A stretch of 64,000 nt of DNA from Paenibacillus terrigena DSM 21567 (GTDB lineage: Bacteria; Bacillota; Bacilli; Paenibacillales; Paenibacillaceae). The translations under genes and the position numbers were made by a program. This document shows, piece after piece, positions 1 through 64,000 of this stretch. The notes below the pieces were generated by a model, which was not told the origin of the DNA, did not search any database, and saw nothing but the letters and a program-made list of their open reading frames with translations. Every line of letters starts with the position of its first letter. The stretch's first letter is position 1. The stretch covers positions 62,001 to 126,000 of the forward strand of contig NZ_KB895414.1 of the NCBI RefSeq assembly GCF_000374845.1, written 5' to 3'.

Positions 1-848
1 GAAGCACTTCACCATGGCGGCTCGCATTCGCCGAATTCCGCAAGAATAAGCTTGCGATTACTTCCGTAATCTTCTTGTTTTTCGTAACCGCTCTCTGTAT
101 TTTAGCGCCTTGGTTAACCTCTTGGGATCCCGTCAAAATCAATATCCGGTTCATAAATAAAGGACCTTCTGCTGAGCATTGGCTTGGAACCGATAAAGGG
201 GGGCGCGATATTGTCGCACGTCTGCTCTATGGCGGACGGACGACCTTATGGATCTGTTTCTCTATTAGTCTTATCGTTACATCACTAGGGACACTTGTAG
301 GTTCGATTGCAGGCTATTTTGGGGGCCGTGTAGATAGTTGGCTCATGCGCTTCACGGATTTAGTCTTGATATTTCCGTTCCTCGTATTCGTTATCGTATT
401 AAAAGCGATATTCCCGGATACAGGGATATCCATCTTCATTATCGTTGTCAGCATTCTCGGATGGGGAGGAACGGCAAGGCTTGTACGAAGTAAGATTTTA
501 GCAGAGAAAGAAAATGAGTATGTCTTAGCTGCTGTTTCAATTGGCTGTAAGCCTTCCATCATTATCATGAAACATTTACTACCGAACGTTATTACGACAA
601 TTATCGTCCAAGCTATCTTGATCGTAGCCGGTATGATTACGGTTGAGACGGGTCTCAGCTACCTCGGATTTGGTGTTCCGGCGAATATCCCTAGCTGGGG
701 CAATATGATGTCGGACGCCATTTCGCCAGAAGTCATCAAGAACCAATGGTGGGTTTGGCTTCCTTCTGGCATACTCATCACGGCTACGATTCTCGCCATT
801 AACTTCCTCGGCGAAGGCATGAAAGATGCATTCAACACGAAGAAATAG
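1..848 (+). CDS. oppC: Peptide/nickel ABC transporter permease, OppC/DppC type (5' end outside window)
   Basis: This is an inner-membrane permease subunit of an oligopeptide- or dipeptide-type ABC importer. The frame is open from base 3 and already reads the typical cytoplasmic start of the family (SPWRLAFAEFRKNKLA) before the first membrane helix, so only a few N-terminal codons lie outside the window; the TTG at 75 is internal. About 281 codons are visible. The EAA loop that contacts the ATPase is present near the middle (EYVLAAVSIGCKPS), followed by HLLPN and a conserved GLSYLGFG segment. The partner OppB should lie just upstream. A strong hairpin terminator follows the stop. The family is clear; the transported substrate cannot be told from sequence. 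Confidence 0.93.
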   Translation, partial: STSPWRLAFAEFRKNKLAITSVIFLFFVTALCILAPWLTSWDPVKINIRFINKGPSAEHWLGTDKGGRDIVARLLYGGRTTLWICFSISLIVTSLGTLVGSIAGYFGGRVDSWLMRFTDLVLIFPFLVFVIVLKAIFPDTGISIFIIVVSILGWGGTARLVRSKILAEKENEYVLAAVSIGCKPSIIIMKHLLPNVITTIIVQAILIVAGMITVETGLSYLGFGVPANIPSWGNMMSDAISPEVIKNQWWVWLPSGILITATILAINFLGEGMKDAFNTKK

Positions 849-863
849 CGATCTCCAAACGCA

Positions 864-908
864 TAAAAGCACTAGCTGGAAGTTTTCCTTCCGGCTAGTG
901 CTTTTTCT
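864..908. terminator. Bidirectional rho-independent terminator between oppC and the convergent hydrolase gene
   Basis: AAAAGCACTAGC and GGCTAGTGCTTTTT form a long stem around a TTTT loop, with an A-run on one side and a T-run on the other. It can end the oppC transcript rightward and the pyrD-SasB-DUF309-hydrolase group leftward. Confidence 0.9.
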
Positions 909-916
909 TCTGTCAC

Positions 917-1588
917 CTACACCGATACCACAATCTGACTTAAAAATGTGCGAATTTGCTTATCGAGTCCCCTCGGATCCTCCACCGGCAAATAATGTCC
1001 GCAATGCGGCATTTGACAGGATTTCACCCCCGGCACTTGGCGCTTAATTAACTGCAAGCTCTTCATAATCGACGGCAATTCCTTATCCCCGTGCAAGACT
1101 AGCCATGGTTGGTTAACGTCATGAATCTTGCCTTTCAATTCTTTACGGAATGCTTCAAGCTCGAGCATTTTCGATGGCTGCACTGCAAATGTATCAAAGT
1201 AAGGCGTGAGTTCCTCTTTGGAACTTCGTTCAAATGGAGATAATCCGCCATTAATTTTCATATCCTTCCGTGCTAAGATCTTCAGCATGGACATCTGTAG
1301 GATCGAATAAGGCTGTAAATTCGGTGAGATGGTCACGAGCCCCTTCACACGCGATTTGTACTGCAAAGCTACTCGTAACGCCTCTAAGCAGCCAGCACCA
1401 TGTCCAATACAGATCCATTCCTCGTTCTCAGCAGCTTCTGCTTCATAATCCATTTGTACCTGTCCTAGGGGTGGGAATATCGTCACACATTGGGTAGTAT
1501 AGCCCTGCTGCTCTAAATAGCGCTGGAGCTGACCAAATGTCTCTACTTTCATATTTAACCCCGGAAACAACCATATCTTCGTAATCAC
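917..1588 (-). CDS. Alpha/beta hydrolase-fold protein lacking the nucleophile serine
   Basis: A 223-residue protein with the alpha/beta hydrolase layout: an N-terminal strand with a LFPG oxyanion-type loop (residues 7-10), a nucleophile elbow, then a strand ending in LHGDKE (Asp168) and a C-terminal PHCGHYLP (His198). The elbow reads G-H-G-A-G (62-66), so the usual Gly-X-Ser-X-Gly serine is glycine 64, confirmed at codon level (GGT). Acid and base are retained. The start is GTG at 1588, seven bases after GGAGG, overlapping the stop of the DUF309 gene by four bases, so translation is probably coupled. It is the last gene of the run. It may be a non-catalytic binding protein or use another chemistry; function unknown. 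Confidence 0.85.
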   Translation of the reverse strand: MITKIWLFPGLNMKVETFGQLQRYLEQQGYTTQCVTIFPPLGQVQMDYEAEAAENEEWICIGHGAGCLEALRVALQYKSRVKGLVTISPNLQPYSILQMSMLKILARKDMKINGGLSPFERSSKEELTPYFDTFAVQPSKMLELEAFRKELKGKIHDVNQPWLVLHGDKELPSIMKSLQLIKRQVPGVKSCQMPHCGHYLPVEDPRGLDKQIRTFLSQIVVSV

Positions 1589-1992
1589 TTGAATTCCTCC
1601 ATCATGCTCTGTACTTCTGTCATAACCTCTAGCAACTCAGTATCCTCAATCTGAATCGTTAAGTGGTAAAAAGGAAAAGGAGCCTGTTCCCAGCACTCCA
1701 ATTGTGAGACATATTGTCTTGCTTCATGAATCAGCTGACCTAGGTTAATCCCGAGCATCTGATCCGGGTATTGAATTAATTTCTCAATCCCTGCCATGAA
1801 CAATTTGCGAGAACCCGTCACATTCCCATTCTCGAAATGATACAATCCCACGGCAATTTGGAGCATGCCTTGGTATAGCGGGTTACGCCCCTCTTCTAAC
1901 CAGAGCTCCTCCAACACTTCATGACACTCATAATAATCCCTATTCCAATTAAAATGGATTAAGAATTGAATGTACAGCCGATCATACATCAT
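1585..1992 (-). CDS. DUF309 family protein
   Basis: A 135-residue soluble protein with the DUF309 signature: F-N-W-N-R-D-Y-Y-E-C-H-E-V-L-E-E-L-W near residues 13-31, then a helix with QGMLQIAVGLYHFENGN. The HEVLEELW helix is the family hallmark; members are small all-helical proteins without an assigned reaction. The ATG lies inside the ATATGATG end of the upstream alarmone synthetase gene (4-base overlap) and has no strong ribosome binding site of its own, which fits translational coupling. The next gene also overlaps by four bases. The tight packing with an alarmone synthetase is the only clue to its job. Confidence 0.85.
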   Translation of the reverse strand: MMYDRLYIQFLIHFNWNRDYYECHEVLEELWLEEGRNPLYQGMLQIAVGLYHFENGNVTGSRKLFMAGIEKLIQYPDQMLGINLGQLIHEARQYVSQLECWEQAPFPFYHLTIQIEDTELLEVMTEVQSMMEEFK

Positions 1993-2807
1993 ATTTCGTC
2001 AACAACATCATCCGGTTTCTTTTTAACTTGAACGAACGTAGCTTCCACACGCTTATAGAGCTCTTTAATGCCTTCCTCATCATCGTTCATCCAGAGTTCA
2101 TTGAATTGATGCTGGAACGCAATGGCTTCACGGATATGGTGATGGAAGTAAAGCTCCGAGATGTAGTTTAAGATTTTGGTTGTGATATTCGACTTCTCTT
2201 CGAAGCTAATCTGTGCATCGAGAATTTCTTGACGAATACTGGACATCTCGTTATCCAGTACAAATGCTGCTTCTGCCGCCTTCTTCAATCGAATACGCAT
2301 TTCCCCTGGCAGACTTTCACGATATTTGTAATTCAGAGAATGTTCAATCGTCGCCCAGAAGTTCATCGCAAGCGTTCGGATCTGAATCTCTGCCAGCACT
2401 CTCTTCTGTCCAAGCGCAGTCTGAACCGGATACTCAATAATCATATGGAAACTACGGTATCCACTCTCTTTGTAATTCGTAATATAATCCTTCTCGTAGA
2501 TCACACTTAAATCTTTACGTTCACGAATATATTCTGCGACACGGCGAATATCATCTACGAACTGGCACATAATGCGTATGCCTGCGATATCCTCAATCCC
2601 CGTATCGATATTTTCCATAGCTACATTAAGTCGTTTCGCTTTATCGAGAATGCTGGAAATTTTTTTCACACGACCGGTCACGAACTCTATTGGTGCATAC
2701 TCTTCACGCTTTTTCAATTCTGCACGCATCGTCTTGAATTTGACTTTTAATTCTTCCACGGCTTGTTCATATGGTAGCAAAAACTTTCCCCAATCTCTTC
2801 CGTCCAT
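1989..2807 (-). CDS. GTP pyrophosphokinase, small alarmone synthetase (SasB/RelQ/YjbM type)
   Basis: A 272-residue (p)ppGpp synthetase that would transfer pyrophosphate from ATP to GDP or GTP. The N-terminal 210 residues closely follow B. subtilis YjbM from memory: FLLPYEQAVEELKVKFK, SPIEFVTGRVK-like APIEFVTGRVKK, DIAGIRIMCQFVDDIR, ESGYRSFHMIIEYP, and EIQIRTLAMNFWATIEHSLNYKY. There is no hydrolase (HD) domain. A C-terminal extension of roughly 60 residues (ITTKILNYISELYFHHHIRE onward) goes beyond the usual ~211-residue length. I start at the ATG at 2807 because AGGAGG sits about seven bases upstream; the longer frame to 2882 would add 25 residues and run into pyrD. The gene is 34 bases downstream of pyrD and overlaps the DUF309 gene. 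Confidence 0.92.
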   Translation of the reverse strand: MDGRDWGKFLLPYEQAVEELKVKFKTMRAELKKREEYAPIEFVTGRVKKISSILDKAKRLNVAMENIDTGIEDIAGIRIMCQFVDDIRRVAEYIRERKDLSVIYEKDYITNYKESGYRSFHMIIEYPVQTALGQKRVLAEIQIRTLAMNFWATIEHSLNYKYRESLPGEMRIRLKKAAEAAFVLDNEMSSIRQEILDAQISFEEKSNITTKILNYISELYFHHHIREAIAFQHQFNELWMNDDEEGIKELYKRVEATFVQVKKKPDDVVDEI

Positions 2808-2841
2808 CAGAACGCCTCCTGTACTCAAGTTTCCGCCCAAG

Positions 2842-3939
2842 TTAACGATGATCCGCACCCACTGCTTCGGAAATATGGGCATATCCGTCTCTTCTTAACA
2901 ATTCCCTTAATCCTTGATGTAATTCGCGATTAATGCCTGGCCCATTATAAATTAATGCCGTATAAATCTCCACCAAGCTAGCTCCAGCGCGAATTTTATC
3001 GTACGCATCTTGACTTGTGAATATGCCACCGGAACCAATGATTGGCAGTTTGCCATCCGTCTGGCTATAAATGCGGTGGATAATCTCCGTTGAACGATCA
3101 CGAAGCGGCTTGCCGCTTAAGCCCCCAGCTTCCTTCTTATTCACGTGCTGAAGACCTTCCCTCGATAGGGTCGTATTCGTTGCAATAATACCCGCAACAC
3201 CGCTCTCCGCGATCGTGGCAATCATATACTCTAACTCATCATCATTGACGTCTGGAGCAATTTTGACGAGAACCGATTTAGGTTGTCCCGTACTCTTCGC
3301 TGCCTGCCGATCCCGCTCTTCCGTCACCGCCTGAAGCAGCTCCTTCAATTCATTGCCATGCTGCAAATTACGCAAATCCGGTGTATTCGGTGAACTAATG
3401 TTCACGACAAAGAAGTCCGCTTCCGAATACAAGTCACGGATTAATGATTGATAGTCATCCGCTGCATGTTCATTTGGTGTCACTTTATTCTTGCCAATGT
3501 TGACCGCAACAGGGATTCTACGCGATTTGAGAGATGCGAACCGTTCTTTCATCGCTGCCGCACCTTCATTATTGAATCCCATCCGATTGATAAGCGCTTC
3601 GTCCTCTGGTAAGCGAAACAAGCGCGGTGTTTCATTGCCTGATTGACCTTTCGGCGTCACTGTTCCGACTTCCATAAAGCCAAATCCGATCGAAGAGAAC
3701 CCTTCTATGGCTGCGCCATTCTTATCAAGCCCTGCTGCAAGCCCAATCGGATTTGGGAAATGAATGCCGAATAAATCAACAGCGAGATCTGCCGTTTCCT
3801 GGACACCGTACAAGCCACGCATTATCGCTAATGCCCCAGGAACCTTGTCGCCAATCTTTAGACCGCCTATTGTAAAATGATGCGCCTTCTCCGCATCCAT
3901 CTTGAATAAGTACGGTTTCAATATTTTTTGATAAAGCAA
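2842..3939 (-). CDS. pyrD: Dihydroorotate dehydrogenase (quinone), class 2
   Basis: A ~365-residue FMN flavoprotein that oxidises dihydroorotate to orotate in pyrimidine synthesis and passes electrons to quinone. The N-terminal amphipathic segment (LLYQKILKPYLFKMDAEKAHH) marks the membrane-associated class 2 form. GLAAGLDKNG, GFMEVGTVTPKGQ, NRMGFNNEGA, the catalytic-serine loop NISSPNTPDLR, and the FMN phosphate loops ATNTTL and GSGGIF are all present. The frame extends upstream to 4041, but the family normally starts at this point; a TTG at 3939 lies eight bases after CGGAG and gives MLYQKILKP. An ATG at 3975 is the alternative. It is the first gene of the leftward run and is not linked to other pyr genes here. 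Confidence 0.9.
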   Translation of the reverse strand: MLYQKILKPYLFKMDAEKAHHFTIGGLKIGDKVPGALAIMRGLYGVQETADLAVDLFGIHFPNPIGLAAGLDKNGAAIEGFSSIGFGFMEVGTVTPKGQSGNETPRLFRLPEDEALINRMGFNNEGAAAMKERFASLKSRRIPVAVNIGKNKVTPNEHAADDYQSLIRDLYSEADFFVVNISSPNTPDLRNLQHGNELKELLQAVTEERDRQAAKSTGQPKSVLVKIAPDVNDDELEYMIATIAESGVAGIIATNTTLSREGLQHVNKKEAGGLSGKPLRDRSTEIIHRIYSQTDGKLPIIGSGGIFTSQDAYDKIRAGASLVEIYTALIYNGPGINRELHQGLRELLRRDGYAHISEAVGADHR

Positions 3940-4122
3940 GTTGTCCACTCCGTTCTCATCTATACGTCGTTCCATTTCTCCTACAAATATTTTATCCGTT
4001 TCCGCCAAAAAAGGAAAGTCTGTTCGCCCTTTAAAAACCATGAAACTCTAGATATTCGGCAGGAAAACGATTACAATAGGTTTATATCTATTACTTTATT
4101 GATAAAGAGAGGTTGAACCACA

Positions 4123-4257
4123 ATGTCTACAAAAAGAAAACCCCCGACGATGACGCATAAGCCGAAGGAAGAGGTTAATAAGAAAGCCATCATTTGGACA
4201 GGCGCTATTTTCGTTATACTTGTTGTCATTGTAGCTGTTCTGATTCTGATCCAATAA
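4123..4257 (+). CDS. Small single-pass membrane protein, hypothetical
   Basis: A 44-residue open frame with a basic N-terminus (MSTKRKPPTMTHKPKEEVNKK) followed by one strongly hydrophobic helix (AIIWTGAIFVILVVIVAVLI) ending in LIQ. A GAGAGG site lies about ten bases before the ATG. It is divergent from pyrD and convergent with the L,D-transpeptidase gene. The charge pattern predicts a cytoplasmic basic tail. I do not recognise a named family. The clear sequence design and ribosome binding site argue that it is real. Confidence 0.7.
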   Translation: MSTKRKPPTMTHKPKEEVNKKAIIWTGAIFVILVVIVAVLILIQ

Positions 4258-4271
4258 AGCTATTCCTCTAT

Positions 4272-5678
4272 TTAATTCAACCATTTATAGACTTTATGGG
4301 GATTCGTCTGATTCTGGCCTTGCTGCGGTCTAACCTTGAAAGGTTGCTGCGGTTCTACAAGATCATCAGGTAGAATTCCCTTTTTAATGACCACTTTCGT
4401 ACCAAGGGGCACCATATCGAACAATTCCTCGACATCCGCTTGACGCATTCGTATACAACCATGGGATTCATCTTTTCCAATGCTCGCCGGCTCATTCGTG
4501 CCATGAATGGCGTAGAGCGTATCTGATAACGTCATTCCTCGGCTGCCAAATTCACCGTTTGACTTCCCGTTGGGGTTTTTGACCTTTTCGCTGATTTCGA
4601 ACGATCCTTCCGGCGTCTGATCGCCACCAAGTCCGACCTCATAGCTGCGCCAAATCACGCGACCTGATACGACAGCTAGCCGATGATTCTGTTTGTCGAT
4701 CACGATCTTATAGGGTTCATCAAACAGCATTTTGGCCGAATTCGTACTCATATTAACAGTTAGTGCACCGGGAGAGTCAACGATTGATTGTTTATCCTCA
4801 GACTCTTGTTTACTTGATTTGTCTTGCCCTAGAATGGTCTGTCTCTGATTCAAAGGTGTGAATAATGAACGCATATTCGACGTATTGCCGGCCATCACAT
4901 TCCTCGGATAGGAATCGGTAAGATCCGCAATTTGCGCGGGTTTCTTGCTATAGATTTGCTGATATCCCATGATCCCAGACCGCAGCGATTGAATTTCTTC
5001 GATTTGTGTGACCCACTTTGCAATATAGGTCCGCGTAGAACGTGGTATATCCGGTGTGCAATCGCAGACCGCAGGGTCGAATACTTGCACATCATATGTC
5101 CGATGACTTGATGAAGTGCCAGGATCCTCTTGCTGCTTCACTTCCCCCATCACTTGCGGTTGATGCGACCATAATAGCCACGAACCACGCTGCTTCAGCT
5201 CCAGTACGACGGCTCGCTGCCCCGGATTTCCTTGGATCATGTGGGAAGAGATCGCTTGCTGCCAAGCAGTACCTGCCTTCTCCTTATCTCCTACGAGGTA
5301 GATCATTGGCTGCTCTTGCGGCTTCTGCGGCTTGGTTACCTCTAGAGGGAGTTGAAGGTCTGTAGGTTCCGCACCCGGTGCGCCAGAAATTCCGCATATA
5401 AGTAATAGCATGAGCGCAATCATGGACCACCTACGCCTTGCGATACGCTTACGTTGTCGTTCAATAAGCTGTCGCTCCCGCTCGGCTGCTTCTAATAGCC
5501 ACTTCGCTGGAATTTGTGTATGCTCGAATGCTTCATAGACATCCCCTGCCTGATTGAAGCAATAATTTGCTTTGCCGATCTGCCCTGTCGCCTCATATTC
5601 CTTGCCTAACAGATACCATGACATTCGGTTATCGGGATGGGACTCTACATATCTTTTGAGAAAAAGAATATCTTTCAT
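4272..5678 (-). CDS. L,D-transpeptidase (YkuD domain) with N-terminal membrane anchor
   Basis: A 468-residue cell-wall enzyme. Residues 1-60 look like a short helical repeat (YLLGKEYEATGQIGKANYCF, TPR-like), then a basic stretch (RQRKRIARRRW) precedes one membrane helix at about 84-98, so the rest should be outside the membrane. The C-terminal YkuD catalytic domain spans about 322-436, with the active-site block IHGTN (His392) and SHGCIRM (His406, Cys408). Such enzymes cross-link peptidoglycan 3-3 or attach proteins through an active-site cysteine. The middle region (100-320) is low in recognisable motifs. It lies downstream of the ferredoxin gene but a terminator separates them. Substrate and timing are unknown; a sporulation or cell-wall role is possible. 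Confidence 0.9.
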   Translation of the reverse strand: MKDILFLKRYVESHPDNRMSWYLLGKEYEATGQIGKANYCFNQAGDVYEAFEHTQIPAKWLLEAAERERQLIERQRKRIARRRWSMIALMLLLICGISGAPGAEPTDLQLPLEVTKPQKPQEQPMIYLVGDKEKAGTAWQQAISSHMIQGNPGQRAVVLELKQRGSWLLWSHQPQVMGEVKQQEDPGTSSSHRTYDVQVFDPAVCDCTPDIPRSTRTYIAKWVTQIEEIQSLRSGIMGYQQIYSKKPAQIADLTDSYPRNVMAGNTSNMRSLFTPLNQRQTILGQDKSSKQESEDKQSIVDSPGALTVNMSTNSAKMLFDEPYKIVIDKQNHRLAVVSGRVIWRSYEVGLGGDQTPEGSFEISEKVKNPNGKSNGEFGSRGMTLSDTLYAIHGTNEPASIGKDESHGCIRMRQADVEELFDMVPLGTKVVIKKGILPDDLVEPQQPFKVRPQQGQNQTNPHKVYKWLN

Positions 5679-5757
5679 AATGTCTCCTCCTTCCTATGCA
5701 ATCCCTACCCCATATATCGGCATTTCACTGCGATCCTTGAACCGTTGTAACGGATAC

Positions 5758-5788
5758 CAAAAAACCCCAGCCCAAAGGACTGGAGTCT
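5758..5788 (-). terminator. Rho-independent terminator of the ferredoxin gene
   Basis: On the minus strand CTCCAG pairs with CTGGGG around a TCCTTTGGG loop and is followed by TTTTTT. It lies between the ferredoxin stop and the L,D-transpeptidase start. Confidence 0.75.
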
Positions 5789-5824
5789 TATGTGTAATGT
5801 AGATTCTATGATAATGAATACGGA

Positions 5825-6076
<252 letters not shown>

Positions 6077-6180
6077 TTATAGGTCCAATCTTTCATTACC
6101 CTCACCAATCAATATAATACAAAAACGAGCTAATTTCAAACAGTTTGTCATTATTTTCTAAGCGAGGCTGCATAATGCGA

Positions 6181-7476
6181 TCATTCTTGTTCCTTATTCT
6201 CCTGCCGGCTGAAATCCATCTGTAAAGAAGTACCGCGAATTCGATGATTTCTTATCAAGGCTGACGGGTCATCCGTGAGCATACCAGCGGTCAATATTGC
6301 ATTCTCGCCAAATTTATCTCTGAGCTTATCCATCGCTACATTCAACTGATCCTTCTTCGGCTGTTTCTCATAATCGAACAAATCCAATTGAATCGCCGTC
6401 TCCGATTTGGGGACTAAATTCTGCAGCGCAACACCCAGTAGTCGGACAGGCATATAGGCAGGCCAGTGGCGATCGAACAACGCACAGGCGTCACGATAAA
6501 TTTCATCCGCTGTATCTGTTGGAATATCCCGAGTAGACGATCTCGTAATCGTCTTCATATCCGGCGTTCGTATCGTGATCTGAATCGTCTTCGCCATCAA
6601 TTGTTGTCTGCGCATACGTCGTCCTACCTGATCGGACAGATTCAAGAGCACTCGATGTGCATCGTTTCGGCTGCTCACATCATTTGGCAATGTTGTTGTA
6701 TGCCCAATGGACTTACTCTGTTCCCGCTCCGGATTCACAGGGGATTCATCAACCCCATTAGCGGCTTGCTTCAGCCATGTCCCAATTACGCCGAATGCAT
6801 TTAGCAGTTTACGCTCATCCGCCTGTGCTAGCTGACCAATCGTGTAGATTTGATGCTTTTTCAGTTTCTGCGCTGTTTTCTCGCCAATCCCGAATAAGCT
6901 GTTGCACGGCTCCTCCCAGAGCACCTTAGGCATGTCTCGACGCCGGAGAACGGTAATACCATTAGGTTTTTTCATATCTGAGGCCATCTTTGCGAGCAGC
7001 TTATTCGGCCCGATGCCGATGGAACAAGGAAGTGACAACTCATCACGAATGCGACGCTGTATGTCCTCCGCAATCTCTAGCGGCGTACCGAACTGCTTCG
7101 ATCCGGTAATATCCATATAACACTCGTCGATTGACATCGCTTCGACGAGCGGTGTATATTCATTAGCCAACTTCATGAACGCATTAGAATATCTTCGATA
7201 TAAATGAAAGTCTGGCTGAATAATAATTAATGAAGGACAAATCTTCAATGCCTGACGCACTTGCATTCCGGTTCGAATCCCCAGCTTCCGCGCAGCATAG
7301 GAGCAAGTGACAATGATCCCTTTGCGCAGCTCTATACTCCCGGCTACGGCCGTTGGTTTATCCATATACAAATGTGGCTCTTCGGCCGCATGCACGGAGC
7401 AGTAGAAGGCATTCATATCCACGTGCAGAATGACGCGGCCTTTCTCAGGATAAAATTGCTCTGTATTCGATCTCAA
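6181..7476 (-). CDS. dinB: Y-family DNA polymerase IV
   Basis: A 431-residue translesion polymerase. The palm residues are visible as HVDMNAFYCS (Asp20) and SIDECYMD (Asp117, Glu118), with a helix-hairpin-helix segment at FGIGEKTAQKLKKH. The little-finger domain follows, and the beta-clamp motif QLDLF lies at 363-367. The length matches B. subtilis YqjH/YqjW; I cannot say which. Start is a TTG at 7476 behind GGGTGAG. No clear LexA box was found in the 188-base space shared with the divergent cimA gene. Confidence 0.93.
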   Translation of the reverse strand: MRSNTEQFYPEKGRVILHVDMNAFYCSVHAAEEPHLYMDKPTAVAGSIELRKGIIVTCSYAARKLGIRTGMQVRQALKICPSLIIIQPDFHLYRRYSNAFMKLANEYTPLVEAMSIDECYMDITGSKQFGTPLEIAEDIQRRIRDELSLPCSIGIGPNKLLAKMASDMKKPNGITVLRRRDMPKVLWEEPCNSLFGIGEKTAQKLKKHQIYTIGQLAQADERKLLNAFGVIGTWLKQAANGVDESPVNPEREQSKSIGHTTTLPNDVSSRNDAHRVLLNLSDQVGRRMRRQQLMAKTIQITIRTPDMKTITRSSTRDIPTDTADEIYRDACALFDRHWPAYMPVRLLGVALQNLVPKSETAIQLDLFDYEKQPKKDQLNVAMDKLRDKFGENAILTAGMLTDDPSALIRNHRIRGTSLQMDFSRQENKEQE

Positions 7477-7603
7477 TGGTTCTCACCCAATTTCTGCAAG
7501 CTTCATCCATCTCTTCTCAGCAAACCTTGTCATTTCGAAGGGGGTCAAGTTCAAGGAAGTAGAAAAATATTGAATTTTCTATCTACTTTCTACCAATAGC
7601 GTA

Positions 7604-7612
7604 TGTTATAAT
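7604..7612 (+). promoter_or_regulatory. Extended -10 promoter of cimA
   Basis: TGT-TATAAT gives a consensus extended -10 element with the TATAAT at 7607-7612; no good -35 is seen at the right spacing. An imperfect inverted repeat (AAGTAGA...TCTACTT) lies just upstream at about 7556-7590 and could be an operator. AAAGGAGG follows ahead of the ATG at 7665. Confidence 0.65.
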
Positions 7613-7664
7613 AAGAAATTATACTTCTAGATCGAATTCATTACTTCCTAAAGGAGGCCCTCTC

Positions 7665-9281
7665 ATGTCAACGGCAATTTCAATCTTTGATACGACACTG
7701 CGCGATGGGACGCAAGGCGAAGGAATCAGCTTATCTGCTGATGACAAGCTCAAAATCGCGAAAAAACTCGACACCTTTGGTGTTCATTATATTGAAGGCG
7801 GTAATCCAGGCAGTAACGGCAAAGACATTGAATTTTTCAAACGAGCAGTGAATTTGAATTTACGAGCGAAGCTCACTGCATTCGGGAGCACTAGACGCAA
7901 AGACTCAGATGCCACGCAGGATGCGAACTTAAATCGCATTGTAGAATCTGGCGTGAAAGCGGCAACTTTGGTCGGGAAGTCATGGGATTTCCATGTTCAT
8001 ACCGCATTACAGACGACGCTTGAAGAAAATCTTGCGATGATCTATGATTCCATTGCGTTCCTGAAACGCAACCATCTAGAAGTTATTTTCGATGCGGAGC
8101 ATTTCTTCGACGGGTACAAGAACAACCCTGAATACGCCGTCGCTGTACTCAAACGCGCCCAGGAAGCTGGAGCGGATTGGGTTACGATGTGCGACACAAA
8201 TGGCGGCACCTTGCCAAGCGAGGTGTTCGATATTGTCAGCAACATCTCGAATGAACTGACAGCCAAGCTTAGTATTCACACCCATAATGATTGCGAACTA
8301 GCCGTTGCTAACACGTTAGCTGCTGTGCAAGCAGGCGCAAGACAAGTACAAGGCACAATTAATGGCTATGGAGAACGCTGCGGCAATGCCAATCTCTGCT
8401 CCATTATTCCAAATTTACAGCTCAAAATGGGCTACAATTGCATCCCGGAAGAGCAGATGAGTCAATTAACAAACGTTTCGCGTTACGTCAGTGAAATCGC
8501 AAATGTGCTCATGCCTGTGAACCAAGCCTATGTGGGTAATGCTGCTTTCGCTCACAAAGGCGGTATCCATGTCTCTGCGATCATGCGAGATTCACGTACT
8601 TACGAGCACATCGTTCCTGAATCTGTCGGGAACAAGCAGCGCGTACTCGTCTCTGAACTTGCGGGACAGAGCAATATCCTATCGCGGGCGCAAGATCTCG
8701 GCATCGAGCTTGACTCCAATAATCCGCTGACGAAAGACGTCATGGGCAAGATCAAGGATTTGGAACACCAAGGCTATTCCTTCGAAGGCGCTGACGCTTC
8801 CCTCGAACTGTTGCTCCGCCAAGCGAATGGCGAGATGACCGAGTTATTCACACTCGAATCGTTCAAGATGACCGTTGAGAAGACAGCAGACCGTCCGGTC
8901 GTCTCAGAGGCTATTGTGAAGATCCGAATTGATGACGAGAGCATCTACACGGTTGCGGAAGGTAACGGACCTGTGAACGCACTCGATAATGCACTACGTA
9001 AAGCGTTGCTTCAGCACTTCCCAACGCTGAAAGATATGCATCTCTCTGACTATAAAGTTCGGGTCATGGATGATCAAGATGCAACTTCCGCGAAAGTACG
9101 CGTACTCATTGAATCAACCGACTTTAATAATCGGTGGAATACCGTTGGCGTATCCGGCAATATTATCGAAGCCAGCTGGGAAGCACTTGTCGATAGTATA
9201 CGCTATGCATTACTCGGCCAGACGAAGGTGGAAGGCGTGCCTGTTCCCGAACCTCAACGCTTTGGTCTTGTGAACCACTAA
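7665..9281 (+). CDS. cimA: (R)-citramalate synthase
   Basis: A 538-residue enzyme of the HMGL-like/LeuA superfamily that condenses pyruvate and acetyl-CoA to citramalate, the threonine-independent entry to isoleucine. The N-terminal TIM barrel has the divalent-metal start FDTTLRDGTQGEG, the HTHND metal-binding strand and GYGERCGNANL. A linker with HKGGIHVSA leads to a C-terminal allosteric/dimer domain from about 400 to 525. Sequence and length fit CimA better than isopropylmalate synthase. The ATG is preceded by AAAGGAGG. A terminator follows, so it is probably a single-gene unit. Confidence 0.92.
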   Translation: MSTAISIFDTTLRDGTQGEGISLSADDKLKIAKKLDTFGVHYIEGGNPGSNGKDIEFFKRAVNLNLRAKLTAFGSTRRKDSDATQDANLNRIVESGVKAATLVGKSWDFHVHTALQTTLEENLAMIYDSIAFLKRNHLEVIFDAEHFFDGYKNNPEYAVAVLKRAQEAGADWVTMCDTNGGTLPSEVFDIVSNISNELTAKLSIHTHNDCELAVANTLAAVQAGARQVQGTINGYGERCGNANLCSIIPNLQLKMGYNCIPEEQMSQLTNVSRYVSEIANVLMPVNQAYVGNAAFAHKGGIHVSAIMRDSRTYEHIVPESVGNKQRVLVSELAGQSNILSRAQDLGIELDSNNPLTKDVMGKIKDLEHQGYSFEGADASLELLLRQANGEMTELFTLESFKMTVEKTADRPVVSEAIVKIRIDDESIYTVAEGNGPVNALDNALRKALLQHFPTLKDMHLSDYKVRVMDDQDATSAKVRVLIESTDFNNRWNTVGVSGNIIEASWEALVDSIRYALLGQTKVEGVPVPEPQRFGLVNH

Positions 9282-9297
9282 TACCTATCACAATACG

Positions 9298-9335
9298 AAA
9301 CCCTCAAACTCACTTAGAGCTTGAGGGTTTATTGT
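9298..9335. terminator. Bidirectional terminator between cimA and the ResA-like gene
   Basis: AAACCCTCAA and TTGAGGGTTT form a 10-base stem around a 13-base loop, with T-rich sequence on each exit side. It serves both convergent genes. Confidence 0.85.
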
Positions 9336-9353
9336 TGTTGCACGCTTATTTCC

Positions 9354-9905
9354 TTAATCTGCAATAATATTCTGAATCTTCTCCTCAAGCGTCTTTGCAG
9401 GCACAACGCCAATCGTAATATCACGGATGACTCCATCACGATCAATCAGAATATTCGTCGGGAACGCAATCCCTTTATAGAGCTTAAATTGGTCGCCCTT
9501 CGTATCCATCAGGATCGGATTCGTAAGTTGATACTGCGCAACGAATGCCTTGGCATTCTCAAGTGTATCTGTCGAGGTCACGTTCACGGAATACAGGTCC
9601 AGCTTCTCCTTATACTGCTCTGAGAAACGCTTTAAATCCGGCGCTTCTTCTTGGCACGGTTCACACCAAGACGCCCAGAAGTTAATCATGGTCACCTTAT
9701 CACGTTTACCACCAACCGAATACGTCTTGCCATCCAATGCTTCCAGCTCAAAACCGGGAGCCAGCTTGTTCAGCATTGGTGCAGCTTCCGTCGGTAAGGC
9801 GGATGAATTCGAATTCACAGGACGATCTTTTTTGGTTCCATTTTGATTGATTGCAATCGTCACTAACAGCACAATAACAACCAATAGCCATAAGTTCCTT
9901 CTCAT
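9354..9905 (-). CDS. ResA/TlpA-like membrane-anchored thiol-disulfide oxidoreductase
   Basis: A 183-residue thioredoxin-fold protein held outside the membrane by an N-terminal helix (LWLLVVIVLLVTIAI, residues 5-19). The redox motif is WCEPC within FWASWCEPCQEE, and the cis-proline loop is seen in AFPTNILID. It resembles ResA or StoA-type proteins, which reduce disulfides in apocytochrome c or in spore-wall enzymes; the substrate here is not evident because no resBC or spore gene is adjacent. It ends close to the terminator shared with cimA. Confidence 0.88.
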   Translation of the reverse strand: MRRNLWLLVVIVLLVTIAINQNGTKKDRPVNSNSSALPTEAAPMLNKLAPGFELEALDGKTYSVGGKRDKVTMINFWASWCEPCQEEAPDLKRFSEQYKEKLDLYSVNVTSTDTLENAKAFVAQYQLTNPILMDTKGDQFKLYKGIAFPTNILIDRDGVIRDITIGVVPAKTLEEKIQNIIAD

Positions 9906-10158
9906 CGGTGATTTACCCTTCTTATCGATTCATATTTATATGCATTGTGTACATGGTCTTTAACTTCTATTGTACCCTCTTTTTCCTCATATTTTCAAAC
10001 CTTACCAATCTTTTTTTGCATGTCACCCCATCAAACCGGCAACAATAATGGCACATGACACCAAATACCCCCACATAGCGGGGCTTTGGCTTCGGAGTCG
10101 ATTCATGTCCTTTGTGGGGACCCCGAACACTTATGAATCTTTAGAAAGGTTGGGAAGA

Positions 10159-11466
10159 ATGGCCACCAAAACAAAGTCCAAGAAGCTTCTTTCCATCTCA
10201 TTTGAGAGCGAGATTGAATCGAGTTCGAAGAACAATGATTCATACGAAACAAAACCAGACGCATCTCAGAGCGATAAAGGAAGTGTATGGAAGTATATAG
10301 CCCTTGCCAGCATTCCATTGGTTCTAGTGCTCGGCAATTCCATGCTTGTCCCTATTCTGCCACAGCTGCAGTCACAGCTTCACATTTCCCAATTCCAGAG
10401 CAGTCTGGTGATCTCGATTTTCTCCATCGCTGCGGCTCTTATCATACCGCTCGTTGGTTATTTATCCGATCGGTTCTCACGTAAAGCGATCATGATTCCT
10501 GCTTTAATCGTTTACGGCAGTGCGGGCATTCTAGCAGGGTTCGCTGCCGCATGGGGCTCCTACTCGTGGCTTATTATCGCACGTGCCATTCAAGGTATTA
10601 GCGCGGCTGGTACCGCTCCTATTGCCATGGCCCTCGTCGGTGATCTATTTAAGGATGGTGAAGAGAGCAAAGCACTCGGATTAATTGAGGCCTCCAATGG
10701 TGCAGGGAAAGTTATAAGCCCCATTCTTGGATCGCTTCTCGCTTTAATCGTATGGTATGCAGCCTTCTTCGCATTCCCTATTTTTTGCGGGATATCGCTC
10801 GTGATGGTTATTTTCCTCATCAAAGAACCGAAACGAAAAAATGAACCTTTGCCATTGAAACCCTATTTGCATAAAATCGGGGTTATTTTGAAAAAGAAAG
10901 GCCGCTGGCTCATTACTTCATTTTTTGTCGGTTCCCTTGCGTTATTCATCCTCTTCGGGATTTTGTTCTACCTGTCTAATATTCTGGAGAAGAAACCTTA
11001 TAATATCGATGGGGTTGTAAAAGGTCTTGTATTAGCCATTCCACTCCTCGGCTTGGTCACGACTTCGTACATTTCAGGAAGTGTCGTCAAAAAAAACGGG
11101 GTTCTCATTCGTTGGTTCGTCAATATCGGACTCATTGTGATGACGGTTTCCCTTGCCTTAGCCATCTTCTTCAACAAAAATATCTATGTATTTATTGGAT
11201 TGCTTACACTCAGCAGCATTGGAACGGGGTTGTTATTACCTTGTCTCAATACGATGATTACAGGGTCGGTTGAGAAAGGTGAACGCGGGATGATTACATC
11301 ATTATATAACAGCTTACGCTTCCTCGGGGTGGCGTTCGGTCCGCCATTGTTCGGGTGGATGATGGGCATATCACATGCAACGATTTTCATTACCGTATCT
11401 GCATTGTCGCTCATCGGTCTCGGGCTTAGCTTCTTCCTGATCAAACCGGATGCTACGGTCAAATAA
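10159..11466 (+). CDS. MFS transporter, drug:H+ antiporter-1 type
   Basis: A 435-residue protein with about 12 membrane helices starting near residue 50 after a charged, Ser-rich cytoplasmic tail. The motif A loop between helices 2 and 3 is GYLSDRFSRKAI, and an antiporter-like motif is seen at GLIEASNGAGKVISPILG. It is likely a multidrug or metabolite exporter; the substrate is unknown. I start at the ATG at 10159 behind AAAGG; the frame is open further upstream to 9970 through a GC-rich, structured stretch that is better viewed as a leader. It converges with the small secreted-protein gene with only nine bases between the stops. Confidence 0.85.
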   Translation: MATKTKSKKLLSISFESEIESSSKNNDSYETKPDASQSDKGSVWKYIALASIPLVLVLGNSMLVPILPQLQSQLHISQFQSSLVISIFSIAAALIIPLVGYLSDRFSRKAIMIPALIVYGSAGILAGFAAAWGSYSWLIIARAIQGISAAGTAPIAMALVGDLFKDGEESKALGLIEASNGAGKVISPILGSLLALIVWYAAFFAFPIFCGISLVMVIFLIKEPKRKNEPLPLKPYLHKIGVILKKKGRWLITSFFVGSLALFILFGILFYLSNILEKKPYNIDGVVKGLVLAIPLLGLVTTSYISGSVVKKNGVLIRWFVNIGLIVMTVSLALAIFFNKNIYVFIGLLTLSSIGTGLLLPCLNTMITGSVEKGERGMITSLYNSLRFLGVAFGPPLFGWMMGISHATIFITVSALSLIGLGLSFFLIKPDATVK

Positions 11467-11475
11467 ACAGTCCAG

Positions 11476-11823
11476 TCATAGATAATTCGAGGTGTACTTA
11501 ATCGGCCATAACAGCCGCCGTCTCAGCAGCAAAATAAACCAAGAAGCTATAAACACTTCAAGCATCATCGAACGTACATTCCGTTCCATGTTGTTGGTGG
11601 AATCCGTCTTGATCTCAGGCAACTGAGGAATGGTTAGCATATGCAACTTGATACTGCGCTTGACTGTAATAAACCCGTCTTTCTGTGAGCCCTTGAGGAG
11701 TAATTCATTCGAGCCAATCGGCGCACTTGCATTTTCAACGAACGCGATAGGAATAAAAATAGACAACAGCAAAATCATGCTCATCCAACAGGTGAGTGTG
11801 ATTTTTTTGCTTTTATGCATCAT
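11476..11823 (-). CDS. Predicted exported or membrane protein, hypothetical
   Basis: A 115-residue protein with a classical signal peptide (basic start MMHKSKK, hydrophobic core MSMILLLSIFIPIA, ENASA cleavage-like site near 34) and a second hydrophobic segment near the C-terminus (MLEVFIASWFILLL) followed by RRRLLW. If both stay in the membrane, the middle ~50 residues lie outside. A strong GGAGAGGAGG site precedes the ATG. It follows khtU by 52 bases on the same strand and is probably in the same transcript. I do not recognise a family; it is not like B. subtilis KhtS in position or visible sequence. Confidence 0.72.
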   Translation of the reverse strand: MMHKSKKITLTCWMSMILLLSIFIPIAFVENASAPIGSNELLLKGSQKDGFITVKRSIKLHMLTIPQLPEIKTDSTNNMERNVRSMMLEVFIASWFILLLRRRLLWPIKYTSNYL

Positions 11824-11875
11824 TTTTTGTTCCTCCTCTCCGTTAAAAATGACAACCGATTTACTATTAATCTTC

Positions 11876-13123
11876 CTATGAAGGATCTTCTACTTTTTTC
11901 ATTTCGGTTTTCGCTGCATTTTTCTTCTTATAATTGCGATCGAGCTTAAAGATCCGATTCATGAAATTGTAGACATGCTTCGATTCCTTAGTTAATAGTG
12001 GACCTAAGATCGCTAAGATTAACACGTACAATGCAGAGAATGGTTGCAATATCGCCAGTAATCCCCCTGCTTTCCCCAGGTTCGCTATGATGATCGAGAA
12101 TTCCCCGCGTGATACAATCGTGAGTCCAATATTCGATGAAGCCTTGGGTGATAATCCGGCACTGCGACCCGCAAGCATACCTGCAATATAGTTACCAATT
12201 AATGTGATGACGACCGCGCCAAGTGATAACCACACCGCTCCACCAAGCGTGAACGGATCAATCGTCAATCCGAAGCTGAAGAAGAATAGTGCTCCGAAGA
12301 AATCACGAAACGGTAAAATCAAATGTTCAATTCGCTTCATATGCTCTGTCTCTGCAAGAACTAATCCAACGAGCAACGCACCGATGGCTTCAGCAACATG
12401 GATGGTCTCGGAGAAGCCCGCAACAATGAACAGCGTGGCAAATACCGCCAGCAAGAACAGTTCATTGGATCGAATGTTAAACATTTTGTTCAGTAAAGGC
12501 AGTGCTTTACGTCCAACGACAATAACTAAGAGCATATATCCAAGCGCAATCGCTGCAGATAGCAATACTCCACCGATGGAGCTCGCACCGCTAAGCACAA
12601 GACCGGATAGAATCGAAATATAAACGGCTAGGAAAATATCCTCGAACATGATAATGCCCAGTATCATCTCCGTTTCCGCATTCGCCGTACGCTTCAGATC
12701 TACCAGTACCTTGGCAACGATCGCACTGGATGAGATACTCGTAATCCCGGCAATAATGAGTACTTCTTGAAACGGCAGCCCCGCGCCAAATCCGAAGAGA
12801 AGTCCTAACGAAAAGTTAATCACGATATAGATCGTCCCGCCGATGGCAATTGACTTACCCGCCTTTATTAGACGCCCTACAGAGAACTCTAGACCCAAAT
12901 AAAACAATAAGAAGAGTACGCCTAGACGTCCAAGAAGCTCAATTAACTCGGCACTATGAATAAACCGAAAATCAAAGTTACCAAACTTAGGTGCGTGAGG
13001 TCCTACAGCCATCCCAACAAGAATATAGAAAGGAATGACGGAGAACCTTAGTTTTGCAGATAACAAGCCAGCAAGCGCAATGAGCGCAACAGCTAGGCCA
13101 AGTTCTAAAACAACATGCTCCAT
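11876..13123 (-). CDS. khtU: K+/H+ antiporter, CPA2 family, KhtU-like
   Basis: A 415-residue membrane protein of the monovalent cation:proton antiporter-2 (KefB-type) family with about 12 helices. Typical family stretches are LGVLFLLFYLGLEFS, GITSISSSAIVAKVL, and EAIGALLVGLVLAET. It lacks a C-terminal NAD-binding TrkA-N domain, as in B. subtilis KhtU (YhaU). KhtT is encoded immediately upstream with four bases between them, so the pair should form a potassium-efflux system working under alkaline, salt or toxic-aldehyde stress. In B. subtilis its partner KhtT binds c-di-AMP. Confidence 0.9.
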   Translation of the reverse strand: MEHVVLELGLAVALIALAGLLSAKLRFSVIPFYILVGMAVGPHAPKFGNFDFRFIHSAELIELLGRLGVLFLLFYLGLEFSVGRLIKAGKSIAIGGTIYIVINFSLGLLFGFGAGLPFQEVLIIAGITSISSSAIVAKVLVDLKRTANAETEMILGIIMFEDIFLAVYISILSGLVLSGASSIGGVLLSAAIALGYMLLVIVVGRKALPLLNKMFNIRSNELFLLAVFATLFIVAGFSETIHVAEAIGALLVGLVLAETEHMKRIEHLILPFRDFFGALFFFSFGLTIDPFTLGGAVWLSLGAVVITLIGNYIAGMLAGRSAGLSPKASSNIGLTIVSRGEFSIIIANLGKAGGLLAILQPFSALYVLILAILGPLLTKESKHVYNFMNRIFKLDRNYKKKNAAKTEMKKVEDPS

Positions 13124-13127
13124 CCCA

Positions 13128-13622
13128 TCACTCTCCGTTCATTAAGATTTGTTTCAATTTCATAATTTGTTGACGCTCTCCCGCTACGACCAGGGTCGCA
13201 TGCGCTTTGAGAACACTGTCTGGTCCAGGATTAATGACACGCTCATTCTCTTTGCCCAGCATGGCAATGATCGTCGCACCTGATTGATGGCGTACATTAA
13301 TCTCTCCGATGGTCTTGCCGACACATACCGCATGGGGCTCAATTTTGTACCATTCAATAATGAGCTCATCCAGCGCCACCTCGATACTCTCCAGCGCTTT
13401 CGGCTTGTAAGCCATTCCCCCGACGATTCCCGCGATCTGTCTCGCTTCATCATCGTCCAGCGTGATCATCGAGATGCTCTCATCCGGATCCTCATGGTCA
13501 AAATGGTACATTTCCCTTCTCCCATCATCATGTACAATGATGACAAGCTTATCTTCGCTGCGGGTTTCGATCACATATTTGTGCCCAATCCCTGGAAGAT
13601 CACAATCTCTGATTTGCTTCAT
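13128..13622 (-). CDS. khtT: KhtT-like regulatory subunit with TrkA-C (RCK_C) domain
   Basis: A 164-residue cytoplasmic protein. The N-terminal half begins with the family-typical RDCDLPGIGHKYVIETRSED and IIVHDDGRREMYHF; the C-terminal half (about 80-160) is a TrkA-C ligand-binding domain with IGEINVRHQSGATIIAM and INPGPDSVLKAHATLVVAG. KhtT gates the KhtU antiporter and is a known c-di-AMP target in B. subtilis. It is the first gene of the khtT-khtU-unknown operon. A promoter with an extended -10 lies about 40 bases upstream. Confidence 0.9.
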   Translation of the reverse strand: MKQIRDCDLPGIGHKYVIETRSEDKLVIIVHDDGRREMYHFDHEDPDESISMITLDDDEARQIAGIVGGMAYKPKALESIEVALDELIIEWYKIEPHAVCVGKTIGEINVRHQSGATIIAMLGKENERVINPGPDSVLKAHATLVVAGERQQIMKLKQILMNGE

Positions 13623-13661
13623 TCACAATACCTCCAACTTATTTTTTTATAAAGCAGTAAT

Positions 13662-13670
13662 ATTATATCA
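13662..13670 (-). promoter_or_regulatory. Extended -10 promoter of the khtTU operon
   Basis: On the minus strand TGA-TATAAT forms an extended -10 (TATAAT at 13667-13662). A weak -35 is expected near 13690. The rest of the 270-base space up to the exonuclease terminator shows nothing else convincing. Confidence 0.6.
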
Positions 13671-13843
13671 CAAATCTACCCCTCATCCCCAGCATGATGC
13701 ACAACATGTATAGATTACCAAGTAATTGTTAGGAGAAAAATACCACTAATGGGTACGATCAACGATTCCTATTCATTGCATAGATATCTTTTGCCTTGTA
13801 TTAACATCCTTATTCTCTACATATTGGGTATTCTCATGCATAC

Positions 13844-13874
13844 AAAAAAAAAAACACCCCAAAAGGAGGTGTTT
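13844..13874 (-). terminator. Terminator of the exonuclease operon
   Basis: On the minus strand AAACACCTCC pairs with GGGGTGTTT around TTTT and is followed by an uninterrupted run of eleven Ts. Confidence 0.88.
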
Positions 13875-13891
13875 AATCAAATGATATCCAT

Positions 13892-14635
13892 CTAAGATGA
13901 ACTTAAATACGCATATAATTCCGATAACGTCGTGACTTGACGTTCACGCATTCTTCGCACATACTGCGACCATAATGCTGCGGTCATTCGGGCATCTTCT
14001 AATGCATGGTGACGCGTCGTCACCTCAATCTGATTCATTACCAGCAATTCATCCAGTGTATAGTTGCGTGACTCCTTCTCCAGCCACTTCGCGACGAGCA
14101 TCGTGTCTACGAGTCGATGAGACCAGCGCGCCCGCCAGGTTTTCCAGAATGCAGAGACTAAGAACGCTTTATCATGACCGCTGGCATGGGCTATCAAGAC
14201 ATCGGAACCGACAAATTGCATGAAAAGTTGAAGTGCCGTTGGAAGCGGCAGGCCATTCGCCAGCATCGCATTCGAGATTCCCGTCAACTGTTCAATTTCG
14301 GGCGGGACCGTCTGATTCACTTGAACGAGCGAATAGAACTGTTCCCCCGTATTGATCTCTTCTCCCTTGACTCGGACTGCCCCAATCGAGATAATTTCAT
14401 CCCCATGATTGGGTAGGAATCCCGTCGTCTCCAGATCGAACACGACCACAGATAATTCTTCCAAAGGAACGTGCAGCACATTGGGTTTCCGCTGCTCCTT
14501 CAACGTGTTACGCATAAACGCAATTTGCTCCGCTTTGGCATTTGGAACGCCGATAATGGAAGAAAAAGCAGATGAAATCTCACCCCTCTTCAGTGCGCTC
14601 CACCAACTTCCTTCCGTTGATCCCCGATCCTTCAT
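13892..14635 (-). CDS. 3'-5' exonuclease, DnaQ/RNase T superfamily
   Basis: A 247-residue protein with a DEDDh exonuclease domain at about 60-235. Exo I is VVVFDLETTG (Asp67, Glu69), Exo II is LIAHASGHDKAFL, and Exo III is HHALEDA. The first 55 residues are unlike the family core. Such domains proofread or trim single-stranded DNA or RNA 3' ends; stand-alone versions lack an assigned substrate. Its start overlaps the end of the DUF294 gene by four bases, so both are made together. Confidence 0.9.
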   Translation of the reverse strand: MKDRGSTEGSWWSALKRGEISSAFSSIIGVPNAKAEQIAFMRNTLKEQRKPNVLHVPLEELSVVVFDLETTGFLPNHGDEIISIGAVRVKGEEINTGEQFYSLVQVNQTVPPEIEQLTGISNAMLANGLPLPTALQLFMQFVGSDVLIAHASGHDKAFLVSAFWKTWRARWSHRLVDTMLVAKWLEKESRNYTLDELLVMNQIEVTTRHHALEDARMTAALWSQYVRRMRERQVTTLSELYAYLSSS

Positions 14636-15726
14636 CGTTCATTCCTCATCTGCACACGTATTTGTCGATTCAAATAGCGTTGTAAGCCATGTACAGCTTG
14701 CAACTCCTTCTTCAATGCTCTTACGACGTCTCGTGTTAAGTCCGATTCAGTCACATATCCATGGCTCACGTATTCGCCCTCTTCGATGACAAATGGAATC
14801 GTTGCCCGCCTTGCTAATACCGAGCGGAAAGCTATCTCACATGAGCTAAGAAGCTCTGTATCCTGGGACCCATTCTGCTTCAAATACATGAAGCGTTCCC
14901 ACGTGGATGGTTGCTGAAGTGCATAGAATGCATCTTGATCCACTCTTAACCCTGTAGTAATGGCTAGATAACGAATTCCATTCACTAGCGGAATATAGGC
15001 CCCATACTTCAAGTTCACTCCCCCGGCGAACTCACCGAACCTTTCCCGAATAATCTGGCCAAAAGAATTAATCGACGCTTTATAGTACAACGTGTTGCGC
15101 AGCATCGCTTCTGCAATACCAGGCGTACGCTTTAGCAGGTTCGTATATAAGGCACGCCATTCTGCCGCAAGGTCCTCGTCACCAAATACAGGACGCATGT
15201 CGGATGCAATCAGCAAATAGCGTACATGCTCCCAAGATAAGTCTTCAAGCCATAACCTCAATTGTTCTTCCCACTGCTTCATCGACTTCCGCCAAACACT
15301 ATTGCTTACGAGCACCTGCCCCTTGCACCTCGGGAATCCAAGCACCATCAATTGTTCAACGATCACTTTCGAGAAGTGCTCGAAGTATTCGAGCACGGAA
15401 CTATCCGTCGTATCCTCCATGATCAATCCATGATCCTGGTCGCTCCATTGTGCTTGTTCACTTCGACCACCGCTTCCGAACAAGACAAATGCATATCGAA
15501 CAGGCGGATGCCCCCAGCCCTCCCTGACAAGCATTTGCTCACATAGACGAATCGTTGCTGCAATCAATGCATCATGCCATCGATTCAGCTGGACATTCCA
15601 CTCGAGCACCTGGGTTGAATCCACAGCTTGGCTCCACAACGTCTGATACTGATCACGTAACAGACGTAACGCGTGAACCGATGTCGCTGCCCCTAATGCT
15701 TCCATTGCGACTCCCATTTGCTCCAT
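14632..15726 (-). CDS. DUF294 nucleotidyltransferase-like protein
   Basis: A 364-residue protein. The DUF294 nucleotidyltransferase-like domain has GSGGRSEQAQWSDQDHG at 84-100, with Gly84-Ser85 and the Asp96/Asp98 pair in the positions of a polymerase-beta-type active site; the rest is helical and fits the DUF294_C substrate-binding domain. Relatives often carry CBS domains and a cyclic-nucleotide domain in front, which are absent here. The family resembles GlnD/uridylyltransferase chemistry, but the target is unknown. It is translationally coupled to a DnaQ-like exonuclease, a pairing that suggests joint action on a nucleic acid or nucleotide. Confidence 0.85.
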   Translation of the reverse strand: MEQMGVAMEALGAATSVHALRLLRDQYQTLWSQAVDSTQVLEWNVQLNRWHDALIAATIRLCEQMLVREGWGHPPVRYAFVLFGSGGRSEQAQWSDQDHGLIMEDTTDSSVLEYFEHFSKVIVEQLMVLGFPRCKGQVLVSNSVWRKSMKQWEEQLRLWLEDLSWEHVRYLLIASDMRPVFGDEDLAAEWRALYTNLLKRTPGIAEAMLRNTLYYKASINSFGQIIRERFGEFAGGVNLKYGAYIPLVNGIRYLAITTGLRVDQDAFYALQQPSTWERFMYLKQNGSQDTELLSSCEIAFRSVLARRATIPFVIEEGEYVSHGYVTESDLTRDVVRALKKELQAVHGLQRYLNRQIRVQMRNER

Positions 15727-15918
15727 CCGCCTACCCCCATGTTTATCCCGTGTAACATTTCATAACATGAACATTCAACTCTAGCTGAATTATAACGAAC
15801 AAGTCTAGGGCGCACAAGCATTCTTTTGTTAAAATATGTTTATTCGATAAGAACATACCCTGATGATGTCAATTTACATCACTCGAGTTCCAGAGACCCA
15901 CACGACAAACCATAACGT

Positions 15919-15948
15919 TTGACTGTATACTTTGATGTTTAGTATGAT
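15919..15948 (+). promoter_or_regulatory. Promoter and operator-like repeat of the MerR gene
   Basis: TTGACT (15919-15924), an 18-base spacer and TATGAT (15943-15948) form a good sigma-A promoter. ATACT and AGTAT (15927-15945) form a 5-base inverted repeat within the spacer, the usual place for a MerR-family operator, so self-regulation is plausible. Confidence 0.65.
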
Positions 15949-15985
15949 ACATAGATAGCAATCTTAAGAAGCGAGGTGCCTAACA

Positions 15986-16426
15986 TTGGACACAATCAAA
16001 ATGTATCGCATCAGCGAACTAGCAAGAGAAGCAAATGTAAGCCTGCGTACGATCGACTACTATACAAAGCTTGGCTTGATTGAACCCGAGCAACGTTCCA
16101 GCAGCAATTATCGTCTCTATAGCGATGAAACCTTAATCCGTTTACAACGTATTAATCAGATGAAGCAAGAGAAATACACGCTCGATGAGATTAAACACAG
16201 CTTGACGGAATGGAGCAAGGTAACGCGAGAAGAAGAAGTATCACAGCGATTGACCTCACTTCAGATGCATATGGCGCAATTAGAACGTGAGGTGAAGGAG
16301 CTAAGTCCAGTCATCGAACAGCTCAAGCCGCGACAAGCAAAAAATTTATTCAAAAACTTAACTCCGCAAAGCGCTGCAGTCATCGAAGCGTTACTGCTAT
16401 TGCTCAGCAAAAACTCAATTATGTAA
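15986..16426 (+). CDS. MerR family transcriptional regulator
   Basis: A 146-residue DNA-binding protein. The N-terminal winged helix-turn-helix reads YRISELAREANVSLRTIDYYTKLGLIEP, then SNYRLYSDETLIRLQRI and a long coiled-coil dimerisation helix at about 80-115. There is no cysteine set for metal binding in the C-terminus, so the effector is not evident. Start is a TTG at 15986, seven bases after GAGGTG; an ATG at 16001 is the alternative. The YugP-like protease gene follows 22 bases downstream and is probably co-transcribed. Confidence 0.9.
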   Translation: MDTIKMYRISELAREANVSLRTIDYYTKLGLIEPEQRSSSNYRLYSDETLIRLQRINQMKQEKYTLDEIKHSLTEWSKVTREEEVSQRLTSLQMHMAQLEREVKELSPVIEQLKPRQAKNLFKNLTPQSAAVIEALLLLLSKNSIM

Positions 16427-16448
16427 TTACAATAGGAGGGCTATACCA

Positions 16449-17132
16449 ATGACATTATCAACATTTATGTACATCCCAATCTTGCTAGCCTTTATTCTAA
16501 CGATATGGGCACAATTTCGAGTCAAAGGAACATTCAACAAGTGGTCTGAAGTTCCAGTTCAAAGCGGACTTACAGGATATGAAGCAGCTAGACGAATGCT
16601 GGATGCCAATGGGCTCCATGATGTTCCCATCGAACCCGTTCGCGGCGCATTGACAGACCATTACGATCCGATTGCACGAGTGGTAAGATTATCCGAACCG
16701 GTCTATTATGAGAATTCCATCTCAGCTGTATCGGTTGCCTGTCACGAAGTCGGTCATGCGATCCAACATCAGCAATCGTATTCCATGCTTGTCCTTCGCC
16801 ATCGGATGTTCCCATTCGTGAATTTCGCCTCTGGCGTCGCACCATTCTTGTTGCTCGCAGGATTCATCTTCGACTTCATGAACTTAGTCGGTATCGGTAT
16901 TATCTTCTTCTCCGCTGCAGTAGCTTTCCAAGTCGTTACGCTGCCTGTAGAGTTCAATGCAAGTAATCGGGCACGTGACATTATGGTCTCTGAAGGCTTT
17001 ATTACGAATGATGAAGAACGAGGCGTTGCCAAAGTATTGAACGCCGCAGCACTCACTTACGTCGCCGCTGCGCTCCTATCGCTCCTCGAGCTTTTACGTT
17101 ACATCTTAATTTTCGTGAACAATCGCGATTAA
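16449..17132 (+). CDS. Membrane zinc metallopeptidase, YugP type
   Basis: A 227-residue membrane protein with a helix at about 5-22, a soluble stretch and three to four C-terminal helices. The zinc motif HEVGH (His99, Glu100, His103) sits in SVACHEVGHAIQHQQ, and a third ligand region VEFNASNRA follows at about 170, as in YugP. The reaction is inferred from the motif; substrates are unknown for the family. It sits behind a MerR regulator with AGGAGGG before the ATG and is followed by a strong terminator. Confidence 0.9.
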   Translation: MTLSTFMYIPILLAFILTIWAQFRVKGTFNKWSEVPVQSGLTGYEAARRMLDANGLHDVPIEPVRGALTDHYDPIARVVRLSEPVYYENSISAVSVACHEVGHAIQHQQSYSMLVLRHRMFPFVNFASGVAPFLLLAGFIFDFMNLVGIGIIFFSAAVAFQVVTLPVEFNASNRARDIMVSEGFITNDEERGVAKVLNAAALTYVAAALLSLLELLRYILIFVNNRD

Positions 17133-17144
17133 TACGAAGAAACC

Positions 17145-17186
17145 AAAAAACTCCCATCCGTGCTATTGTACGGAATGGGAGTTTTC
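17145..17186. terminator. Bidirectional terminator between yugP-like and lysR genes
   Basis: AAAACTCCCATCCG pairs with CGGAATGGGAGTTTT with one bulge and a short loop. The stop codon of the convergent LysR gene (17163) lies inside the loop side of this hairpin. Confidence 0.88.
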
Positions 17187-18074
17187 TCTATTTTCGAAGA
17201 ACTGTAACAAAAAGGCGTAGAATACAGCAGCAACGGGTGATAATTTATCATCGATTCGACGGATGAGACCAATCGGTCGTACGACCTTCGGCTCCCGGAT
17301 GCGAACCCTTGAAGGCTCCAGCTTCTGTGTCTGGAATAAGGCCATGTCTGGAAGTAAGCTAACGCCCATCCCTGCAGCGACAAGTCCGCGTATCGTATCT
17401 GTCTCTTCTCCTTCGAAGCTAATCTTCGGTGAGAATCCAGCCTGCTCGCATGCATCCCATACGATGGGCCGCAAGGAATAACCTTGGCTAAATAAGACGA
17501 ACATTTCATCCTTCAACTGTTCCAATACGATTGATTCTTCTCCGGCAAGCGGATGATTCGGCGGTACGATGGCTGACAGCTCCTCCATCAATACAATCTG
17601 ACCCGTTACATGCTCCGACTCATCGGGAAAAGGGGATATGAACGCCAGGTCCGTGTCTCCTGAACTGACATCTTTGATCAGCGATGCATAATTCCCCTGC
17701 TTGAGACGAAATTTCACATTCGGGTGGATCTTCCGAAATTCGGAGACCACTTCCGGTATTAGATGAATACCCAAGCTGTGTGGAAATCCTAGCCGGACCT
17801 CCCCGCAATTCGGGTCATGAAATTCATGGACTTCCTGTACGGTTCGCTCTAACGAGCGCAAGACCGCCTCAATACGCTTATACAGGAGTTGACCGACAGG
17901 GGTTAGCTGAAGATTACGCCCCTTCTGTATAAACAGCTTTACGCCAAGCTCTTCCTCTAACTGGTGAATCTGGCGGCTGACAGCCGATTGTGCCACATGC
18001 AGCTCTTCCGCCGCTTGCGTCACATGTTCTTTCTTTGCTACTTTCACAAAATAATACAACTGCCTTAATTCCAC
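17163..18074 (-). CDS. LysR family regulator, GltC-like
   Basis: A 303-residue regulator. The N-terminal helix-turn-helix (VELRQLYYFVKVAKKEHVTQAAEELHVAQSAVSRQ region) and the periplasmic-binding-like effector domain (about 90-295) with GEVRLGFPHSLGIHLIPEVV and GLVAAGMGVSLLPD closely resemble B. subtilis GltC, the activator of glutamate synthase. No gltAB genes are present in the window. I start at the GTG at 18074, eight bases behind GGAG; the frame stays open another 21 codons upstream without family similarity. The rhomboid gene lies upstream on the same strand. Confidence 0.88.
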   Translation of the reverse strand: MELRQLYYFVKVAKKEHVTQAAEELHVAQSAVSRQIHQLEEELGVKLFIQKGRNLQLTPVGQLLYKRIEAVLRSLERTVQEVHEFHDPNCGEVRLGFPHSLGIHLIPEVVSEFRKIHPNVKFRLKQGNYASLIKDVSSGDTDLAFISPFPDESEHVTGQIVLMEELSAIVPPNHPLAGEESIVLEQLKDEMFVLFSQGYSLRPIVWDACEQAGFSPKISFEGEETDTIRGLVAAGMGVSLLPDMALFQTQKLEPSRVRIREPKVVRPIGLIRRIDDKLSPVAAVFYAFLLQFFENRENSHSVQ

Positions 18075-18156
18075 TGATGTACACTCCGTTCTTGGCGTCA
18101 ATACAGCTACTGTACCATGCCGCCCTTGTGCTTTCAATGAAAAAATGTAATCGTCT

Positions 18157-18756
18157 TCACAGTCTAAGCTTACGAATCAATCCGTAGAGGATAAACCCAG
18201 CGACAAGCCCGCCGAGATGCGCCCATAAATTCACACTCGCTACCATAACGGAATAGACCAACCCCATGCCGAGCAGCATATAGATCGTCTGTCTTGAAGG
18301 AGGATCCAATAATGATCGTTGCAACAGAACAATGAATAGATACGCTCCGTAAATGCCGTAAATTGCGCCTGAGGCGCCCGCCGACAAAGTTGGACCACTT
18401 GCCATCAAATCACTAAACACATTCCCTAGCAGGCCGCTGAAGAGGTAGAACAAGGCATACTGCCACGAGCCAAGCAAGCGTTCGAGCGGTGGAGCGAATA
18501 CGAACAGCGCAAAAGAATTAAACAATAAATGATCGAAGCCAATATGAACGAACATCGCTGTGAAATAACGCCAGTATTCTGTCGCATAATGTGAATCATT
18601 CAACATCGCTCCATATTTCAGAAGCGTATATGTATTCGTTGATCCACCATCAAATGCCATCAAGATGAACACCACGATATTGGCAAGCAGTAGAACCGAC
18701 GTCACTGGATAGAAGCGAAGATAACTCTTGAAATTCTCATAACGAATAAATATCAT
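18157..18756 (-). CDS. Rhomboid family intramembrane serine protease
   Basis: A 199-residue protein with six predicted membrane helices. The active site is a Ser-His dyad: Ser129 in GASGAIYG and His180 in WAHLGG. The conserved loop HIGFDHLLFN (71-80) carries the family's H-x-x-x-H-x-x-x-N region. It has no extra soluble domain, unlike the longer YqgP. Substrates are unknown. An 82-base gap separates it from the downstream LysR gene. Confidence 0.92.
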   Translation of the reverse strand: MIFIRYENFKSYLRFYPVTSVLLLANIVVFILMAFDGGSTNTYTLLKYGAMLNDSHYATEYWRYFTAMFVHIGFDHLLFNSFALFVFAPPLERLLGSWQYALFYLFSGLLGNVFSDLMASGPTLSAGASGAIYGIYGAYLFIVLLQRSLLDPPSRQTIYMLLGMGLVYSVMVASVNLWAHLGGLVAGFILYGLIRKLRL

Positions 18757-18780
18757 AATCCATCACCATTCCCTAAATAT

Positions 18781-18823
18781 ATTGTAAAACAATTAGACAT
18801 TTTCGACTCAAAACAACTATAAT
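18781..18823 (+). promoter_or_regulatory. Promoter region of tpx with upstream palindrome
   Basis: TATAAT at 18818-18823 follows a TTAGACA -35-like element at 18793-18799. A perfect palindrome ATTGT-AAA-ACAAT lies at 18781-18793 and touches the -35, so it could be a repressor or activator site. It does not match the PerR consensus well. Confidence 0.6.
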
Positions 18824-18861
18824 AAATTCTGGAAGCAAGATATCTAAAGGAGGCAATATCC

Positions 18862-19374
18862 ATGGCACAAGAACGTACAGTAGCATTCAAAGGAAACCCG
18901 ATCACATTAATCGGTCCAGAACTTAAAGCAGGCGACAAAGCTCCTAACTTCACATTGAACAAGAACTTGCTTGAAGAAGTAACGCTTCAAGACTATGCAG
19001 GCAAAATCAAGCTGATCAGTGTTGTTCCTTCCCTCGATACAGGTGTATGCGATGCACAGACACGTCGTTTCAACGAAGCAGCTAGCAAGCTTGGCGATAA
19101 TGTCGTTATTCTTACTGTAAGTGCTGACCTACCATTTGCACAAGCTCGTTGGTGTGGCGCAGCAGGCATCGATAAAGTAATCACGTTGTCTGACTACAAA
19201 TCCAATAGCTTTGCAGAAAGCTATGGTGTATTGATCAAAGAATTCCGTCTAGACATGCGTGCTGTATTCGTGGTTGATGCGAATGATACGATTACATACG
19301 TAGAAGTACTCTCCGAAATGACTGAGCATCCGAACTATGAAAATGCGATCGCAGCTGTCCAAGCGCTTCTATAA
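18862..19374 (+). CDS. tpx: Thiol peroxidase (atypical 2-Cys peroxiredoxin)
   Basis: A 170-residue cytoplasmic enzyme that reduces hydrogen peroxide and organic peroxides using thioredoxin. The peroxidatic cysteine is Cys63 in [14 protein letters not shown] and the resolving cysteine is Cys98 in ARWCGA, the spacing typical of Tpx. Length and start ([18 protein letters not shown]) match the family. AAAGGAGG precedes the ATG. It is a single-gene unit with its own promoter and terminator. Confidence 0.95.
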
Positions 19375-19392
19375 TCGTAATACGTAGTACGT

Positions 19393-19430
19393 AAAAAGCG
19401 AGCGAAGGTTCCCCTTCCTCGCTTTTTTGC
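19393..19430 (+). terminator. Rho-independent terminator of tpx
   Basis: AAAAAGCGAG-GAAGG pairs with CCTTC-CTCGCTTTTTT around a TTCC loop, followed by a T-run. Confidence 0.88.
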
Positions 19431-19466
19431 TTTTCCTATATAAGATTCAGGCAGCGCCTGAAACAT

Positions 19467-19859
19467 TTAGCTCGATGTTTTATATGATGATAGCTTCTTA
19501 TCTAAAATCGCGAACAATTCCATAATCACACGATAATTGGATCCCAGATCTCCCATACCGCCGCGCGATGCAGAGAAAATATCGACTGCCGATTTGGTTG
19601 GTCCCACAGATATTACAGATACCGTAATATCCATCGTTCTGCCTGTAACCGTTCTTTTCTCCAGCGTAATTTCACCAACAGAATGCACTTCATGAAGCAG
19701 CTTGTACCCTGGAATTTTCTTAAGCGTGGATACAACCTCTTCCCATGCACGATCTTTAGATAAACTATAGTAATGTGATTTTAATTTAGGGTCTTTGGCA
19801 CGATCGCCAGTTGCTTCATAACTGCGCAAGATGCCGATTAGAGCTCTTTTGAGTGACAA
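19467..19859 (-). CDS. DUF1499-like protein
   Basis: A 130-residue protein. The pattern of a DPKLKSHYYSLSKDRAWEEVVSTLKKIPGYKLL start, a central EITLEKRT strand and the closing SASRGGMGDLGSNYRVIMELFAILDKKL resembles the DUF1499 family, whose hallmark is S-R-x-G-x-x-D-L-G-x-N. No catalytic motif is apparent. Start is the TTG at 19859, seven bases behind GGAGG; the upstream ATG would lie inside the 6S RNA tail. It begins 23 bases after the 6S RNA and has no visible terminator in between. A 7-base hairpin (TTCAGGC/GCCTGAA) lies after the stop. Confidence 0.75.
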   Translation of the reverse strand: MSLKRALIGILRSYEATGDRAKDPKLKSHYYSLSKDRAWEEVVSTLKKIPGYKLLHEVHSVGEITLEKRTVTGRTMDITVSVISVGPTKSAVDIFSASRGGMGDLGSNYRVIMELFAILDKKLSSYKTSS

Positions 19860-19882
19860 CGAACTTCCTCCCTTATATGTAC

Positions 19883-20062
19883 ACAAACCCGCAAATGCCG
19901 TCCGATTTCAAATGCTTCTGAACCTACTCTCGCAGGTGGGTGCCCGCAGAGTTACCTTTGAAGTCCCAGTGAAGGGCGTGTCAGCAGCAACTCGATTTGA
20001 ACTCCCTAGAAACCGTTATTGGTTCAAAACAACGTGAAATCGAACGAACACCGCAGGATGTA
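19883..20062 (-). ncRNA. ssrS: 6S RNA
   Basis: About 180 nt on the minus strand fold into the 6S shape. The 5' CCTGCGGTGTTCGTTCGATT region pairs with the 3' CGGACGGCATTTGCGGG region through a long closing stem whose inner part (CGATTTCA/TGAAATCG) is perfect. The 3' side carries the recognisable GGGCACCCACCTGCGAGAG and GGTTCA segments, and the 5' side has TTTGAACCAATAACG. 6S RNA mimics an open promoter and binds the housekeeping RNA polymerase in stationary phase. A promoter precedes it. Ends are approximate. The identification rests on conserved blocks and folding by eye. Confidence 0.85.
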
Positions 20063-20068
20063 ACACCT

Positions 20069-20097
20069 ATTATAGTACCTTGCAGTCCAAAAGTAAA
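20069..20097 (-). promoter_or_regulatory. Promoter of 6S RNA
   Basis: On the minus strand TTTACT, a 17-base spacer and TATAAT (20074-20069) precede the predicted 5' end at about 20062. It sits directly behind the stop codon of the YesL-like gene. Confidence 0.65.
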
Positions 20098-20874
20098 CTA
20101 AGTGGTCGGCTTGTCCTCGCTTAGCACTGCCTCAGCCTCAGCTTCTTCCTTCTCAGCTTTCTCCAGTGCATCCTTCTCTAATTGCAGCTGCATCTTCAAA
20201 TAAATCAAATGGAAGTTATAGAATGCGAACGTAGCAATGATACTACCGGTAAAGAAGATAATCAAGAACGGATATCTCAAGCTGAAGTAACCGAGAATAC
20301 CTGCTCCAAGTACAGTTGTAATGGAACGGATCGGTCGAATGACTGTCAGGAGAACCGCATTCTTAATCAGTTGTAGCGTTTTCATATGATAGTGCACGAT
20401 CATCGAGAAGAAGTTGAACATCGAGATCAGCAATACGACCAGCAATACCACCATCACAATACCAACGAATTGGAAGCCCTTCAGTTGGGTCATATACACT
20501 TGTAAATCCACATACATAATGACAGCGAGCAACGTGTAGAAAATACCGCCGATCATAGCTTGTACATAGTTCTGCTTATACCCTTTGAAGTATGTCGAGA
20601 ATAGCTTGACATCCGTCTCACCCATGACCCATTTACGAGCGACCGTGAACATCGCTGCGGTTGCAGGGAATAATGTGAACGGAGCTACAATCCCCATTGC
20701 CCAGTTCATTGTAATCGACTCATTCACTAGGTTTTGTTGGACCACTAACAACTTCGTAAACGCGAAGAACAAGAATGGGGACGAACATAAGATCCAGAGC
20801 AGATTAATAGCCGACAAGCGCATAATCCATTCCGAGACCCGATATAATCCTCCCATAACGCCTTTAAATTCCAA
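20098..20874 (-). CDS. YesL/DUF624-like membrane protein
   Basis: A 258-residue protein with about five to six membrane helices (for example INLLWILCSSPFLFFAF and GIVMVVLLVVLLISMFNFF) and a highly charged, Glu/Ala-rich cytoplasmic tail after residue 228. The start (GGLYRVSEWIMRLSAINLLWIL) and FTLFPATAAMFTVARKWVMGE are typical of the YesL family, often found near carbohydrate ABC transporters; none is adjacent here. Start is a TTG behind GAGGAGG. Function unknown. Confidence 0.85.
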   Translation of the reverse strand: MEFKGVMGGLYRVSEWIMRLSAINLLWILCSSPFLFFAFTKLLVVQQNLVNESITMNWAMGIVAPFTLFPATAAMFTVARKWVMGETDVKLFSTYFKGYKQNYVQAMIGGIFYTLLAVIMYVDLQVYMTQLKGFQFVGIVMVVLLVVLLISMFNFFSMIVHYHMKTLQLIKNAVLLTVIRPIRSITTVLGAGILGYFSLRYPFLIIFFTGSIIATFAFYNFHLIYLKMQLQLEKDALEKAEKEEAEAEAVLSEDKPTT

Positions 20875-20904
20875 ACAAATTACCTCCTCAGCAAATCATC
20901 AATG

Positions 20905-20932
20905 CTTGTATATTATATTACTATAATACAAG
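20905..20932 (-). promoter_or_regulatory. Palindromic AT-rich promoter/operator region upstream of the YesL-like gene
   Basis: CTTGTAT and ATACAAG form the arms of a 28-base inverted repeat whose centre contains TATAAT-like sequence on the minus strand. This overlap suggests an operator covering the promoter; the regulator is unknown. Confidence 0.45.
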
Positions 20933-21057
20933 TGGCCTACTATTTGCTACCGCCTATTTTAGTTGGACTGGGTAGTAGTCTAAACGACTAGCACCTAACC
21001 ACCATAGGATACACTGTAATCCCCAACCACTTTCATTTCATAGAAGGAGGTTACAGT

Positions 21058-21156
21058 ATGGGCGACTTCGGATTCGGCGGTTTCGGAATCACATCTACTA
21101 GCGGAATTTTAGTTCTTTTCATTCTGCTCGTTATTGTTAGCGGCGCTTTCATCTAA
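21058..21156 (+). CDS. YjcZ family sporulation mini-protein
   Basis: A 32-residue protein with a Gly/Phe-rich start (MGDFGFGGFG) and one hydrophobic helix (GILVLFILLVIVSGAFI), the standard YjcZ pattern seen in many copies in Bacillales genomes, where members associate with spores. A strong GAAGGAGG site sits seven bases upstream. A 7-base inverted repeat (ACTGTAA at 21013-21019 and TTACAGT at 21051-21057) encloses the ribosome binding site. Confidence 0.85.
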   Translation: MGDFGFGGFGITSTSGILVLFILLVIVSGAFI

Positions 21157-21182
21157 CTACGTTAATCCTCAACCTTGATGCA

Positions 21183-21214
21183 CAAAAAAAAGACGAAGCC
21201 TTACGCTTCGTCTT
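21183..21214 (-). terminator. Rho-independent terminator of the helicase gene
   Basis: On the minus strand AGACGAAGC pairs with GCTTCGTCT around a short loop and is followed by nine Ts. Confidence 0.88.
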
Positions 21215-21222
21215 CTTCCATT

Positions 21223-22884
21223 CTATACGTCGCTCATACTCTCAGGACGTTTCGCTGGTTTACGGCCTTCACCGCTATTCGTACGTGGTCTGCGATCTCC
21301 TTCGCCACTTGTGCGAGGTTTGCGATCGCTGTTACCACGGTACCCACTGCTGTCTCCACCACGGGAATAACCGCCTTCACGGCTACCATATCCGCCTTTG
21401 GAGTATCCGCCGCCAGAGCGGTTGCCATCACGACTGCCTTCGCGACTGCCTTCACGACGGTAAGAAGATCCTTCGCGGTTCCCGCCGCCGCCTTGACGGT
21501 TGGATCCGTAGCTGCCAGATGGCCGACGTCCGCTAGAACGGATGTCCGGTTTACGGCGTTTTGCACGAATCGGCTCTTCCGGTGTCAATTCGATCACACC
21601 ATCTTTCTTCTCGCCTGTGAGCAATTTCATAGCCGCCGATAGCAATTGTACGGAATCATATTGTTCGAGCAATTGAATTGAGATTGCCTTGAACTCGTTG
21701 TATTCTTCATTCTGAACGATCTCAAGAATACGCTCAGCTGTTAGACGTTGTTTACCTTCGATAGCTTCTGCAAGACTTGGCAATGGCTTCTTCGGAATGC
21801 GATGTCTTGTCACTTTCTCAATGAAGTGCAAGTGATCGATCTCACGAGGTGTTACGAAGGACCATGCTGTACCTTCTTTACCTGCGCGGCCTGTACGACC
21901 GATCCGGTGTACATAGCTCTCAGGATCTTGTGGAAGGTCAAAGTTCACTACGTGAGTCACGCCACTCACATCAAGACCACGTGCCGCAACGTCTGTTGCC
22001 ACGAGTACATCAATGCTGCCATCACGGAATTTACGCATAACGGTATCACGTTGGTTCTGAGACAAGTCACCATGCAATCCGTCTGCAGAATAACCACGCT
22101 TCTGCAATGCTTCGGACAATTCGTCAACACGGCGTTTCGTACGTCCGAATACAATTGCAAGCTCTGGAGATTCCATATCAAGCAAACGGCTTATCGCTTC
22201 GAACTTCTGACGCTCATGAACTTCAATGTAAGCTTGATCGATAAGTGGTGCACTTACTTGCTTTGGAATAACGGATACATGCTCTGGGTTTTTCAAGAAT
22301 TGTTGTGCAAGCTTCTGGATGTTCGGAGGCATTGTTGCCGAGAACAGCATCGTCTGACGCTCATCAGGAACGAGCTTCAAGATCGATTGAATGTCCTCCA
22401 TGAAGCCCATGTCGAGCATTTCATCTGCTTCATCCAAGATGACGGTCTGTACATCATCCAGTTTAATCGTCTTACGATTGATATGGTCAAGCAAACGACC
22501 TGGTGTACCGATAATGATTTGAGGTTTTTTCTTCAATGCGCGGATTTGGCGAACGATATCTTGTCCACCGTAAATCGGTAGTGAGCGAGTACCTTTGAAA
22601 CGTGCAAGCTTTGCAATTTCTTCAGATACTTGAATCGCTAATTCGCGTGTGGGTGTCATGATTAGTGCGACGATGCGCTCTTCGGTAACTGGAATTTTGT
22701 TGATAAGCGGAATACCAAATGCTGCTGTCTTCCCTGTACCTGTCTGTGCCTGTCCAATCAAGTCTCTCCCTTCCATTGCAAATGGAATGGATTTCGATTG
22801 GATCGGAGTGGATTCTTCAAATCCAAGTTCCGTGATTGCCTGGAGCAGCTTCGCGTCCAAGCCAAAATCTGTAAAGTTCATCAA
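21223..22884 (-). CDS. cshA: DEAD-box ATP-dependent RNA helicase, CshA type
   Basis: A 553-residue RNA helicase. The Q motif region (FEESTPIQ), AQTGTGKT (Walker A), [19 protein letters not shown] (DEAD), FSATMP and the [10 protein letters not shown] box are all in order. A C-terminal tail from about residue 440 is rich in Arg-Gly and Ser-Arg repeats ([14 protein letters not shown] type), an RNA-binding extension. In Firmicutes CshA works with the RNA degradosome, ribosome assembly and cold adaptation. Start is TTG-ATG at 22884/22881 behind AAGGAG. A ~190-base leader with a perfect hairpin precedes it, as is common for cold-inducible helicases. Confidence 0.92.
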
Positions 22885-23021
22885 TATAGTTCATACTCCT
22901 TCTTTATCTTGGGGGGTGATGGACATTCCCCATCCTAAACTGTATCCTTAAGTAGCGAAAAACATTTTGTATGCGATCCCCTGTATTTCAATTCATATGC
23001 ATATATAATGCACAAATCCAA

Positions 23022-23083
23022 CTGCAAACATCGTCGCAGTTGGAAAATAATCCCTACTCAAGAACATCTAATATATTATATCA
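23022..23083 (-). promoter_or_regulatory. cshA promoter and leader hairpin
   Basis: An extended -10 TGA-TATAAT (23083-23075, minus strand) starts a transcript whose first ~50 bases contain CCAACTGC and GCAGTTGG separated by ten bases (perfect 8-base stem). The leader then runs about 140 bases to the start codon. It may have a role in cold-shock or autoregulation. Confidence 0.6.
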
Positions 23084-23144
23084 CAAATTAGATGGAGAAT
23101 ACCAGCGACTAACTTGCTAAATACTACATATGAGGTGAATTTCA

Positions 23145-23969
23145 TTGAAAAAAGTATGGGAAATCGCTTCCATGGTCATTGGAGCGTTCTTTATAGCCGT
23201 AGGGTCTAATTTGTTCATTATCCCTCATCAAATTTTGAGTTCCGGCTTGAACGGACTCGCGATGATCACAGGTTATTTCACTCACTGGAATATCGGATTG
23301 TTGTATCTGATCTTCAACGCCCCGATCCTCGTTGCAGGATGGTTCATCCTCGGGAAACGATTTATCTTCAATAGTATGGTGTCCGTTGTTGCGGTAACTT
23401 GGTTCATGCAATTGTTGCCAGTGTATCAGTTCAACGACACCCCTATCCTTGGCGCCGTATTCGGCGGATGCCTCATTGGTTTTGGTGCAGGTATCTCCCT
23501 TCGAATGGGCGGCTCTTCCGGTGGATTCGATATCGTTGCTTCCATTATTTCCAGATACCGCGATATTCAGCTGGGGATGATGATCGTCGGCTTAAATGGC
23601 TTCATCATTATCGCCCTTGGATACATGAAGGACAACTGGGATTTGGCCTTATATTCCATGCTCTCCGTATTTATCACGGGAAAAGTAATGGATGTGATCC
23701 ATATTAGCCATATTAAAGTTACTGCCTTCATTATTACGAATGAGACGGAACTAATGCTGGAAAAGTTACTTGGCTTGCCGCGTGGTGTCACCATCATCAA
23801 GACGCGTGGTGCCTATTCGGAAGTGGAGAAGGATATGCTGATGACAGTAACGACACGTTATGAGTTAGCCGAACTGCAGAATATCATTAAATCTGTTGAT
23901 AAGAAAGCTTTTGTGAACATCGTAGAGACCGTCGGTGTAATGGGCGCATTCCGCAGACGAAAACCGTAA
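23145..23969 (+). CDS. YitT family membrane protein (DUF161/DUF2179)
   Basis: A 274-residue protein with five to six membrane helices in the first 190 residues and a cytoplasmic DUF2179 domain at the end (RGVTIIKTRGAYSEVEKDMLMTVTTRYELAELQNIIKSVD region). The conserved GGSSGGFDIVA loop is present. These proteins are widespread and multi-copy in Firmicutes, with no agreed substrate. Start is a TTG at 23145 behind GAGGTG. It is divergent from the helicase gene. Confidence 0.92.
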   Translation: MKKVWEIASMVIGAFFIAVGSNLFIIPHQILSSGLNGLAMITGYFTHWNIGLLYLIFNAPILVAGWFILGKRFIFNSMVSVVAVTWFMQLLPVYQFNDTPILGAVFGGCLIGFGAGISLRMGGSSGGFDIVASIISRYRDIQLGMMIVGLNGFIIIALGYMKDNWDLALYSMLSVFITGKVMDVIHISHIKVTAFIITNETELMLEKLLGLPRGVTIIKTRGAYSEVEKDMLMTVTTRYELAELQNIIKSVDKKAFVNIVETVGVMGAFRRRKP

Positions 23970-23996
23970 GTGTCGCTACTTTTTATTGGGAAGATG

Positions 23997-24005
23997 TGTT
24001 ATAAT
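23997..24005 (+). promoter_or_regulatory. Extended -10 promoter of the small unknown gene
   Basis: TGT-TATAAT with TATAAT at 24000-24005 lies about 120 bases before the GTG start. Confidence 0.6.
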
Positions 24006-24124
24006 CAAATGGATTAAAATTGGAAATAAATCATTTGGCATAGTTTTCAGGTTTTTACCCTTTGTTTCACGATGTACAGCTTTTCCGAACTCGTAATCAT
24101 GATTTCGATGAAAGGGTGATCGCT

Positions 24125-24319
24125 GTGGAAATGGAAACGGTAAAACTGTCCGAGATTGTGTTAAAATGGTACCCTGATCTTATTCCGTTCCTTCGCCAAA
24201 CGGAACTGGATCGCAACATCGTACTACGGGACGGTATCAACATCTTAGGTCCTGGGGATGCAATGGAGATTATTCATTACAGCATCTGTGATAATCAAAA
24301 AAATGGTTACATTCATTAA
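24125..24319 (+). CDS. Small hypothetical protein
   Basis: A 64-residue soluble protein (MEMETVKLSEIVLKWYPD start). The LSEIVLKWYPDLIPFL segment looks like an amphipathic helix. I start at the GTG at 24125, six bases behind AAAGGGTG; an ATG two codons later is possible, and the frame is open upstream to 24062 without a ribosome site. It has its own extended -10 promoter and a strong terminator directly after the stop, which argues for real expression. I do not recognise a family. Confidence 0.68.
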   Translation: MEMETVKLSEIVLKWYPDLIPFLRQTELDRNIVLRDGINILGPGDAMEIIHYSICDNQKNGYIH

Positions 24320-24362
24320 ACAGCTCCCCTGTAGATGCCTCAATTCTGCAGGGGAGTTTTTT
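24320..24362 (+). terminator. Rho-independent terminator of the small unknown gene
   Basis: CTCCCCTG-AG pairs with CT-CAGGGGAG around a CAATT-type loop and is followed by TTTTTT. Confidence 0.88.
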
Positions 24363-24429
24363 CTGCAAAATCCTCCATAATGCTCTATAACGAATCTCTC
24401 TTTTTCGCTATAATCTAGTAATAGTGCGA

Positions 24430-24711
24430 GTTCAAAAAGTCGGCTTTTCAGCATCTAAGAGTTTTCGCAGAAAACTGACATCGTAAGCGTATACTCAGGT
24501 TGCGAGAATCCTCGGATAATGCTTACGTAGCAAGTTTTTCTTCGAAAAACTTTCAGGAGGAACGGAGTTTAGGTAAAACCTAAATGAGTACCTGAAATGT
24601 TTCTGAAGGAAACATACTTCGAAAGCATATGCTCTTCGAGGATGAACGCAAGATTCGATGTCGGGTCTGCTACTTTGCAACACTTCGTGATCAAAAGATG
24701 ACTTTTTGAAC
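24430..24711 (+). repeat. Dispersed structured repeat with terminal inverted repeats, long copy (282 bp)
   Basis: Bounded by GTTCAAAAAGTC (24430-24441) and its exact inverse GACTTTTTGAAC (24700-24711), with CTTTT/AAAAG continuing the pairing inward. It shares five blocks with a 168-bp element at 50547-50714: GGTTGCGAGAATCC, GGAGGAACGGAGTTTAGG, ACCTAAATGAGTACC, GGATGAACGCAAGATT and ATCAAAAGATGA. This copy has extra perfect hairpins between the blocks: 24460-24476, 24483-24526, 24532-24552, an outer TTTCAGG/CCTGAAA stem (24551-24597) around the shared hairpin, and 24597-24615. No reading frame fits. The 24363-24750 stretch holds only this element, a TATAAT at 24409-24414 and the next gene's ribosome site. 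Confidence 0.88.
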
Positions 24712-24750
24712 AACGTCTAATAGCGTCGCAAGAGGAGAGTGTACCCTTTC

Positions 24751-25914
24751 ATGAACATCCTATGGTCTTTATTACTCATGGCTCTGAGCTCCTTAAGCCA
24801 GACACCAGCACACCAAGACACTAGCTCAACGCAGTTAATGAGAGCTGCCCTGCAAGCCATTAGCGCCGAAGCGAATCCGAGCGGTCAGATCTCGAATCCA
24901 TTCGCTGCGCTTGATCCACAAGAGCATGCTCCCAAAGTGAAGGGCATCTATGCAACCGCATACAGTGCCGGCGGCGAACGTCTGAAATCCTTGTTGCAAT
25001 TAATAGATTCGACTGAGCTTAATGCGATGGTCGTTGATATTAAAGATGACTCCGGATATATCACCTATAAGACGGACAATGCGAAGTTAGCGCAGCTTGG
25101 ATCACCTAAGCCCTTTATTAAAGATATTCACCAATTCATGGAGACACTACAGAAACATCAGATCTATCCGATCGCTCGAATCGTCGTCTTCAAGGACACC
25201 GTACTTGCAAAGAAGCATCCGGAACTCTCTTTCGTCAAATCCGATGGATCCGTGTGGGCGAATGGCAAGAAGGACAGCTTCGTGAATCCCTACATGAAAG
25301 AAGTATGGGACTATAATATCGAACTAGCCAAGGAAGCTGTGAAGCTAGGTTTCCGTGAAATCCAATTCGACTATGTTCGGTTCCCTGAAGGATTTGAGAA
25401 CAAGGCCAAATCGCTCAAATTCACAACGAATGACAAATCGCGCGTACAAATTGTTGCCGATTTCGTCGATTATGCGAAGCAGCAGCTCGCGCCTCTTGGT
25501 GTGCGTGTCTCCGTAGATATTTTCGGTTATGCAGCATCCGTCCCTGCCGCAGAAGGCATTGGACAGGATTTCGTAAAAATATCAGAGCATGTCGATGTGA
25601 TCTGCCCCATGGTCTATCCAAGCCACTACTCAACCGGTTGGTACGGTGCGAAGAATCCGGATATCGAACCTTATCGCACGATTAAAGGCTCCATGGAGGA
25701 TACACACAAAAAACTTTCTCCACTCGCCGAGAAGAAGCCTATCATCAGACCATGGATTCAAGACTTCACTGCAAGCTGGCTTGGAAAAGGGCATTACACG
25801 AAATATGGCAAACATGAAGTCGAAGAGCAAATCCGCGCCTTGAAGGATACCGGCATCGATGAGTACCTATTGTGGAACGCTGGCAATCGGTATACCGAAG
25901 ATGTGAAGTACTAG
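24751..25914 (+). CDS. Putative glycoside hydrolase (DUF4015)
   Basis: A 387-residue protein with an N-terminal signal-like segment (MNILWSLLLMALSSLSQTPA) and a TIM-barrel-type domain from about 65 on. Typical stretches are KGIYATAYSAGG, NAMVVDIKDDSGYITY, REIQFDYVRFPEG, RVSVDIFGYAAS and VDVICPMVYPSHY, which fit the DUF4015/GH13-like putative glycosyl hydrolases. Likely substrates are cell-wall or exopolysaccharide glycans, but this is not shown. An in-frame GTG at 24739 lies too close to AGAGGAG, so the ATG at 24751 is preferred. The long repeat element ends 39 bases upstream and would form its leader if the TATAAT at 24409 is the promoter. Confidence 0.87.
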   Translation: MNILWSLLLMALSSLSQTPAHQDTSSTQLMRAALQAISAEANPSGQISNPFAALDPQEHAPKVKGIYATAYSAGGERLKSLLQLIDSTELNAMVVDIKDDSGYITYKTDNAKLAQLGSPKPFIKDIHQFMETLQKHQIYPIARIVVFKDTVLAKKHPELSFVKSDGSVWANGKKDSFVNPYMKEVWDYNIELAKEAVKLGFREIQFDYVRFPEGFENKAKSLKFTTNDKSRVQIVADFVDYAKQQLAPLGVRVSVDIFGYAASVPAAEGIGQDFVKISEHVDVICPMVYPSHYSTGWYGAKNPDIEPYRTIKGSMEDTHKKLSPLAEKKPIIRPWIQDFTASWLGKGHYTKYGKHEVEEQIRALKDTGIDEYLLWNAGNRYTEDVKY

Positions 25915-25933
25915 GTTAGATTTAACACCAATA

Positions 25934-25980
25934 AGAAGAGCCCTGTATACCACCCGAGCGAATGGTATGGAGGGCTCTTG
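25934..25980. terminator. Terminator between the glycoside hydrolase and DUF3906 genes
   Basis: AAGAGCCCT-ATACCA pairs with TGGTAT-AGGGCTCTT, with short internal bulges. It lies between two convergent genes and may act both ways. Confidence 0.82.
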
Positions 25981-25989
25981 TATTTCAAG

Positions 25990-26199
25990 TCACTTGCGAT
26001 GCGTCTCAATCACGTAACCCGCACCCTTATCCAATCTTTTCTTCTCAAGGATACTAACCTCAAGTTGCGCTGGTGATGCTAGGAAATGACGGTCCATGTG
26101 AGAGTCGACATAGGAAAATGCTTTCTCGTCCGTCTCCGCTACGACAATGAGATAGACAAGTTGTTCTTCCAATTCAATTTCAACACGATATAAGTACAT
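25990..26199 (-). CDS. DUF3906 family protein
   Basis: A 69-residue soluble protein (MYLYRVEIELEEQLVYLIVV, then ETDEKAFSYVDSHMDRHFL) that matches the layout of the DUF3906 family of Bacillales. Function is unknown. A possible attenuator-like leader lies 110-160 bases upstream. It converges with the putative glycoside hydrolase. Confidence 0.75.
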   Translation of the reverse strand: MYLYRVEIELEEQLVYLIVVAETDEKAFSYVDSHMDRHFLASPAQLEVSILEKKRLDKGAGYVIETHRK

Positions 26200-26313
26200 A
26201 AGATGACTTCCCCTTCCACATTCTTATCCTTATTATCCCGATGAGGATTATATTCATTATATTGAAAAACCTCCCAAAAAGCTTGTACAAATTTTCTCCC
26301 TTCCCGAAATGAG

Positions 26314-26363
26314 AAAAACCTCTATCGAGGTCCTTTCAAAGATGAGCGACCGCGTTTAGAGGT
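26314..26363 (-). promoter_or_regulatory. Possible attenuator upstream of the DUF3906 gene
   Basis: On the minus strand ACCTCTA (26363-26357) can pair with TAGAGGT (26324-26318); the same 3' segment can instead form ACCTC-GATA-GAGGT (26331-26318) followed by TTTTT. The second is a compact terminator. The two foldings exclude each other. The rest of the 26200-26436 interval shows no gene. Confidence 0.4.
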
Positions 26364-26429
26364 AGTTTTTATCGCCAATAGGAAATTTTTTATACACCTT
26401 TGTCGCTTTAGTTAACATTCCTATGTGGT

Positions 26430-26480
26430 AAAAAAAGACTGCTCCTCCGTCATCTCCAAATGACTTCAGAACAGCCTTTC
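26430..26480 (-). terminator. Rho-independent terminator of pfkA
   Basis: On the minus strand GGCTGTTCT pairs imperfectly with AGGAGCAGTC with an inner TCAT/ATGA stem, followed by TTTTTTT. Confidence 0.78.
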
Positions 26481-26493
26481 TTGTTAAGCTTGA

Positions 26494-27462
26494 TTATTTC
26501 GAAAGACGTAGAGCAAGATCGTACAATTCCATATCAAATGCTTTCTTCGTGTTCACAACCGTATCAATATCGGTCATCACCAATTCACCTTTAATGACAC
26601 CGCATGATTTGCCTGATTGGCCTTCCATTAACATACGTACAGCATAATCGCCAAGACGGCTTCCTAGAACGCGGTCATTGTGCGTTGGGCAGCCACCACG
26701 TTGAATATGACCCAATACGGTTACACGCGCATCCACGTCAACACGCTCCGTAATGCCTTTGGCGATATCTTCACCGCGGCCAACGCCTTCTGCAACAATC
26801 ACGATACTATGGCGTTTGCCATGTTCGAAATTGTCTTTCATGCGATTCGCTACATCATCAATGCTGAATGGCACTTCAGGGACAAGAATCGTCTCTGCGC
26901 CGCTCGCAAGACCAGCATACAACGCGATATCACCGCAATGACGTCCCATAACCTCAACGATAGAGGAGCGCTCATGCGAACTCATCGTATCGCGCAATTT
27001 ATTGACTGCGTCCACTACAATGCCTACAGCCGTATCGAATCCGATCGTAAAGTCTGTGAACGCAATATCATTATCAATTGTGCCTGGTAAGCACATCGTT
27101 TTGATGCCAAGTTTGCTCAATTTGTTCGCGCCTTGATATGAACCATCTCCACCGATAACGACTAAGCCATCGATACCATATTCACGTAGAATATCCGCAC
27201 CTTTTTGTTGGCCTTCAGCCGTCATGAACTCTTTACAACGAGCCGATTGCAGAATCGTTCCGCCGCGTTGGATAATATCACCGACACTACGCAAGTCCAT
27301 CGAACGGATTTCTCTGTTCAATAGTCCTTGGTAACCGCGTTGAATACCGAACACTTCGATGCCGTAATATAACGCACTACGCACGACTGCACGAACAGCC
27401 GCGTTCATCCCTTGAGAATCTCCCCCACTAGTAAGAACTGCAATTTTTTTGACTGCTGACAT
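26494..27462 (-). CDS. pfkA: ATP-dependent 6-phosphofructokinase
   Basis: A 322-residue glycolytic enzyme that phosphorylates fructose 6-phosphate. The ATP site GGDSQGMNAAVRAVVR, GGDGSYQGA, the catalytic PGTIDND loop, the sugar-phosphate MGRHCGDIAL and GHIQRGG loops are all present. The first loop has Gln where Bacillus PfkA has Pro (GGDSPG). Length is standard for the tetrameric bacterial form. Start is an ATG behind AAGGAGG. No pyk or accA gene is adjacent, unlike in many Bacillus genomes. Confidence 0.95.
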   Translation of the reverse strand: MSAVKKIAVLTSGGDSQGMNAAVRAVVRSALYYGIEVFGIQRGYQGLLNREIRSMDLRSVGDIIQRGGTILQSARCKEFMTAEGQQKGADILREYGIDGLVVIGGDGSYQGANKLSKLGIKTMCLPGTIDNDIAFTDFTIGFDTAVGIVVDAVNKLRDTMSSHERSSIVEVMGRHCGDIALYAGLASGAETILVPEVPFSIDDVANRMKDNFEHGKRHSIVIVAEGVGRGEDIAKGITERVDVDARVTVLGHIQRGGCPTHNDRVLGSRLGDYAVRMLMEGQSGKSCGVIKGELVMTDIDTVVNTKKAFDMELYDLALRLSK

Positions 27463-27499
27463 ATCCTTATCCTCCTTAAAAAATCCATCTTATCTCTAT

Positions 27500-28582
27500 C
27501 TATGATTTATGTTTACGTATCCAAAGACTATTCCCCCAGAAAAACAACCGCGTTAACGGGCTTTTCCGCATGAGACGCTTGGAGACGGACTTCACATGCT
27601 GTTGACTCGTCACCTTTGGGTCTGACAAGTATAAAGCAATCAATCCTTCTATCACCATACGATGGAACTGCGAATCAGGCAAGTGCTTCACATCTTCTCT
27701 CGCCCCTTCGACCACCATCACCATCCGCTCGATTAAGGTCTCTTGCTCATCGTAATAGTTGCAGAAATTCAAATCCCCACCCAAGCGATCTTCTTCTTGG
27801 TCAATTAAATAATCAAGCATAATATGCAATCCGCATACATGCGGAAAATAAGCTCTTCGAATATCACTTGCCTCGCGTACGGTCAGACTAGGTCTTGTCG
27901 CAGCTGTGAACAGCATGAATACACCTAGGGTCGAACCTGTCGCTGCAGCGAATTCATTCCAGTGCAAATGAGGAGATTTATTCCGATTCTGCTCCCACCA
28001 GGCGGTTAGCTCCGATTCTCTAAGATCATGACGAATATGCTTGTACACTTGCAAATCGACATACAGACCCACCAATTCTTCCAGATAAGGCATCACTTTC
28101 CCATAGGACGGAAGCTGCCTGATACAAGATTGGCAAGTCGACACGAGATTATGCAGGTAACCATCGTCTTCATGCTCAGGATGGTAAGCGTAATAATTTT
28201 GAAGTGGAGCTTCGGGGTTAATCGCATCTAACATCGACTGATGGAGCTGGCGAAAATCAACCGGATCCATGGAGGTGCTGCGATCACACAGGTTATCCAG
28301 ATAATCGCTGATCGTCTGAAATGCCACGATAAGTGGAATCAGCACATCTTTCTGCGATATATCTAAAGCTGCGTACACCGCTCCGCCTTGACAATGGAAC
28401 TGCTTCGTCGCGATGCTCGCAAGCGCTTGTCGGCGAAGCTCTTCATCAGGAATCGACTCCGCTTGTTCCTGCCAATAACCAAGTGATTGCTTAACACCTG
28501 GCAAAATAACACGATACACGCGGAACATCAGCTGTATTGGATTTAGTGGTGCAGTGAATTGTCGCTGTTGTGTTAGACTCAA
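27500..28582 (-). CDS. ytpB: Tetraprenyl-beta-curcumene synthase family protein (YtpB, DUF2600)
   Basis: A ~360-residue class I terpene cyclase of the sesquarterpene type. ASIATKQFHCQGGAVYA and ISDYLDNLCDR (Asp93, Asp96, Asp100) carry the Asp-rich metal-binding region, and LIDQEEDR further on is a second acidic motif. In B. subtilis YtpB cyclises all-trans-tetraprenyl diphosphate, giving C35 terpenes of dormant spores. I start at the TTG at 28582, nine bases behind GGAGG; the ATG at 28606 lies upstream of that ribosome site. It is directly upstream of pfkA, 37 bases apart. Confidence 0.88.
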   Translation of the reverse strand: MSLTQQRQFTAPLNPIQLMFRVYRVILPGVKQSLGYWQEQAESIPDEELRRQALASIATKQFHCQGGAVYAALDISQKDVLIPLIVAFQTISDYLDNLCDRSTSMDPVDFRQLHQSMLDAINPEAPLQNYYAYHPEHEDDGYLHNLVSTCQSCIRQLPSYGKVMPYLEELVGLYVDLQVYKHIRHDLRESELTAWWEQNRNKSPHLHWNEFAAATGSTLGVFMLFTAATRPSLTVREASDIRRAYFPHVCGLHIMLDYLIDQEEDRLGGDLNFCNYYDEQETLIERMVMVVEGAREDVKHLPDSQFHRMVIEGLIALYLSDPKVTSQQHVKSVSKRLMRKSPLTRLFFWGNSLWIRKHKS

Positions 28583-28667
28583 TACGGGGTGCCTCCAAAA
28601 ATGCATTCATTTTCATGTGAATCATTCCTATTATAGTACGATCAGTCATAATGCACAAACCGCTACA

Positions 28668-28982
28668 TTAGGCATGCATTCTCGTACGTACCTCTTGATT
28701 CGTGCGGTACCACAAATGCAAATCATTAATCTGACTAGCAATTTCGGCGATCTCCGAATTCAGCTGGCAGCTGACCTCGAAATTTTCTTCATCAAATAAT
28801 TGTGACTGTTTCTTATTAATTACGCGCTCAAGCGCTATGATTCGGTTTGGGATTTTTCCTCGGATCCATTCCCATCGAACAAGAATAGCTTCTCGCTCTA
28901 CAACACTATATTGTTCCCACTCTTGAGCAAGCGCAGGCACATGAATACCTAACCGCTCATCGAATTGAAAGACATTCTCCAT
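28668..28982 (-). CDS. Hypothetical protein
   Basis: A 104-residue soluble protein (MENVFQFDERLGIHVPALAQ) with two long predicted helices (about 20-60 and 65-95), rich in Glu, Arg and Trp. I start at the ATG at 28982, six bases behind GGAGGAGA. I do not recognise a family. It lies upstream of ytpB on the same strand with an 85-base gap. Confidence 0.62.
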   Translation of the reverse strand: MENVFQFDERLGIHVPALAQEWEQYSVVEREAILVRWEWIRGKIPNRIIALERVINKKQSQLFDEENFEVSCQLNSEIAEIASQINDLHLWYRTNQEVRTRMHA

Positions 28983-29143
28983 CTCTATCTCCTCCATGAA
29001 AAAGAGTCCAATAGTAAATGTACCACTCACAACGAAGGAAATCTATAATATTCAGCACAGTTCCAAAAGAGCATTCCAGAACCCTGAGGCAGGTGCTATA
29101 CTAATAGTTATTTCGATACCCATTCTAGATTGGAGCTCTCAGC

Positions 29144-30313
29144 ATGTTGTTCAGACGAAATGGATCCTCTATGATGCAAGATTTTCATTGGCTGCGAATG
29201 TTCGTATTCTCACTGTATACGACCACGTCACTCATTACAGCCTTTTTTCCGCTCTATTTCAGCGGCATTGGCTTCTCGAATGTCCAGATCGGATTTATTT
29301 ATTCGATTGGACCCTTAATCTCGATTTTCTCGAACCTCATCTGGGGAATTGCTAGCGATAAGTTCCGTACGATCAAGAAAATCGTTCTCATCCTACTCGT
29401 TGGCCAATTATTCATGGTCTTACTATTAACGCAATCTACCTCTTTTGCCGTCATTTGCATTCTGATGTTCGTGTTTAATTTCTTTTATTCTCCCATAAAC
29501 CCATTAGCTGATACATGGGCGATCATGACGATGCAGAAGCGCGGTAAAAATTTCATGAGCGTGCGAATCTACGGGTCATTCGGATTTGCCATCGCATCAC
29601 TCGTCCTCGGATTTATTCTGAAGCAAACCGGGGCCCATATTACGCTGTGGGTATGCCTTCTCCTATCCGGATGTTCGCTGTTAATTGCCCTATTCGCAAC
29701 GGACCAACAGGGCACAACAGCCAAGAAGATGGAACTCGGAGGGCTACTGAAAATCCTGAAGCAGCGCGAAATCGTCTGGTTCTTCCTGTTGCTGCTCTTA
29801 GTCGCAGTATCACATCGATTCAACGATGCCTTCATCTCCCCTGTTCTACGAGGAATGGGCGCAGATGAGACAATTATCGGATGGGCATTGTCCGCTTCTT
29901 CGTTAAGTGAAATTCCCGTCTTCTTCCTTCTTAGCAAATACGGCTCGAAGTTCAAAGAACTTCCGCTCTTATCGATCGCCAGTCTCATGTATGCCGTTCG
30001 TTTCTTGCTGATGAGTGTTGTTACGGATCCGGCGTGGGTCGTTGTTATACAGCTTATGCACAGCGTCACATTTGGTATCTACTTTTTTACCGCTGTTCGT
30101 TACGTAACCAATATCATCCCGGATGAGTATCGCGCGACAGGACTTGCATTCTTCACGATCATCTGGTCCTCGCTCGCAGGTCTCATCAGCGGGTCTGTTG
30201 GCGGAAGTCTGCTCGATATCAGCAAAGGAACATTATACATGGTCGCTGCGAGTCTGGCATTGATCGGTTCGATCGGCTTTATGGCGCGCTATTTGATAGC
30301 AAAGGATCAATAA
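29144..30313 (+). CDS. MFS transporter, MFS_1-like (PF12832-type)
   Basis: A 389-residue protein with about 12 membrane helices. The N-terminus (RMFVFSLYTTTSLITAFFPLYF) and the first loop GIASDKFRTIKK are like the 3-phenylpropionate/nucleoside-type MFS group, with FNFFYSPINPLADTWA and VRIYGSFGFA as family-typical segments. Substrate unknown. GGAG lies eight bases before the ATG. A nitroreductase gene follows with its own promoter. Confidence 0.85.
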   Translation: MLFRRNGSSMMQDFHWLRMFVFSLYTTTSLITAFFPLYFSGIGFSNVQIGFIYSIGPLISIFSNLIWGIASDKFRTIKKIVLILLVGQLFMVLLLTQSTSFAVICILMFVFNFFYSPINPLADTWAIMTMQKRGKNFMSVRIYGSFGFAIASLVLGFILKQTGAHITLWVCLLLSGCSLLIALFATDQQGTTAKKMELGGLLKILKQREIVWFFLLLLLVAVSHRFNDAFISPVLRGMGADETIIGWALSASSLSEIPVFFLLSKYGSKFKELPLLSIASLMYAVRFLLMSVVTDPAWVVVIQLMHSVTFGIYFFTAVRYVTNIIPDEYRATGLAFFTIIWSSLAGLISGSVGGSLLDISKGTLYMVAASLALIGSIGFMARYLIAKDQ

Positions 30314-30328
30314 CCGACGCGAAATTCC

Positions 30329-30356
30329 TTGCTTTTTCCAATCTTCGGGCTATAAT
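30329..30356 (+). promoter_or_regulatory. Promoter of the nitroreductase gene
   Basis: TTGCTT (30329-30334), a 16-base spacer and TATAAT (30351-30356). Confidence 0.62.
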
Positions 30357-30398
30357 GAGAAAAGGATTTAGGACCAAGTAATAAAGGCGGGGAAAATC

Positions 30399-31046
30399 AT
30401 GGATTTCGAACAACTCAAAGCAATTATTCATGGACGTCGAAGCGTCCGTAATTACACCGATCAATCAGTCGCGATTGCAGATATCGAAGATCTCATTGAT
30501 TGTGCGCGTTATGCTCCAAGTGATACGAATTCACAGACTTGGGAGTTCATCGCCATTACGAATAAAGACCTGATCAAACAAATTGAGGGGTTGACATGGG
30601 ATCAGCTTCATGCGCTTGCAGCCGTATCGGAGACGAAAGGTCTTAACCGCGAAGCACGCCTACTCGTGAAATCTTTCGGACCTTATGCGACAGCCTTCTC
30701 CAATGCTCCTGTCTTGATCATTTGTCTAGCAACGCCATACAACTCGAAATTCCGCGAGAAAATCTTCGACCCGATTGAACTTGCTTCGGAGAGCGTATGG
30801 GCGGAGGAAGGGATCAAGAGCAGCTGCCTTGCAACACAGAACCTCATGCTCGCAGCGCATGCCAAAGGGCTTGCTACTTGTCCTATGACAGGACCTGTCC
30901 TGCTCGCTGAACATCAGTTGAAGGAATTGCTTGAGATTCCTGATGATCGTCAAGTCAACATGGTCATCTCACTTGGTTACCCGGCCGATCAGCCGAGCAA
31001 GCTGCCGCGTAAAGACGTTCAAGACATTCTTCGTATTATTGAATAA
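30399..31046 (+). CDS. Nitroreductase family flavoprotein
   Basis: A 215-residue FMN-dependent oxidoreductase. The N-terminal phosphate-binding start HGRRSVRNYTDQSV and the APSDTNSQTWEF loop are typical, as is the C-terminal ISLGYPAD. The family reduces nitro compounds, quinones or flavins with NAD(P)H; the physiological substrate is not predictable. It has its own promoter and a strong terminator. Confidence 0.9.
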   Translation: MDFEQLKAIIHGRRSVRNYTDQSVAIADIEDLIDCARYAPSDTNSQTWEFIAITNKDLIKQIEGLTWDQLHALAAVSETKGLNREARLLVKSFGPYATAFSNAPVLIICLATPYNSKFREKIFDPIELASESVWAEEGIKSSCLATQNLMLAAHAKGLATCPMTGPVLLAEHQLKELLEIPDDRQVNMVISLGYPADQPSKLPRKDVQDILRIIE

Positions 31047-31052
31047 ATAACG

Positions 31053-31097
31053 TGCAAGACCCCCGTTATCCTATGATTGCGGGGGTCTTGTCTTGTT
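31053..31097 (+). terminator. Rho-independent terminator of the nitroreductase gene
   Basis: CAAGACCCCCG and CGGGGGTCTTG pair perfectly around a loop of about 14 bases, followed by TCTTGTTTT. Confidence 0.88.
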
Positions 31098-31124
31098 TTA
31101 CAACAAATGAAGCTGTTAGAAATA

Positions 31125-31161
31125 CAAAAAAACAGATCCCAGAATGAACTGAAATCTGTGT
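31125..31161 (-). terminator. Rho-independent terminator of the cold-shock gene
   Basis: On the minus strand ACAGAT-TT-CAG pairs with CTG-GG-ATCTGT, followed by TTTTTTT. Confidence 0.75.
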
Positions 31162-31199
31162 GATGAACATGCATGGCGCAATTTATAATGAATAGTTAA

Positions 31200-31397
31200 T
31201 TATAATTTCGTTACGCTAGCCGCTTGTGGTCCACGGTTGCCTTGTGTAATTTCAAATTCAACCGATTGGCCTTCTTCTAGAGTCTTGAATCCTTCGCCTT
31301 GGATCGCGGAGAAATGAACGAATACATCGTCGCCGCCTTCCACTTGAATAAAACCGTAGCCCTTCTCAGCATTAAACCATTTTACTGTTCCTTTCAA
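31200..31397 (-). CDS. cspB: Cold-shock protein (CspA/CspB family)
   Basis: A 65-residue single OB-fold nucleic-acid chaperone. RNP1 is KGYGFI and RNP2 is VFVHF, within [16 protein letters not shown]. It binds single-stranded RNA/DNA and melts mRNA structure. Start is a TTG behind AGGAGG. A near-consensus promoter lies upstream. The paralogue designation (cspB, cspD) cannot be decided here. Confidence 0.95.
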
Positions 31398-31441
31398 ATG
31401 AACAACCTCCTAATATGCCGCCTTTAATGGCGATTATTTAT

Positions 31442-31470
31442 ATTATATCCGAAATATTGGAAATGTTCAA
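31442..31470 (-). promoter_or_regulatory. Sigma-A promoter of the cold-shock gene
   Basis: On the minus strand TTGAAC (31470-31465), exactly 17 bases and TATAAT (31447-31442). The -35 overlaps the end of the upstream methyltransferase gene. Confidence 0.8.
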
Positions 31471-32171
31471 CGAATCTTTTTGATCTCAAGAAAGTCGGAC
31501 GAGCCTGGTATGAAAGGCAATTGACTGGACTTGAAGGATACCTGATGGCCTGTTTGTTCAAACTCTTGCATCATGGTCGACATCGCTGAGTATCCAGCCC
31601 AGCGTAGTGATTTCAGCGGATAGATGAGCACCCTTCCACCCACCGCGCAGACGCGAATTAATTCCTTAATTGCTGCCAAGTGAAATGCATAATCGAATTG
31701 ATCCGCGTATAAGAAAAGAAAGTGACTGCAAAAAACATGCTGAAATGTATGATCATCGAAGGGTAGTTCGGGCAGCTTCGCAAAGATATAATGCGACGGA
31801 TTGCCTTGATAATCCGCAATAAATTGCTCTGAGGATCTTATGCGTCTATCGCGGTGCTGAGCCGGGTCCCCGTAGAAGCTCCAATCGAACGTCTCCTGTA
31901 TCTTCGTAAGCTTGGCTGTTGAAGTCTCAATCTCCTCCGATGCATAACGCGCTAAATACGCCGCATCGTAATGGAATAACGGGTCTGCCGCCACAGCCGT
32001 GTACCCGCGTGAATTCGCTTCCGCCGTGAAAGACGACGCACCGCCTGCCACATCCAAGATACTCCCTTGTGCCAAATCTGCCTCCGTAAGAGCGAACATT
32101 CGCATATATTCCTCATACGAACGACATGTCATAGCTACACCTTGCTGTTCATACGCTGGATAAAAACTCAT
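31467..32171 (-). CDS. SAM-dependent methyltransferase, class I
   Basis: A 234-residue protein. The SAM-binding motif I is SILDVAGGASSF (about 38-49), the acidic end of strand 2 is AVAADPLF, and HVFCSHFLFLY plus IRVCAVGGRVLIYPLK are the later strands. It resembles class I methyltransferases of unknown substrate. The ATG at 32171 lies eight bases behind AGGAGAG, so I prefer it to the GTG nine bases earlier. It is upstream of the cold-shock gene. Confidence 0.82.
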   Translation of the reverse strand: MSFYPAYEQQGVAMTCRSYEEYMRMFALTEADLAQGSILDVAGGASSFTAEANSRGYTAVAADPLFHYDAAYLARYASEEIETSTAKLTKIQETFDWSFYGDPAQHRDRRIRSSEQFIADYQGNPSHYIFAKLPELPFDDHTFQHVFCSHFLFLYADQFDYAFHLAAIKELIRVCAVGGRVLIYPLKSLRWAGYSAMSTMMQEFEQTGHQVSFKSSQLPFIPGSSDFLEIKKIR

Positions 32172-32360
32172 CTCAACCACTCTCCTCAGCTCATCTCAAC
32201 TCATCTCTTCAGCCTCAATCGGCTTTGTTATAAATTACCACTTAAACCCATACAGAGCAAGATCAAATTATGACTTAATATTTGCTTTATATCGCGCTGT
32301 ACGTTATCATTTTACACAAAACAACGTAACAAGAACTTACCTGAAGAACGGAGCTTATAA

Positions 32361-32594
32361 ATGATTAAAAAACATGTAATATACAAAAAAGACAACTGGA
32401 ATATGATTACGGTAGAGGTCCAAGGCAAGTATATTGTCCTTCGCGAAATTTCAGACCAATGGGGCGAAGAGACGCACACCTTCTTAAGTCGTCCTGCACT
32501 CATGAACTGGGTTAATAACCGCTTCCCCAAATCGGAGTATATAGATAACTTGGAAGAGTGGAATGACATGATGGCGAATTTCCGACAAGTCTAA
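32361..32594 (+). CDS. Small hypothetical protein
   Basis: A 77-residue soluble protein (MIKKHVIYKKDNWNMITVEV, later TFLSRPALMNWVNNRFP). It has the look of a small mixed alpha/beta domain with high Trp/Asn content. GGAG lies eight bases before the ATG. A small membrane-protein gene follows after 19 bases. No family recognised. Confidence 0.7.
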   Translation: MIKKHVIYKKDNWNMITVEVQGKYIVLREISDQWGEETHTFLSRPALMNWVNNRFPKSEYIDNLEEWNDMMANFRQV

Positions 32595-32613
32595 GCCAAG
32601 CTCACGAAATGAG

Positions 32614-32805
32614 GTGATCCCCATAGACTCAACCAGTATTCTCATCTTTATCATTCTAGCCTTTTCGATGGGTGCCATCCTTATTATGAAGAAAGATTCA
32701 ATTCCTGCGCCTCTGCGCCGGGTCATGGCTATCATTACGATTCTTCTCGTGGCATTCGCCTTTTTCTTAATCGTATACAGCTCATTTCAACTAGGTTCAG
32801 CTTAA
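32614..32805 (+). CDS. Small two-helix membrane protein, hypothetical
   Basis: A protein of 60-63 residues with two hydrophobic helices (SILIFIILAFSMGAILIM and MAIITILLVAFAFFLIVYSSF) joined by a short charged loop (KKDSIPAPLRR). The start is unclear: the GTG at 32614 is part of the only good ribosome site, GAGGTGAT, which would instead be well spaced for an ATA at 32623. No family recognised. It is probably co-transcribed with the 77-residue protein gene. Confidence 0.65.
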   Translation: MIPIDSTSILIFIILAFSMGAILIMKKDSIPAPLRRVMAIITILLVAFAFFLIVYSSFQLGSA

Positions 32806-32867
32806 TTGATAAATGACAGGCATCAGGGTCATACTATTGACAAATTTTACGGCGCAGGAGTGATCTT

Positions 32868-34775
32868 GTGAGACGAGGAATTTGTCTTTTATTGATTACA
32901 TGTCTATTGCAACAGACTGTCATCCCCGTCGCGGCCAGCTCTGCTGAACCCGCGCAATCTATCAAACCTAGGAGGGTTCCAATGAGTCAAATCGTTAAGC
33001 GTCAAGATGTACCGAAAGAAGATCAATGGAAATTAGAAGATTTATTCGCTTCGCAAGGGGCTTGGGATCAAGAATACAAGCTGGTGAAAGAACAGCTCGG
33101 CAAAGTATCCGCCTATCAGGGTAAATTAACTGATGCAGCTGCAGTCAAGGCTTGCTTCGACTTGGAAGATGAGATTTCACTACATACAGAACGTCTTTAC
33201 GTTTACGCAAACATGCATCATCACGAAGATACTGCTGAACCTACATACCAAGCATTATCCGAGAAATCCAAAAAGCTCAGCGTGGATGTCGGTGAAGCAT
33301 TATCATTTATTACCCCGGAAATATTGTCATTATCTGATGAGCAGCTCGACAGTTTCATTAACAATTCAGATCTCAGTAAATATAAATTTACGTTGACTGA
33401 AATGAAACGCCAGAAGGCGCATGTTCTCTCGAAAGCTGAGGAAGCATTGCTCGCACAAGTCGGCAATATCTCACAAGCGCCGAATACCATCTACGGTATG
33501 ATCAACAATGCCGATATGAAATTCCCGAAAGTCAAAGATGAGAAAGGCGTGGAACGTGAATTAACACACGGCAGCTACATTCAGTTCCTCGAGAGCGATA
33601 ATGTGGAGGTACGCAGAAATGCGTTCAAAGCCGTCTACGAGACCTATGGCAAGCAAAAGAATACGATCGCTGCAACACTCAATGCGAACGTCACCAAAAA
33701 CATCTTCTATTCGCGTGCACGTAAATATCCATCCGTTCTTGAAATGTCGCTCTATGGCGACAACATTCCAAAAGAAGTGTACACGAATCTCATTGATACC
33801 ATCCATGAGCACCTGCCTCTAATGCACCGCTACATGGAACTGCGTAAGAAATTGCTTAAAGTCGATGAACTTCATATGTACGATTTGTTCGCTCCGCTCG
33901 TCGAAGAGTTCAAAATGGACATTACCTATGCAGAGGCCAAGAAAATGGTCAAAGAAAGCTTGAAACCGCTAGGTGATGATTATCTGAACAACCTGCAGCA
34001 TGGATTCGATGATGGCTGGATTGATGTCCACGAAAACGAAGGCAAGCGCAGTGGTGCATACAGCTGGGGCGCATACGGCACACACCCTTACGTGCTCTTG
34101 AACCACAAGGACAATCTCAACAGCATGTTCACGCTTGCACATGAAATGGGTCATGCGCTTCACTCCTTCTATTCCGATACGAACTTGGAATATCGCGATG
34201 CACAGTACACGATCTTCTTAGCTGAAGTTGCTTCAACCTTGAATGAAGCCTTGCTCATGAACTATATGCTGAAGAAGGCAGAGAACGATCCAAAAATGAA
34301 AATGTATCTGCTCACATACTACGCTGATCAATTCCGTACAACGGTCTTCCGTCAGACGATGTTCGCAGAGTTCGAGAAAATCATGCATGAACGCGCAGAA
34401 CAAGGCGATGCGCTGACGCCGCAAGAGCTCTCGAAGATTTATTACGACTTGAATCTCCAATATTATGGCAAAGGCATGGTCGTGGATCAAGACATTGAGA
34501 TGGAGTGGGCACGAATCCCTCATTTCTATACCAGCTTCTACGTCTATAAATACGCTACCGGATTCTCTGCGGCAACAAGCTTTGCGAAGCAGATTCTCGA
34601 TGAAGGTGCACCTGCTGTAGAACGTTATCTTGGATTCTTGAAGAGCGGCGGCAGCGACTATTCCATCAACATCCTCAAGCGTGCCGGCGTCGATATGTCT
34701 TCACCACAGCCGATTCGGGAAGCGATGGACGTGTTCAAACAATTGATTGAAGACATGGAGAAACTTACGAACTAG
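32868..34775 (+). CDS. pepF: Oligoendopeptidase F with optional N-terminal signal peptide
   Basis: A 635-residue M3-family zinc peptidase. The catalytic motif is HEMGH in MFTLAHEMGHALHSFYS, with the M3 glutamate ligand region FLAEVASTLNEALL downstream; the N-terminal KEDQWKLEDLF start is typical of PepF. From the GTG at 32868 (seven bases behind AGGAG) the protein begins with a signal peptide (MRRGICLLLITCLLQQ, AASSA). A second start, ATG at 32982 (codon 39), sits five bases behind AGGAGGG and gives the usual 597-residue cytoplasmic PepF. PepF degrades 7-17-residue peptides. Both starts look usable. A terminator follows. Confidence 0.9.
   Translation: MRRGICLLLITCLLQQTVIPVAASSAEPAQSIKPRRVPMSQIVKRQDVPKEDQWKLEDLFASQGAWDQEYKLVKEQLGKVSAYQGKLTDAAAVKACFDLEDEISLHTERLYVYANMHHHEDTAEPTYQALSEKSKKLSVDVGEALSFITPEILSLSDEQLDSFINNSDLSKYKFTLTEMKRQKAHVLSKAEEALLAQVGNISQAPNTIYGMINNADMKFPKVKDEKGVERELTHGSYIQFLESDNVEVRRNAFKAVYETYGKQKNTIAATLNANVTKNIFYSRARKYPSVLEMSLYGDNIPKEVYTNLIDTIHEHLPLMHRYMELRKKLLKVDELHMYDLFAPLVEEFKMDITYAEAKKMVKESLKPLGDDYLNNLQHGFDDGWIDVHENEGKRSGAYSWGAYGTHPYVLLNHKDNLNSMFTLAHEMGHALHSFYSDTNLEYRDAQYTIFLAEVASTLNEALLMNYMLKKAENDPKMKMYLLTYYADQFRTTVFRQTMFAEFEKIMHERAEQGDALTPQELSKIYYDLNLQYYGKGMVVDQDIEMEWARIPHFYTSFYVYKYATGFSAATSFAKQILDEGAPAVERYLGFLKSGGSDYSINILKRAGVDMSSPQPIREAMDVFKQLIEDMEKLTN
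32972..32984 (+). promoter_or_regulatory. Internal ribosome binding site and second start of pepF
   Basis: AGGAGGG followed by TTCCA and ATG (32982) lies inside the long pepF frame, directly after the predicted signal-peptide region. It would produce a form without the signal peptide. Confidence 0.7.
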
Positions 34776-34822
34776 TTAGAAACACCCCCACGCACCCCGA
34801 AAACGAATTAACGCTATACGAA

Positions 34823-34858
34823 CAAAATCCCTTGCCTGCTACGGCAAGGGATTTTATA
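34823..34858 (+). terminator. Rho-independent terminator of pepF
   Basis: AAAATCCCTTGCC and GGCAAGGGATTTT pair perfectly around a 6-base loop. Confidence 0.88.
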
Positions 34859-34892
34859 CTATAAGGTACGCTGAAGCTTTAGGAGGAGTCAT

Positions 34893-35240
34893 ATGAAAAT
34901 TCAATGGTCATTAATATTAGGACTCGTATTTGCATTAATTACGGCGATCTTCGCTGTCATTAATGTAGATCCCGTCCAAGTCAATTTGTTATTCGGAGTC
35001 GTCCAAGTCCCACTCATCCTGCTTATTTTGGGATGCACCTTGCTGGGTGGCTTAATCGTCGGTTCTTACGGAATTTACCTGCAATACCGACTACAGCGCA
35101 AGCTTAAGGCGACCAAGGCGGAGTTACAACATATTATCGATGCAACAGGCTATACATACCCAGTTTCACAAGATGCGCTATCATCCACGCATCCATCTAA
35201 CCCAGACGAGGAGAAATCGAATCATGAACCTACCCTTTAA
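34893..35240 (+). CDS. LapA (DUF1049) family membrane protein
   Basis: A 115-residue protein with two membrane helices (about 6-24 and 38-60), the pattern INVDPVQVNLLFGVVQVPLILLI being typical of LapA/YciS proteins, then a basic helix (YRLQRKLKATKAELQ) and a flexible polar tail. Function unknown; E. coli LapA takes part in LPS control, which cannot apply here. Its last 17 bases overlap the start of the M42 peptidase gene. AGGAGG precedes the ATG. Confidence 0.87.
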   Translation: MKIQWSLILGLVFALITAIFAVINVDPVQVNLLFGVVQVPLILLILGCTLLGGLIVGSYGIYLQYRLQRKLKATKAELQHIIDATGYTYPVSQDALSSTHPSNPDEEKSNHEPTL

Positions 35241-36267
35241 CCAAGATTATGTCCTTGATTTTCTCGAAGAAATCCTAAATACCCCTAGCCCTACAGGCTA
35301 CACGCACCACATTATGGAGCGAATTGAAGCTGAGGCACGTTCGTTAGGTTTCGAATTTGAACGTACGCAAAAAGGCTGCGGCATCATTAGTGTTCCGGGA
35401 AATGATCCATCTCGGACGATCGGGTTTACTGCACATGTCGATACCCTCGGCGCCATGGTTCGCTCGATCAATGCGCGTGGTACACTCCGGATTACACCGG
35501 TGGGCGGTTATATGATGAATGCGATTGAAAATGAATACTGTACAATCCATACGCGCGATGGACGCATTTATAGCGGAACGATTCTCACGACACACCCGTC
35601 TGTTCATGTCTACAGTGATGCTCGCGATTTCAAGCGTGATGAAGCTAATATGGAGATTCGGATTGATGAATTAGTCCATACGAAAGAAGATGTCATGAAT
35701 CTTGGCATTCGTACAGGCGACTTCGTCTCCTTCGATCCCCGCGCTGTTATCTTCGATAACGGCTATGTGAAGTCACGCCATCTAGATGACAAAGCAAGTG
35801 TCGCTGCGCTGTTTGGTATTCTGGAATCGATTCATCGTGATCGCTGGACACCGGCCTATAATTTGAAATTGATCATTACCAACTATGAAGAGATTGGACA
35901 TGGCGGATCCTACATTCCAGCAGAAATCGATGAGCTGATTGCAGTCGATATGGGCGCAATGGGGGATGATCTTGCATGTACAGAGCTGGATGTATCGATA
36001 TGTGCCAAAGACTCCTCAGGCCCCTATGATTACGGTATGACGAGCAAGTTCATCCGTCTTGCTGAACGTGAGCAGATCCAGCATGTCGTTGATATTTACC
36101 CTTATTACGGTTCCGACGCATCTGCTGCGCTTCGCGGCGGCAATAATATCAAGGCGGCACTCATTGGACCCGGTGTACATGCCTCCCATGGTATGGAACG
36201 CACTCATATCCAAGCTGTCATGAATACCGCTAAATTACTCGCAGCCTATGTAACGGATACGGAATAG
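35224..36267 (+). CDS. M42 family metallopeptidase (glutamyl aminopeptidase/endoglucanase-like)
   Basis: A 347-residue two-metal aminopeptidase. Metal-binding and catalytic stretches are FTAHVDTLGAMV, HLDDKASVAA, TNYEEIGHGGS, VDMGAM and HASHGMERTH, in the M42 order. The family cleaves N-terminal residues from short peptides, usually as large oligomers. I start at the ATG at 35224 behind GAGGAG; the longer frame would overlap lapA fully. It is translated in another frame from the end of lapA, so the two are co-expressed. Confidence 0.92.
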   Translation: MNLPFNQDYVLDFLEEILNTPSPTGYTHHIMERIEAEARSLGFEFERTQKGCGIISVPGNDPSRTIGFTAHVDTLGAMVRSINARGTLRITPVGGYMMNAIENEYCTIHTRDGRIYSGTILTTHPSVHVYSDARDFKRDEANMEIRIDELVHTKEDVMNLGIRTGDFVSFDPRAVIFDNGYVKSRHLDDKASVAALFGILESIHRDRWTPAYNLKLIITNYEEIGHGGSYIPAEIDELIAVDMGAMGDDLACTELDVSICAKDSSGPYDYGMTSKFIRLAEREQIQHVVDIYPYYGSDASAALRGGNNIKAALIGPGVHASHGMERTHIQAVMNTAKLLAAYVTDTE

Positions 36268-36302
36268 TAAATTTGGCGTTGAGGTCATCAGGAGGTGTCC
36301 GG

Positions 36303-37082
36303 GTGCAATTCCCTATGAAACGGTTCCAGTATAGCAAGATCAGAACACGCACGCTCCTATTCATACTGGCATTCATACTGATTCTAGCGATTAATATCTT
36401 CTACTTCATCCATACCAAGGCGAAGTATACCTATCATCAAGTTACCGCAACGAACGGGATATCCCTGCATGTACTTCATACGACACCAGACCATATTCAG
36501 TTGAAGGCGATTGATAGCAATGTTACGGATACTGGAGACGTAGGCATCAATGGCGGATTCTTCTATGGACAAGATATCTTATCCATTGCTGTACAGAATC
36601 ATATCCCTGTGAAAGATGAGCCGCGTGCCTATGGATCAGGTTGGTATAACACCAAATATGATCGCGGCACCCTGGTCTGGGATGGATATCAAAAACAGTT
36701 CACTGTTCAGTCTGTTAAATCCGTGGAAGAACTGGATGTCTTCGATCGCAGTCAATATTGGGCGCAAGGCGGCGTCAGCATGAATTTGGCCAATGATTTC
36801 ATCTGGGGCCTTGTGATCTATTATCAAGCACTTCCTGCAGCACATGAGGCCAGGTTGCGCAGTGGGCTTGTCTATGACAGTATGAATCAATTGTATCTCG
36901 TCGTCACACCAACGCCTTGCACCGCCGATCAATTCCGGCAAGCCATCCAAGAACAGATTGCTCCAGGGCAGTATAAAGAAGGCATCTTCTTAGACGGAGA
37001 CGGATCTTCTCAACTTGCTTCAAATCAGTCCATGCTCACAGGAGATCATCGTAAAGTGCTTCAGATGATTAGCATTGAGTAG
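36303..37082 (+). CDS. Phosphodiester glycosidase family protein (NAGPA domain)
   Basis: A 259-residue protein with an N-terminal membrane anchor (TLLFILAFILILAINIFYFI) and an external domain. GINGGFFYGQD in the middle and FLDGDGSSQL near the end are the hallmark loops of the NAGPA-like phosphodiester glycosidase family. In other bacteria such domains act on cell-surface phosphodiester-linked sugars. Start is a GTG at 36303 seven bases after GGAGG. It follows the M42 gene by 35 bases and ends at a terminator shared with the ABC-F gene. Confidence 0.85.
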   Translation: MQFPMKRFQYSKIRTRTLLFILAFILILAINIFYFIHTKAKYTYHQVTATNGISLHVLHTTPDHIQLKAIDSNVTDTGDVGINGGFFYGQDILSIAVQNHIPVKDEPRAYGSGWYNTKYDRGTLVWDGYQKQFTVQSVKSVEELDVFDRSQYWAQGGVSMNLANDFIWGLVIYYQALPAAHEARLRSGLVYDSMNQLYLVVTPTPCTADQFRQAIQEQIAPGQYKEGIFLDGDGSSQLASNQSMLTGDHRKVLQMISIE

Positions 37083-37108
37083 GAATATGAAGCCATTCAG
37101 TGAACGCA

Positions 37109-37155
37109 AAAATAGCGCAGAGTGTCCTAAGACTTGCTCTGCGCTATTTTATCGG
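37109..37155. terminator. Bidirectional terminator between the glycosidase and ABC-F genes
   Basis: AAATAGCGCAGAG and CTCTGCGCTATTTT pair perfectly. The last codons and stop (37127) of the ABC-F gene lie within it. Confidence 0.88.
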
Positions 37156-39052
37156 CTAATTCGTTCAGATAGGTCCAGCGTTCCATTAACGCCTCAAGCT
37201 GCTCTTCCAGCCTCCGCTGCTCCTCTAACAACTCCTGTAGACGAGCGGAGTCACTGAAAGCCTCCTCCATCTGCTTCGCGACCGTTGCCATCTTCTGTTC
37301 CGTTTTCTCTATGACACCGTCGATCTCATCAAATTCTTTTTGCTCTTTGTAGCTGAATTTCAAGCGTTCTTGCTTCTCACGTTTCGGCTCACTTGCTTCC
37401 TCACGCGTCCCAGCGCTTGCACTGCTATTGCTGCTTTCACTTGCACTCGCACCATACTTCGCCATGTATTCTTCATACTCAGTGAAATTGCCTACATGAT
37501 GACGAATCTTCTCATCACCTTCGAAAGCAATAATCTTCTCTACCGTACGATCTAGGAAGAAGCGATCATGCGATACGACAAAGACGACACCTGAGAACTC
37601 GTCCAAATAATCTTCAAGTACGGACAATGTCTGAATATCCAAATCATTCGTCGGCTCATCCAGCAGCAAGACATTCGGCGCACTCATGAGCACACTAAGA
37701 AGATAAAGTCTACGCTTCTCGCCGCCAGACAGCTTGGCAATCGGCGTCCACTGCATCGTTGGTGTGAAGAGGAACCTCTCTAGCATTTGAGCCGCTGTAA
37801 TCGAACTGCCATCTGCCGTCTGAACGACCTCAGCGATTTCTTTAATATATTCAATGACACGCATCGAATCGTTCATCTCTTGGTTTTCTTGCGAGAAGTA
37901 ACCAAGCTTCACTGTCGGCCCCATCTCAATGCTGCCTTCATCAGGAGTAATATGACCTGCAATCATATTGAGTAAGGTTGATTTCCCGCTGCCGTTCGGT
38001 CCAATGATCCCTACACGATCCTCGCGAACCGCAATGTACTCGAAATCACGAATCAATTGCTTACCATCAATCTGCTTCGACAAATGCTCGATTTCAAGTA
38101 TCTTCTTCCCTAACCGCGACGATGCCACCGAGACATCTACCTTATTGTTCTGTCTAAGACCTTCCTGCTCCTGCAGCTTCTCGAAGCGATCGATCCGCGC
38201 CTTCTGCTTGGTTGTACGCGCCTTCGCCCCGCGACGAATCCATGCTAGTTCATTCCGAAGGAGATTCTGACGTTTCTGCTCTGAGGCTTGTTCTCGCTCT
38301 TCCCGCTCGGCCTTGAGCTCCAAGAACCGAGAATAGTTCGCTTCGTAGCTATACAGCTGTCCATGATCGAGCTCGAGCATCCGGCCCACAACGCGATCCA
38401 AGAAGTACCGATCATGGGTAATCATGAGCAGCGCCCCTCTACGCTTCTGCAAATACTGCTCCAACCAGATAACCGACGCATGATCAATATGGTTCGTAGG
38501 CTCATCTAGGATTAATAATTCGCACGGCTGAATTAACGCGGCTGCCATGGCAACCCGTTTGCGTTGACCGCCGGATAACGACCCGACCTTCGCCTCGAAT
38601 GCTGTAATCCCAAGCTTAGACAACACCATCTTCGCTTCGCTCTCCAATTGCCATACATTCAGACGATCCATCTCATGGCTCCAATGAATCAGCTTCTGCT
38701 GCAATGCCTCATCGTTAGGCGCGAGCTCCACCTGCTGCATTGTCTCGGTATAGGACCATACGGTCTTCATCTCTGGTGAATCCCCGCGGAATACTTGCTC
38801 AAGCACAGTCGCATCCGGGTCGAATGCAGGATTCTGTGCTAAATATTGAATGCGCACCCGATTTCCGATGGCGATCTGTCCTGAATCCGGTTGTTCAATG
38901 CCTGCGATCACTTTGAGGAACGTCGACTTTCCTGTGCCGTTCACACCAATGATCCCGATCTTTTCCCCTTCCGAGATGCCGAACGACACGTCTTTGAATA
39001 GAATTTTCTCCCCATAACTCTTCGATATATTCTCAATCGTTAGTAAATTCAT
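37127..39052 (-). CDS. ABC-F family ATPase, Uup/YfmR type
   Basis: A 641-residue soluble ribosome-associated ATPase with two nucleotide-binding domains. First NBD: Walker A GVNGTGKST, signature LSGGQRKR, Walker B LLILDEPTNH. Second NBD: GPNGSGKST, LSGGEKRR and VLLLDEPTND. The inter-domain linker (about 225-310) is long and charged, and the C-terminus (about 540-640) is a coiled coil (RLQELLEEQRRLEEQLEAL), which marks the Uup/YfmR branch. Such factors rescue ribosomes stalled on difficult sequences. No resistance context is seen. Confidence 0.9.
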   Translation of the reverse strand: MNLLTIENISKSYGEKILFKDVSFGISEGEKIGIIGVNGTGKSTFLKVIAGIEQPDSGQIAIGNRVRIQYLAQNPAFDPDATVLEQVFRGDSPEMKTVWSYTETMQQVELAPNDEALQQKLIHWSHEMDRLNVWQLESEAKMVLSKLGITAFEAKVGSLSGGQRKRVAMAAALIQPCELLILDEPTNHIDHASVIWLEQYLQKRRGALLMITHDRYFLDRVVGRMLELDHGQLYSYEANYSRFLELKAEREEREQASEQKRQNLLRNELAWIRRGAKARTTKQKARIDRFEKLQEQEGLRQNNKVDVSVASSRLGKKILEIEHLSKQIDGKQLIRDFEYIAVREDRVGIIGPNGSGKSTLLNMIAGHITPDEGSIEMGPTVKLGYFSQENQEMNDSMRVIEYIKEIAEVVQTADGSSITAAQMLERFLFTPTMQWTPIAKLSGGEKRRLYLLSVLMSAPNVLLLDEPTNDLDIQTLSVLEDYLDEFSGVVFVVSHDRFFLDRTVEKIIAFEGDEKIRHHVGNFTEYEEYMAKYGASASESSNSSASAGTREEASEPKREKQERLKFSYKEQKEFDEIDGVIEKTEQKMATVAKQMEEAFSDSARLQELLEEQRRLEEQLEALMERWTYLNELADKIAQSKS

Positions 39053-39159
39053 GCCTCGTCCCTACTTTGTCCGTATTCTGTACTAATGTATTCTACCACA
39101 AAACCACGGCCATGAAGAAGTAACGGCCTTGCATGCCATGATTTCTCCTGTATACAAAT

Positions 39160-39209
39160 AAATAAAGCCCCGACACAGCACGATCCGTGCTCGTCGAGAC
39201 TTTATTCAT
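39160..39209 (-). terminator. Rho-independent terminator of kbaA
   Basis: On the minus strand AATAAAGTCTCGACGAGCACG pairs with CGTGCTGTGTCGGGGCTTTATT with few mismatches, then TATTTG. Confidence 0.8.
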
Positions 39210-39211
39210 GT

Positions 39212-39829
39212 CTATGACACAACTGTTGTTGTCTTCTTCTGTGGTCCCGTAAGCTTATGAAGCGATAGGATCTGCCAGCTATTGCACACCACGAGCGGAA
39301 TCAGCATGTAGAGGATATACTCCATCCGATTAACCGATAGCGATGGCAGCAGCTCCAGCACCGTAATCACAATCATGAAGAACATGGTCGGGACGATCGC
39401 ATTCTTGTTCGTCAGTTTTACTTTCCAGATCGTAATGATCACACCAACAGCAAGAATAAGTAGCGGCAATCCAAGATACCCAAACGCATGGTCACCCTCA
39501 CCAGCGAACTTCTTGAACCGAATAAAGAACAAATCAAACAGGGTTAGCAGTATAAAGAAAATTTGGATCCCAATCCAGACGTTCATGCGATTCTTCAGGA
39601 TCCCAAGAATATAATATCTTCCGAATACGAAGGCGATAAATCCAATGATACTCGTGAACGCAATCGAGAAGATACCGAGCATCAATGAGGATAACTCATA
39701 TCCGCTTAACTCGTCATCAATAAAGATAAACCCTGGATCCAAATATCTGAGTACTGCCCATGTTGCGATACCCGTCAACACGCCAATCAGTGTTGTTGTC
39801 CAGCATAAGTAGAAGATTCTCTTAATCAT
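39212..39829 (-). CDS. kbaA: KinB-signalling pathway activation protein, KbaA-like
   Basis: A 205-residue protein with six membrane helices. FIRFKKFAGEGDHAFGYLGLP and NAIVPTMFFMIVITVLELLPSL match the KbaA family layout from memory. In B. subtilis KbaA is needed for KinB-dependent entry to sporulation. I start at the third-codon ATG at 39829, eight bases behind AGGGG; the ATG at 39835 is too close to it. It lies 33 bases after the YisL-like gene, likely one transcript. No kinB gene is seen. Confidence 0.8.
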   Translation of the reverse strand: MIKRIFYLCWTTTLIGVLTGIATWAVLRYLDPGFIFIDDELSGYELSSLMLGIFSIAFTSIIGFIAFVFGRYYILGILKNRMNVWIGIQIFFILLTLFDLFFIRFKKFAGEGDHAFGYLGLPLLILAVGVIITIWKVKLTNKNAIVPTMFFMIVITVLELLPSLSVNRMEYILYMLIPLVVCNSWQILSLHKLTGPQKKTTTVVS

Positions 39830-39862
39830 GCGCATATCCCCTAGAGAGCAAGTAAGCGTACA

Positions 39863-40204
39863 TTAGAACGAAATAACGCCGTATCCCATGCACACGATGA
39901 GAGCAAGCAGAACAACCAAGATAATCCAGAACATCATCGTTGGTTCATTTCTGCGTAGACGCCCCATAATCATTTCCATCATACCGATCAAACCAAGCGC
40001 CAAAATCCCCTTCACAATGTACATGAGCGGGAAGTTCAACTTCACGAGCATCCCGATACCGGAGACGAGCATAATGAGGTAGAACAGACGTGTGATCATC
40101 GGTGTTACTTTCTGGCGTTTGAAAATGCAGCTAATGACGAACATCAGCACAAGAATCGCCCAAGAACCTGCATGGGACTGATAAAAAATATTAAACACAT
40201 CCAT
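39863..40204 (-). CDS. yisL: YisL (DUF1516) family membrane protein
   Basis: A 113-residue protein with four membrane helices (SHAGSWAILVLMFVISCIF start and TRLFYLIMLVSGIGMLV), matching the YisL/DUF1516 family in length and helix layout. Function unknown. TAGGAGGG precedes the ATG. It is the first gene of a two-gene unit with kbaA. The 275-base stretch upstream (40205-40479) holds only its promoter region and the terminator of the next gene. Confidence 0.8.
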   Translation of the reverse strand: MDVFNIFYQSHAGSWAILVLMFVISCIFKRQKVTPMITRLFYLIMLVSGIGMLVKLNFPLMYIVKGILALGLIGMMEMIMGRLRRNEPTMMFWIILVVLLALIVCMGYGVISF

Positions 40205-40407
40205 GTTAAAACCCTCCTATTCTGTATTCGCAATCATTTAGACTATGTATTGTGTACGCATATCATCTAGATTGTACGTTTGATTAATCTGAAAAGCAAT
40301 TCCATATCCAAAAATGATCGATTTTGTTCACAATATGATGAAGTTTTCATTCAAAACAACCATTGATCCTGTGAAAAAAATCATAGCAAGCCAAGCTAGA
40401 CGAAATG

Positions 40408-40447
40408 AAAAGGGCCTCTGACCGGATAATCCGATACAGAAGCCGCT
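40408..40447 (-). terminator. Rho-independent terminator of the FAD oxidoreductase gene
   Basis: On the minus strand GGCTTCTGTATCGGAT pairs with ATCCGGTCAGAGGCC with two bulges, followed by CTTTTC. Confidence 0.75.
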
Positions 40448-40479
40448 TCTTCAATCTATTCATGCGTACTGATCTACGA

Positions 40480-41907
40480 TTAAGCTTGACCAATAATGTT
40501 TCTTGCAATCCACACGCCTGCTGCGCCTGCTTGCGCTAGCCCGCGTGTAATACCCGCACCGTCTCCACCGCAATACAAGCCAGGGATTTCTGTCTCGAAG
40601 GACTCCGACAGCTTTGGACGTGCTGAGTAGAATTTCGCTTCAACACCGTAGAACAAAGTGTGCTCGGAAGCAAGACCCGGTGTTACTTTATCGAGTGCCT
40701 CGACCATTTCGATCAAGCTCTTCATCGTATTATACGGAAGTACAAGCCCAAGATCTCCTGGTACAGCTTCACGAAGTGTCGGTTCTAAGAAGCCTTCACG
40801 AATCCGATTCTCTGTCGAACGTCTGCCGCGTAGAATATCGCCATATTTCTGAACAATGACACCGCCGCTTGATAGATCGTTCGCCCGTTTACAAATCTCA
40901 CGTGCATACTCATTCGGTTTATCGAATGGATCTGTGAAACGATGCGACACCAGCAACGCGAAATTCGTATTCGCAGATCCAAGGGCTGGATCCTTGAAGG
41001 AGTGACCATTCGCCGCCATAACACCGCTGTGATTCTCAACTACAACGTGACCAGATGGATTGGAGCAGAACGTTCTTACACGTGTACCTACCGATGTGTT
41101 GTAGATGAATTTCCCTTCGTACAAATGCTCATTAATTTCACGCATGACAACATCGGACGTCTCTACGCGCACACCGACATCGACTTGGTTATTGAACATT
41201 TTGATCTTGCGCTTCTTGAGCACTTCAGTTAACCATGCGGAACCGTCACGACCTGGCACGATAACAACATGATCTGCTTGATACTCCGTTCCGTTCTTCA
41301 GCACAACACCGCGAACCTGCTTCGTTTCTTTATCTGTAATAATGTCATCGACTTCGGTCTTGTACATCATGTCAATCTTGTCTTTCAAATATTCAAAGAT
41401 CGACTTCAGAATCTCAAGGTTCTGCTCCGTCCCCAAATGTCTTACTTGTGCCCGCAATAGCTTCAGTCCTGCAGCATATCCGCGCTGCTCAATATCGCGA
41501 ACGATCTCCGTTGTCGGATCCGTAATGGACTCTGTTGCCCCGTGATCGAGGTTGATCTGGTCCACATATTTAATCAAATTTAATACTTTAGATGGGCTTA
41601 AGTAATCAGTCATCCAACCGCCGAACTCCGTCGTTACGTTGAATTTACCGTCACTATACGCACCCGCACCGCCAAAACCGCTCGTGATCGAGCAAGCTGG
41701 CAAGCATCCTGCGAAATCCTTCTTCCCCGCTGGTGGCGGGCATAGTTGGATTTTCTCCTCCAGAATCGGGCAGCGCCGACGATAAATATCATGACCTTTA
41801 TCGATTAATAATACGCGAAGCTGTGGCGCCTTCAGTGATAATTCATAACATGTAAAAATTCCTGCTGGCCCTGCTCCTACGACAATTACATCATATTGAT
41901 TACTCAT
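40480..41907 (-). CDS. FAD-dependent dehydrogenase (COG2509-like)
   Basis: A 475-residue flavoprotein. The N-terminal Rossmann motif is VVGAGPAGIFTCYEL, with the acidic end of strand 2 at LLIDKG; GGAGAYSDGKFNV follows, and the C-terminal FAD block is GLYCGGDGAGITRGLAQAGAAG. Cysteines at CPILEEKIQLCPPPAGKKDF and GCLPACS may bind a metal or cluster. The reaction is unknown. It is read from a leader carrying a purine-type riboswitch, so it is probably linked to purine status. AGGAGG precedes the ATG. Single-gene unit. Confidence 0.88.
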   Translation of the reverse strand: MSNQYDVIVVGAGPAGIFTCYELSLKAPQLRVLLIDKGHDIYRRRCPILEEKIQLCPPPAGKKDFAGCLPACSITSGFGGAGAYSDGKFNVTTEFGGWMTDYLSPSKVLNLIKYVDQINLDHGATESITDPTTEIVRDIEQRGYAAGLKLLRAQVRHLGTEQNLEILKSIFEYLKDKIDMMYKTEVDDIITDKETKQVRGVVLKNGTEYQADHVVIVPGRDGSAWLTEVLKKRKIKMFNNQVDVGVRVETSDVVMREINEHLYEGKFIYNTSVGTRVRTFCSNPSGHVVVENHSGVMAANGHSFKDPALGSANTNFALLVSHRFTDPFDKPNEYAREICKRANDLSSGGVIVQKYGDILRGRRSTENRIREGFLEPTLREAVPGDLGLVLPYNTMKSLIEMVEALDKVTPGLASEHTLFYGVEAKFYSARPKLSESFETEIPGLYCGGDGAGITRGLAQAGAAGVWIARNIIGQA

Positions 41908-41951
41908 GTCATCCTCCTAAAGTACATGTTGTCTTAGCTTGGGAACAACAC

Positions 41952-42003
41952 AAAAAACCTGTCCAACGAATGAGGTACGACAAACGCCCCATTCGTAGAC
42001 AGG
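41952..42003 (-). terminator. Regulated terminator of the purine riboswitch
   Basis: On the minus strand CCTGTC-TACGAATG pairs with CATTCGT-TG-GACAGG, followed by TTTTTT. The 5' arm contains the 3' halves of aptamer stems P3 and P1, so the terminator and the folded aptamer exclude each other. Confidence 0.85.
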
Positions 42004-42057
42004 AATTTACGGCTCCTTGTAGAGACCCTCAGTCCATATCACTGAGGATATACGAAT
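41991..42057 (-). ncRNA. Purine riboswitch aptamer, guanine-type with altered junction (ON layout)
   Basis: Three-way junction on the minus strand. P1 is ATTCGTA/TACGAAT, P2 is CCTCAGT/ACTGAGG with loop GATATGG, P3 is AGGAG/TTCCT with loop CCGTAAA. The loop pair and the J2/3 core (GTCTCTACA) are those of purine aptamers. J3/1 is G-U-C, so the specificity base (C74 in xpt numbering) is C, as in guanine riboswitches, but the neighbouring A73 is U, J1/2 is UAU rather than UAA, and the base after UAC in J2/3 is A rather than C. Because P1 and P3 block the terminator, ligand should raise expression. Ligand identity is open: guanine, or a relative such as xanthine or 2'-deoxyguanosine. Confidence 0.9.
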
Positions 42058-42087
42058 TGAATCAAATTTATTCATGCTGATATGGAT

Positions 42088-42116
42088 ATCGTAACGGACA
42101 ACAACGAATATGTCAA
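42088..42116 (-). promoter_or_regulatory. Promoter of the riboswitch-FAD oxidoreductase transcript
   Basis: On the minus strand TTGACA (42116-42111), exactly 17 bases and TACGAT (42093-42088). Transcription would start about 25 bases before the aptamer. The stretch from here to coaA (42117-42321) has a CCCTTG/CAAGGG hairpin near 42226-42242 and a TATGAT at 42267 for coaA. Confidence 0.8.
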
Positions 42117-42321
42117 GCGTATCATTTAATTATTGTTCGGATTTTATGAGAATTAAGAATATACACCATGTAATATACCATTGGTTTTATCACCAATTCC
42201 GAATATTACTCAGTCGACACGACTCCCCTTGTTAAGCAAGGGATCTTCATTTCATTCAAGATCTGGTATGATAATAGCGATAACTGCTGAACGAACAATA
42301 TAATACTAGCGAGGTACAACC

Positions 42322-43242
42322 ATGCCTAATTACCATCCTTATCTCACGCTAACCCGGCAAGAATGGGCGCAATTCAGGTGCCAGGACCGCCCGGTTATTA
42401 CTTCTCAGCACTTGGAGCAATTGAAATCACTGAACGATCAGATCACAATCGATGAAGTGCAGGAAGTCTACTTTCCATTAGCAGCGTTCCTCCATCTTCA
42501 AGCAGAGGCTGCGAAGCAGGTAAAAGCTGCCGAAGCTCGTTTCTTGGAGAAGTCTGTATCCGATGCACCTTATATTATCGGGATTGCAGGCAGTGTAGCA
42601 GCCGGTAAGAGTACTACCGCAAGGCTTCTGAAGGCTTTATTGTCTACATACGAGGGTTATGCCAATATCGATATCGTCACAACGGATGGCTTCTTGTATC
42701 CGAATCATGTCCTCGAAGCTAAAGGAATAATGGACAAGAAAGGCTTCCCACAAAGCTATGATATTCGTAAGCTCATTCAGTTCTTAACAGATATCAAATC
42801 GGGGATTCCGGAAGTGACTGCCCCCATGTATTCGCATCTGAGCTATGATATTCTGCCTGACGAAGTTCAGACTGTTCGCAAACCGGCGATCCTCATTATC
42901 GAAGGGATCAACGTATTGCAGGTGATTCGAGGCGCATCCGTATTCGTCAGCGACTTCTTCGATTATTCCATCTTCGTTGACGCCGGCGTTCAAGATTTAG
43001 AGACTTGGTATCTAGAGCGATTCCGTATGCTTCGAAAGACGGCGTTCCTGAATCCGCAGTCCTATTTCCACCGCTATGCAAGCCTAAGTGAACAGGAATC
43101 CTTGCTTATGGCATCAAATGTCTGGCGCGAAGTGAATGAGCTAAACCTCACCGAAAATATTTTGCCAACCAAGGCCCGCGCGAAGCTCATTCTGGAGAAA
43201 GGTGCAAGCCATACCGTTCAGAAGATCCATCTTCGCAAATAG
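42322..43242 (+). CDS. coaA: Type I pantothenate kinase
   Basis: A 306-residue enzyme that phosphorylates pantothenate, the first step of coenzyme A synthesis. The P-loop is GIAGSVAAGKST, then TTDGFLYPN and KKGFPQSYD, and EGINVLQ, all standard for CoaA. The N-terminus (YLTLTRQEWAQFR) fits E. coli CoaA in length. It is feedback-inhibited by CoA in the type I family. It is a single-gene unit ending at a terminator. Confidence 0.93.
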   Translation: MPNYHPYLTLTRQEWAQFRCQDRPVITSQHLEQLKSLNDQITIDEVQEVYFPLAAFLHLQAEAAKQVKAAEARFLEKSVSDAPYIIGIAGSVAAGKSTTARLLKALLSTYEGYANIDIVTTDGFLYPNHVLEAKGIMDKKGFPQSYDIRKLIQFLTDIKSGIPEVTAPMYSHLSYDILPDEVQTVRKPAILIIEGINVLQVIRGASVFVSDFFDYSIFVDAGVQDLETWYLERFRMLRKTAFLNPQSYFHRYASLSEQESLLMASNVWREVNELNLTENILPTKARAKLILEKGASHTVQKIHLRK

Positions 43243-43253
43243 CTCAAAACTAA

Positions 43254-43304
43254 AAACAGGATGTCTTCCGTCATAAACATGACTTCGAAGACATCCTGTT
43301 TGTT
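43254..43304. terminator. Bidirectional terminator between coaA and the DUF92 gene
   Basis: AACAGGATGTCTTC and GAAGACATCCTGTT pair perfectly around a loop that itself holds TCAT/ATGA. T-rich exits lie on both sides. Confidence 0.85.
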
Positions 43305-44120
43305 CTATATTCCTGCCAAGTAGAGTAAGACAATTGCGATTAATCCGCCAGCGCAGGAGCTGATCCAATTGACTTGGTCATTGTTCATCCACGAAAGGCC
43401 ACGTACTCGATCAGTACGTACACCACAGTGGTCCTTCCGTTCAACCATTTTCCCGCATTTCGGGCAACGGTACATGACCTGGCACGTCGCTCCCATGATC
43501 GAATCGGCGAACGCACCTACCGTTCCGCCGATCCATCCCATCAGCAAATACAGATAGACGGGAACGCCTTGATGGATTGGAGACAACCAATCGAACCCAG
43601 CAGCGCATAGGCCGATGAAGAGGCCGCCGCACATCGCAGCGAGTGTACCTAATACCGATACGCCTCCTGAAGTTCCTGTCGGAATTCGTCTCCATGTGAG
43701 CACAGAACGAGGCTGTGAGCGGCTTAAGCTGCCGATCTCCGTTGCCCACGTATCCGCCGTCACCGTAGCCATCACACCTACGAAAGCAGCGACGATTAGA
43801 GGACTAGGATTGATCGCAAATGCGATACATAGCAGCATACCGATACCACCGTTGGCGAACACTTGTCCTGCATCCCGGCGCCCTGTTTTCTCATAAGCCG
43901 CTTCATACGTTTCTTTGGCGCTCTTCTTCACATGCGACATCACACTTGAAGAGACAAAAAACGCTAGGAGAATGCCAAACCAGAGCAGACTTCCCATTGC
44001 GAAAAAAATAGTCCCCATCGTGATAGCGGCAAGCATCCCTGATAAAGATAGAGAACGCCGCTTATAAGCCGAATAGGCGACAATCGCACTACAACCGAAC
44101 CCAATCACCCAATTCCACAT
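43305..44120 (-). CDS. DUF92 family membrane protein
   Basis: A 271-residue protein with six to seven membrane helices. TADTWATEIGSLSRSQPRSVLTWRRIPTGTSGGVS is the DUF92 core, with conserved polar residues in the membrane that resemble CTP-dependent prenol kinases/phytol kinase relatives. A CPKCGKMVERKDHCG loop near residue 225 may bind a metal. Start is an ATG at 44120 behind AAGGGGAAGG; the longer frame would nearly touch the FAH gene. Last gene of a leftward group. Confidence 0.85.
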   Translation of the reverse strand: MWNWVIGFGCSAIVAYSAYKRRSLSLSGMLAAITMGTIFFAMGSLLWFGILLAFFVSSSVMSHVKKSAKETYEAAYEKTGRRDAGQVFANGGIGMLLCIAFAINPSPLIVAAFVGVMATVTADTWATEIGSLSRSQPRSVLTWRRIPTGTSGGVSVLGTLAAMCGGLFIGLCAAGFDWLSPIHQGVPVYLYLLMGWIGGTVGAFADSIMGATCQVMYRCPKCGKMVERKDHCGVRTDRVRGLSWMNNDQVNWISSCAGGLIAIVLLYLAGI

Positions 44121-44170
44121 ACGTATACCTTCCCCTTCGTACCGAAAAACATCTATGATGGCGAGACAAG

Positions 44171-44794
44171 TTATGCGATGATGCAAGAATCCAGCCGTTC
44201 GTTTCCAAAGTAGAGCTCAAGCTTGTCCCCAGTTACTGCAGCACCGACTCCTGCCGGCGTCCCAGTAAAGATGATATCGCCTTTTCCGAGTCCATAATGC
44301 GTCGCGATGAATTCAACAATCGTCTTCAAGTCAAAAATCATGTCCCGCGCATTGCCACGTTGGACCTCATTATCATTCTTCAGCAATACAAAATCGGAAT
44401 CCTGAAGCGCATCGACACCTGGGAATGCGATATAAGGTGTTATCGGAGCGGAGTTGCGGAAGGCCTTAGCAGCTGTCCATGGATGGCCTTTCTGCTTACA
44501 TACCGTCTGAACATCGCGAAGCGTGAAATCCAGTCCTAGTGCCATCACATCAATCAGATCATCCATCGGCATCCCTGGTTCATAATCTCGACCAATACGG
44601 ATCACGAGCTCTGCTTCATAATGAAGTTCGCCTTGGTCCTTCGGCATCGTAATCTTCCCGCCGCTCATCGGCACGACGGCATGCGTTGGCTTCATGAAGA
44701 TCATCGGCTTGGTCGGTACCTCATTCCCAAGCTCTGCGGCATGAAGTCGATAGTTCCGTCCTACACAGTATACATTCTGAATCATAGATTGCAT
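44171..44794 (-). CDS. Fumarylacetoacetate hydrolase family protein
   Basis: A 207-residue enzyme-fold protein. VYCVGRNYRLHAAELG is the usual start of this family, HYEAELVIRIGRDY gives the metal-binding Glu-x-Glu, LGLDFTLRDVQ the Asp, and IIFTGTPAGVGA the closing loop. Related proteins are oxaloacetate decarboxylases/tautomerases or acylpyruvases. I start at the ATG at 44794 six bases behind AGAGG; the TTG at 44818 lies within the GDPD gene. It follows the GDPD stop by one base. Confidence 0.88.
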   Translation of the reverse strand: MQSMIQNVYCVGRNYRLHAAELGNEVPTKPMIFMKPTHAVVPMSGGKITMPKDQGELHYEAELVIRIGRDYEPGMPMDDLIDVMALGLDFTLRDVQTVCKQKGHPWTAAKAFRNSAPITPYIAFPGVDALQDSDFVLLKNDNEVQRGNARDMIFDLKTIVEFIATHYGLGKGDIIFTGTPAGVGAAVTGDKLELYFGNERLDSCIIA

Positions 44795-44795
44795 G

Positions 44796-45545
44796 TTATC
44801 CCTCTTTCCCTTCTCCAATAGCCATATTCCACCGATCCGGATAATTCGTACAAATCATTAGTTCCGGATGCAGGTCAGCTACTTGTATAATGTCTTTCGT
44901 ATGATTGCAAGTCCACGCCATAATCCCAATCCTCTGCTGCACCAAGGCAGCTGCGTTCTGCTTCGTGAACAACGGATAATATAAAGACAGAAAATCAGCT
45001 CCAAAAGAACGGCAGACGGCGACGTAATCTTGACTCGGTATCTCCGTAATGAGCCCTATTCGCAATTCTGGTGCAAGTCGCTTCAAACGTTGTACCACGT
45101 TCGGTTCGAATGATGTCAGCACGACATCATGCTGGAGCGTATATCGATAAATATGATCGATGACGGCTTCTTCAAGGCCAGAGTACATATTCCCCTGCGT
45201 CTTGAGCTCAATATTCATACGAAGCCGACCACCGGCTAAGTCGAGGACATTTTCTAAGGTTGGGATTTTCTCCCCAGCATAGGCTGGAGAGAACCACGAA
45301 CCTGCATCCAACTGACTTAGTTCAGCATAGGTTTTTTCCCGTACAAACCCCTGACCATTTGTCGTACGCTCCAGCGTATAATCGTGTATGATGACGGGAA
45401 TTCCGTCCTTGCTTAACTGAACATCAAATTCAATCCAAGATATGTATGGTTCAGACATAGCTAGCTGTATCGCTGCCAACGTATTCTCTGGCGCTTTGGA
45501 AGACCACCCGCGGTGTGCAACACAACAATTCTTCCCTACGTACAT
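44796..45545 (-). CDS. Glycerophosphodiester phosphodiesterase
   Basis: A 249-residue cytoplasmic enzyme that splits glycerophosphodiesters to glycerol 3-phosphate and an alcohol. CVAHRGWSSKAPENT carries the catalytic His and the Glu-Asn, EFDVQLSKDGIPVIIHDYTLERTTNG the other metal and catalytic residues, and RMNIELK the later Glu. There is no signal peptide. Start is the ATG at 45545 behind GGGGGAG, 13 bases after the CapA stop. Confidence 0.9.
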   Translation of the reverse strand: MYVGKNCCVAHRGWSSKAPENTLAAIQLAMSEPYISWIEFDVQLSKDGIPVIIHDYTLERTTNGQGFVREKTYAELSQLDAGSWFSPAYAGEKIPTLENVLDLAGGRLRMNIELKTQGNMYSGLEEAVIDHIYRYTLQHDVVLTSFEPNVVQRLKRLAPELRIGLITEIPSQDYVAVCRSFGADFLSLYYPLFTKQNAAALVQQRIGIMAWTCNHTKDIIQVADLHPELMICTNYPDRWNMAIGEGKEG

Positions 45546-45558
45546 TCCGTGCTCCCCC

Positions 45559-46914
45559 TTACCTCGTACGACCGATCGTACCGATTCGCCCATCTTGACG
45601 AACTTCAGCGCCTAATGGATGGGACAATGCTGAGACTCGCTTCAACAGCTTCGAACCCGTCGCTTGATCCATAGGAACAGCTTGCCCGAGGTTCGCATGG
45701 AACGGGAACATTTGTAGCGCACAACTGCCATCATGATTCAACGTGACTTGCAGAACCGCTGTCTCCCAAGTCATGGGATTACTCGACTTTGTAAATACAA
45801 AATTCCCAAGACTATAAGCGATCCATTTCCCTTTGTACTGTTCAAATCCTTGAAGAACATGCGGATGGCTGCCAATAATGAGATCAGCCCCTGCATCAAC
45901 GTATTCACGTGCCAGCTGCTTCTGCACAGCATTAGGTTTATCTGCTCTCTCAGCACCCCAATGTACCGTTACAATGACGAAATCAGCCTTTTTCCTCGCT
46001 TCCGCAATCTTCTCCCGCGCTTTGGCCGAGCTGTATGTATCTGCTACGCCTGGATTCTTTCCTTTCGCGAACCAACTGGTTTTCGGCAGAACGCGAGAGA
46101 ATCCGAGCAGCGCAATGCGTTTTCCTTTGCGTTCCACATAGGCAATCTTGAAGGCCTCTTCCTCATCCTTACCCGCGCCAAAATGTTGGATTCCCGCTCC
46201 ATCCAGATGCTTCATTGTATCCATCAACCCTGTGACCCCATGATCGAGTACATGATTGTTAGCGAGTGTAACCATATCTATCCCTGCTTTGCCTAGAGCA
46301 CTCGCTGAGCCCGGTGCTGACTTGAACACAAATTGCTTGTCTTCCGCTGGTACCCCGCCTGTCGTGATCGGCGTCTCCAAGTTCGCTACCGTCAGGTCGT
46401 CTTGCTCGAACATCGATTTAACGTAATGAAATGGGAAATCATCACCGTTCTTATCGATCAATTCAGCTACTTTACCTGACATCTGGATGTCTCCAACAAA
46501 GGATATCTTAAGTCCATCCTGATCTGGCATCACGACCTGTGAGTTGACTTCTTCAGCAGGCTTCATTGCTGGATTGCCCCCAGCCTGACCCGTTCCCTCG
46601 TCCCCCACTTGACCTCCTGATGGATCACCCGATTCTGCAGAACCGGACGTTGTGTCGACACTTTCAGCTTCATTCACGGGTTCGGGCTTAACAGCATCCG
46701 TATGCTCTGTCGCAACCTGCTCCTCCACCTGCGTTGAACTGCGATCATGCCCTGCTTCCGCCTCCAGCGGGTCGCCTTGGAACTTAAAGATATAAACCGC
46801 AGTTAGCCCAGCGATGATTAGTAACATCACTAAGTTCAATGTTAACAACGTTCGGATCTTACGCCTTTTTCTCGCTTTTTGCGCCCGATGGGCATCTGAT
46901 CTTGAAATATACAT
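45559..46914 (-). CDS. CapA family protein (PGA_cap metallophosphatase-like)
   Basis: A 451-residue protein anchored by one N-terminal helix (LLTLNLVMLLIIAGLTAVYIF). A long Glu/Gly/Ser-rich linker (about 50-130) leads to the PGA_cap domain with ISFVGDIQMSG, VANLETPIT, LANNHVLDHG, VTVHWGAE and IIGSHPHVLQG, the metal-binding order of this family. CapA-type proteins take part in poly-gamma-glutamate or other cell-surface processes. No capBC genes are adjacent. First gene of the CapA-GDPD-FAH-DUF92 group. Confidence 0.9.
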   Translation of the reverse strand: MYISRSDAHRAQKARKRRKIRTLLTLNLVMLLIIAGLTAVYIFKFQGDPLEAEAGHDRSSTQVEEQVATEHTDAVKPEPVNEAESVDTTSGSAESGDPSGGQVGDEGTGQAGGNPAMKPAEEVNSQVVMPDQDGLKISFVGDIQMSGKVAELIDKNGDDFPFHYVKSMFEQDDLTVANLETPITTGGVPAEDKQFVFKSAPGSASALGKAGIDMVTLANNHVLDHGVTGLMDTMKHLDGAGIQHFGAGKDEEEAFKIAYVERKGKRIALLGFSRVLPKTSWFAKGKNPGVADTYSSAKAREKIAEARKKADFVIVTVHWGAERADKPNAVQKQLAREYVDAGADLIIGSHPHVLQGFEQYKGKWIAYSLGNFVFTKSSNPMTWETAVLQVTLNHDGSCALQMFPFHANLGQAVPMDQATGSKLLKRVSALSHPLGAEVRQDGRIGTIGRTR

Positions 46915-46940
46915 AGATTCTCCTCAAGTATTTATTCAGA

Positions 46941-46996
46941 AAAAAAAGCACTACTCATCCCATTATATCAACAATATGGGATAGAATAGTACTCTT
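46941..46996 (-). terminator. Rho-independent terminator of the hemEHY operon
   Basis: On the minus strand AGTACTATTCTATCCCATAT pairs with ATAATGGGATGAGTAGTGCT with a few bulges, followed by TTTTTTTT. Confidence 0.82.
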
Positions 46997-47020
46997 TCAA
47001 GAAACATGTCAGTTTATTCA

Positions 47021-48484
47021 TTAATCGGAAGGGTTTTTCATCCAGTTCACCATCCGTGCTGCTGCATCACGGCCTTGACGAATACAGTCGGGCAACCCAA
47101 CCCCTTCATATCCTGAACCTACAACCTCCACGCCAGGAAGCTGCACAGACAACTCTTCCCGCAGACGCGCAAGTGCGTTCAAGTGACCTACCGGGTATTG
47201 CGGCATCGATTTCTTCAATCTCGTAATCTCGGTGAAGAGCGGTTCTGCCTGGATGTCAAGAATTTCTCTTAAATCTTTGCGAACGAGTGCTGCAAGTTGA
47301 TCGTCTGGCAAGTCCACATTCTGCTCTTCGCCTTCACGACCGACATAACAACGAATCAGCACTTTGCCTTCCGGTGTCGAATGCGGCCATTTGTTCGAAG
47401 TCCATGTACAAGCGGTAATGTTGCGCTTCTCCTTGCGTGGAATGAGGAAGCCTGAGCCATCAAGTGGATTCGGAATATCGGCTGCATCGAAGGCCATAAC
47501 AACATTCGCGACCGAAATATACGCCATTTGATCTAGCATGCTCGTATTCACATACGGTGCAAGTAAAGGTCCTGCCGCGAAGGTTGGCGTAGCAACAAAG
47601 ACAGCGTCCGCTTCAAGCGACTCTCCTTGATCCAATACAACGCGATAACGTGGAGAAACTCCGTCTTGTGGGTCCAAAGGCTCTATGGCCGTAACACCCG
47701 TATTCGGAAGCAGCTCTGCCTTAGCATGCAAATCATGTACGAGCGCATGGACAAGGGACTGCAAGCCTTGACGGAAGGTCAAAAACATACTTTTGCGCAC
47801 CGCATCGGTCTGGCCTGGCAAGTTAAGCGGCTTCGAGGACGAAACGCTCGACTTCATGCCGCGGATTAGACTGCCGTGCTTCTGCTCAATTTCACCGAAC
47901 TGCGGGAACGTCGCCTGAAGACTCAGTTTGAACGTATCCCCAGCATAGATGCCTGCGAGCAGCGGTTCTGCGATATTTTCGAGCACCTCGAAGCCAAGAC
48001 GCCGCGATAGGAATGAGCCAAGGGATTCGTCGCTTTGATCAGTCCGCTTCGGAATGAATAAATCCATTCCTGCTCTGAGCTTCCCTGGCACCGAGATGAG
48101 ACCTGTCTTGAGGAAAGGCGTTATTTGCGTCGGAATCCCTAGCGATAGCCCCGGAGGCATCTTGTGCAGCTTCCCTTGATGCATAATATACGTCTGTTTC
48201 TTATCCGGACTTGTCGCGACGAGCTCATCCTCCAACTCCAATTCACGAGCCAGATCAATCATCGGCAGTTTGCGAGCAAGGAAGGAATCCGGACCCTTCT
48301 CAATGACAAAGCCGTCGCGGTGGAGCGTCATAATCTTGCCGCCGAAGCTTGCATCCTTCTCAACCAAGGTAACCTTCAGATCAAGACCTTGCTCTACCCC
48401 ATATTTATGCAAATAAAAAGCGGAGCTCAGTCCGCTTATCCCTCCGCCAATGACTACAACGTGACGAGACGCTGTGTTCACCAT
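47021..48484 (-). CDS. hemY: Coproporphyrinogen III / protoporphyrinogen oxidase
   Basis: A 487-residue FAD enzyme. The dinucleotide motif is VVVIGGGISGLSSAFYL, then LVEKDASFGGKI, and the closing block VEVVGSGYEGVGLPDCIRQG is typical of HemY (CgoX). In Firmicutes it oxidises coproporphyrinogen III to coproporphyrin III in the coproporphyrin-dependent haem route. It is the last of hemE-hemH-hemY, six bases after hemH, the same order as in B. subtilis. Peripheral membrane association is expected. Confidence 0.93.
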   Translation of the reverse strand: MVNTASRHVVVIGGGISGLSSAFYLHKYGVEQGLDLKVTLVEKDASFGGKIMTLHRDGFVIEKGPDSFLARKLPMIDLARELELEDELVATSPDKKQTYIMHQGKLHKMPPGLSLGIPTQITPFLKTGLISVPGKLRAGMDLFIPKRTDQSDESLGSFLSRRLGFEVLENIAEPLLAGIYAGDTFKLSLQATFPQFGEIEQKHGSLIRGMKSSVSSSKPLNLPGQTDAVRKSMFLTFRQGLQSLVHALVHDLHAKAELLPNTGVTAIEPLDPQDGVSPRYRVVLDQGESLEADAVFVATPTFAAGPLLAPYVNTSMLDQMAYISVANVVMAFDAADIPNPLDGSGFLIPRKEKRNITACTWTSNKWPHSTPEGKVLIRCYVGREGEEQNVDLPDDQLAALVRKDLREILDIQAEPLFTEITRLKKSMPQYPVGHLNALARLREELSVQLPGVEVVGSGYEGVGLPDCIRQGRDAAARMVNWMKNPSD

Positions 48485-48490
48485 GGACGG

Positions 48491-49438
48491 TCACTTCCTC
48501 TCTAGTTGTTGATGCACTACATCCGCGAGTGTCGCAATGTAGAGCGGATCCGTGTTCAATGATGCTGTACGTTCCAAATGAACTCCTAGTTCGCCAGCCA
48601 CTTGCTGTGCTTCGATGTCTAAGTCGTACAACACTTCCAAGTGATCGGAGACGAAGCCGATCGGTGCGACGAGCACCTGCTTCACTTGCTCTTCTTCGAC
48701 CAAGGTGTGGAGTGTATCGAGCATATCTGGCCCGAGCCAAGGTACAGCGGTCTGTCCGGCACTCTGCCAAGAGAATTGCCACTGCGTAAGTCCGACACGG
48801 TCTGCAATCGCACGGGAAGTCGCAAGCAGCTGATCCGGATAAGGATCGCCCATCTCCAGAATTTTTGCTGGAAGACTGTGAGCGCTGAAGAGAACTCGAA
48901 CATCACGTTTCGCTTGCTCCAGCTCTCCAAATTTCTGCAACGCGTCTTCAACGCGTTGTACGAGTGCATCAAGCAAGAGCGGGTGAAGATGATAGTCTTT
49001 GACGAACGACATCGCAATGCCCTTCTCTTCCGCTTGTGCCTTCGCACGTTGAATATATCCGCCTACACTCATAACCGAATAATGGGGTGCCAAGACGACG
49101 CCGACTGCTTGCGTAATTCCATCTTGCGCCATCTGCTCAACGCCTTCTTCGATCAATGGATGTGCATGCTTCAATCCTTGATAGCAGACGAATTCCAAGT
49201 CCTCACGGCCGAATTCACTGTTCAACATTGCTTCAAGTGCAGCAACTTGACGATTGGTATTCTCACGCAGCGGGAAGAACCCGCCTACGATTTGCTCATA
49301 ACGGGAAGTCAACTCTTCAAGCTGCTCTGTAGTCGGTGGATGACCACGGCGAATATGGGTATAGTACGCTTCCACTTGATTTAGACTCTCAGGCGTGCCA
49401 TAGGACATCACCAATACACCAATTTTGTTCTGTGACAT
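48491..49438 (-). CDS. hemH: Ferrochelatase (coproporphyrin III ferrochelatase type)
   Basis: A 315-residue monofunctional iron chelatase. VLVMSYGTPESLNQVEAYYTHIRRG at the start, LFSAHSLPAKI with the catalytic His, and the C-terminal VAPIGFVSDHLEVLYDLDIEA with the second metal-site residues are characteristic. In this pathway it inserts iron into coproporphyrin III. It sits between hemE and hemY with short spacers. Confidence 0.94.
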   Translation of the reverse strand: MSQNKIGVLVMSYGTPESLNQVEAYYTHIRRGHPPTTEQLEELTSRYEQIVGGFFPLRENTNRQVAALEAMLNSEFGREDLEFVCYQGLKHAHPLIEEGVEQMAQDGITQAVGVVLAPHYSVMSVGGYIQRAKAQAEEKGIAMSFVKDYHLHPLLLDALVQRVEDALQKFGELEQAKRDVRVLFSAHSLPAKILEMGDPYPDQLLATSRAIADRVGLTQWQFSWQSAGQTAVPWLGPDMLDTLHTLVEEEQVKQVLVAPIGFVSDHLEVLYDLDIEAQQVAGELGVHLERTASLNTDPLYIATLADVVHQQLERK

Positions 49439-49464
49439 ATTCCTTATCTCCCTCTGTGGCTGCC

Positions 49465-50514
49465 TTAACCTCTTATACGAATCGCTTCGCGCGAATAGGC
49501 ATGTATATAGTCTGTTAAATGCTTCAACGTATCCAGCGATGCTTCGGGGAACAATCCATGACCCAGATTGAAAATGTAGCCTGGCTGCTGAATCCCTTCG
49601 TCAATCAACTGTCTTGCACGTTCTTCAAGGACGTGCGTCGGTGCAGTTAGCAAGAACGGGTCCAAATTCCCTTGGACCGCGAATTTCGAGCCTATACGCG
49701 CTCTTCCTTCCGTAATGGACACGCGCCAATCCAATCCGATCACATTCGCTTCTAGGTCACGCAGTGTTGGTAGCAATTCGCCTGAACTGACTCCTGGGAA
49801 ATAAATTTTAGGTACATCTACTTCTTTGAGCGATGCGAAAATCCGCTTAATCGTGGGCAGTACATAACGTTCGAAATCTTGCGGTGCGAGTGCTCCCACC
49901 CAGCTATCAAACAATTGAACCGCTTTTGCCCCATTCGCGACATGTGCTTTAAGATAAGCAATCACCATATCACCTAGCTTATCCATTAGAGCGAACCAGA
50001 CTTCTGGAGCACTATACATCATTTGCTTCGTTAACCGATAATTCCGTGATGGACGACCTTCGATAAGATAGCTGGCGATCGTAAATGGCGCCCCTGCAAA
50101 CGTGATAAGCGGCACTTCAAGCTCGCGATCTAGAATTCGAATCGTCTCCAGCACGTGTGAGAGATCCCCCTCTATATCGATCGGACGCAGCTTCGCTACA
50201 TCCTCTGCCGTTCGTACCGGATTATGTATGACTGGACCTACATTGGCAACAATATCAAAATCAATTCCAATTGAAGCAACCGGATTCATAATATCCGAAT
50301 ATAGAATTGCTGCGTCTACCCCGAGCTTATGAATCGGCATGAGTGTAACTTCCGCAGCCAATTCCGGCTGTTTGCAAATTTCGAGCAAGCTGTATTTTTC
50401 TTTGATTTTACGATAATCAGGATCGTAACGCCCTGCTTGGCGCATATACCAGACGGGAAGCTGATCGACCTCTTGCTTCAAGCATGCTCTTAGAAACCGG
50501 TCATTCGTTATCAT
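49465..50514 (-). CDS. hemE: Uroporphyrinogen decarboxylase
   Basis: A 349-residue enzyme that turns uroporphyrinogen III into coproporphyrinogen III. The signature PVWYMRQAGRYDPDYR is at the N-terminus, ILYSDIMNP carries the catalytic Asp, and FNLGHGLFPEAS the C-terminal His. First gene of hemEHY. The short copy of the dispersed repeat lies 33 bases upstream of its ATG, so its promoter must be within or beyond that element. Confidence 0.95.
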   Translation of the reverse strand: MITNDRFLRACLKQEVDQLPVWYMRQAGRYDPDYRKIKEKYSLLEICKQPELAAEVTLMPIHKLGVDAAILYSDIMNPVASIGIDFDIVANVGPVIHNPVRTAEDVAKLRPIDIEGDLSHVLETIRILDRELEVPLITFAGAPFTIASYLIEGRPSRNYRLTKQMMYSAPEVWFALMDKLGDMVIAYLKAHVANGAKAVQLFDSWVGALAPQDFERYVLPTIKRIFASLKEVDVPKIYFPGVSSGELLPTLRDLEANVIGLDWRVSITEGRARIGSKFAVQGNLDPFLLTAPTHVLEERARQLIDEGIQQPGYIFNLGHGLFPEASLDTLKHLTDYIHAYSREAIRIRG

Positions 50515-50546
50515 GTCAATTCTCCAATCTAACCAAAATAATGTGT

Positions 50547-50714
50547 GTTCAAAAAGTCAACTTTTCAGTACCGAGAAGGTTGCGAGAATCCGAAGAAGGA
50601 GGAACGGAGTTTAGGTCAAACCTAAATGAGTACCGGAGTTCAAGGATGAACGCAAGATTTGATGTCGATTTCGCTTCCTGGAATTCTTCGTAATCAAAAG
50701 ATGATTTTTTGAAC
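50547..50714 (+). repeat. Dispersed structured repeat with terminal inverted repeats, short copy (168 bp)
   Basis: Bounded by GTTCAAAAAGTC (50547-50558) and GATTTTTTGAAC (50703-50714). It holds the same block order as the element at 24430-24711, with GGTTGCGAGAATCC, GGAGGAACGGAGTTTAGG, ACCTAAATGAGTACC and GGATGAACGCAAGATT, but lacks the extra hairpins. The shared hairpin TTTAGGT/ACCTAAA keeps both arms while its loop changes (AAA to CAA). Both copies are followed by AAC-N-TCTAAT. The remaining part of the 50515-50928 gap holds a TATAAT at about 50855 for the MFS gene and nothing else clear. Confidence 0.88.
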
Positions 50715-50928
50715 AACCTCTAATGTCAATAAACTCATTATGCCCTTTTTCATATATCGTCTCAACCTATCTCGAATAGCTCCCTATGACAATTCAATGA
50801 CAATCGTCACGTACACGCGAACCGCCCTGTTTCGTCCATGACTGCACCTTATGCTATAATTTCCAATACAGGATCGTTCGAAACCCTTACAGATTTATCT
50901 ATCATCTAAGAAAGGAGTGATCCATACG

Positions 50929-52140
50929 ATGCAACAATGGAAAGTCAATCTCGTCGTCCTCTGGGTTGGCCAATTCCTGGTCAATGCCGGCATGACGATG
51001 ATCATTCCGTTCCTATCGCTCTACTTGCAGCAAGATCTTGGTCTTACCGATCCGCACCAAATCGGGACTTGGGCAGGGTTCATCTTCGCTGCAAATTTCT
51101 TGACATCCTTTATATTCCAGCCGATCTGGGGCAAGTTCGCGGACAAATATGGCCGGAAAATGATGCTCTTACGCTCTGGATACGGCATGGCGATCGTCAT
51201 GGTGCTGATGGGCTTCGCACAGACGCCGTTCCAGCTCTTGTTATTGCGCCTTTTAAATGGAACGATTTCCGGCTTCAATCCCGCAGCTATCTCGCTTGCC
51301 GCATCTGCAACGCCGAAGCAGCGAATGGGATTCGCCATGGGGATGCTGCAATCTGGACAAGTCGCCGGAACCATCCTAGGCCCATTCATTGGCGGTCTGC
51401 TCGCGGATACGATCGGCTATCGTCCGATATTCTACATAACCGGCGCACTCACATTTGCTGCTTCCTTCGTCGCTACCTTCTTGATTAAGGAGAAATTCAA
51501 TCGTGAGGAAGCAGCGAAGAAACCGGATATCTCCGTTATTGCCGGTTTCATGCAGCTTACCAAATATCGTCCCCTCATGGCGTTATTCGGTGTAACCTTC
51601 TTGCTGCAATTCGCGATGATGGGTCCGATGCCGCTCATGCCGCTTTACGTGCAAGAACTACACGGAACGTCGGTGAATCTCGCCTTCTGGGCCGGATTTG
51701 TCAGTTCCATTACCGGCATTTCGAATATGATCGCTTCCCCATTGCTCGGGAAGCTTAGCGACAAGATCGGCTCCAATGGAATTCTCTTCTTCTGCTTGAT
51801 TGGCGCTTCCGTCACACTGATCCCGCAGGCATTCGTCAGCAGTGTATGGCAGTTGATCTTATGTCGATTCGTTCTTGGCATGTTCATGGGCGGTCTACTG
51901 CCTTCGGTGAACTCCCTGATCCGCAAATATACACCCGATGGGATGGAAAGTCGCTCTTACAGCTTCAACAGTAGTACGTTAGCACTCGGGAACATGCTCG
52001 GACCTATTATTGCAGGTGCATTATCCGGAAATATTGGCATCCAGGGCATCTTCATTTCCTCCGGAATCTTGTTATTATGCAATGGGCTGTGGGTGTGGAT
52101 GACCTTATATCGTAATCATCGTGTGAAAGCCACTACGTAA
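50929..52140 (+). CDS. MFS multidrug exporter, DHA1 (MdtG/NorA-like)
   Basis: A 403-residue protein with 12 membrane helices. Motif A is GKFADKYGRKMM, and motif C lies in GMLQSGQVAGTILGPFIGG, which marks drug:proton antiporters. A second motif-A-like loop GKLSDKIGSNG lies in the C-terminal half. Start is the ATG at 50929 nine bases behind AAAGGAG; the GTG at 50917 is too near. Single-gene unit. Substrates cannot be told. Confidence 0.88.
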   Translation: MQQWKVNLVVLWVGQFLVNAGMTMIIPFLSLYLQQDLGLTDPHQIGTWAGFIFAANFLTSFIFQPIWGKFADKYGRKMMLLRSGYGMAIVMVLMGFAQTPFQLLLLRLLNGTISGFNPAAISLAASATPKQRMGFAMGMLQSGQVAGTILGPFIGGLLADTIGYRPIFYITGALTFAASFVATFLIKEKFNREEAAKKPDISVIAGFMQLTKYRPLMALFGVTFLLQFAMMGPMPLMPLYVQELHGTSVNLAFWAGFVSSITGISNMIASPLLGKLSDKIGSNGILFFCLIGASVTLIPQAFVSSVWQLILCRFVLGMFMGGLLPSVNSLIRKYTPDGMESRSYSFNSSTLALGNMLGPIIAGALSGNIGIQGIFISSGILLLCNGLWVWMTLYRNHRVKATT

Positions 52141-52189
52141 TACCTTCCCACAAAGTGGTGCGTTGGCTTTGGAGCGATTCAGAACATGT

Positions 52190-52241
52190 AAAAAGGGTTG
52201 CCCTTGCAATGTACAAGCCATTGCAGGAGCAACCCTTTTAT
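52190..52241. terminator. Bidirectional terminator between the MFS gene and map
   Basis: AAAAGGGTTGC-TGCAATG pairs with CATTGCA-GCAACCCTTTT around a short loop. Confidence 0.88.
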
Positions 52242-52255
52242 GATCTAATCGCGAA

Positions 52256-53002
52256 TTATTGTTCTGTAAGGATGATTGGCCCTTCGGCTGTAATCGCGAT
52301 GGTATGCTCATATTGTGCAGACAGGCCGCCATCCTTCGTTCTTGCCGTCCAGCCATCGCTATCCAGTTTGCTGCGCCAGTCGCCTGTATTCAGCATCGGC
52401 TCAATCGTAATGACCATGCCTTCCTTAAGACGTGTACCGCGGCCTGCTGGTCCGTAATGAAGCACTTGCGGCTCCTCATGCATCACCTCTCCGATCCCGT
52501 GACCTATAAATTCACGTACGACGGAGAAGTTATTCGACTCCGCATGGACCTGGATCGCATTCGCAATATCGCCTAAGCGATTGCCAATCACTGCCTTCTC
52601 AATTCCTTTGTACAGCGATTCTTCCGTCACGCGAAGTAATGTATCGGCTTGCTCGGATACATTCCCAACGCGGTAAGACCAAGCTGAATCCGCCAGCCAT
52701 CCGTTCAAGTTCACGACCATATCGATGGTCACAATGTCCCCGTCCTTGAGAATTTCTGGTTTCGGGAAGCCATGACAGATCACATCATTAACAGAAGCAC
52801 ACGTCGCATATTGATACCCATTGTAGCCTTTCTGCTCTGGTGTTGCTCCGTGATCGAGAATGAATTTTTCAGCGAATTTATCAATTTCTTGCGTAGTAAT
52901 TCCGGGTTTAATCATCTTGGCGATCTCACGATGGCACGCAGCGAGAATCTCGCCTGCCGCTTTCATGTTCGCAATTTGTTCTTTTGTCTTGATCGTAATC
53001 AT
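52256..53002 (-). CDS. map: Methionine aminopeptidase, type I
   Basis: A 248-residue cobalt/iron/manganese-dependent enzyme that removes the initiator methionine. YATCASVNDVICHG and the metal ligands Asp in DGDIVTIDMV and DSAWSY, His in GHGIGEVMHEEPQV, and the two Glu in ITIEPML and QYEHTIAI are all present. It resembles the second Bacillus MetAP (YflG) rather than the one in the ribosomal-protein cluster, given its stand-alone position. Confidence 0.93.
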   Translation of the reverse strand: MITIKTKEQIANMKAAGEILAACHREIAKMIKPGITTQEIDKFAEKFILDHGATPEQKGYNGYQYATCASVNDVICHGFPKPEILKDGDIVTIDMVVNLNGWLADSAWSYRVGNVSEQADTLLRVTEESLYKGIEKAVIGNRLGDIANAIQVHAESNNFSVVREFIGHGIGEVMHEEPQVLHYGPAGRGTRLKEGMVITIEPMLNTGDWRSKLDSDGWTARTKDGGLSAQYEHTIAITAEGPIILTEQ

Positions 53003-53075
53003 CTCACGCGCCTCCTGTTCATTTGTATAGTGTATTGAAATTGATCGATTTTAGCAAATAAGGCCGCCGCACACT

Positions 53076-53708
53076 TTACTTCACCATGGCAATAGCAAGA
53101 CCATCATAAGCTGGCAGCATCGTACTCATCAGCCGTGGGTCTTGCGCAATCCGTTCATTAAATTGTCTTACAGCTTGAACCGCAGGACCACTCCGTGTCG
53201 GATCAGTCGTTCTGCCGCGCAGCAATGTGTTATCTCCTACGATGAGGGCACCTGGATTGGCAAGTCTAAGGGCATATTCAAGATAGTTCAAGTAATTCCC
53301 CTTATCCGCATCAATGAAGAAGAAATCAAATCGCTGCCCTTCGGCTTCAAGCTGCTTCAAGCTCTCCATCGCATCGCCAATGCGATACTCAACTTGATGG
53401 CCGTGCCCCGCTTCGGTCACATGCTGTTTCGCCACCTCTGCGAACTCCGGCTTCAGTTCCAGCGAGACGAGCTTTCCCTCATCATCTAAGCCGCGAGCAA
53501 GACATATCCCGCTGTATCCGCTAAGGGCTCCAATCTCGAGAATGCGCTGCGCACGCGAAGTCTTCACGAGAATTGTGAGCAATCTCCCGTAACCCGGGGC
53601 AATCGATATTTCGGGCATTTCTGCCTTGCGCGTCCCTTCCATCACGCGTTCTAGAACCTCATCTTCAGCAAATAATGAATCCATATATTGCTCATCGGAT
53701 TGCGTCAT
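53076..53708 (-). CDS. O-methyltransferase, class I SAM-dependent (YrrM-like)
   Basis: A 210-residue protein of the O-methyltransferase 3 / CCoAOMT-like family. RILEIGALSGYSGICLA is motif I, LVSLELKPEFAEVA motif II, FFFIDADKGNYLNYLEYA carries the metal-binding Asp, and LIVGDNTLLRGR the next Asp-Asn pair. In B. subtilis TrmR (YrrM) of this family methylates 5-hydroxyuridine in tRNA; the same role is possible here but not proven. Confidence 0.87.
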   Translation of the reverse strand: MTQSDEQYMDSLFAEDEVLERVMEGTRKAEMPEISIAPGYGRLLTILVKTSRAQRILEIGALSGYSGICLARGLDDEGKLVSLELKPEFAEVAKQHVTEAGHGHQVEYRIGDAMESLKQLEAEGQRFDFFFIDADKGNYLNYLEYALRLANPGALIVGDNTLLRGRTTDPTRSGPAVQAVRQFNERIAQDPRLMSTMLPAYDGLAIAMVK

Positions 53709-53814
53709 TTCCTAACCTCCTGCATGCTCATTTCTATTTCAATGTTTGTAACGTCGATTAAATTCGCCTATACTGGATTGTATCAGAAAATGCTGTTAGG
53801 GTGTGAACGATTAC

Positions 53815-54960
53815 ATGAGTAAGTATCAGTTAATTGCGACAGCGCCAATGGGACTTGAAGCTGTTGTCGCACGAGAATTAAGAGATTTAGGCTATGAAGA
53901 TCTGATGGTTGAGAATGGCCGCGTGAATTTCCGCGGTGATCTGATCGATATATGCCGGTGTAACCTATGGCTTCGGACGAGTGATCGCGTTCTGATCAAG
54001 ATGGGCGAATTCAAAGCCACCACATTCGATGAACTATTTGAAGGAGCCAAAGCACTGAATTGGCCGGATTGGATTCCAGAAGACGGGGAATTCCCTGTCG
54101 AAGGCCGTTCGCATAAATCGCAGCTTAGCAGTGTACCTGCCTGTCAATCCATCGTGAAGAAAGCGGTCGTCGACAAAATGAGTATGACTTACGGGACCGA
54201 ATGGTTCGATGAAACCGGGCCTCGTTACGTGATTGAAGTCATTATGCTGAATGACATCGCGCTGCTTACCTTAGATACAACAGGACCAGGCCTTCATAAA
54301 CGCGGATACCGTAAAATAGCAACCGAAGCACCACTTAAGGAGACGATGGCGGCAGCACTCGTGCTGCTCAGCCGCTGGACTCCAAATCGCCCGTTCTATG
54401 ATCCATTCTGCGGTTCGGGTACCATTCCGATTGAAGCTGCCATGATCGGCTGGAACATCGCCCCAGGACTACGACGTTCATTCAATTCGAGCGACTGGCC
54501 GATCATTCCCGCCGACCTATGGGAAGAAGCAAGAGAAGAAGCCTACGATCTCTTGCGCGATGATATTCCGCTGGAGATCGCGGGCTCCGATATTGACCGA
54601 GAAGCGATTGACATTGCATATGCTTCCGCAAAGGCAGCCGGACTGGGCCAAGAAATCAAGTTCCATACCCTGCCTGTCGCGAAAATAGACCCTCAAGGGG
54701 ACTACGGTTGTATCATTACGAATCCTCCCTATGGCGAACGACTCGGTGAAATTGATGAGGCTGAGAAGGTCATGCGTGATCTCGGCTTTGTCTCGAAGAA
54801 GCTCCCGACTTGGTCATTCTTCTCGATCTGTCCGAACAAGCAATTCGAGCATTACTTCGGTCGCCCCGCGAACAAGCGTCGCAAGCTGTTCAATGGACGC
54901 ATTGAATGTCAATTCTATCAATACCTAGGCCCGCTCCCACCACGCAAGCCACTTGCGTAA
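53815..54960 (+). CDS. Class I SAM-dependent RNA methyltransferase with THUMP domain (YpsC/RlmL N-terminal type)
   Basis: A 381-residue protein. YQLIATAPMGLEAVVARELRDLGY starts a THUMP-containing RNA-binding half; the methyltransferase half has FYDPFCGSGTIPIEAA (SAM motif I), GSDIDREAI, and IITNPPYGERLG (catalytic NPPY). The sequence follows B. subtilis YpsC closely from memory, a probable 23S rRNA m2G methyltransferase. I start at the ATG at 53815; a GTG at 53803 is possible. A large terminator follows. Confidence 0.92.
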   Translation: MSKYQLIATAPMGLEAVVARELRDLGYEDLMVENGRVNFRGDLIDICRCNLWLRTSDRVLIKMGEFKATTFDELFEGAKALNWPDWIPEDGEFPVEGRSHKSQLSSVPACQSIVKKAVVDKMSMTYGTEWFDETGPRYVIEVIMLNDIALLTLDTTGPGLHKRGYRKIATEAPLKETMAAALVLLSRWTPNRPFYDPFCGSGTIPIEAAMIGWNIAPGLRRSFNSSDWPIIPADLWEEAREEAYDLLRDDIPLEIAGSDIDREAIDIAYASAKAAGLGQEIKFHTLPVAKIDPQGDYGCIITNPPYGERLGEIDEAEKVMRDLGFVSKKLPTWSFFSICPNKQFEHYFGRPANKRRKLFNGRIECQFYQYLGPLPPRKPLA

Positions 54961-54964
54961 TCCT

Positions 54965-55036
54965 ATAGATAAAAACCGAAACGCCGTTATTCATTCGCTT
55001 CCTTTTGGAAAGAATGGGTAACGGCGGTTTTTTTGC
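54965..55036 (+). terminator. Rho-independent terminator of the rRNA methyltransferase gene
   Basis: AAAACCG-CGCCGTTA-CATTC pairs with GAATG-TAACGGCGGTTTTTTT around a ~14-base loop. Confidence 0.88.
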
Positions 55037-55070
55037 GAAGCAGGTTGCTTCATCCAGATATTAACAGAAG

Positions 55071-55098
55071 TTGAATCCGAATTTATTACGTTTATAAT
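55071..55098 (+). promoter_or_regulatory. Promoter of the LTA-synthase-like gene
   Basis: TTGAAT (55071-55076), a 16-base spacer and TATAAT (55093-55098). Confidence 0.75.
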
Positions 55099-55162
55099 AG
55101 TAAAGGTGTCTGTTGACCGCTATGAATTACCATTTTGCTCGAAGAAAGGAGCTGTTTCGACC

Positions 55163-57133
55163 TTGAATACACCGTACCAGACGGCTCCGCGAGCCAAAAG
55201 AGTACCGCTTCATACCTTATTTCGTATTCGTTATGTCGAATGCATTCTGTTTATAGCACTTATCCTGTATAAATTGTTTCTGTTCGATCGATTTATGGAT
55301 GTTCCCCTCGTCCGGATGGATCGATGGGATTATATCATTGGCGTTGGTTCCATTCTGCTCTGCTCGTTCTGGGTGTGGCTGCTGCCGCCGCGAGGACGAT
55401 GGATTAGCGTGTTCATACTGAATGTGCTGCTCACCAGTGTGTTTTATGCCGATTTGGTCTATTATCGATACTTCCAAGACTTTATTTCCATTCCTGTTCT
55501 GATGCAGGCTGGACAAGTCAGTTCTCTCGGACATAGTATTGCTTCCCTCCTGTTCTGGAAGGATATCTTGTTCTTCATCGATATTGTACTGCTCCTACCA
55601 TTAACCATCGCAGCTTGGATCATCCTTGGTAAGGAAAAAGCCTTAATGCGTATGGCTCGCACAGGTCGCAGCCGTATCCAGAAATTCATTACTCGTGTCG
55701 TGATGAGCGCGATCATCTTCGGTCTCGGTGCAGGTCTGACATTCCTCCCGATTCAACATGCGACGAATACCTGGGCAAAAGGGATCTTCGTCGGGAACTG
55801 GTGGAACGTGTCCCTCTATAATGTGACCGGGTTGATTGGATTCCACGGATACGATATTAACCGCTATGCGAGTGAGAATTGGTTCTCGAAACAGACGCTC
55901 TCCGCTGAAGAAGAAGAGGAAGTCAAACAATGGTTCACGGCCAAGCATAACGAACCGCAAGTCACGAATGAGCTGTTCGGTGCCTATAAAGGCAAAAATA
56001 TAATTGTCATTCAAGCCGAGGCTTTCCAGAACTTCATGATCAATCAGAAGATCAATGGGATCGAAGTCACGCCGCATCTGAACCAATTCGTTCGTGAGAG
56101 CATGTATTTCAACAATTATTATCACCAGACGGGACAAGGCCGCACATCCGACGCTGACTTCTCATCGCATACGTCCTTGCATCCATTGCCAACAGGCTCT
56201 GTATTCATTCGTTATCCGAATCATGCTTACGATGTCCTCCCTCAGATTCTCAAAGATAAGGGGTATTCAACAGGCGTCTATCATGCCTATGATGCGAGCT
56301 TCTGGAATCGATACAATATGTACAATCAAATGGGCTACGACCGGTTCTATAGCAAGAAGGACTTTACAATTGATGAACCTTTAGGCTGGTCACTCGGGGA
56401 TGCTTCCTTCTTCCGACAATCCTTGGATTATATGAAGCAGACGAAGGAACCCTTCTATTCCTTCTTGATTACGCTATCCAGTCACCATCCTTATGAACTG
56501 CCAGCGAGTAAGCAAGTGCTGGATGTCGGGAAATTCAAAGGGACAATCTTCGGAGACTATCTAGAATCCGTTCATTACGTGGATGAAGCGTTCGGCCAAA
56601 TGGTCGAACAAATGAAGGCCGACGGTCTGTGGGAAAATACGATCATTGCGTTCTATGGGGATCACGATAATTCCATTCGCGACAAAAGCGCAATGGAGCA
56701 GTTCCTTGGCACAAGCATCAGCGACATGAAATTCGAACAGCTGATGAATCAAGTTCCGATGATCGTCCATTTCCCTGACGGGAAACATGCTGGTACCGTC
56801 GATCGTGTAGGCGGTCAGTTAGATATGACGCCTTCCTTGCTCTATTTGCTGGGCATCCCAACCGACTCGTATTATATGATGGGAAATAATCTATTCACCG
56901 AAGGCGACAAGCTCGTCGTGCTGCGTACAGGTGCAGTGACAGACGGACAGTACTATTACATGCCTGCAGCAGATGGGATCTTCGAGAATGGAACCTGCTA
57001 TGACGCGAAGACCGGGGACAAGACTGATGTTGCAGGCTGCCGTTCCATTGCGGATCAAGCGAAGAAACAACTCGAAATGTCGGATAAAGTTATTACCTAT
57101 GACCTGATCCGTCGTTTCAGGGAGAAGACATAA
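55163..57133 (+). CDS. LTA synthase family sulfatase-fold enzyme
   Basis: A 656-residue membrane enzyme with five N-terminal helices (about 25-200) and an external sulfatase-fold domain. IIVIQAEAFQN holds the metal-binding Glu, GQGRTSDADF the catalytic Thr (about residue 328), and FYGDHDNS the metal-binding Asp-His. LTA synthases transfer glycerol phosphate from phosphatidylglycerol to build lipoteichoic acid. Start is the TTG at 55163, eleven bases behind AAAGGAG. Whether it is the main LtaS, a primase or YqgS/YvgJ type cannot be told. Confidence 0.9.
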   Translation: MNTPYQTAPRAKRVPLHTLFRIRYVECILFIALILYKLFLFDRFMDVPLVRMDRWDYIIGVGSILLCSFWVWLLPPRGRWISVFILNVLLTSVFYADLVYYRYFQDFISIPVLMQAGQVSSLGHSIASLLFWKDILFFIDIVLLLPLTIAAWIILGKEKALMRMARTGRSRIQKFITRVVMSAIIFGLGAGLTFLPIQHATNTWAKGIFVGNWWNVSLYNVTGLIGFHGYDINRYASENWFSKQTLSAEEEEEVKQWFTAKHNEPQVTNELFGAYKGKNIIVIQAEAFQNFMINQKINGIEVTPHLNQFVRESMYFNNYYHQTGQGRTSDADFSSHTSLHPLPTGSVFIRYPNHAYDVLPQILKDKGYSTGVYHAYDASFWNRYNMYNQMGYDRFYSKKDFTIDEPLGWSLGDASFFRQSLDYMKQTKEPFYSFLITLSSHHPYELPASKQVLDVGKFKGTIFGDYLESVHYVDEAFGQMVEQMKADGLWENTIIAFYGDHDNSIRDKSAMEQFLGTSISDMKFEQLMNQVPMIVHFPDGKHAGTVDRVGGQLDMTPSLLYLLGIPTDSYYMMGNNLFTEGDKLVVLRTGAVTDGQYYYMPAADGIFENGTCYDAKTGDKTDVAGCRSIADQAKKQLEMSDKVITYDLIRRFREKT

Positions 57134-57136
57134 AAA

Positions 57137-57208
57137 CAACCCCTTGCACAGCATTAGGATTAGGTCATGAACACCATGACCATCCCGATGTTAGCAAGGG
57201 GCTTCTTT
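57137..57208. terminator. Long bidirectional terminator after the LTA-synthase-like gene
   Basis: CCCCTTGC, an inner arm and GGTCATG pair with CATGACC, the matching inner arm and GCAAGGGG, giving a stem of over 20 base pairs with small bulges. It separates the gene from the convergent hydrolase gene. Confidence 0.85.
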
Positions 57209-57211
57209 GTA

Positions 57212-57898
57212 TTAATCGACGATATATCGATCTGATGGATGCATACAAATGCCGTGCAAACGCTTCGAATTGACAGCTGCAACCCACGCTTCCGCATCTT
57301 GAACGATAGCTGGGAACGTATCATAATGCACAGGGATATTGGTTTTCGCACCAATCCATTGCGCTGCGAGCAGCGCATCCTCAGGCCCCATCGTGAACAC
57401 ATCGCCGATTGGAATCGCCGCAGCATGAATGTCGTGCAATTCGCCAATGAGCTTCATATCACTGAATAAGGCCGTATCCCCAACATGATAGAAGGTTTTG
57501 TCGCCCATGGTGAGCAGAATCCCACCCGCAACGCCGCCATATATAGGGCCTTGCTCGGTATCGAGGCTTGAACTATGGATTGCTGGTGTAAATTTAACCT
57601 TGCCCCAGCGGAAGGTATTGCACCCGCCGATATTCATGCCAAACACGGTGGCGCCTTTGCTCCCAAAATAACTACAGATTTCAAAGTTCGCAATAATCGG
57701 ACATTGATTTTGAAGCGCGATCTGCAGTGCATCCGCCGTATGATCGGAATGCCCATGTGTCAGCAGTACCGCATCCACTTTGACGTCTTCTACTTTCAAT
57801 GTTGTGAGCGGGTTGCCCGAGATGAACGGATCCATAATAACTTTGAAATTGTTATGGGATACAATAAAGCAAGAATGACCGATAAATTGGAGCTCCAT
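57212..57898 (-). CDS. Metal-dependent hydrolase, UPF0173 (YtkL) family
   Basis: A 228-residue metallo-beta-lactamase-fold protein. The start MELQFIGHSCFIV, the metal motif THGHSDHTADA, HVGDTALFSD and the late PVHYDTFP are typical of UPF0173. The true substrate of the family is unknown. The aldo/keto reductase gene lies 18 bases upstream on the same strand, so they form one transcript. Confidence 0.92.
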   Translation of the reverse strand: MELQFIGHSCFIVSHNNFKVIMDPFISGNPLTTLKVEDVKVDAVLLTHGHSDHTADALQIALQNQCPIIANFEICSYFGSKGATVFGMNIGGCNTFRWGKVKFTPAIHSSSLDTEQGPIYGGVAGGILLTMGDKTFYHVGDTALFSDMKLIGELHDIHAAAIPIGDVFTMGPEDALLAAQWIGAKTNIPVHYDTFPAIVQDAEAWVAAVNSKRLHGICMHPSDRYIVD

Positions 57899-57916
57899 GC
57901 TCTATTCACACCTCAC

Positions 57917-58747
57917 TTAGAAATCGATATGATCTGGATCTGGGCCTACACGTTGTTCCTTGTTCATCGCTTGAATACGTTCCATATCTTCAGCCGAGAG
58001 CTCGAAGTCGAAAATATCGCCATTCTGAGCGATACGCTCTGGATTAACGGATTTCGGAATCGTAATGACACCGTTCTGCAAATCCCAACGCAGAATCACC
58101 TGGGAAACTGATTTACCGTATTTCGCAGCAATCTCTGTAAGCGTCGGATCGTCCAACAGCTTCCCTTGCATTAACGGACTCCATGCCTCAAGCACAACAT
58201 TGTGGCTGTTACAGAATGCATGCAGCTCACGCTGCGCTAGCAACGGATGATATTCCACTTGGTTTACGACAGGCACGATGCCGCTTACTTCGAAAATATC
58301 CTTCAAATGATGGATATGGAAATTACTCACACCAATCGCACGAACCAATCCGTCGTTGTAGAGCTTCTCCAGCGCTCTCCATGTATCGATATATTTTTTC
58401 TCTTTGACAGGCCAGTGAATAAGATATAAATCAAGGTAGTCGAGGCCCAGCTTCTTGCGGCTCTCTTCGAACGCATGGAGCGTCGATTCATAACCTTGAT
58501 CCGAATTCCAGACCTTCGTCGTCACGAACAGCTCTTCTCTTGCGATGCCGCTGTCTTTGATTCCTTGTCCGACACCAGACTCATTCTGATATACCGCCGC
58601 CGTATCAATGCTGCGATAACCACATTCAATCGCTGATTTCACGGCATTAGACACCTCTTGACCATCTGCTGCCTTCCATACGCCAAGACCAAGCCATGGC
58701 ATCTCGACACCGTTGTTCAGTTTAACGCGATCTGCAATATGTTTCAT
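57917..58747 (-). CDS. Aldo/keto reductase (YtbE/YvgN-like)
   Basis: A 276-residue NADPH-dependent carbonyl reductase. The catalytic tetrad is seen as Asp and Tyr in [12 protein letters not shown], Lys in [10 protein letters not shown], and His in [10 protein letters not shown]. The NADPH-binding end [10 protein letters not shown] is present. B. subtilis YvgN and YtbE, of equal length, reduce methylglyoxal and other aldehydes. First gene of a two-gene unit. Confidence 0.92.
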
Positions 58748-58848
58748 ACAATATCCTCCCTTGATATGTATTCTGAATATTCTCTAAACGCTTCCATAAA
58801 GTAAGCGACAACATTATCATATCACAGGTATTTTCCACAGCGCAAAAT

Positions 58849-58898
58849 GCAAAGCCACCTGGGAGGAATCGGCTCTCATTCCATTCCAGGTGGCTCTA
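58849..58898 (-). terminator. Terminator after the 89-residue protein gene
   Basis: On the minus strand AGCCACCTGGAAT pairs with ATTCCTCCCAGGTGGCT, with one bulge, followed by TTGCATTTTGC. Confidence 0.75.
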
Positions 58899-58909
58899 CA
58901 ACATGCGTA

Positions 58910-59179
58910 TTAATCTGTAGATAATTTATTCAACCGTTCCATTTCATCTCCTAATAGCTCGCGTGCGAACTCTACAGGCTGTTGATTCCGTCCTGTCTCA
59001 TTCTTCATCGCCGTATCTACTGCGTTCTGCGCTCGCTTCAATGCGCTATTCGCTTGTCCCACAGATTGTTCCGACGGATGACTGAGCGCTTGAGAGACGG
59101 CGTGATGCAGTGTTTCAATTGAATTCTGCGCTTGCGTTATCGGAGTTTGCTCATGCATCGAATCATCATTACGTGTCAA
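58910..59179 (-). CDS. Small hypothetical helical protein
   Basis: An 89-residue protein rich in Gln, Ala and Ser with a heptad-like pattern (TQAQNSIETLHHAVSQAL, QANSALKRAQNAVDTAM), suggesting a helical bundle or coiled coil. Start is a TTG at 59179 eight bases behind GGAGG. No family recognised; it looks like small soluble proteins found in spore-formers. Confidence 0.65.
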   Translation of the reverse strand: MTRNDDSMHEQTPITQAQNSIETLHHAVSQALSHPSEQSVGQANSALKRAQNAVDTAMKNETGRNQQPVEFARELLGDEMERLNKLSTD

Positions 59180-59227
59180 TATCCTGTCCTCCCTTTGACC
59201 ATTATAGCCTCCTTAGGATAGACGAAA

Positions 59228-59253
59228 AGGTGCGGAACTATCCGCACCTCTTA
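59228..59253 (-). terminator. Rho-independent terminator of the DUF1450 gene
   Basis: On the minus strand AGGTGCGG and CCGCACCT pair perfectly around ATAGTT, followed by TTTTCG. Confidence 0.82.
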
Positions 59254-59256
59254 AGA

Positions 59257-59490
59257 TCACACTTTATTTTTTTTCACGTATTTACTTGCCATCTCAATCG
59301 CTTCATCTTCCGTAGGTGCCGTTACATAACGGCCGTTAATGAAGATAAATACCCGCTTCCCGCAAGGACCACAATACGACTTGCATCCTACTTTGATCTC
59401 TGCTTCCGGGTCCATCTTCTGAACTTTCGGTAAGAACGTCTTCATTTTAACATGCTTACATTTATCGCAAATGCGTATGTCGTTCGCCAT
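59257..59490 (-). CDS. DUF1450 family protein (YuzB-like)
   Basis: A 77-residue protein with conserved cysteines CDKC (8-11) and CKSYCGPCGKR (about 36-46), which suggests a metal or Fe-S site. The pattern fits DUF1450 of Bacillales. Function unknown. It follows the HesB-like gene by 14 bases, so a link to iron-sulfur metabolism is plausible. Confidence 0.85.
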   Translation of the reverse strand: MANDIRICDKCKHVKMKTFLPKVQKMDPEAEIKVGCKSYCGPCGKRVFIFINGRYVTAPTEDEAIEMASKYVKKNKV

Positions 59491-59504
59491 AATTCATCCT
59501 CTTT

Positions 59505-59807
59505 CTAGTGATCCCCATGATTGCCTTTTGATGGATTCGTAATGATAAAACCCTCTTCAGGGAAATATAAATAGTCAATTTTGATTCCATCCAACATTGG
59601 CTCGTCCGATTGCAAGAGGACAGAAATCTCCTTGTCTGTCTCCACAATCGTGTCATTATCCTTCGCCTTATCCAGGTCCATTCCATAGTGGGCATGGTTC
59701 CCGTGGGAATGGGTAACGAAAACACGAAGCATCAGCCCCGGATCTTTCGCTTGTTCAAGCTCTTGCTTTATCTTTTTCGCAGCGTTGCGTGTAATTTTGC
59801 AATTCAT
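59505..59807 (-). CDS. HesB/IscA-like domain protein lacking the scaffold cysteines
   Basis: A 100-residue protein. ITRNAAKKIKQEL at the start, LRVFVTHSHGNHAHYGMDLD in the middle and IDYLYFPEEGFIITNPS at the end fit the HesB-like fold. A-type Fe-S carriers have three conserved cysteines; here the only cysteine is Cys3, and a His-rich loop (HSHGNHAHYG) replaces the first region. Several Bacillus HesB-like proteins are also Cys-poor. Start is the ATG at 59807 behind GGGAGAGAG. Upstream of the DUF1450 gene. Confidence 0.82.
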   Translation of the reverse strand: MNCKITRNAAKKIKQELEQAKDPGLMLRVFVTHSHGNHAHYGMDLDKAKDNDTIVETDKEISVLLQSDEPMLDGIKIDYLYFPEEGFIITNPSKGNHGDH

Positions 59808-59918
59808 GATTCTCTCTCCCATCATGTCCAAATATATATTCCTTTATTGTAAATAATTGAACCCTTGAAATCAACCTATAAAAACTTCAAAGTTCACATT
59901 TTGTACACAAATTAACAC

Positions 59919-59977
59919 TTGATTCCGCGCTCATTATACCCTATAATCCAAAAGTGATTTATTTTAGACCTAAAATA
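59919..59977 (+). promoter_or_regulatory. Promoter and palindromic operator of the DHA2 exporter
   Basis: TTGATT (59919-59924), 17 bases and TATAAT (59942-59947). Right after the expected start site lies TATTTTAG-AC-CTAAAATA (59960-59977), a perfect 8-base-arm palindrome, in the position of a repressor operator. No regulator gene is adjacent. Confidence 0.75.
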
Positions 59978-60017
59978 TTAGAGCGTAAGATTTTCAGAAT
60001 TGGAGGTTTGGCCATCT

Positions 60018-61643
60018 ATGCAAGAAGCAATACAAGATTCATCACCAAAGACGATTAACCGGACCATGGTACTCATCGGCTTAATCATCGGGATGCTCTT
60101 CAGTGCACTCGAACAGACCATCGTCGGTACGGCAATGCCTACGATTATTAAAGATTTAAATGGATTTTCCATCTTCGCATGGGTAACCACAGCATATTTG
60201 ATTACATCTACTACCGTGGTACCGATTGTCGGTAAACTCGCTGACATGTATGGTCGCAGACTCTTCTATTTACTTGGCGTCCTGATATTCGTCGCAGGCT
60301 CGTTCTTATGTGCTACGGCGATGACGATGGAACAACTGGTCCTCTATCGTGCCGTGCAAGGGATCGGCGGCGGGATGCTCATGCCGTTATCTCAGACAAT
60401 TGTCGGGGATATCTTTAACGCTGAGCAGCGTGCCAAATGGCAAGGTGTATTCGGTGGTATTTTTGGACTCAGCTCCGTTATTGGACCTTTTATCGGTGGA
60501 TTTATCGTTGACCATGTGCAGTGGCACTGGATTTTCTTAATCAACGTACCTGTTGGACTCTTGTCCGGTATTCTTATTTTCTTCGGCATGAAGCATGAGC
60601 TTGTAGCGAAGCACAAAGCCGTTATCGACTGGTGGGGCATCGTTACATTCGTTCCTGCGATCGTCCTTTTACTCCTTGGACTTACATTCGGCGGTAAAAA
60701 TTTTGCGTGGGCATCCGTTGAGAGCTTCTTGATCTTCGGCGGCGCAATCGTTCTGACCGCTCTCTTCCTCATCATCGAGAAGAAAGCGAAAGAACCGATT
60801 CTAGATCTCTCATTATTCAAAAACCGCGTTTTCGCGACAACAAATATTCTTGGCTTCCTCGTTGGGATGGGGATGTTCGGTGCGATTATGTTTGTACCGA
60901 TGTTCATGCAAGCGATTCTAGGTGTTAGCCCGACCAAAGCTGGATCGACGATGACACCAATGATGCTCTCGCTGATTGCAGCAAGTATCGTAGGTGGTCA
61001 ACTCTTGCTTCGGATTCGTTATCGTACCGTTCTTATTTCAGGGATGGTAATCGGTGCCCTTGGGTTCTTCCTCATGAGCACCATGGGGACGCATACGACG
61101 CAGCTTACCGTGAATATGTACATGATTATTCTGGGTCTCGGTATGGGTCTTGTTATGCCAACCCTTATGATTGCCGTGCAGAACCAATTCCCTCGGGAAC
61201 AGCTCGGAACGGTGACTTCGGCATCGACATTCTTCCGTTCCATCGGTAGTACGATTGGCGTTACGGTATTGAACGTTGTCATGAACCATGCGCTTGCTAG
61301 CAAAATGGATGAAGCACTAAAGTCCGATCAAGTGACGAATAATCCCGTATTGTCCGGCATCATGAGTAAATTGTCAGAGAAGGTAGATGATCTGTTCACC
61401 ATCATGCTCGCGCCTCAAGCGTTACAGCTTGAAGCCGACATCAAGGAGACCGTTCTGAACTTGATCAAAACGGTGTGGACCGAAGCCTTCTCCATCGTGT
61501 TCTGGGCAGGACTTATCTTCATCGTATTGGGCGTGCTGACCGCTTGCTTCGTAGGCAACGGCCGAATCTCCAGAGAGCAAATGCCGCAGCGTGGCAAGAA
61601 GAAAGCAAAAGATCAGGAGCCAGAACCTGCAACGGAAGTATAA
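60018..61643 (+). CDS. MFS multidrug exporter, DHA2 (EmrB/QacA) family
   Basis: A 541-residue protein with 14 membrane helices. ALEQTIVGTAMPTI is the DHA2 start (motif D1), GKLADMYGRR motif A, GGIFGLSSVIGPFIGGFI motif C. The C-terminal tail is basic. It should export hydrophobic drugs by proton antiport. Start is the ATG at 60018, eleven bases behind GGAGG; the TTG at 60000 overlaps that site. Single-gene unit. Confidence 0.92.
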   Translation: MQEAIQDSSPKTINRTMVLIGLIIGMLFSALEQTIVGTAMPTIIKDLNGFSIFAWVTTAYLITSTTVVPIVGKLADMYGRRLFYLLGVLIFVAGSFLCATAMTMEQLVLYRAVQGIGGGMLMPLSQTIVGDIFNAEQRAKWQGVFGGIFGLSSVIGPFIGGFIVDHVQWHWIFLINVPVGLLSGILIFFGMKHELVAKHKAVIDWWGIVTFVPAIVLLLLGLTFGGKNFAWASVESFLIFGGAIVLTALFLIIEKKAKEPILDLSLFKNRVFATTNILGFLVGMGMFGAIMFVPMFMQAILGVSPTKAGSTMTPMMLSLIAASIVGGQLLLRIRYRTVLISGMVIGALGFFLMSTMGTHTTQLTVNMYMIILGLGMGLVMPTLMIAVQNQFPREQLGTVTSASTFFRSIGSTIGVTVLNVVMNHALASKMDEALKSDQVTNNPVLSGIMSKLSEKVDDLFTIMLAPQALQLEADIKETVLNLIKTVWTEAFSIVFWAGLIFIVLGVLTACFVGNGRISREQMPQRGKKKAKDQEPEPATEV

Positions 61644-61659
61644 ACATATCATGAATCTG

Positions 61660-61709
61660 TTAAAGGGCAACCTCAACGTCAAATTGTTGACTGCGGGTTG
61701 CCCTTTTTG
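61660..61709 (+). terminator. Rho-independent terminator of the DHA2 exporter gene
   Basis: AAAGGGCAACC and GGTTGCCCTTTTT pair perfectly around a loop of ~25 bases. Confidence 0.85.
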
Positions 61710-61755
61710 TTGGAATTTGCCGCGCTAACTAGCCTGTAGCGCTTGAAATTCCAAC
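61709..61755. repeat. 47-bp palindromic hairpin sequence
   Basis: GTTGGAATTT (61709-61718) pairs with AAATTCCAAC (61746-61755), and GCGCTA (61722-61727) with TAGCGC (61737-61742), leaving a 9-base loop. It is distinct from the adjacent terminator. No T-run follows. The rest of 61756-61870 shows no gene. Confidence 0.75.
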
Positions 61756-61869
61756 CCGAGCAGTTAAATAAAATCAGTTTCATATTCGATCGGACGAAGA
61801 AAGGTACGGTATTAATACGGGATATTGATATTCGTAGCCTACAATAGTAAGGATTAGCTCTCCCTCACA

Positions 61870-61915
61870 GTGAAGAGGCGTTATGCTGTTCATCAAGAAC
61901 AACATAACGCCTCTG
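61870..61915. other. Hairpin overlapping the end of the M14 peptidase gene
   Basis: AGAGGCGTTATG-TGTTC and GAACA-CATAACGCCTCT form a 17-base-pair stem around a short loop that contains the stop codon (61893-61895). No T-run follows on the minus strand, so it may be a weak terminator or an mRNA 3' stabiliser. Confidence 0.65.
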
Positions 61916-63098
61916 TTAATATCCCAGATACGTCCTGGTATATACTCTGGAATTGCTGTATCGGGAGTGGATTCATCCCCATTCCGACTTCAATCGTGAA
62001 GCCCGGCTTGCGAAACTCCTGAATGAACCAATCCTTATACCCCGCATCGCTGCCGCTCAGCTTCACAGAACGATAACTGCTTGCTTGTGCAAATCTTCGC
62101 GCAATCGCTTCCGATTCTACCGGCTCATAGTCCCGGTAATTCCAATAAATCTCCTCACCTTGCGAATGTAGGGATAAGACCATATCGAATTGATGCGCTC
62201 TCGTGAACTCCGCCAATGCGACCGCTTCAGGTTCCATCAGCGGTCCCTCCGCCGTATAATCCTTCGGACCTGGTCCACGCTTTCCTCTTCGATCTCGTTC
62301 TTCCTCCCAATGTGCCGGGAATTGATCATTCAGGTCCACGCCGCGAATATTGGCTTTCCAACGTGTGAACTGATAGGACCCACCATTCCAATGCAGCAGA
62401 GATCGATAATAGGGGTGACTCGGATTGATTCCTTCTTGCGATAGCTCTACGCCATCCGGGTTCACCATCGGAACAACCCACAATGAATTGCGCTGATAAC
62501 ATTCTTGCGGATCCATGCTGCCCCAAGAACCGCCCGTCCGATAGGCTTTGGCATATTGTTCAATATACTTCATGAGAATGGGCGTCGTGATCCATTCATT
62601 GGCATGAACCGCCCCATTCGCATGGACTTTGCGATCCCCCGTGCCGATACGCATGGCAATGATCGGTTTCCCCATCACACTATAGCCAATAATATATCTT
62701 CGAACGAATGGATATTGCTCACACAATCTAGCGCTGTCTTCCATCAATTGAGCTGGACCATACTCCGCATCCACGCGAATAATATCCCCGCTCTTCGTCA
62801 GCGGAATGATCATACTTTGACCTATTTTCAGATGGCGTGGATCAACGGAAGGATTTGCATTTAGGAGCTGCTGAATCGGCACATGGAATCGCCTTGCAAT
62901 TTCATAGAATGTATCTCGTTCTTGGATCAGATAGACGTTATCCGGCCGGAACGGAATGTACATAACTTGTCCAGGAATAATATACGGTGCTTCTTGCAGC
63001 TGCGGATTCACCATATGAAGCGCTGTGGTATGAATCCCATACCTTGCAGCAATACGAAGCCACGTGTCGCCCTGCTGAACGATATATGGAATAGCCAT
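61893..63098 (-). CDS. LysM-M14 peptidase, gamma-D-glutamyl-diamino acid endopeptidase I type
   Basis: A 401-residue cell-wall enzyme with two N-terminal LysM domains (about 4-48 and 55-99) and an M14 zinc carboxypeptidase domain (about 108-400). Zinc ligands are His165 and Glu168 in HANEW and His311 in SLHSQG; Glu370 in FTIEVG is the catalytic base. It matches the endopeptidase that cuts gamma-D-Glu-meso-DAP bonds in spore or vegetative peptidoglycan. There is no signal peptide, as in the known Bacillus enzymes of this kind. Start is the ATG at 63098 behind AGGAGGGG. Confidence 0.92.
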   Translation of the reverse strand: MAIPYIVQQGDTWLRIAARYGIHTTALHMVNPQLQEAPYIIPGQVMYIPFRPDNVYLIQERDTFYEIARRFHVPIQQLLNANPSVDPRHLKIGQSMIIPLTKSGDIIRVDAEYGPAQLMEDSARLCEQYPFVRRYIIGYSVMGKPIIAMRIGTGDRKVHANGAVHANEWITTPILMKYIEQYAKAYRTGGSWGSMDPQECYQRNSLWVVPMVNPDGVELSQEGINPSHPYYRSLLHWNGGSYQFTRWKANIRGVDLNDQFPAHWEEERDRRGKRGPGPKDYTAEGPLMEPEAVALAEFTRAHQFDMVLSLHSQGEEIYWNYRDYEPVESEAIARRFAQASSYRSVKLSGSDAGYKDWFIQEFRKPGFTIEVGMGMNPLPIQQFQSIYQDVSGILTEALCCS

Positions 63099-63194
63099 TG
63101 TTCCCCTCCTAGCCCCATCCAAATCTACTTTTGTTTCCATGAAGTATATGAGAGAGTTGCATCCATTATGTCAACGATCCTTACTGAATCTGCA

Positions 63195-63248
63195 CGAAAA
63201 AACCGGCAGCGCTCGTATCATACGAATCCGCTACCGGCTTCTTTTATC
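63195..63248 (-). terminator. Rho-independent terminator of the glutamate racemase gene
   Basis: On the minus strand AAGCCGGTAGCG-TTCGTAT pairs with ATACGA-CGCTGCCGGTT, followed by TTTTC. Confidence 0.85.
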
Positions 63249-63249
63249 C

Positions 63250-64000
63250 TCACAAAAAATTCGGCACTTGCCATACAACTGGCGCAGTTTCCAAATGCTC
63301 TCTTAGCCATTCTTGGGCAATTTGTTGAAATATCTTCGGTTCTCCGCTGCAGAAGAATTGATGAACAGGCAGGTCATCTGCTTTGGCTAACTGTCCGTAT
63401 TGGTATAGGATCGTACTGATCTCACGCGCCGTCTCATCTGCGGAGCTAATCAGCTTCACATTCGGCCCCATCACTTCAGCGATAGGTTCCATTAGAAACG
63501 GATAATGCGTACAACCAAGAATCAAACAATCAATGGGTTTGTAACGAAGATGCTCTAGCGATTCCTTGACGGTCTTCCACGTCACTTCGTCACGGAACAT
63601 TCCTTTTTCCACGAGAGGTACGAATTTCGGACAGGCTTCACTAACGACCTCAATATGCGGTGAAATCTCCTTCAAGGCTTGAGCATAGGCACCACTGCGA
63701 ATCGTACCTTCTGTGCCGATGACACCGACAAAACCGGTCTCTGTCGCATTAATCGCGGCTCTTGCCCCCGGATGAATAACACCTACGACAGGCACATTGA
63801 CCATCGCCCGAATCTGCTCCAGTGCCACGGCTGTCGCCGTATTGCAAGCAATGACAATCATTTTAGGTTGAAACTGAATAAGATACTCAACAATTTGCTG
63901 TGTAAATAACAACACTTCTTCCGACGAACGCGGTCCATAGGGTGTGCGGGCAGTGTCTCCAAAATAAATGATCTTCTCCCGTGGAAGCTGCCTCATAACT
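63250..64000 (-). CDS. murI: Glutamate racemase (5' end outside window)
   Basis: About 250 C-terminal residues of the enzyme that supplies D-glutamate for peptidoglycan. IIYFGDTARTPYGPRS, the first catalytic-cysteine loop IVIACNTATAVAL and the second LILGCTHYPFL are present. The usual start with IDSGVGGLTV lies past base 64000, and the frame stays open to the edge (a valine codon precedes the ATG at 63996). It fits the Bacillus RacE/MurI length. Confidence 0.94.
   Translation of the reverse strand, partial: VMRQLPREKIIYFGDTARTPYGPRSSEEVLLFTQQIVEYLIQFQPKMIVIACNTATAVALEQIRAMVNVPVVGVIHPGARAAINATETGFVGVIGTEGTIRSGAYAQALKEISPHIEVVSEACPKFVPLVEKGMFRDEVTWKTVKESLEHLRYKPIDCLILGCTHYPFLMEPIAEVMGPNVKLISSADETAREISTILYQYGQLAKADDLPVHQFFCSGEPKIFQQIAQEWLREHLETAPVVWQVPNFL

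Follow-up and report, generated by a model that had tools for sequence, protein, structure and literature searches.

Guanine-I riboswitches of the xpt type (RF00167) combine a P1-P2-P3 aptamer with pairing bases in L2 and L3 and with U22, U47, U51 and C74, and they are usually OFF switches. The adenine pbuE switch, marked by U74, has an ON layout. ON switches on the same scaffold also occur in Firmicutes among variants with changed ligand contacts and other genes, namely xanthine-II, 2'-dG-III and the 8-oxoguanine class, the last of which precedes an 8-oxoguanine deaminase gene. The xanthine-II and guanine-II variants of Paenibacillus are described as predicted ON switches (PMC9295807), and the 8-oxoguanine class is reported to have mutations at key bases (PMC11625349).

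The window analyzed here is a 64,000-nt stretch of Paenibacillus terrigena DSM 21567 (GCF_000374845.1, NZ_KB895414.1, positions 62,001-126,000). The first-pass annotation had placed on its minus strand a purine aptamer with C at the specificity position, and both elements were confirmed: RF00167 matched 42075-41976 (-) with 73.0 bits against a gathering score of 37 (E 5.1e-11), and C74 was read directly (numbering follows the B. subtilis xpt aptamer). The parts of the locus are collected in Table 1. In the scan alone the promoter-like site was not above chance expectation; its location and spacing suit the aptamer. Elsewhere the window contains a 6S RNA (RF00013, 79.5 bits; 20062-19882, minus strand).

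Table 1 Features of the riboswitch locus in the window
Feature	Position	Strand	Basis or detail
Promoter-like site TTGACA-17-TACGAT	42088..42116	-	10/12 matches, spacer 17
Purine aptamer P1-P2-P3	41991..42057	-	RF00167 match, base-by-base reading, pairs checked
P1	42057-42051/41997-41991	-	AUUCGUA/UACGAAU
P2	42047-42041/42033-42027	-	CCUCAGU/ACUGAGG
P3	42017-42013/42005-42001	-	AGGAG/UUCCU around L3
Key aptamer bases	U24 = 42048, A54 = 42018, G72 = 42000, U73 = 41999, C74 = 41998	-	xpt numbering
Intrinsic terminator	41952..42003	-	folding energy against shuffles; covariation with position 73 in homologues
Terminator 3' arm	41972-41958	-	
U-tract (U6)	41957-41952	-	
Ribosome-binding site AGGAGG	41913..41918	-	sequence
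FAD-dependent protein gene	40480..41907	-	475 aa, ATG start; PF21688, PF07992, 3NLC match

Read by hand, J1/2 of this aptamer is U22 A23 U24. J2/3 consists of eight bases, G46 U47 C48 U49 C50 U51 A52 C53, followed by A54, and G72 U73 C74 follow P3. The loops are GAUAUGG (L2) and CCGUAAA (L3), with the kissing pairs G37-C61 and G38-C60 present, and the guanine-I ligand contacts U22, U47, U51 and C74 are all in place. The RNA therefore shares with guanine-I its three helices, loop pairing and contact bases; it differs in the ON layout of its terminator, in the FAD gene that it precedes, and in U24, A54.G72 and U73, all of which vary among homologues. Adenine ON switches of the pbuE type, including one in the same genome (L001), have a closely related core and a terminator that likewise overlaps P1 and P3. 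The adenine-class mark U74 is not present, however, and C74 in its place argues for guanine-type pairing. Guanine-II riboswitches, compared here by their published description (PMC9295807), resemble the window RNA in C74, U51, ON layout and occurrence in Paenibacillus, but have junction insertions (J2-3 and J3-1) and phosphoribosyltransferase genes, whereas the window RNA carries no clear insertions. The xanthine-II marks, U51G and a two-base J2-3 insertion, are absent (the window has U51 and an eight-base J2/3), as are those of 2'-dG-III, a C73 that pairs with the ligand and a nucleoside hydrolase gene (the window has U73 and the FAD gene). Judged by the description of the 8-oxoguanine class, the RNA appears to differ from it in its unchanged contacts and in its gene.

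The terminator had been described as drawing its 5' arm from the 3' strands of P3 and P1, and our reading agrees, with J3/1 (C74 included) forming the part of the arm between the two strands. The predicted stability of the terminator was -25.5 kcal/mol; shuffles of only the portion downstream of P1 averaged -10.7 (sd 2.4), and none of the 2000 was as stable. Because the arm is built from aptamer strands, a folded aptamer is predicted to exclude the terminator, giving the ON layout that had been proposed; a terminator unable to coexist with P1 and P3 is also the feature of the pbuE-like platform. The best fold of the leader reached -28.2 with the aptamer enforced and -42.6 when folded freely, with the terminator formed. 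The unit is kept in homologues. A T-run follows the aptamer in 109 of 110 distinct homologous aptamers, and a hairpin running through position 73 folds in 91. In 86 sequences position 73 faced its terminator-arm partner as G-C (38), A-U (33), U-A (1), G-U (10) or a mismatch (4). The Watson-Crick count, 72 of 86, compares with 38.5 when the arms were redealt, a comparison that ignores kinship. Most simply, base 73 would serve both J3/1 and the terminator stem. Sequence and homologues establish the aptamer, the terminator, their predicted mutual exclusion and the conservation of the unit. Among FAD orthologues from another family, L223 has a differently built terminator that should again exclude the aptamer, since the 5' strand of P3 and L3 (GGCUCCCG) pair with CGGGAGCC ahead of a U6 tract. 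Two others, L218 and L222, are without a terminator; their aptamers lie near the start codon, where translational control is possible, and the fold is not decisive.

That the switch stands before the FAD gene was amply confirmed. An aptamer was found upstream in 90/90 Paenibacillaceae genomes with close orthologues and in 80/80 loci from named genomes, 74 by pattern and 6 more by Rfam; the two samples partly overlap. The named loci span Paenibacillus, Brevibacillus, Cohnella, Ammoniphilus, Fontibacillus, Caldalkalibacillus mannanilyticus and others. For the FAD protein itself, 141 of 250 family genomes gave a match with E <= 0.001; the count takes in distant relatives, and most matches are at least 81% identical. 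Wider sampling across the class showed the aptamer with orthologues of at least 86% identity, and those tested at 79% or less were without it; the exception is family f36 (L218, L222 and L223), which has it. No match was found in the plasmids and viral contigs searched. We detected no gene neighbors conserved across the 80 named loci, nor across 20 loci from relatives that lack the riboswitch; synteny alone therefore does not explain why switch and gene occur together. Literature searches, incomplete in coverage, returned no prior report of a purine riboswitch associated with this gene.

We favor, with a probability of roughly 0.77, the reading that the window carries a guanine-type (C74) purine riboswitch on a transcriptional ON platform that drives the FAD protein gene. 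When the ligand is absent, the 3' strands of P3 and P1 together with J3/1, including C74, would pair with the downstream arm to form the intrinsic terminator, and transcription would halt ahead of the FAD gene. Binding of guanine (or of hypoxanthine, which guanine-I aptamers also accept) during transcription would hold P1 and P3, so that no terminator would form and the FAD protein would be made. Read-through would need both the stabilization of the aptamer by ligand and the order of transcription, because the free terminator fold is the more stable. We infer from the contact bases that the ligand is guanine, and from the layout that the polarity in the cell is ON. Three points count against this reading: an ON switch for guanine is atypical for guanine-I, L218 and L222 are without a terminator, and the function of the FAD enzyme offers no independent pointer to guanine.

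The first-pass annotation had taken three junction differences from xpt as marks of a variant ligand class. Two of them, U24 and U73, are as described; the third, given as A at the last base of J2/3, is in fact position 54; in xpt this base and G72 form the pair at the base of P3, and in the window RNA they form an A.G mismatch within P3. A further difference, C48 where xpt has U48, was not on that list. Across 110 distinct FAD-gene aptamers U22, U47, U51, A52, C53 and C74 were invariant, partly by construction because the search pattern was fixed at U47 and U49-C50 and admitted either U or G at position 51; positions left free in the pattern, 22 (U/C) and 74 (C/U), showed no variation. The three junction positions do vary among orthologues of the same gene: position 24 is U in 95, A in 14 and G in 1, position 54 is A in 78, C in 24, U in 6 and G in 2, and position 73 is G in 63, A in 42 and U in 5. 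Co-occurrence of the three changes upstream of homologous genes, which that annotation had proposed to look for, was seen in only three distinct sequences (L005, L007 and L103), and the normal guanine set, A24, C54-G72 and A73, which that annotation had named as evidence against its own view, is present in L094. Neither U24 nor U73 is confined to this group: among the family's OFF guanine aptamers, U24 is found in 9 of 27 before purE, and U73 in 3 permease-gene aptamers (G in 21 and A in 4; 2 of these 28 may be mis-parsed). The xpt aptamer with A24U has a solved hypoxanthine complex, and A24U alone keeps ligand binding (PMC6649850). Because OFF guanine aptamers carry the same bases, U24, A54 and U73 are best read as ordinary variation; and because the changes are not fixed while the ligand contacts are, we dropped the variant ligand as the leading view. 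As an alternative to the guanine switch, an aptamer of altered specificity would respond to 8-oxoguanine, xanthine, urate or another guanine-like base and turn on an enzyme for that compound. This would suit a FAD gene that is not a usual guanine-riboswitch target, the occurrence of such variants as ON switches in Paenibacillus (PMC9295807), the prevalence of U24, a base seldom seen in most of the family's OFF guanine aptamers, and the same junction in the amidohydrolase aptamers described below. Yet every contact base belongs to the guanine set without exception, the junction is not fixed, and known variants have changed contacts or insertions, such as U51G in xanthine-II. These comparisons do not support an altered ligand, which we consider unlikely. 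Six FAD-gene aptamers that are not among the 110 (L177, L181, L187, L191, L196 and L200, from Paenibacillus chondroitinus, P. ferrarius and relatives) carry G53 instead of C; the change should break the G46-C53 pair beside the ligand pocket, making them better candidates for true pocket variants than the window RNA.

In the same genome, an adenosine deaminase gene is preceded by an adenine-type (U74) aptamer (L001), and purE and an NCS2 permease gene follow C74 aptamers; we assign these gene names from our own reading of the protein sequences. A tree built from 175 aptamer cores of the family (61 columns) grouped the FAD-gene aptamers with the adenine U74 ON aptamers and with C74 ON aptamers of NCS2 permease and amidohydrolase genes, with a support of 0.896, and placed the OFF aptamers of purE, xpt and permease genes apart from this group. 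The grouping reflects either shared descent or a shared terminator constraint, which 61 columns cannot separate. The permease members, L290, L304 and L311, have a C74 aptamer with an ON terminator, unlike the OFF switches that usually control this gene, and come from genomes without the FAD orthologue. The amidohydrolase members (L300, L303 and L329-L339) likewise combine C74 with an ON terminator, precede a gene fitting the NCBIfam 5'-deoxyadenosine deaminase model, and have the same junction bases as the FAD-gene group. In addition, a xanthine-II-like RNA (L324; G51, long J3/1) precedes an allantoinase-like gene. Conceivably, though with low odds, the C74 ON aptamers of all three genes in Paenibacillaceae and Brevibacillus share a single lineage with ties to the adenine ON switches and sense, by means of bases flanking the pocket at positions 24, 54 and 73, a purine that is not guanine; in that case the FAD protein would be a new enzyme acting on the sensed purine.

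Much less probable is a guanine-II riboswitch, ON and highly selective for guanine in Paenibacillus, in which A54 and G72 would be one-base junction insertions. Guanine-II is described as predicted ON (PMC9295807), with U22, U51 and C74 kept and one base inserted in J2-3, and A54.G72 is unpaired in the window aptamer. However, C54 restores a normal P3 foot with G72 in 24 of the 110 homologues, A54/G72 or G54/G72 is also found in OFF permease aptamers, and the local xanthine-II-like RNA, with U51G, has a J3/1 several bases longer. It is highly improbable that the RNA is an OFF switch, as is usual for guanine-I, or a degenerate aptamer that regulates nothing: downstream of the aptamer, no terminator was found other than the one formed with P3 and P1 strands, the unit is conserved and the terminator covaries.

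The identification of the downstream gene as encoding a FAD-dependent protein was upheld. The protein matches PF21688 and PF07992, carries the FAD-depend_C domain and is related to VP0956 (3NLC, E 2e-22), which is called uncharacterized; COG2509 is the label given to it in the first-pass annotation. No function was found for the family, in which 3NLC is the one solved relative. All 13 orthologues compared share Cys 46, 56, 68 and 72, which may form a metal or redox site. A structure prediction from 13 close sequences had a mean pLDDT of 41 and was left unused. A guanine deaminase is encoded in the same genome, as is a protein of the xanthine dehydrogenase type; across genomes, the molybdenum xanthine dehydrogenase domain occurred in 18 of 27 with the FAD gene and 22 of 34 without it, indicating no link.

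Taken together, these results suggest that the window holds a genuine riboswitch from a known family, guanine-type, ON and strongly conserved, in which a conventional aptamer is put to an uncommon and instructive use. The new and useful part is the widespread link of a purine ON switch with an uncharacterized FAD protein. Because the switch accompanies every close orthologue sampled and no neighbors are conserved, the FAD gene itself would answer to a purine, and the link provides a direct handle on the substrate of the protein. The ON polarity hints that the protein might help the cell to respond when purines are in surplus. The adenine-type and guanine-type ON switches, which occur naturally with closely related cores, are material for studying the specificity change at position 74, and position 73 provides a case of a junction base tied to the expression platform.
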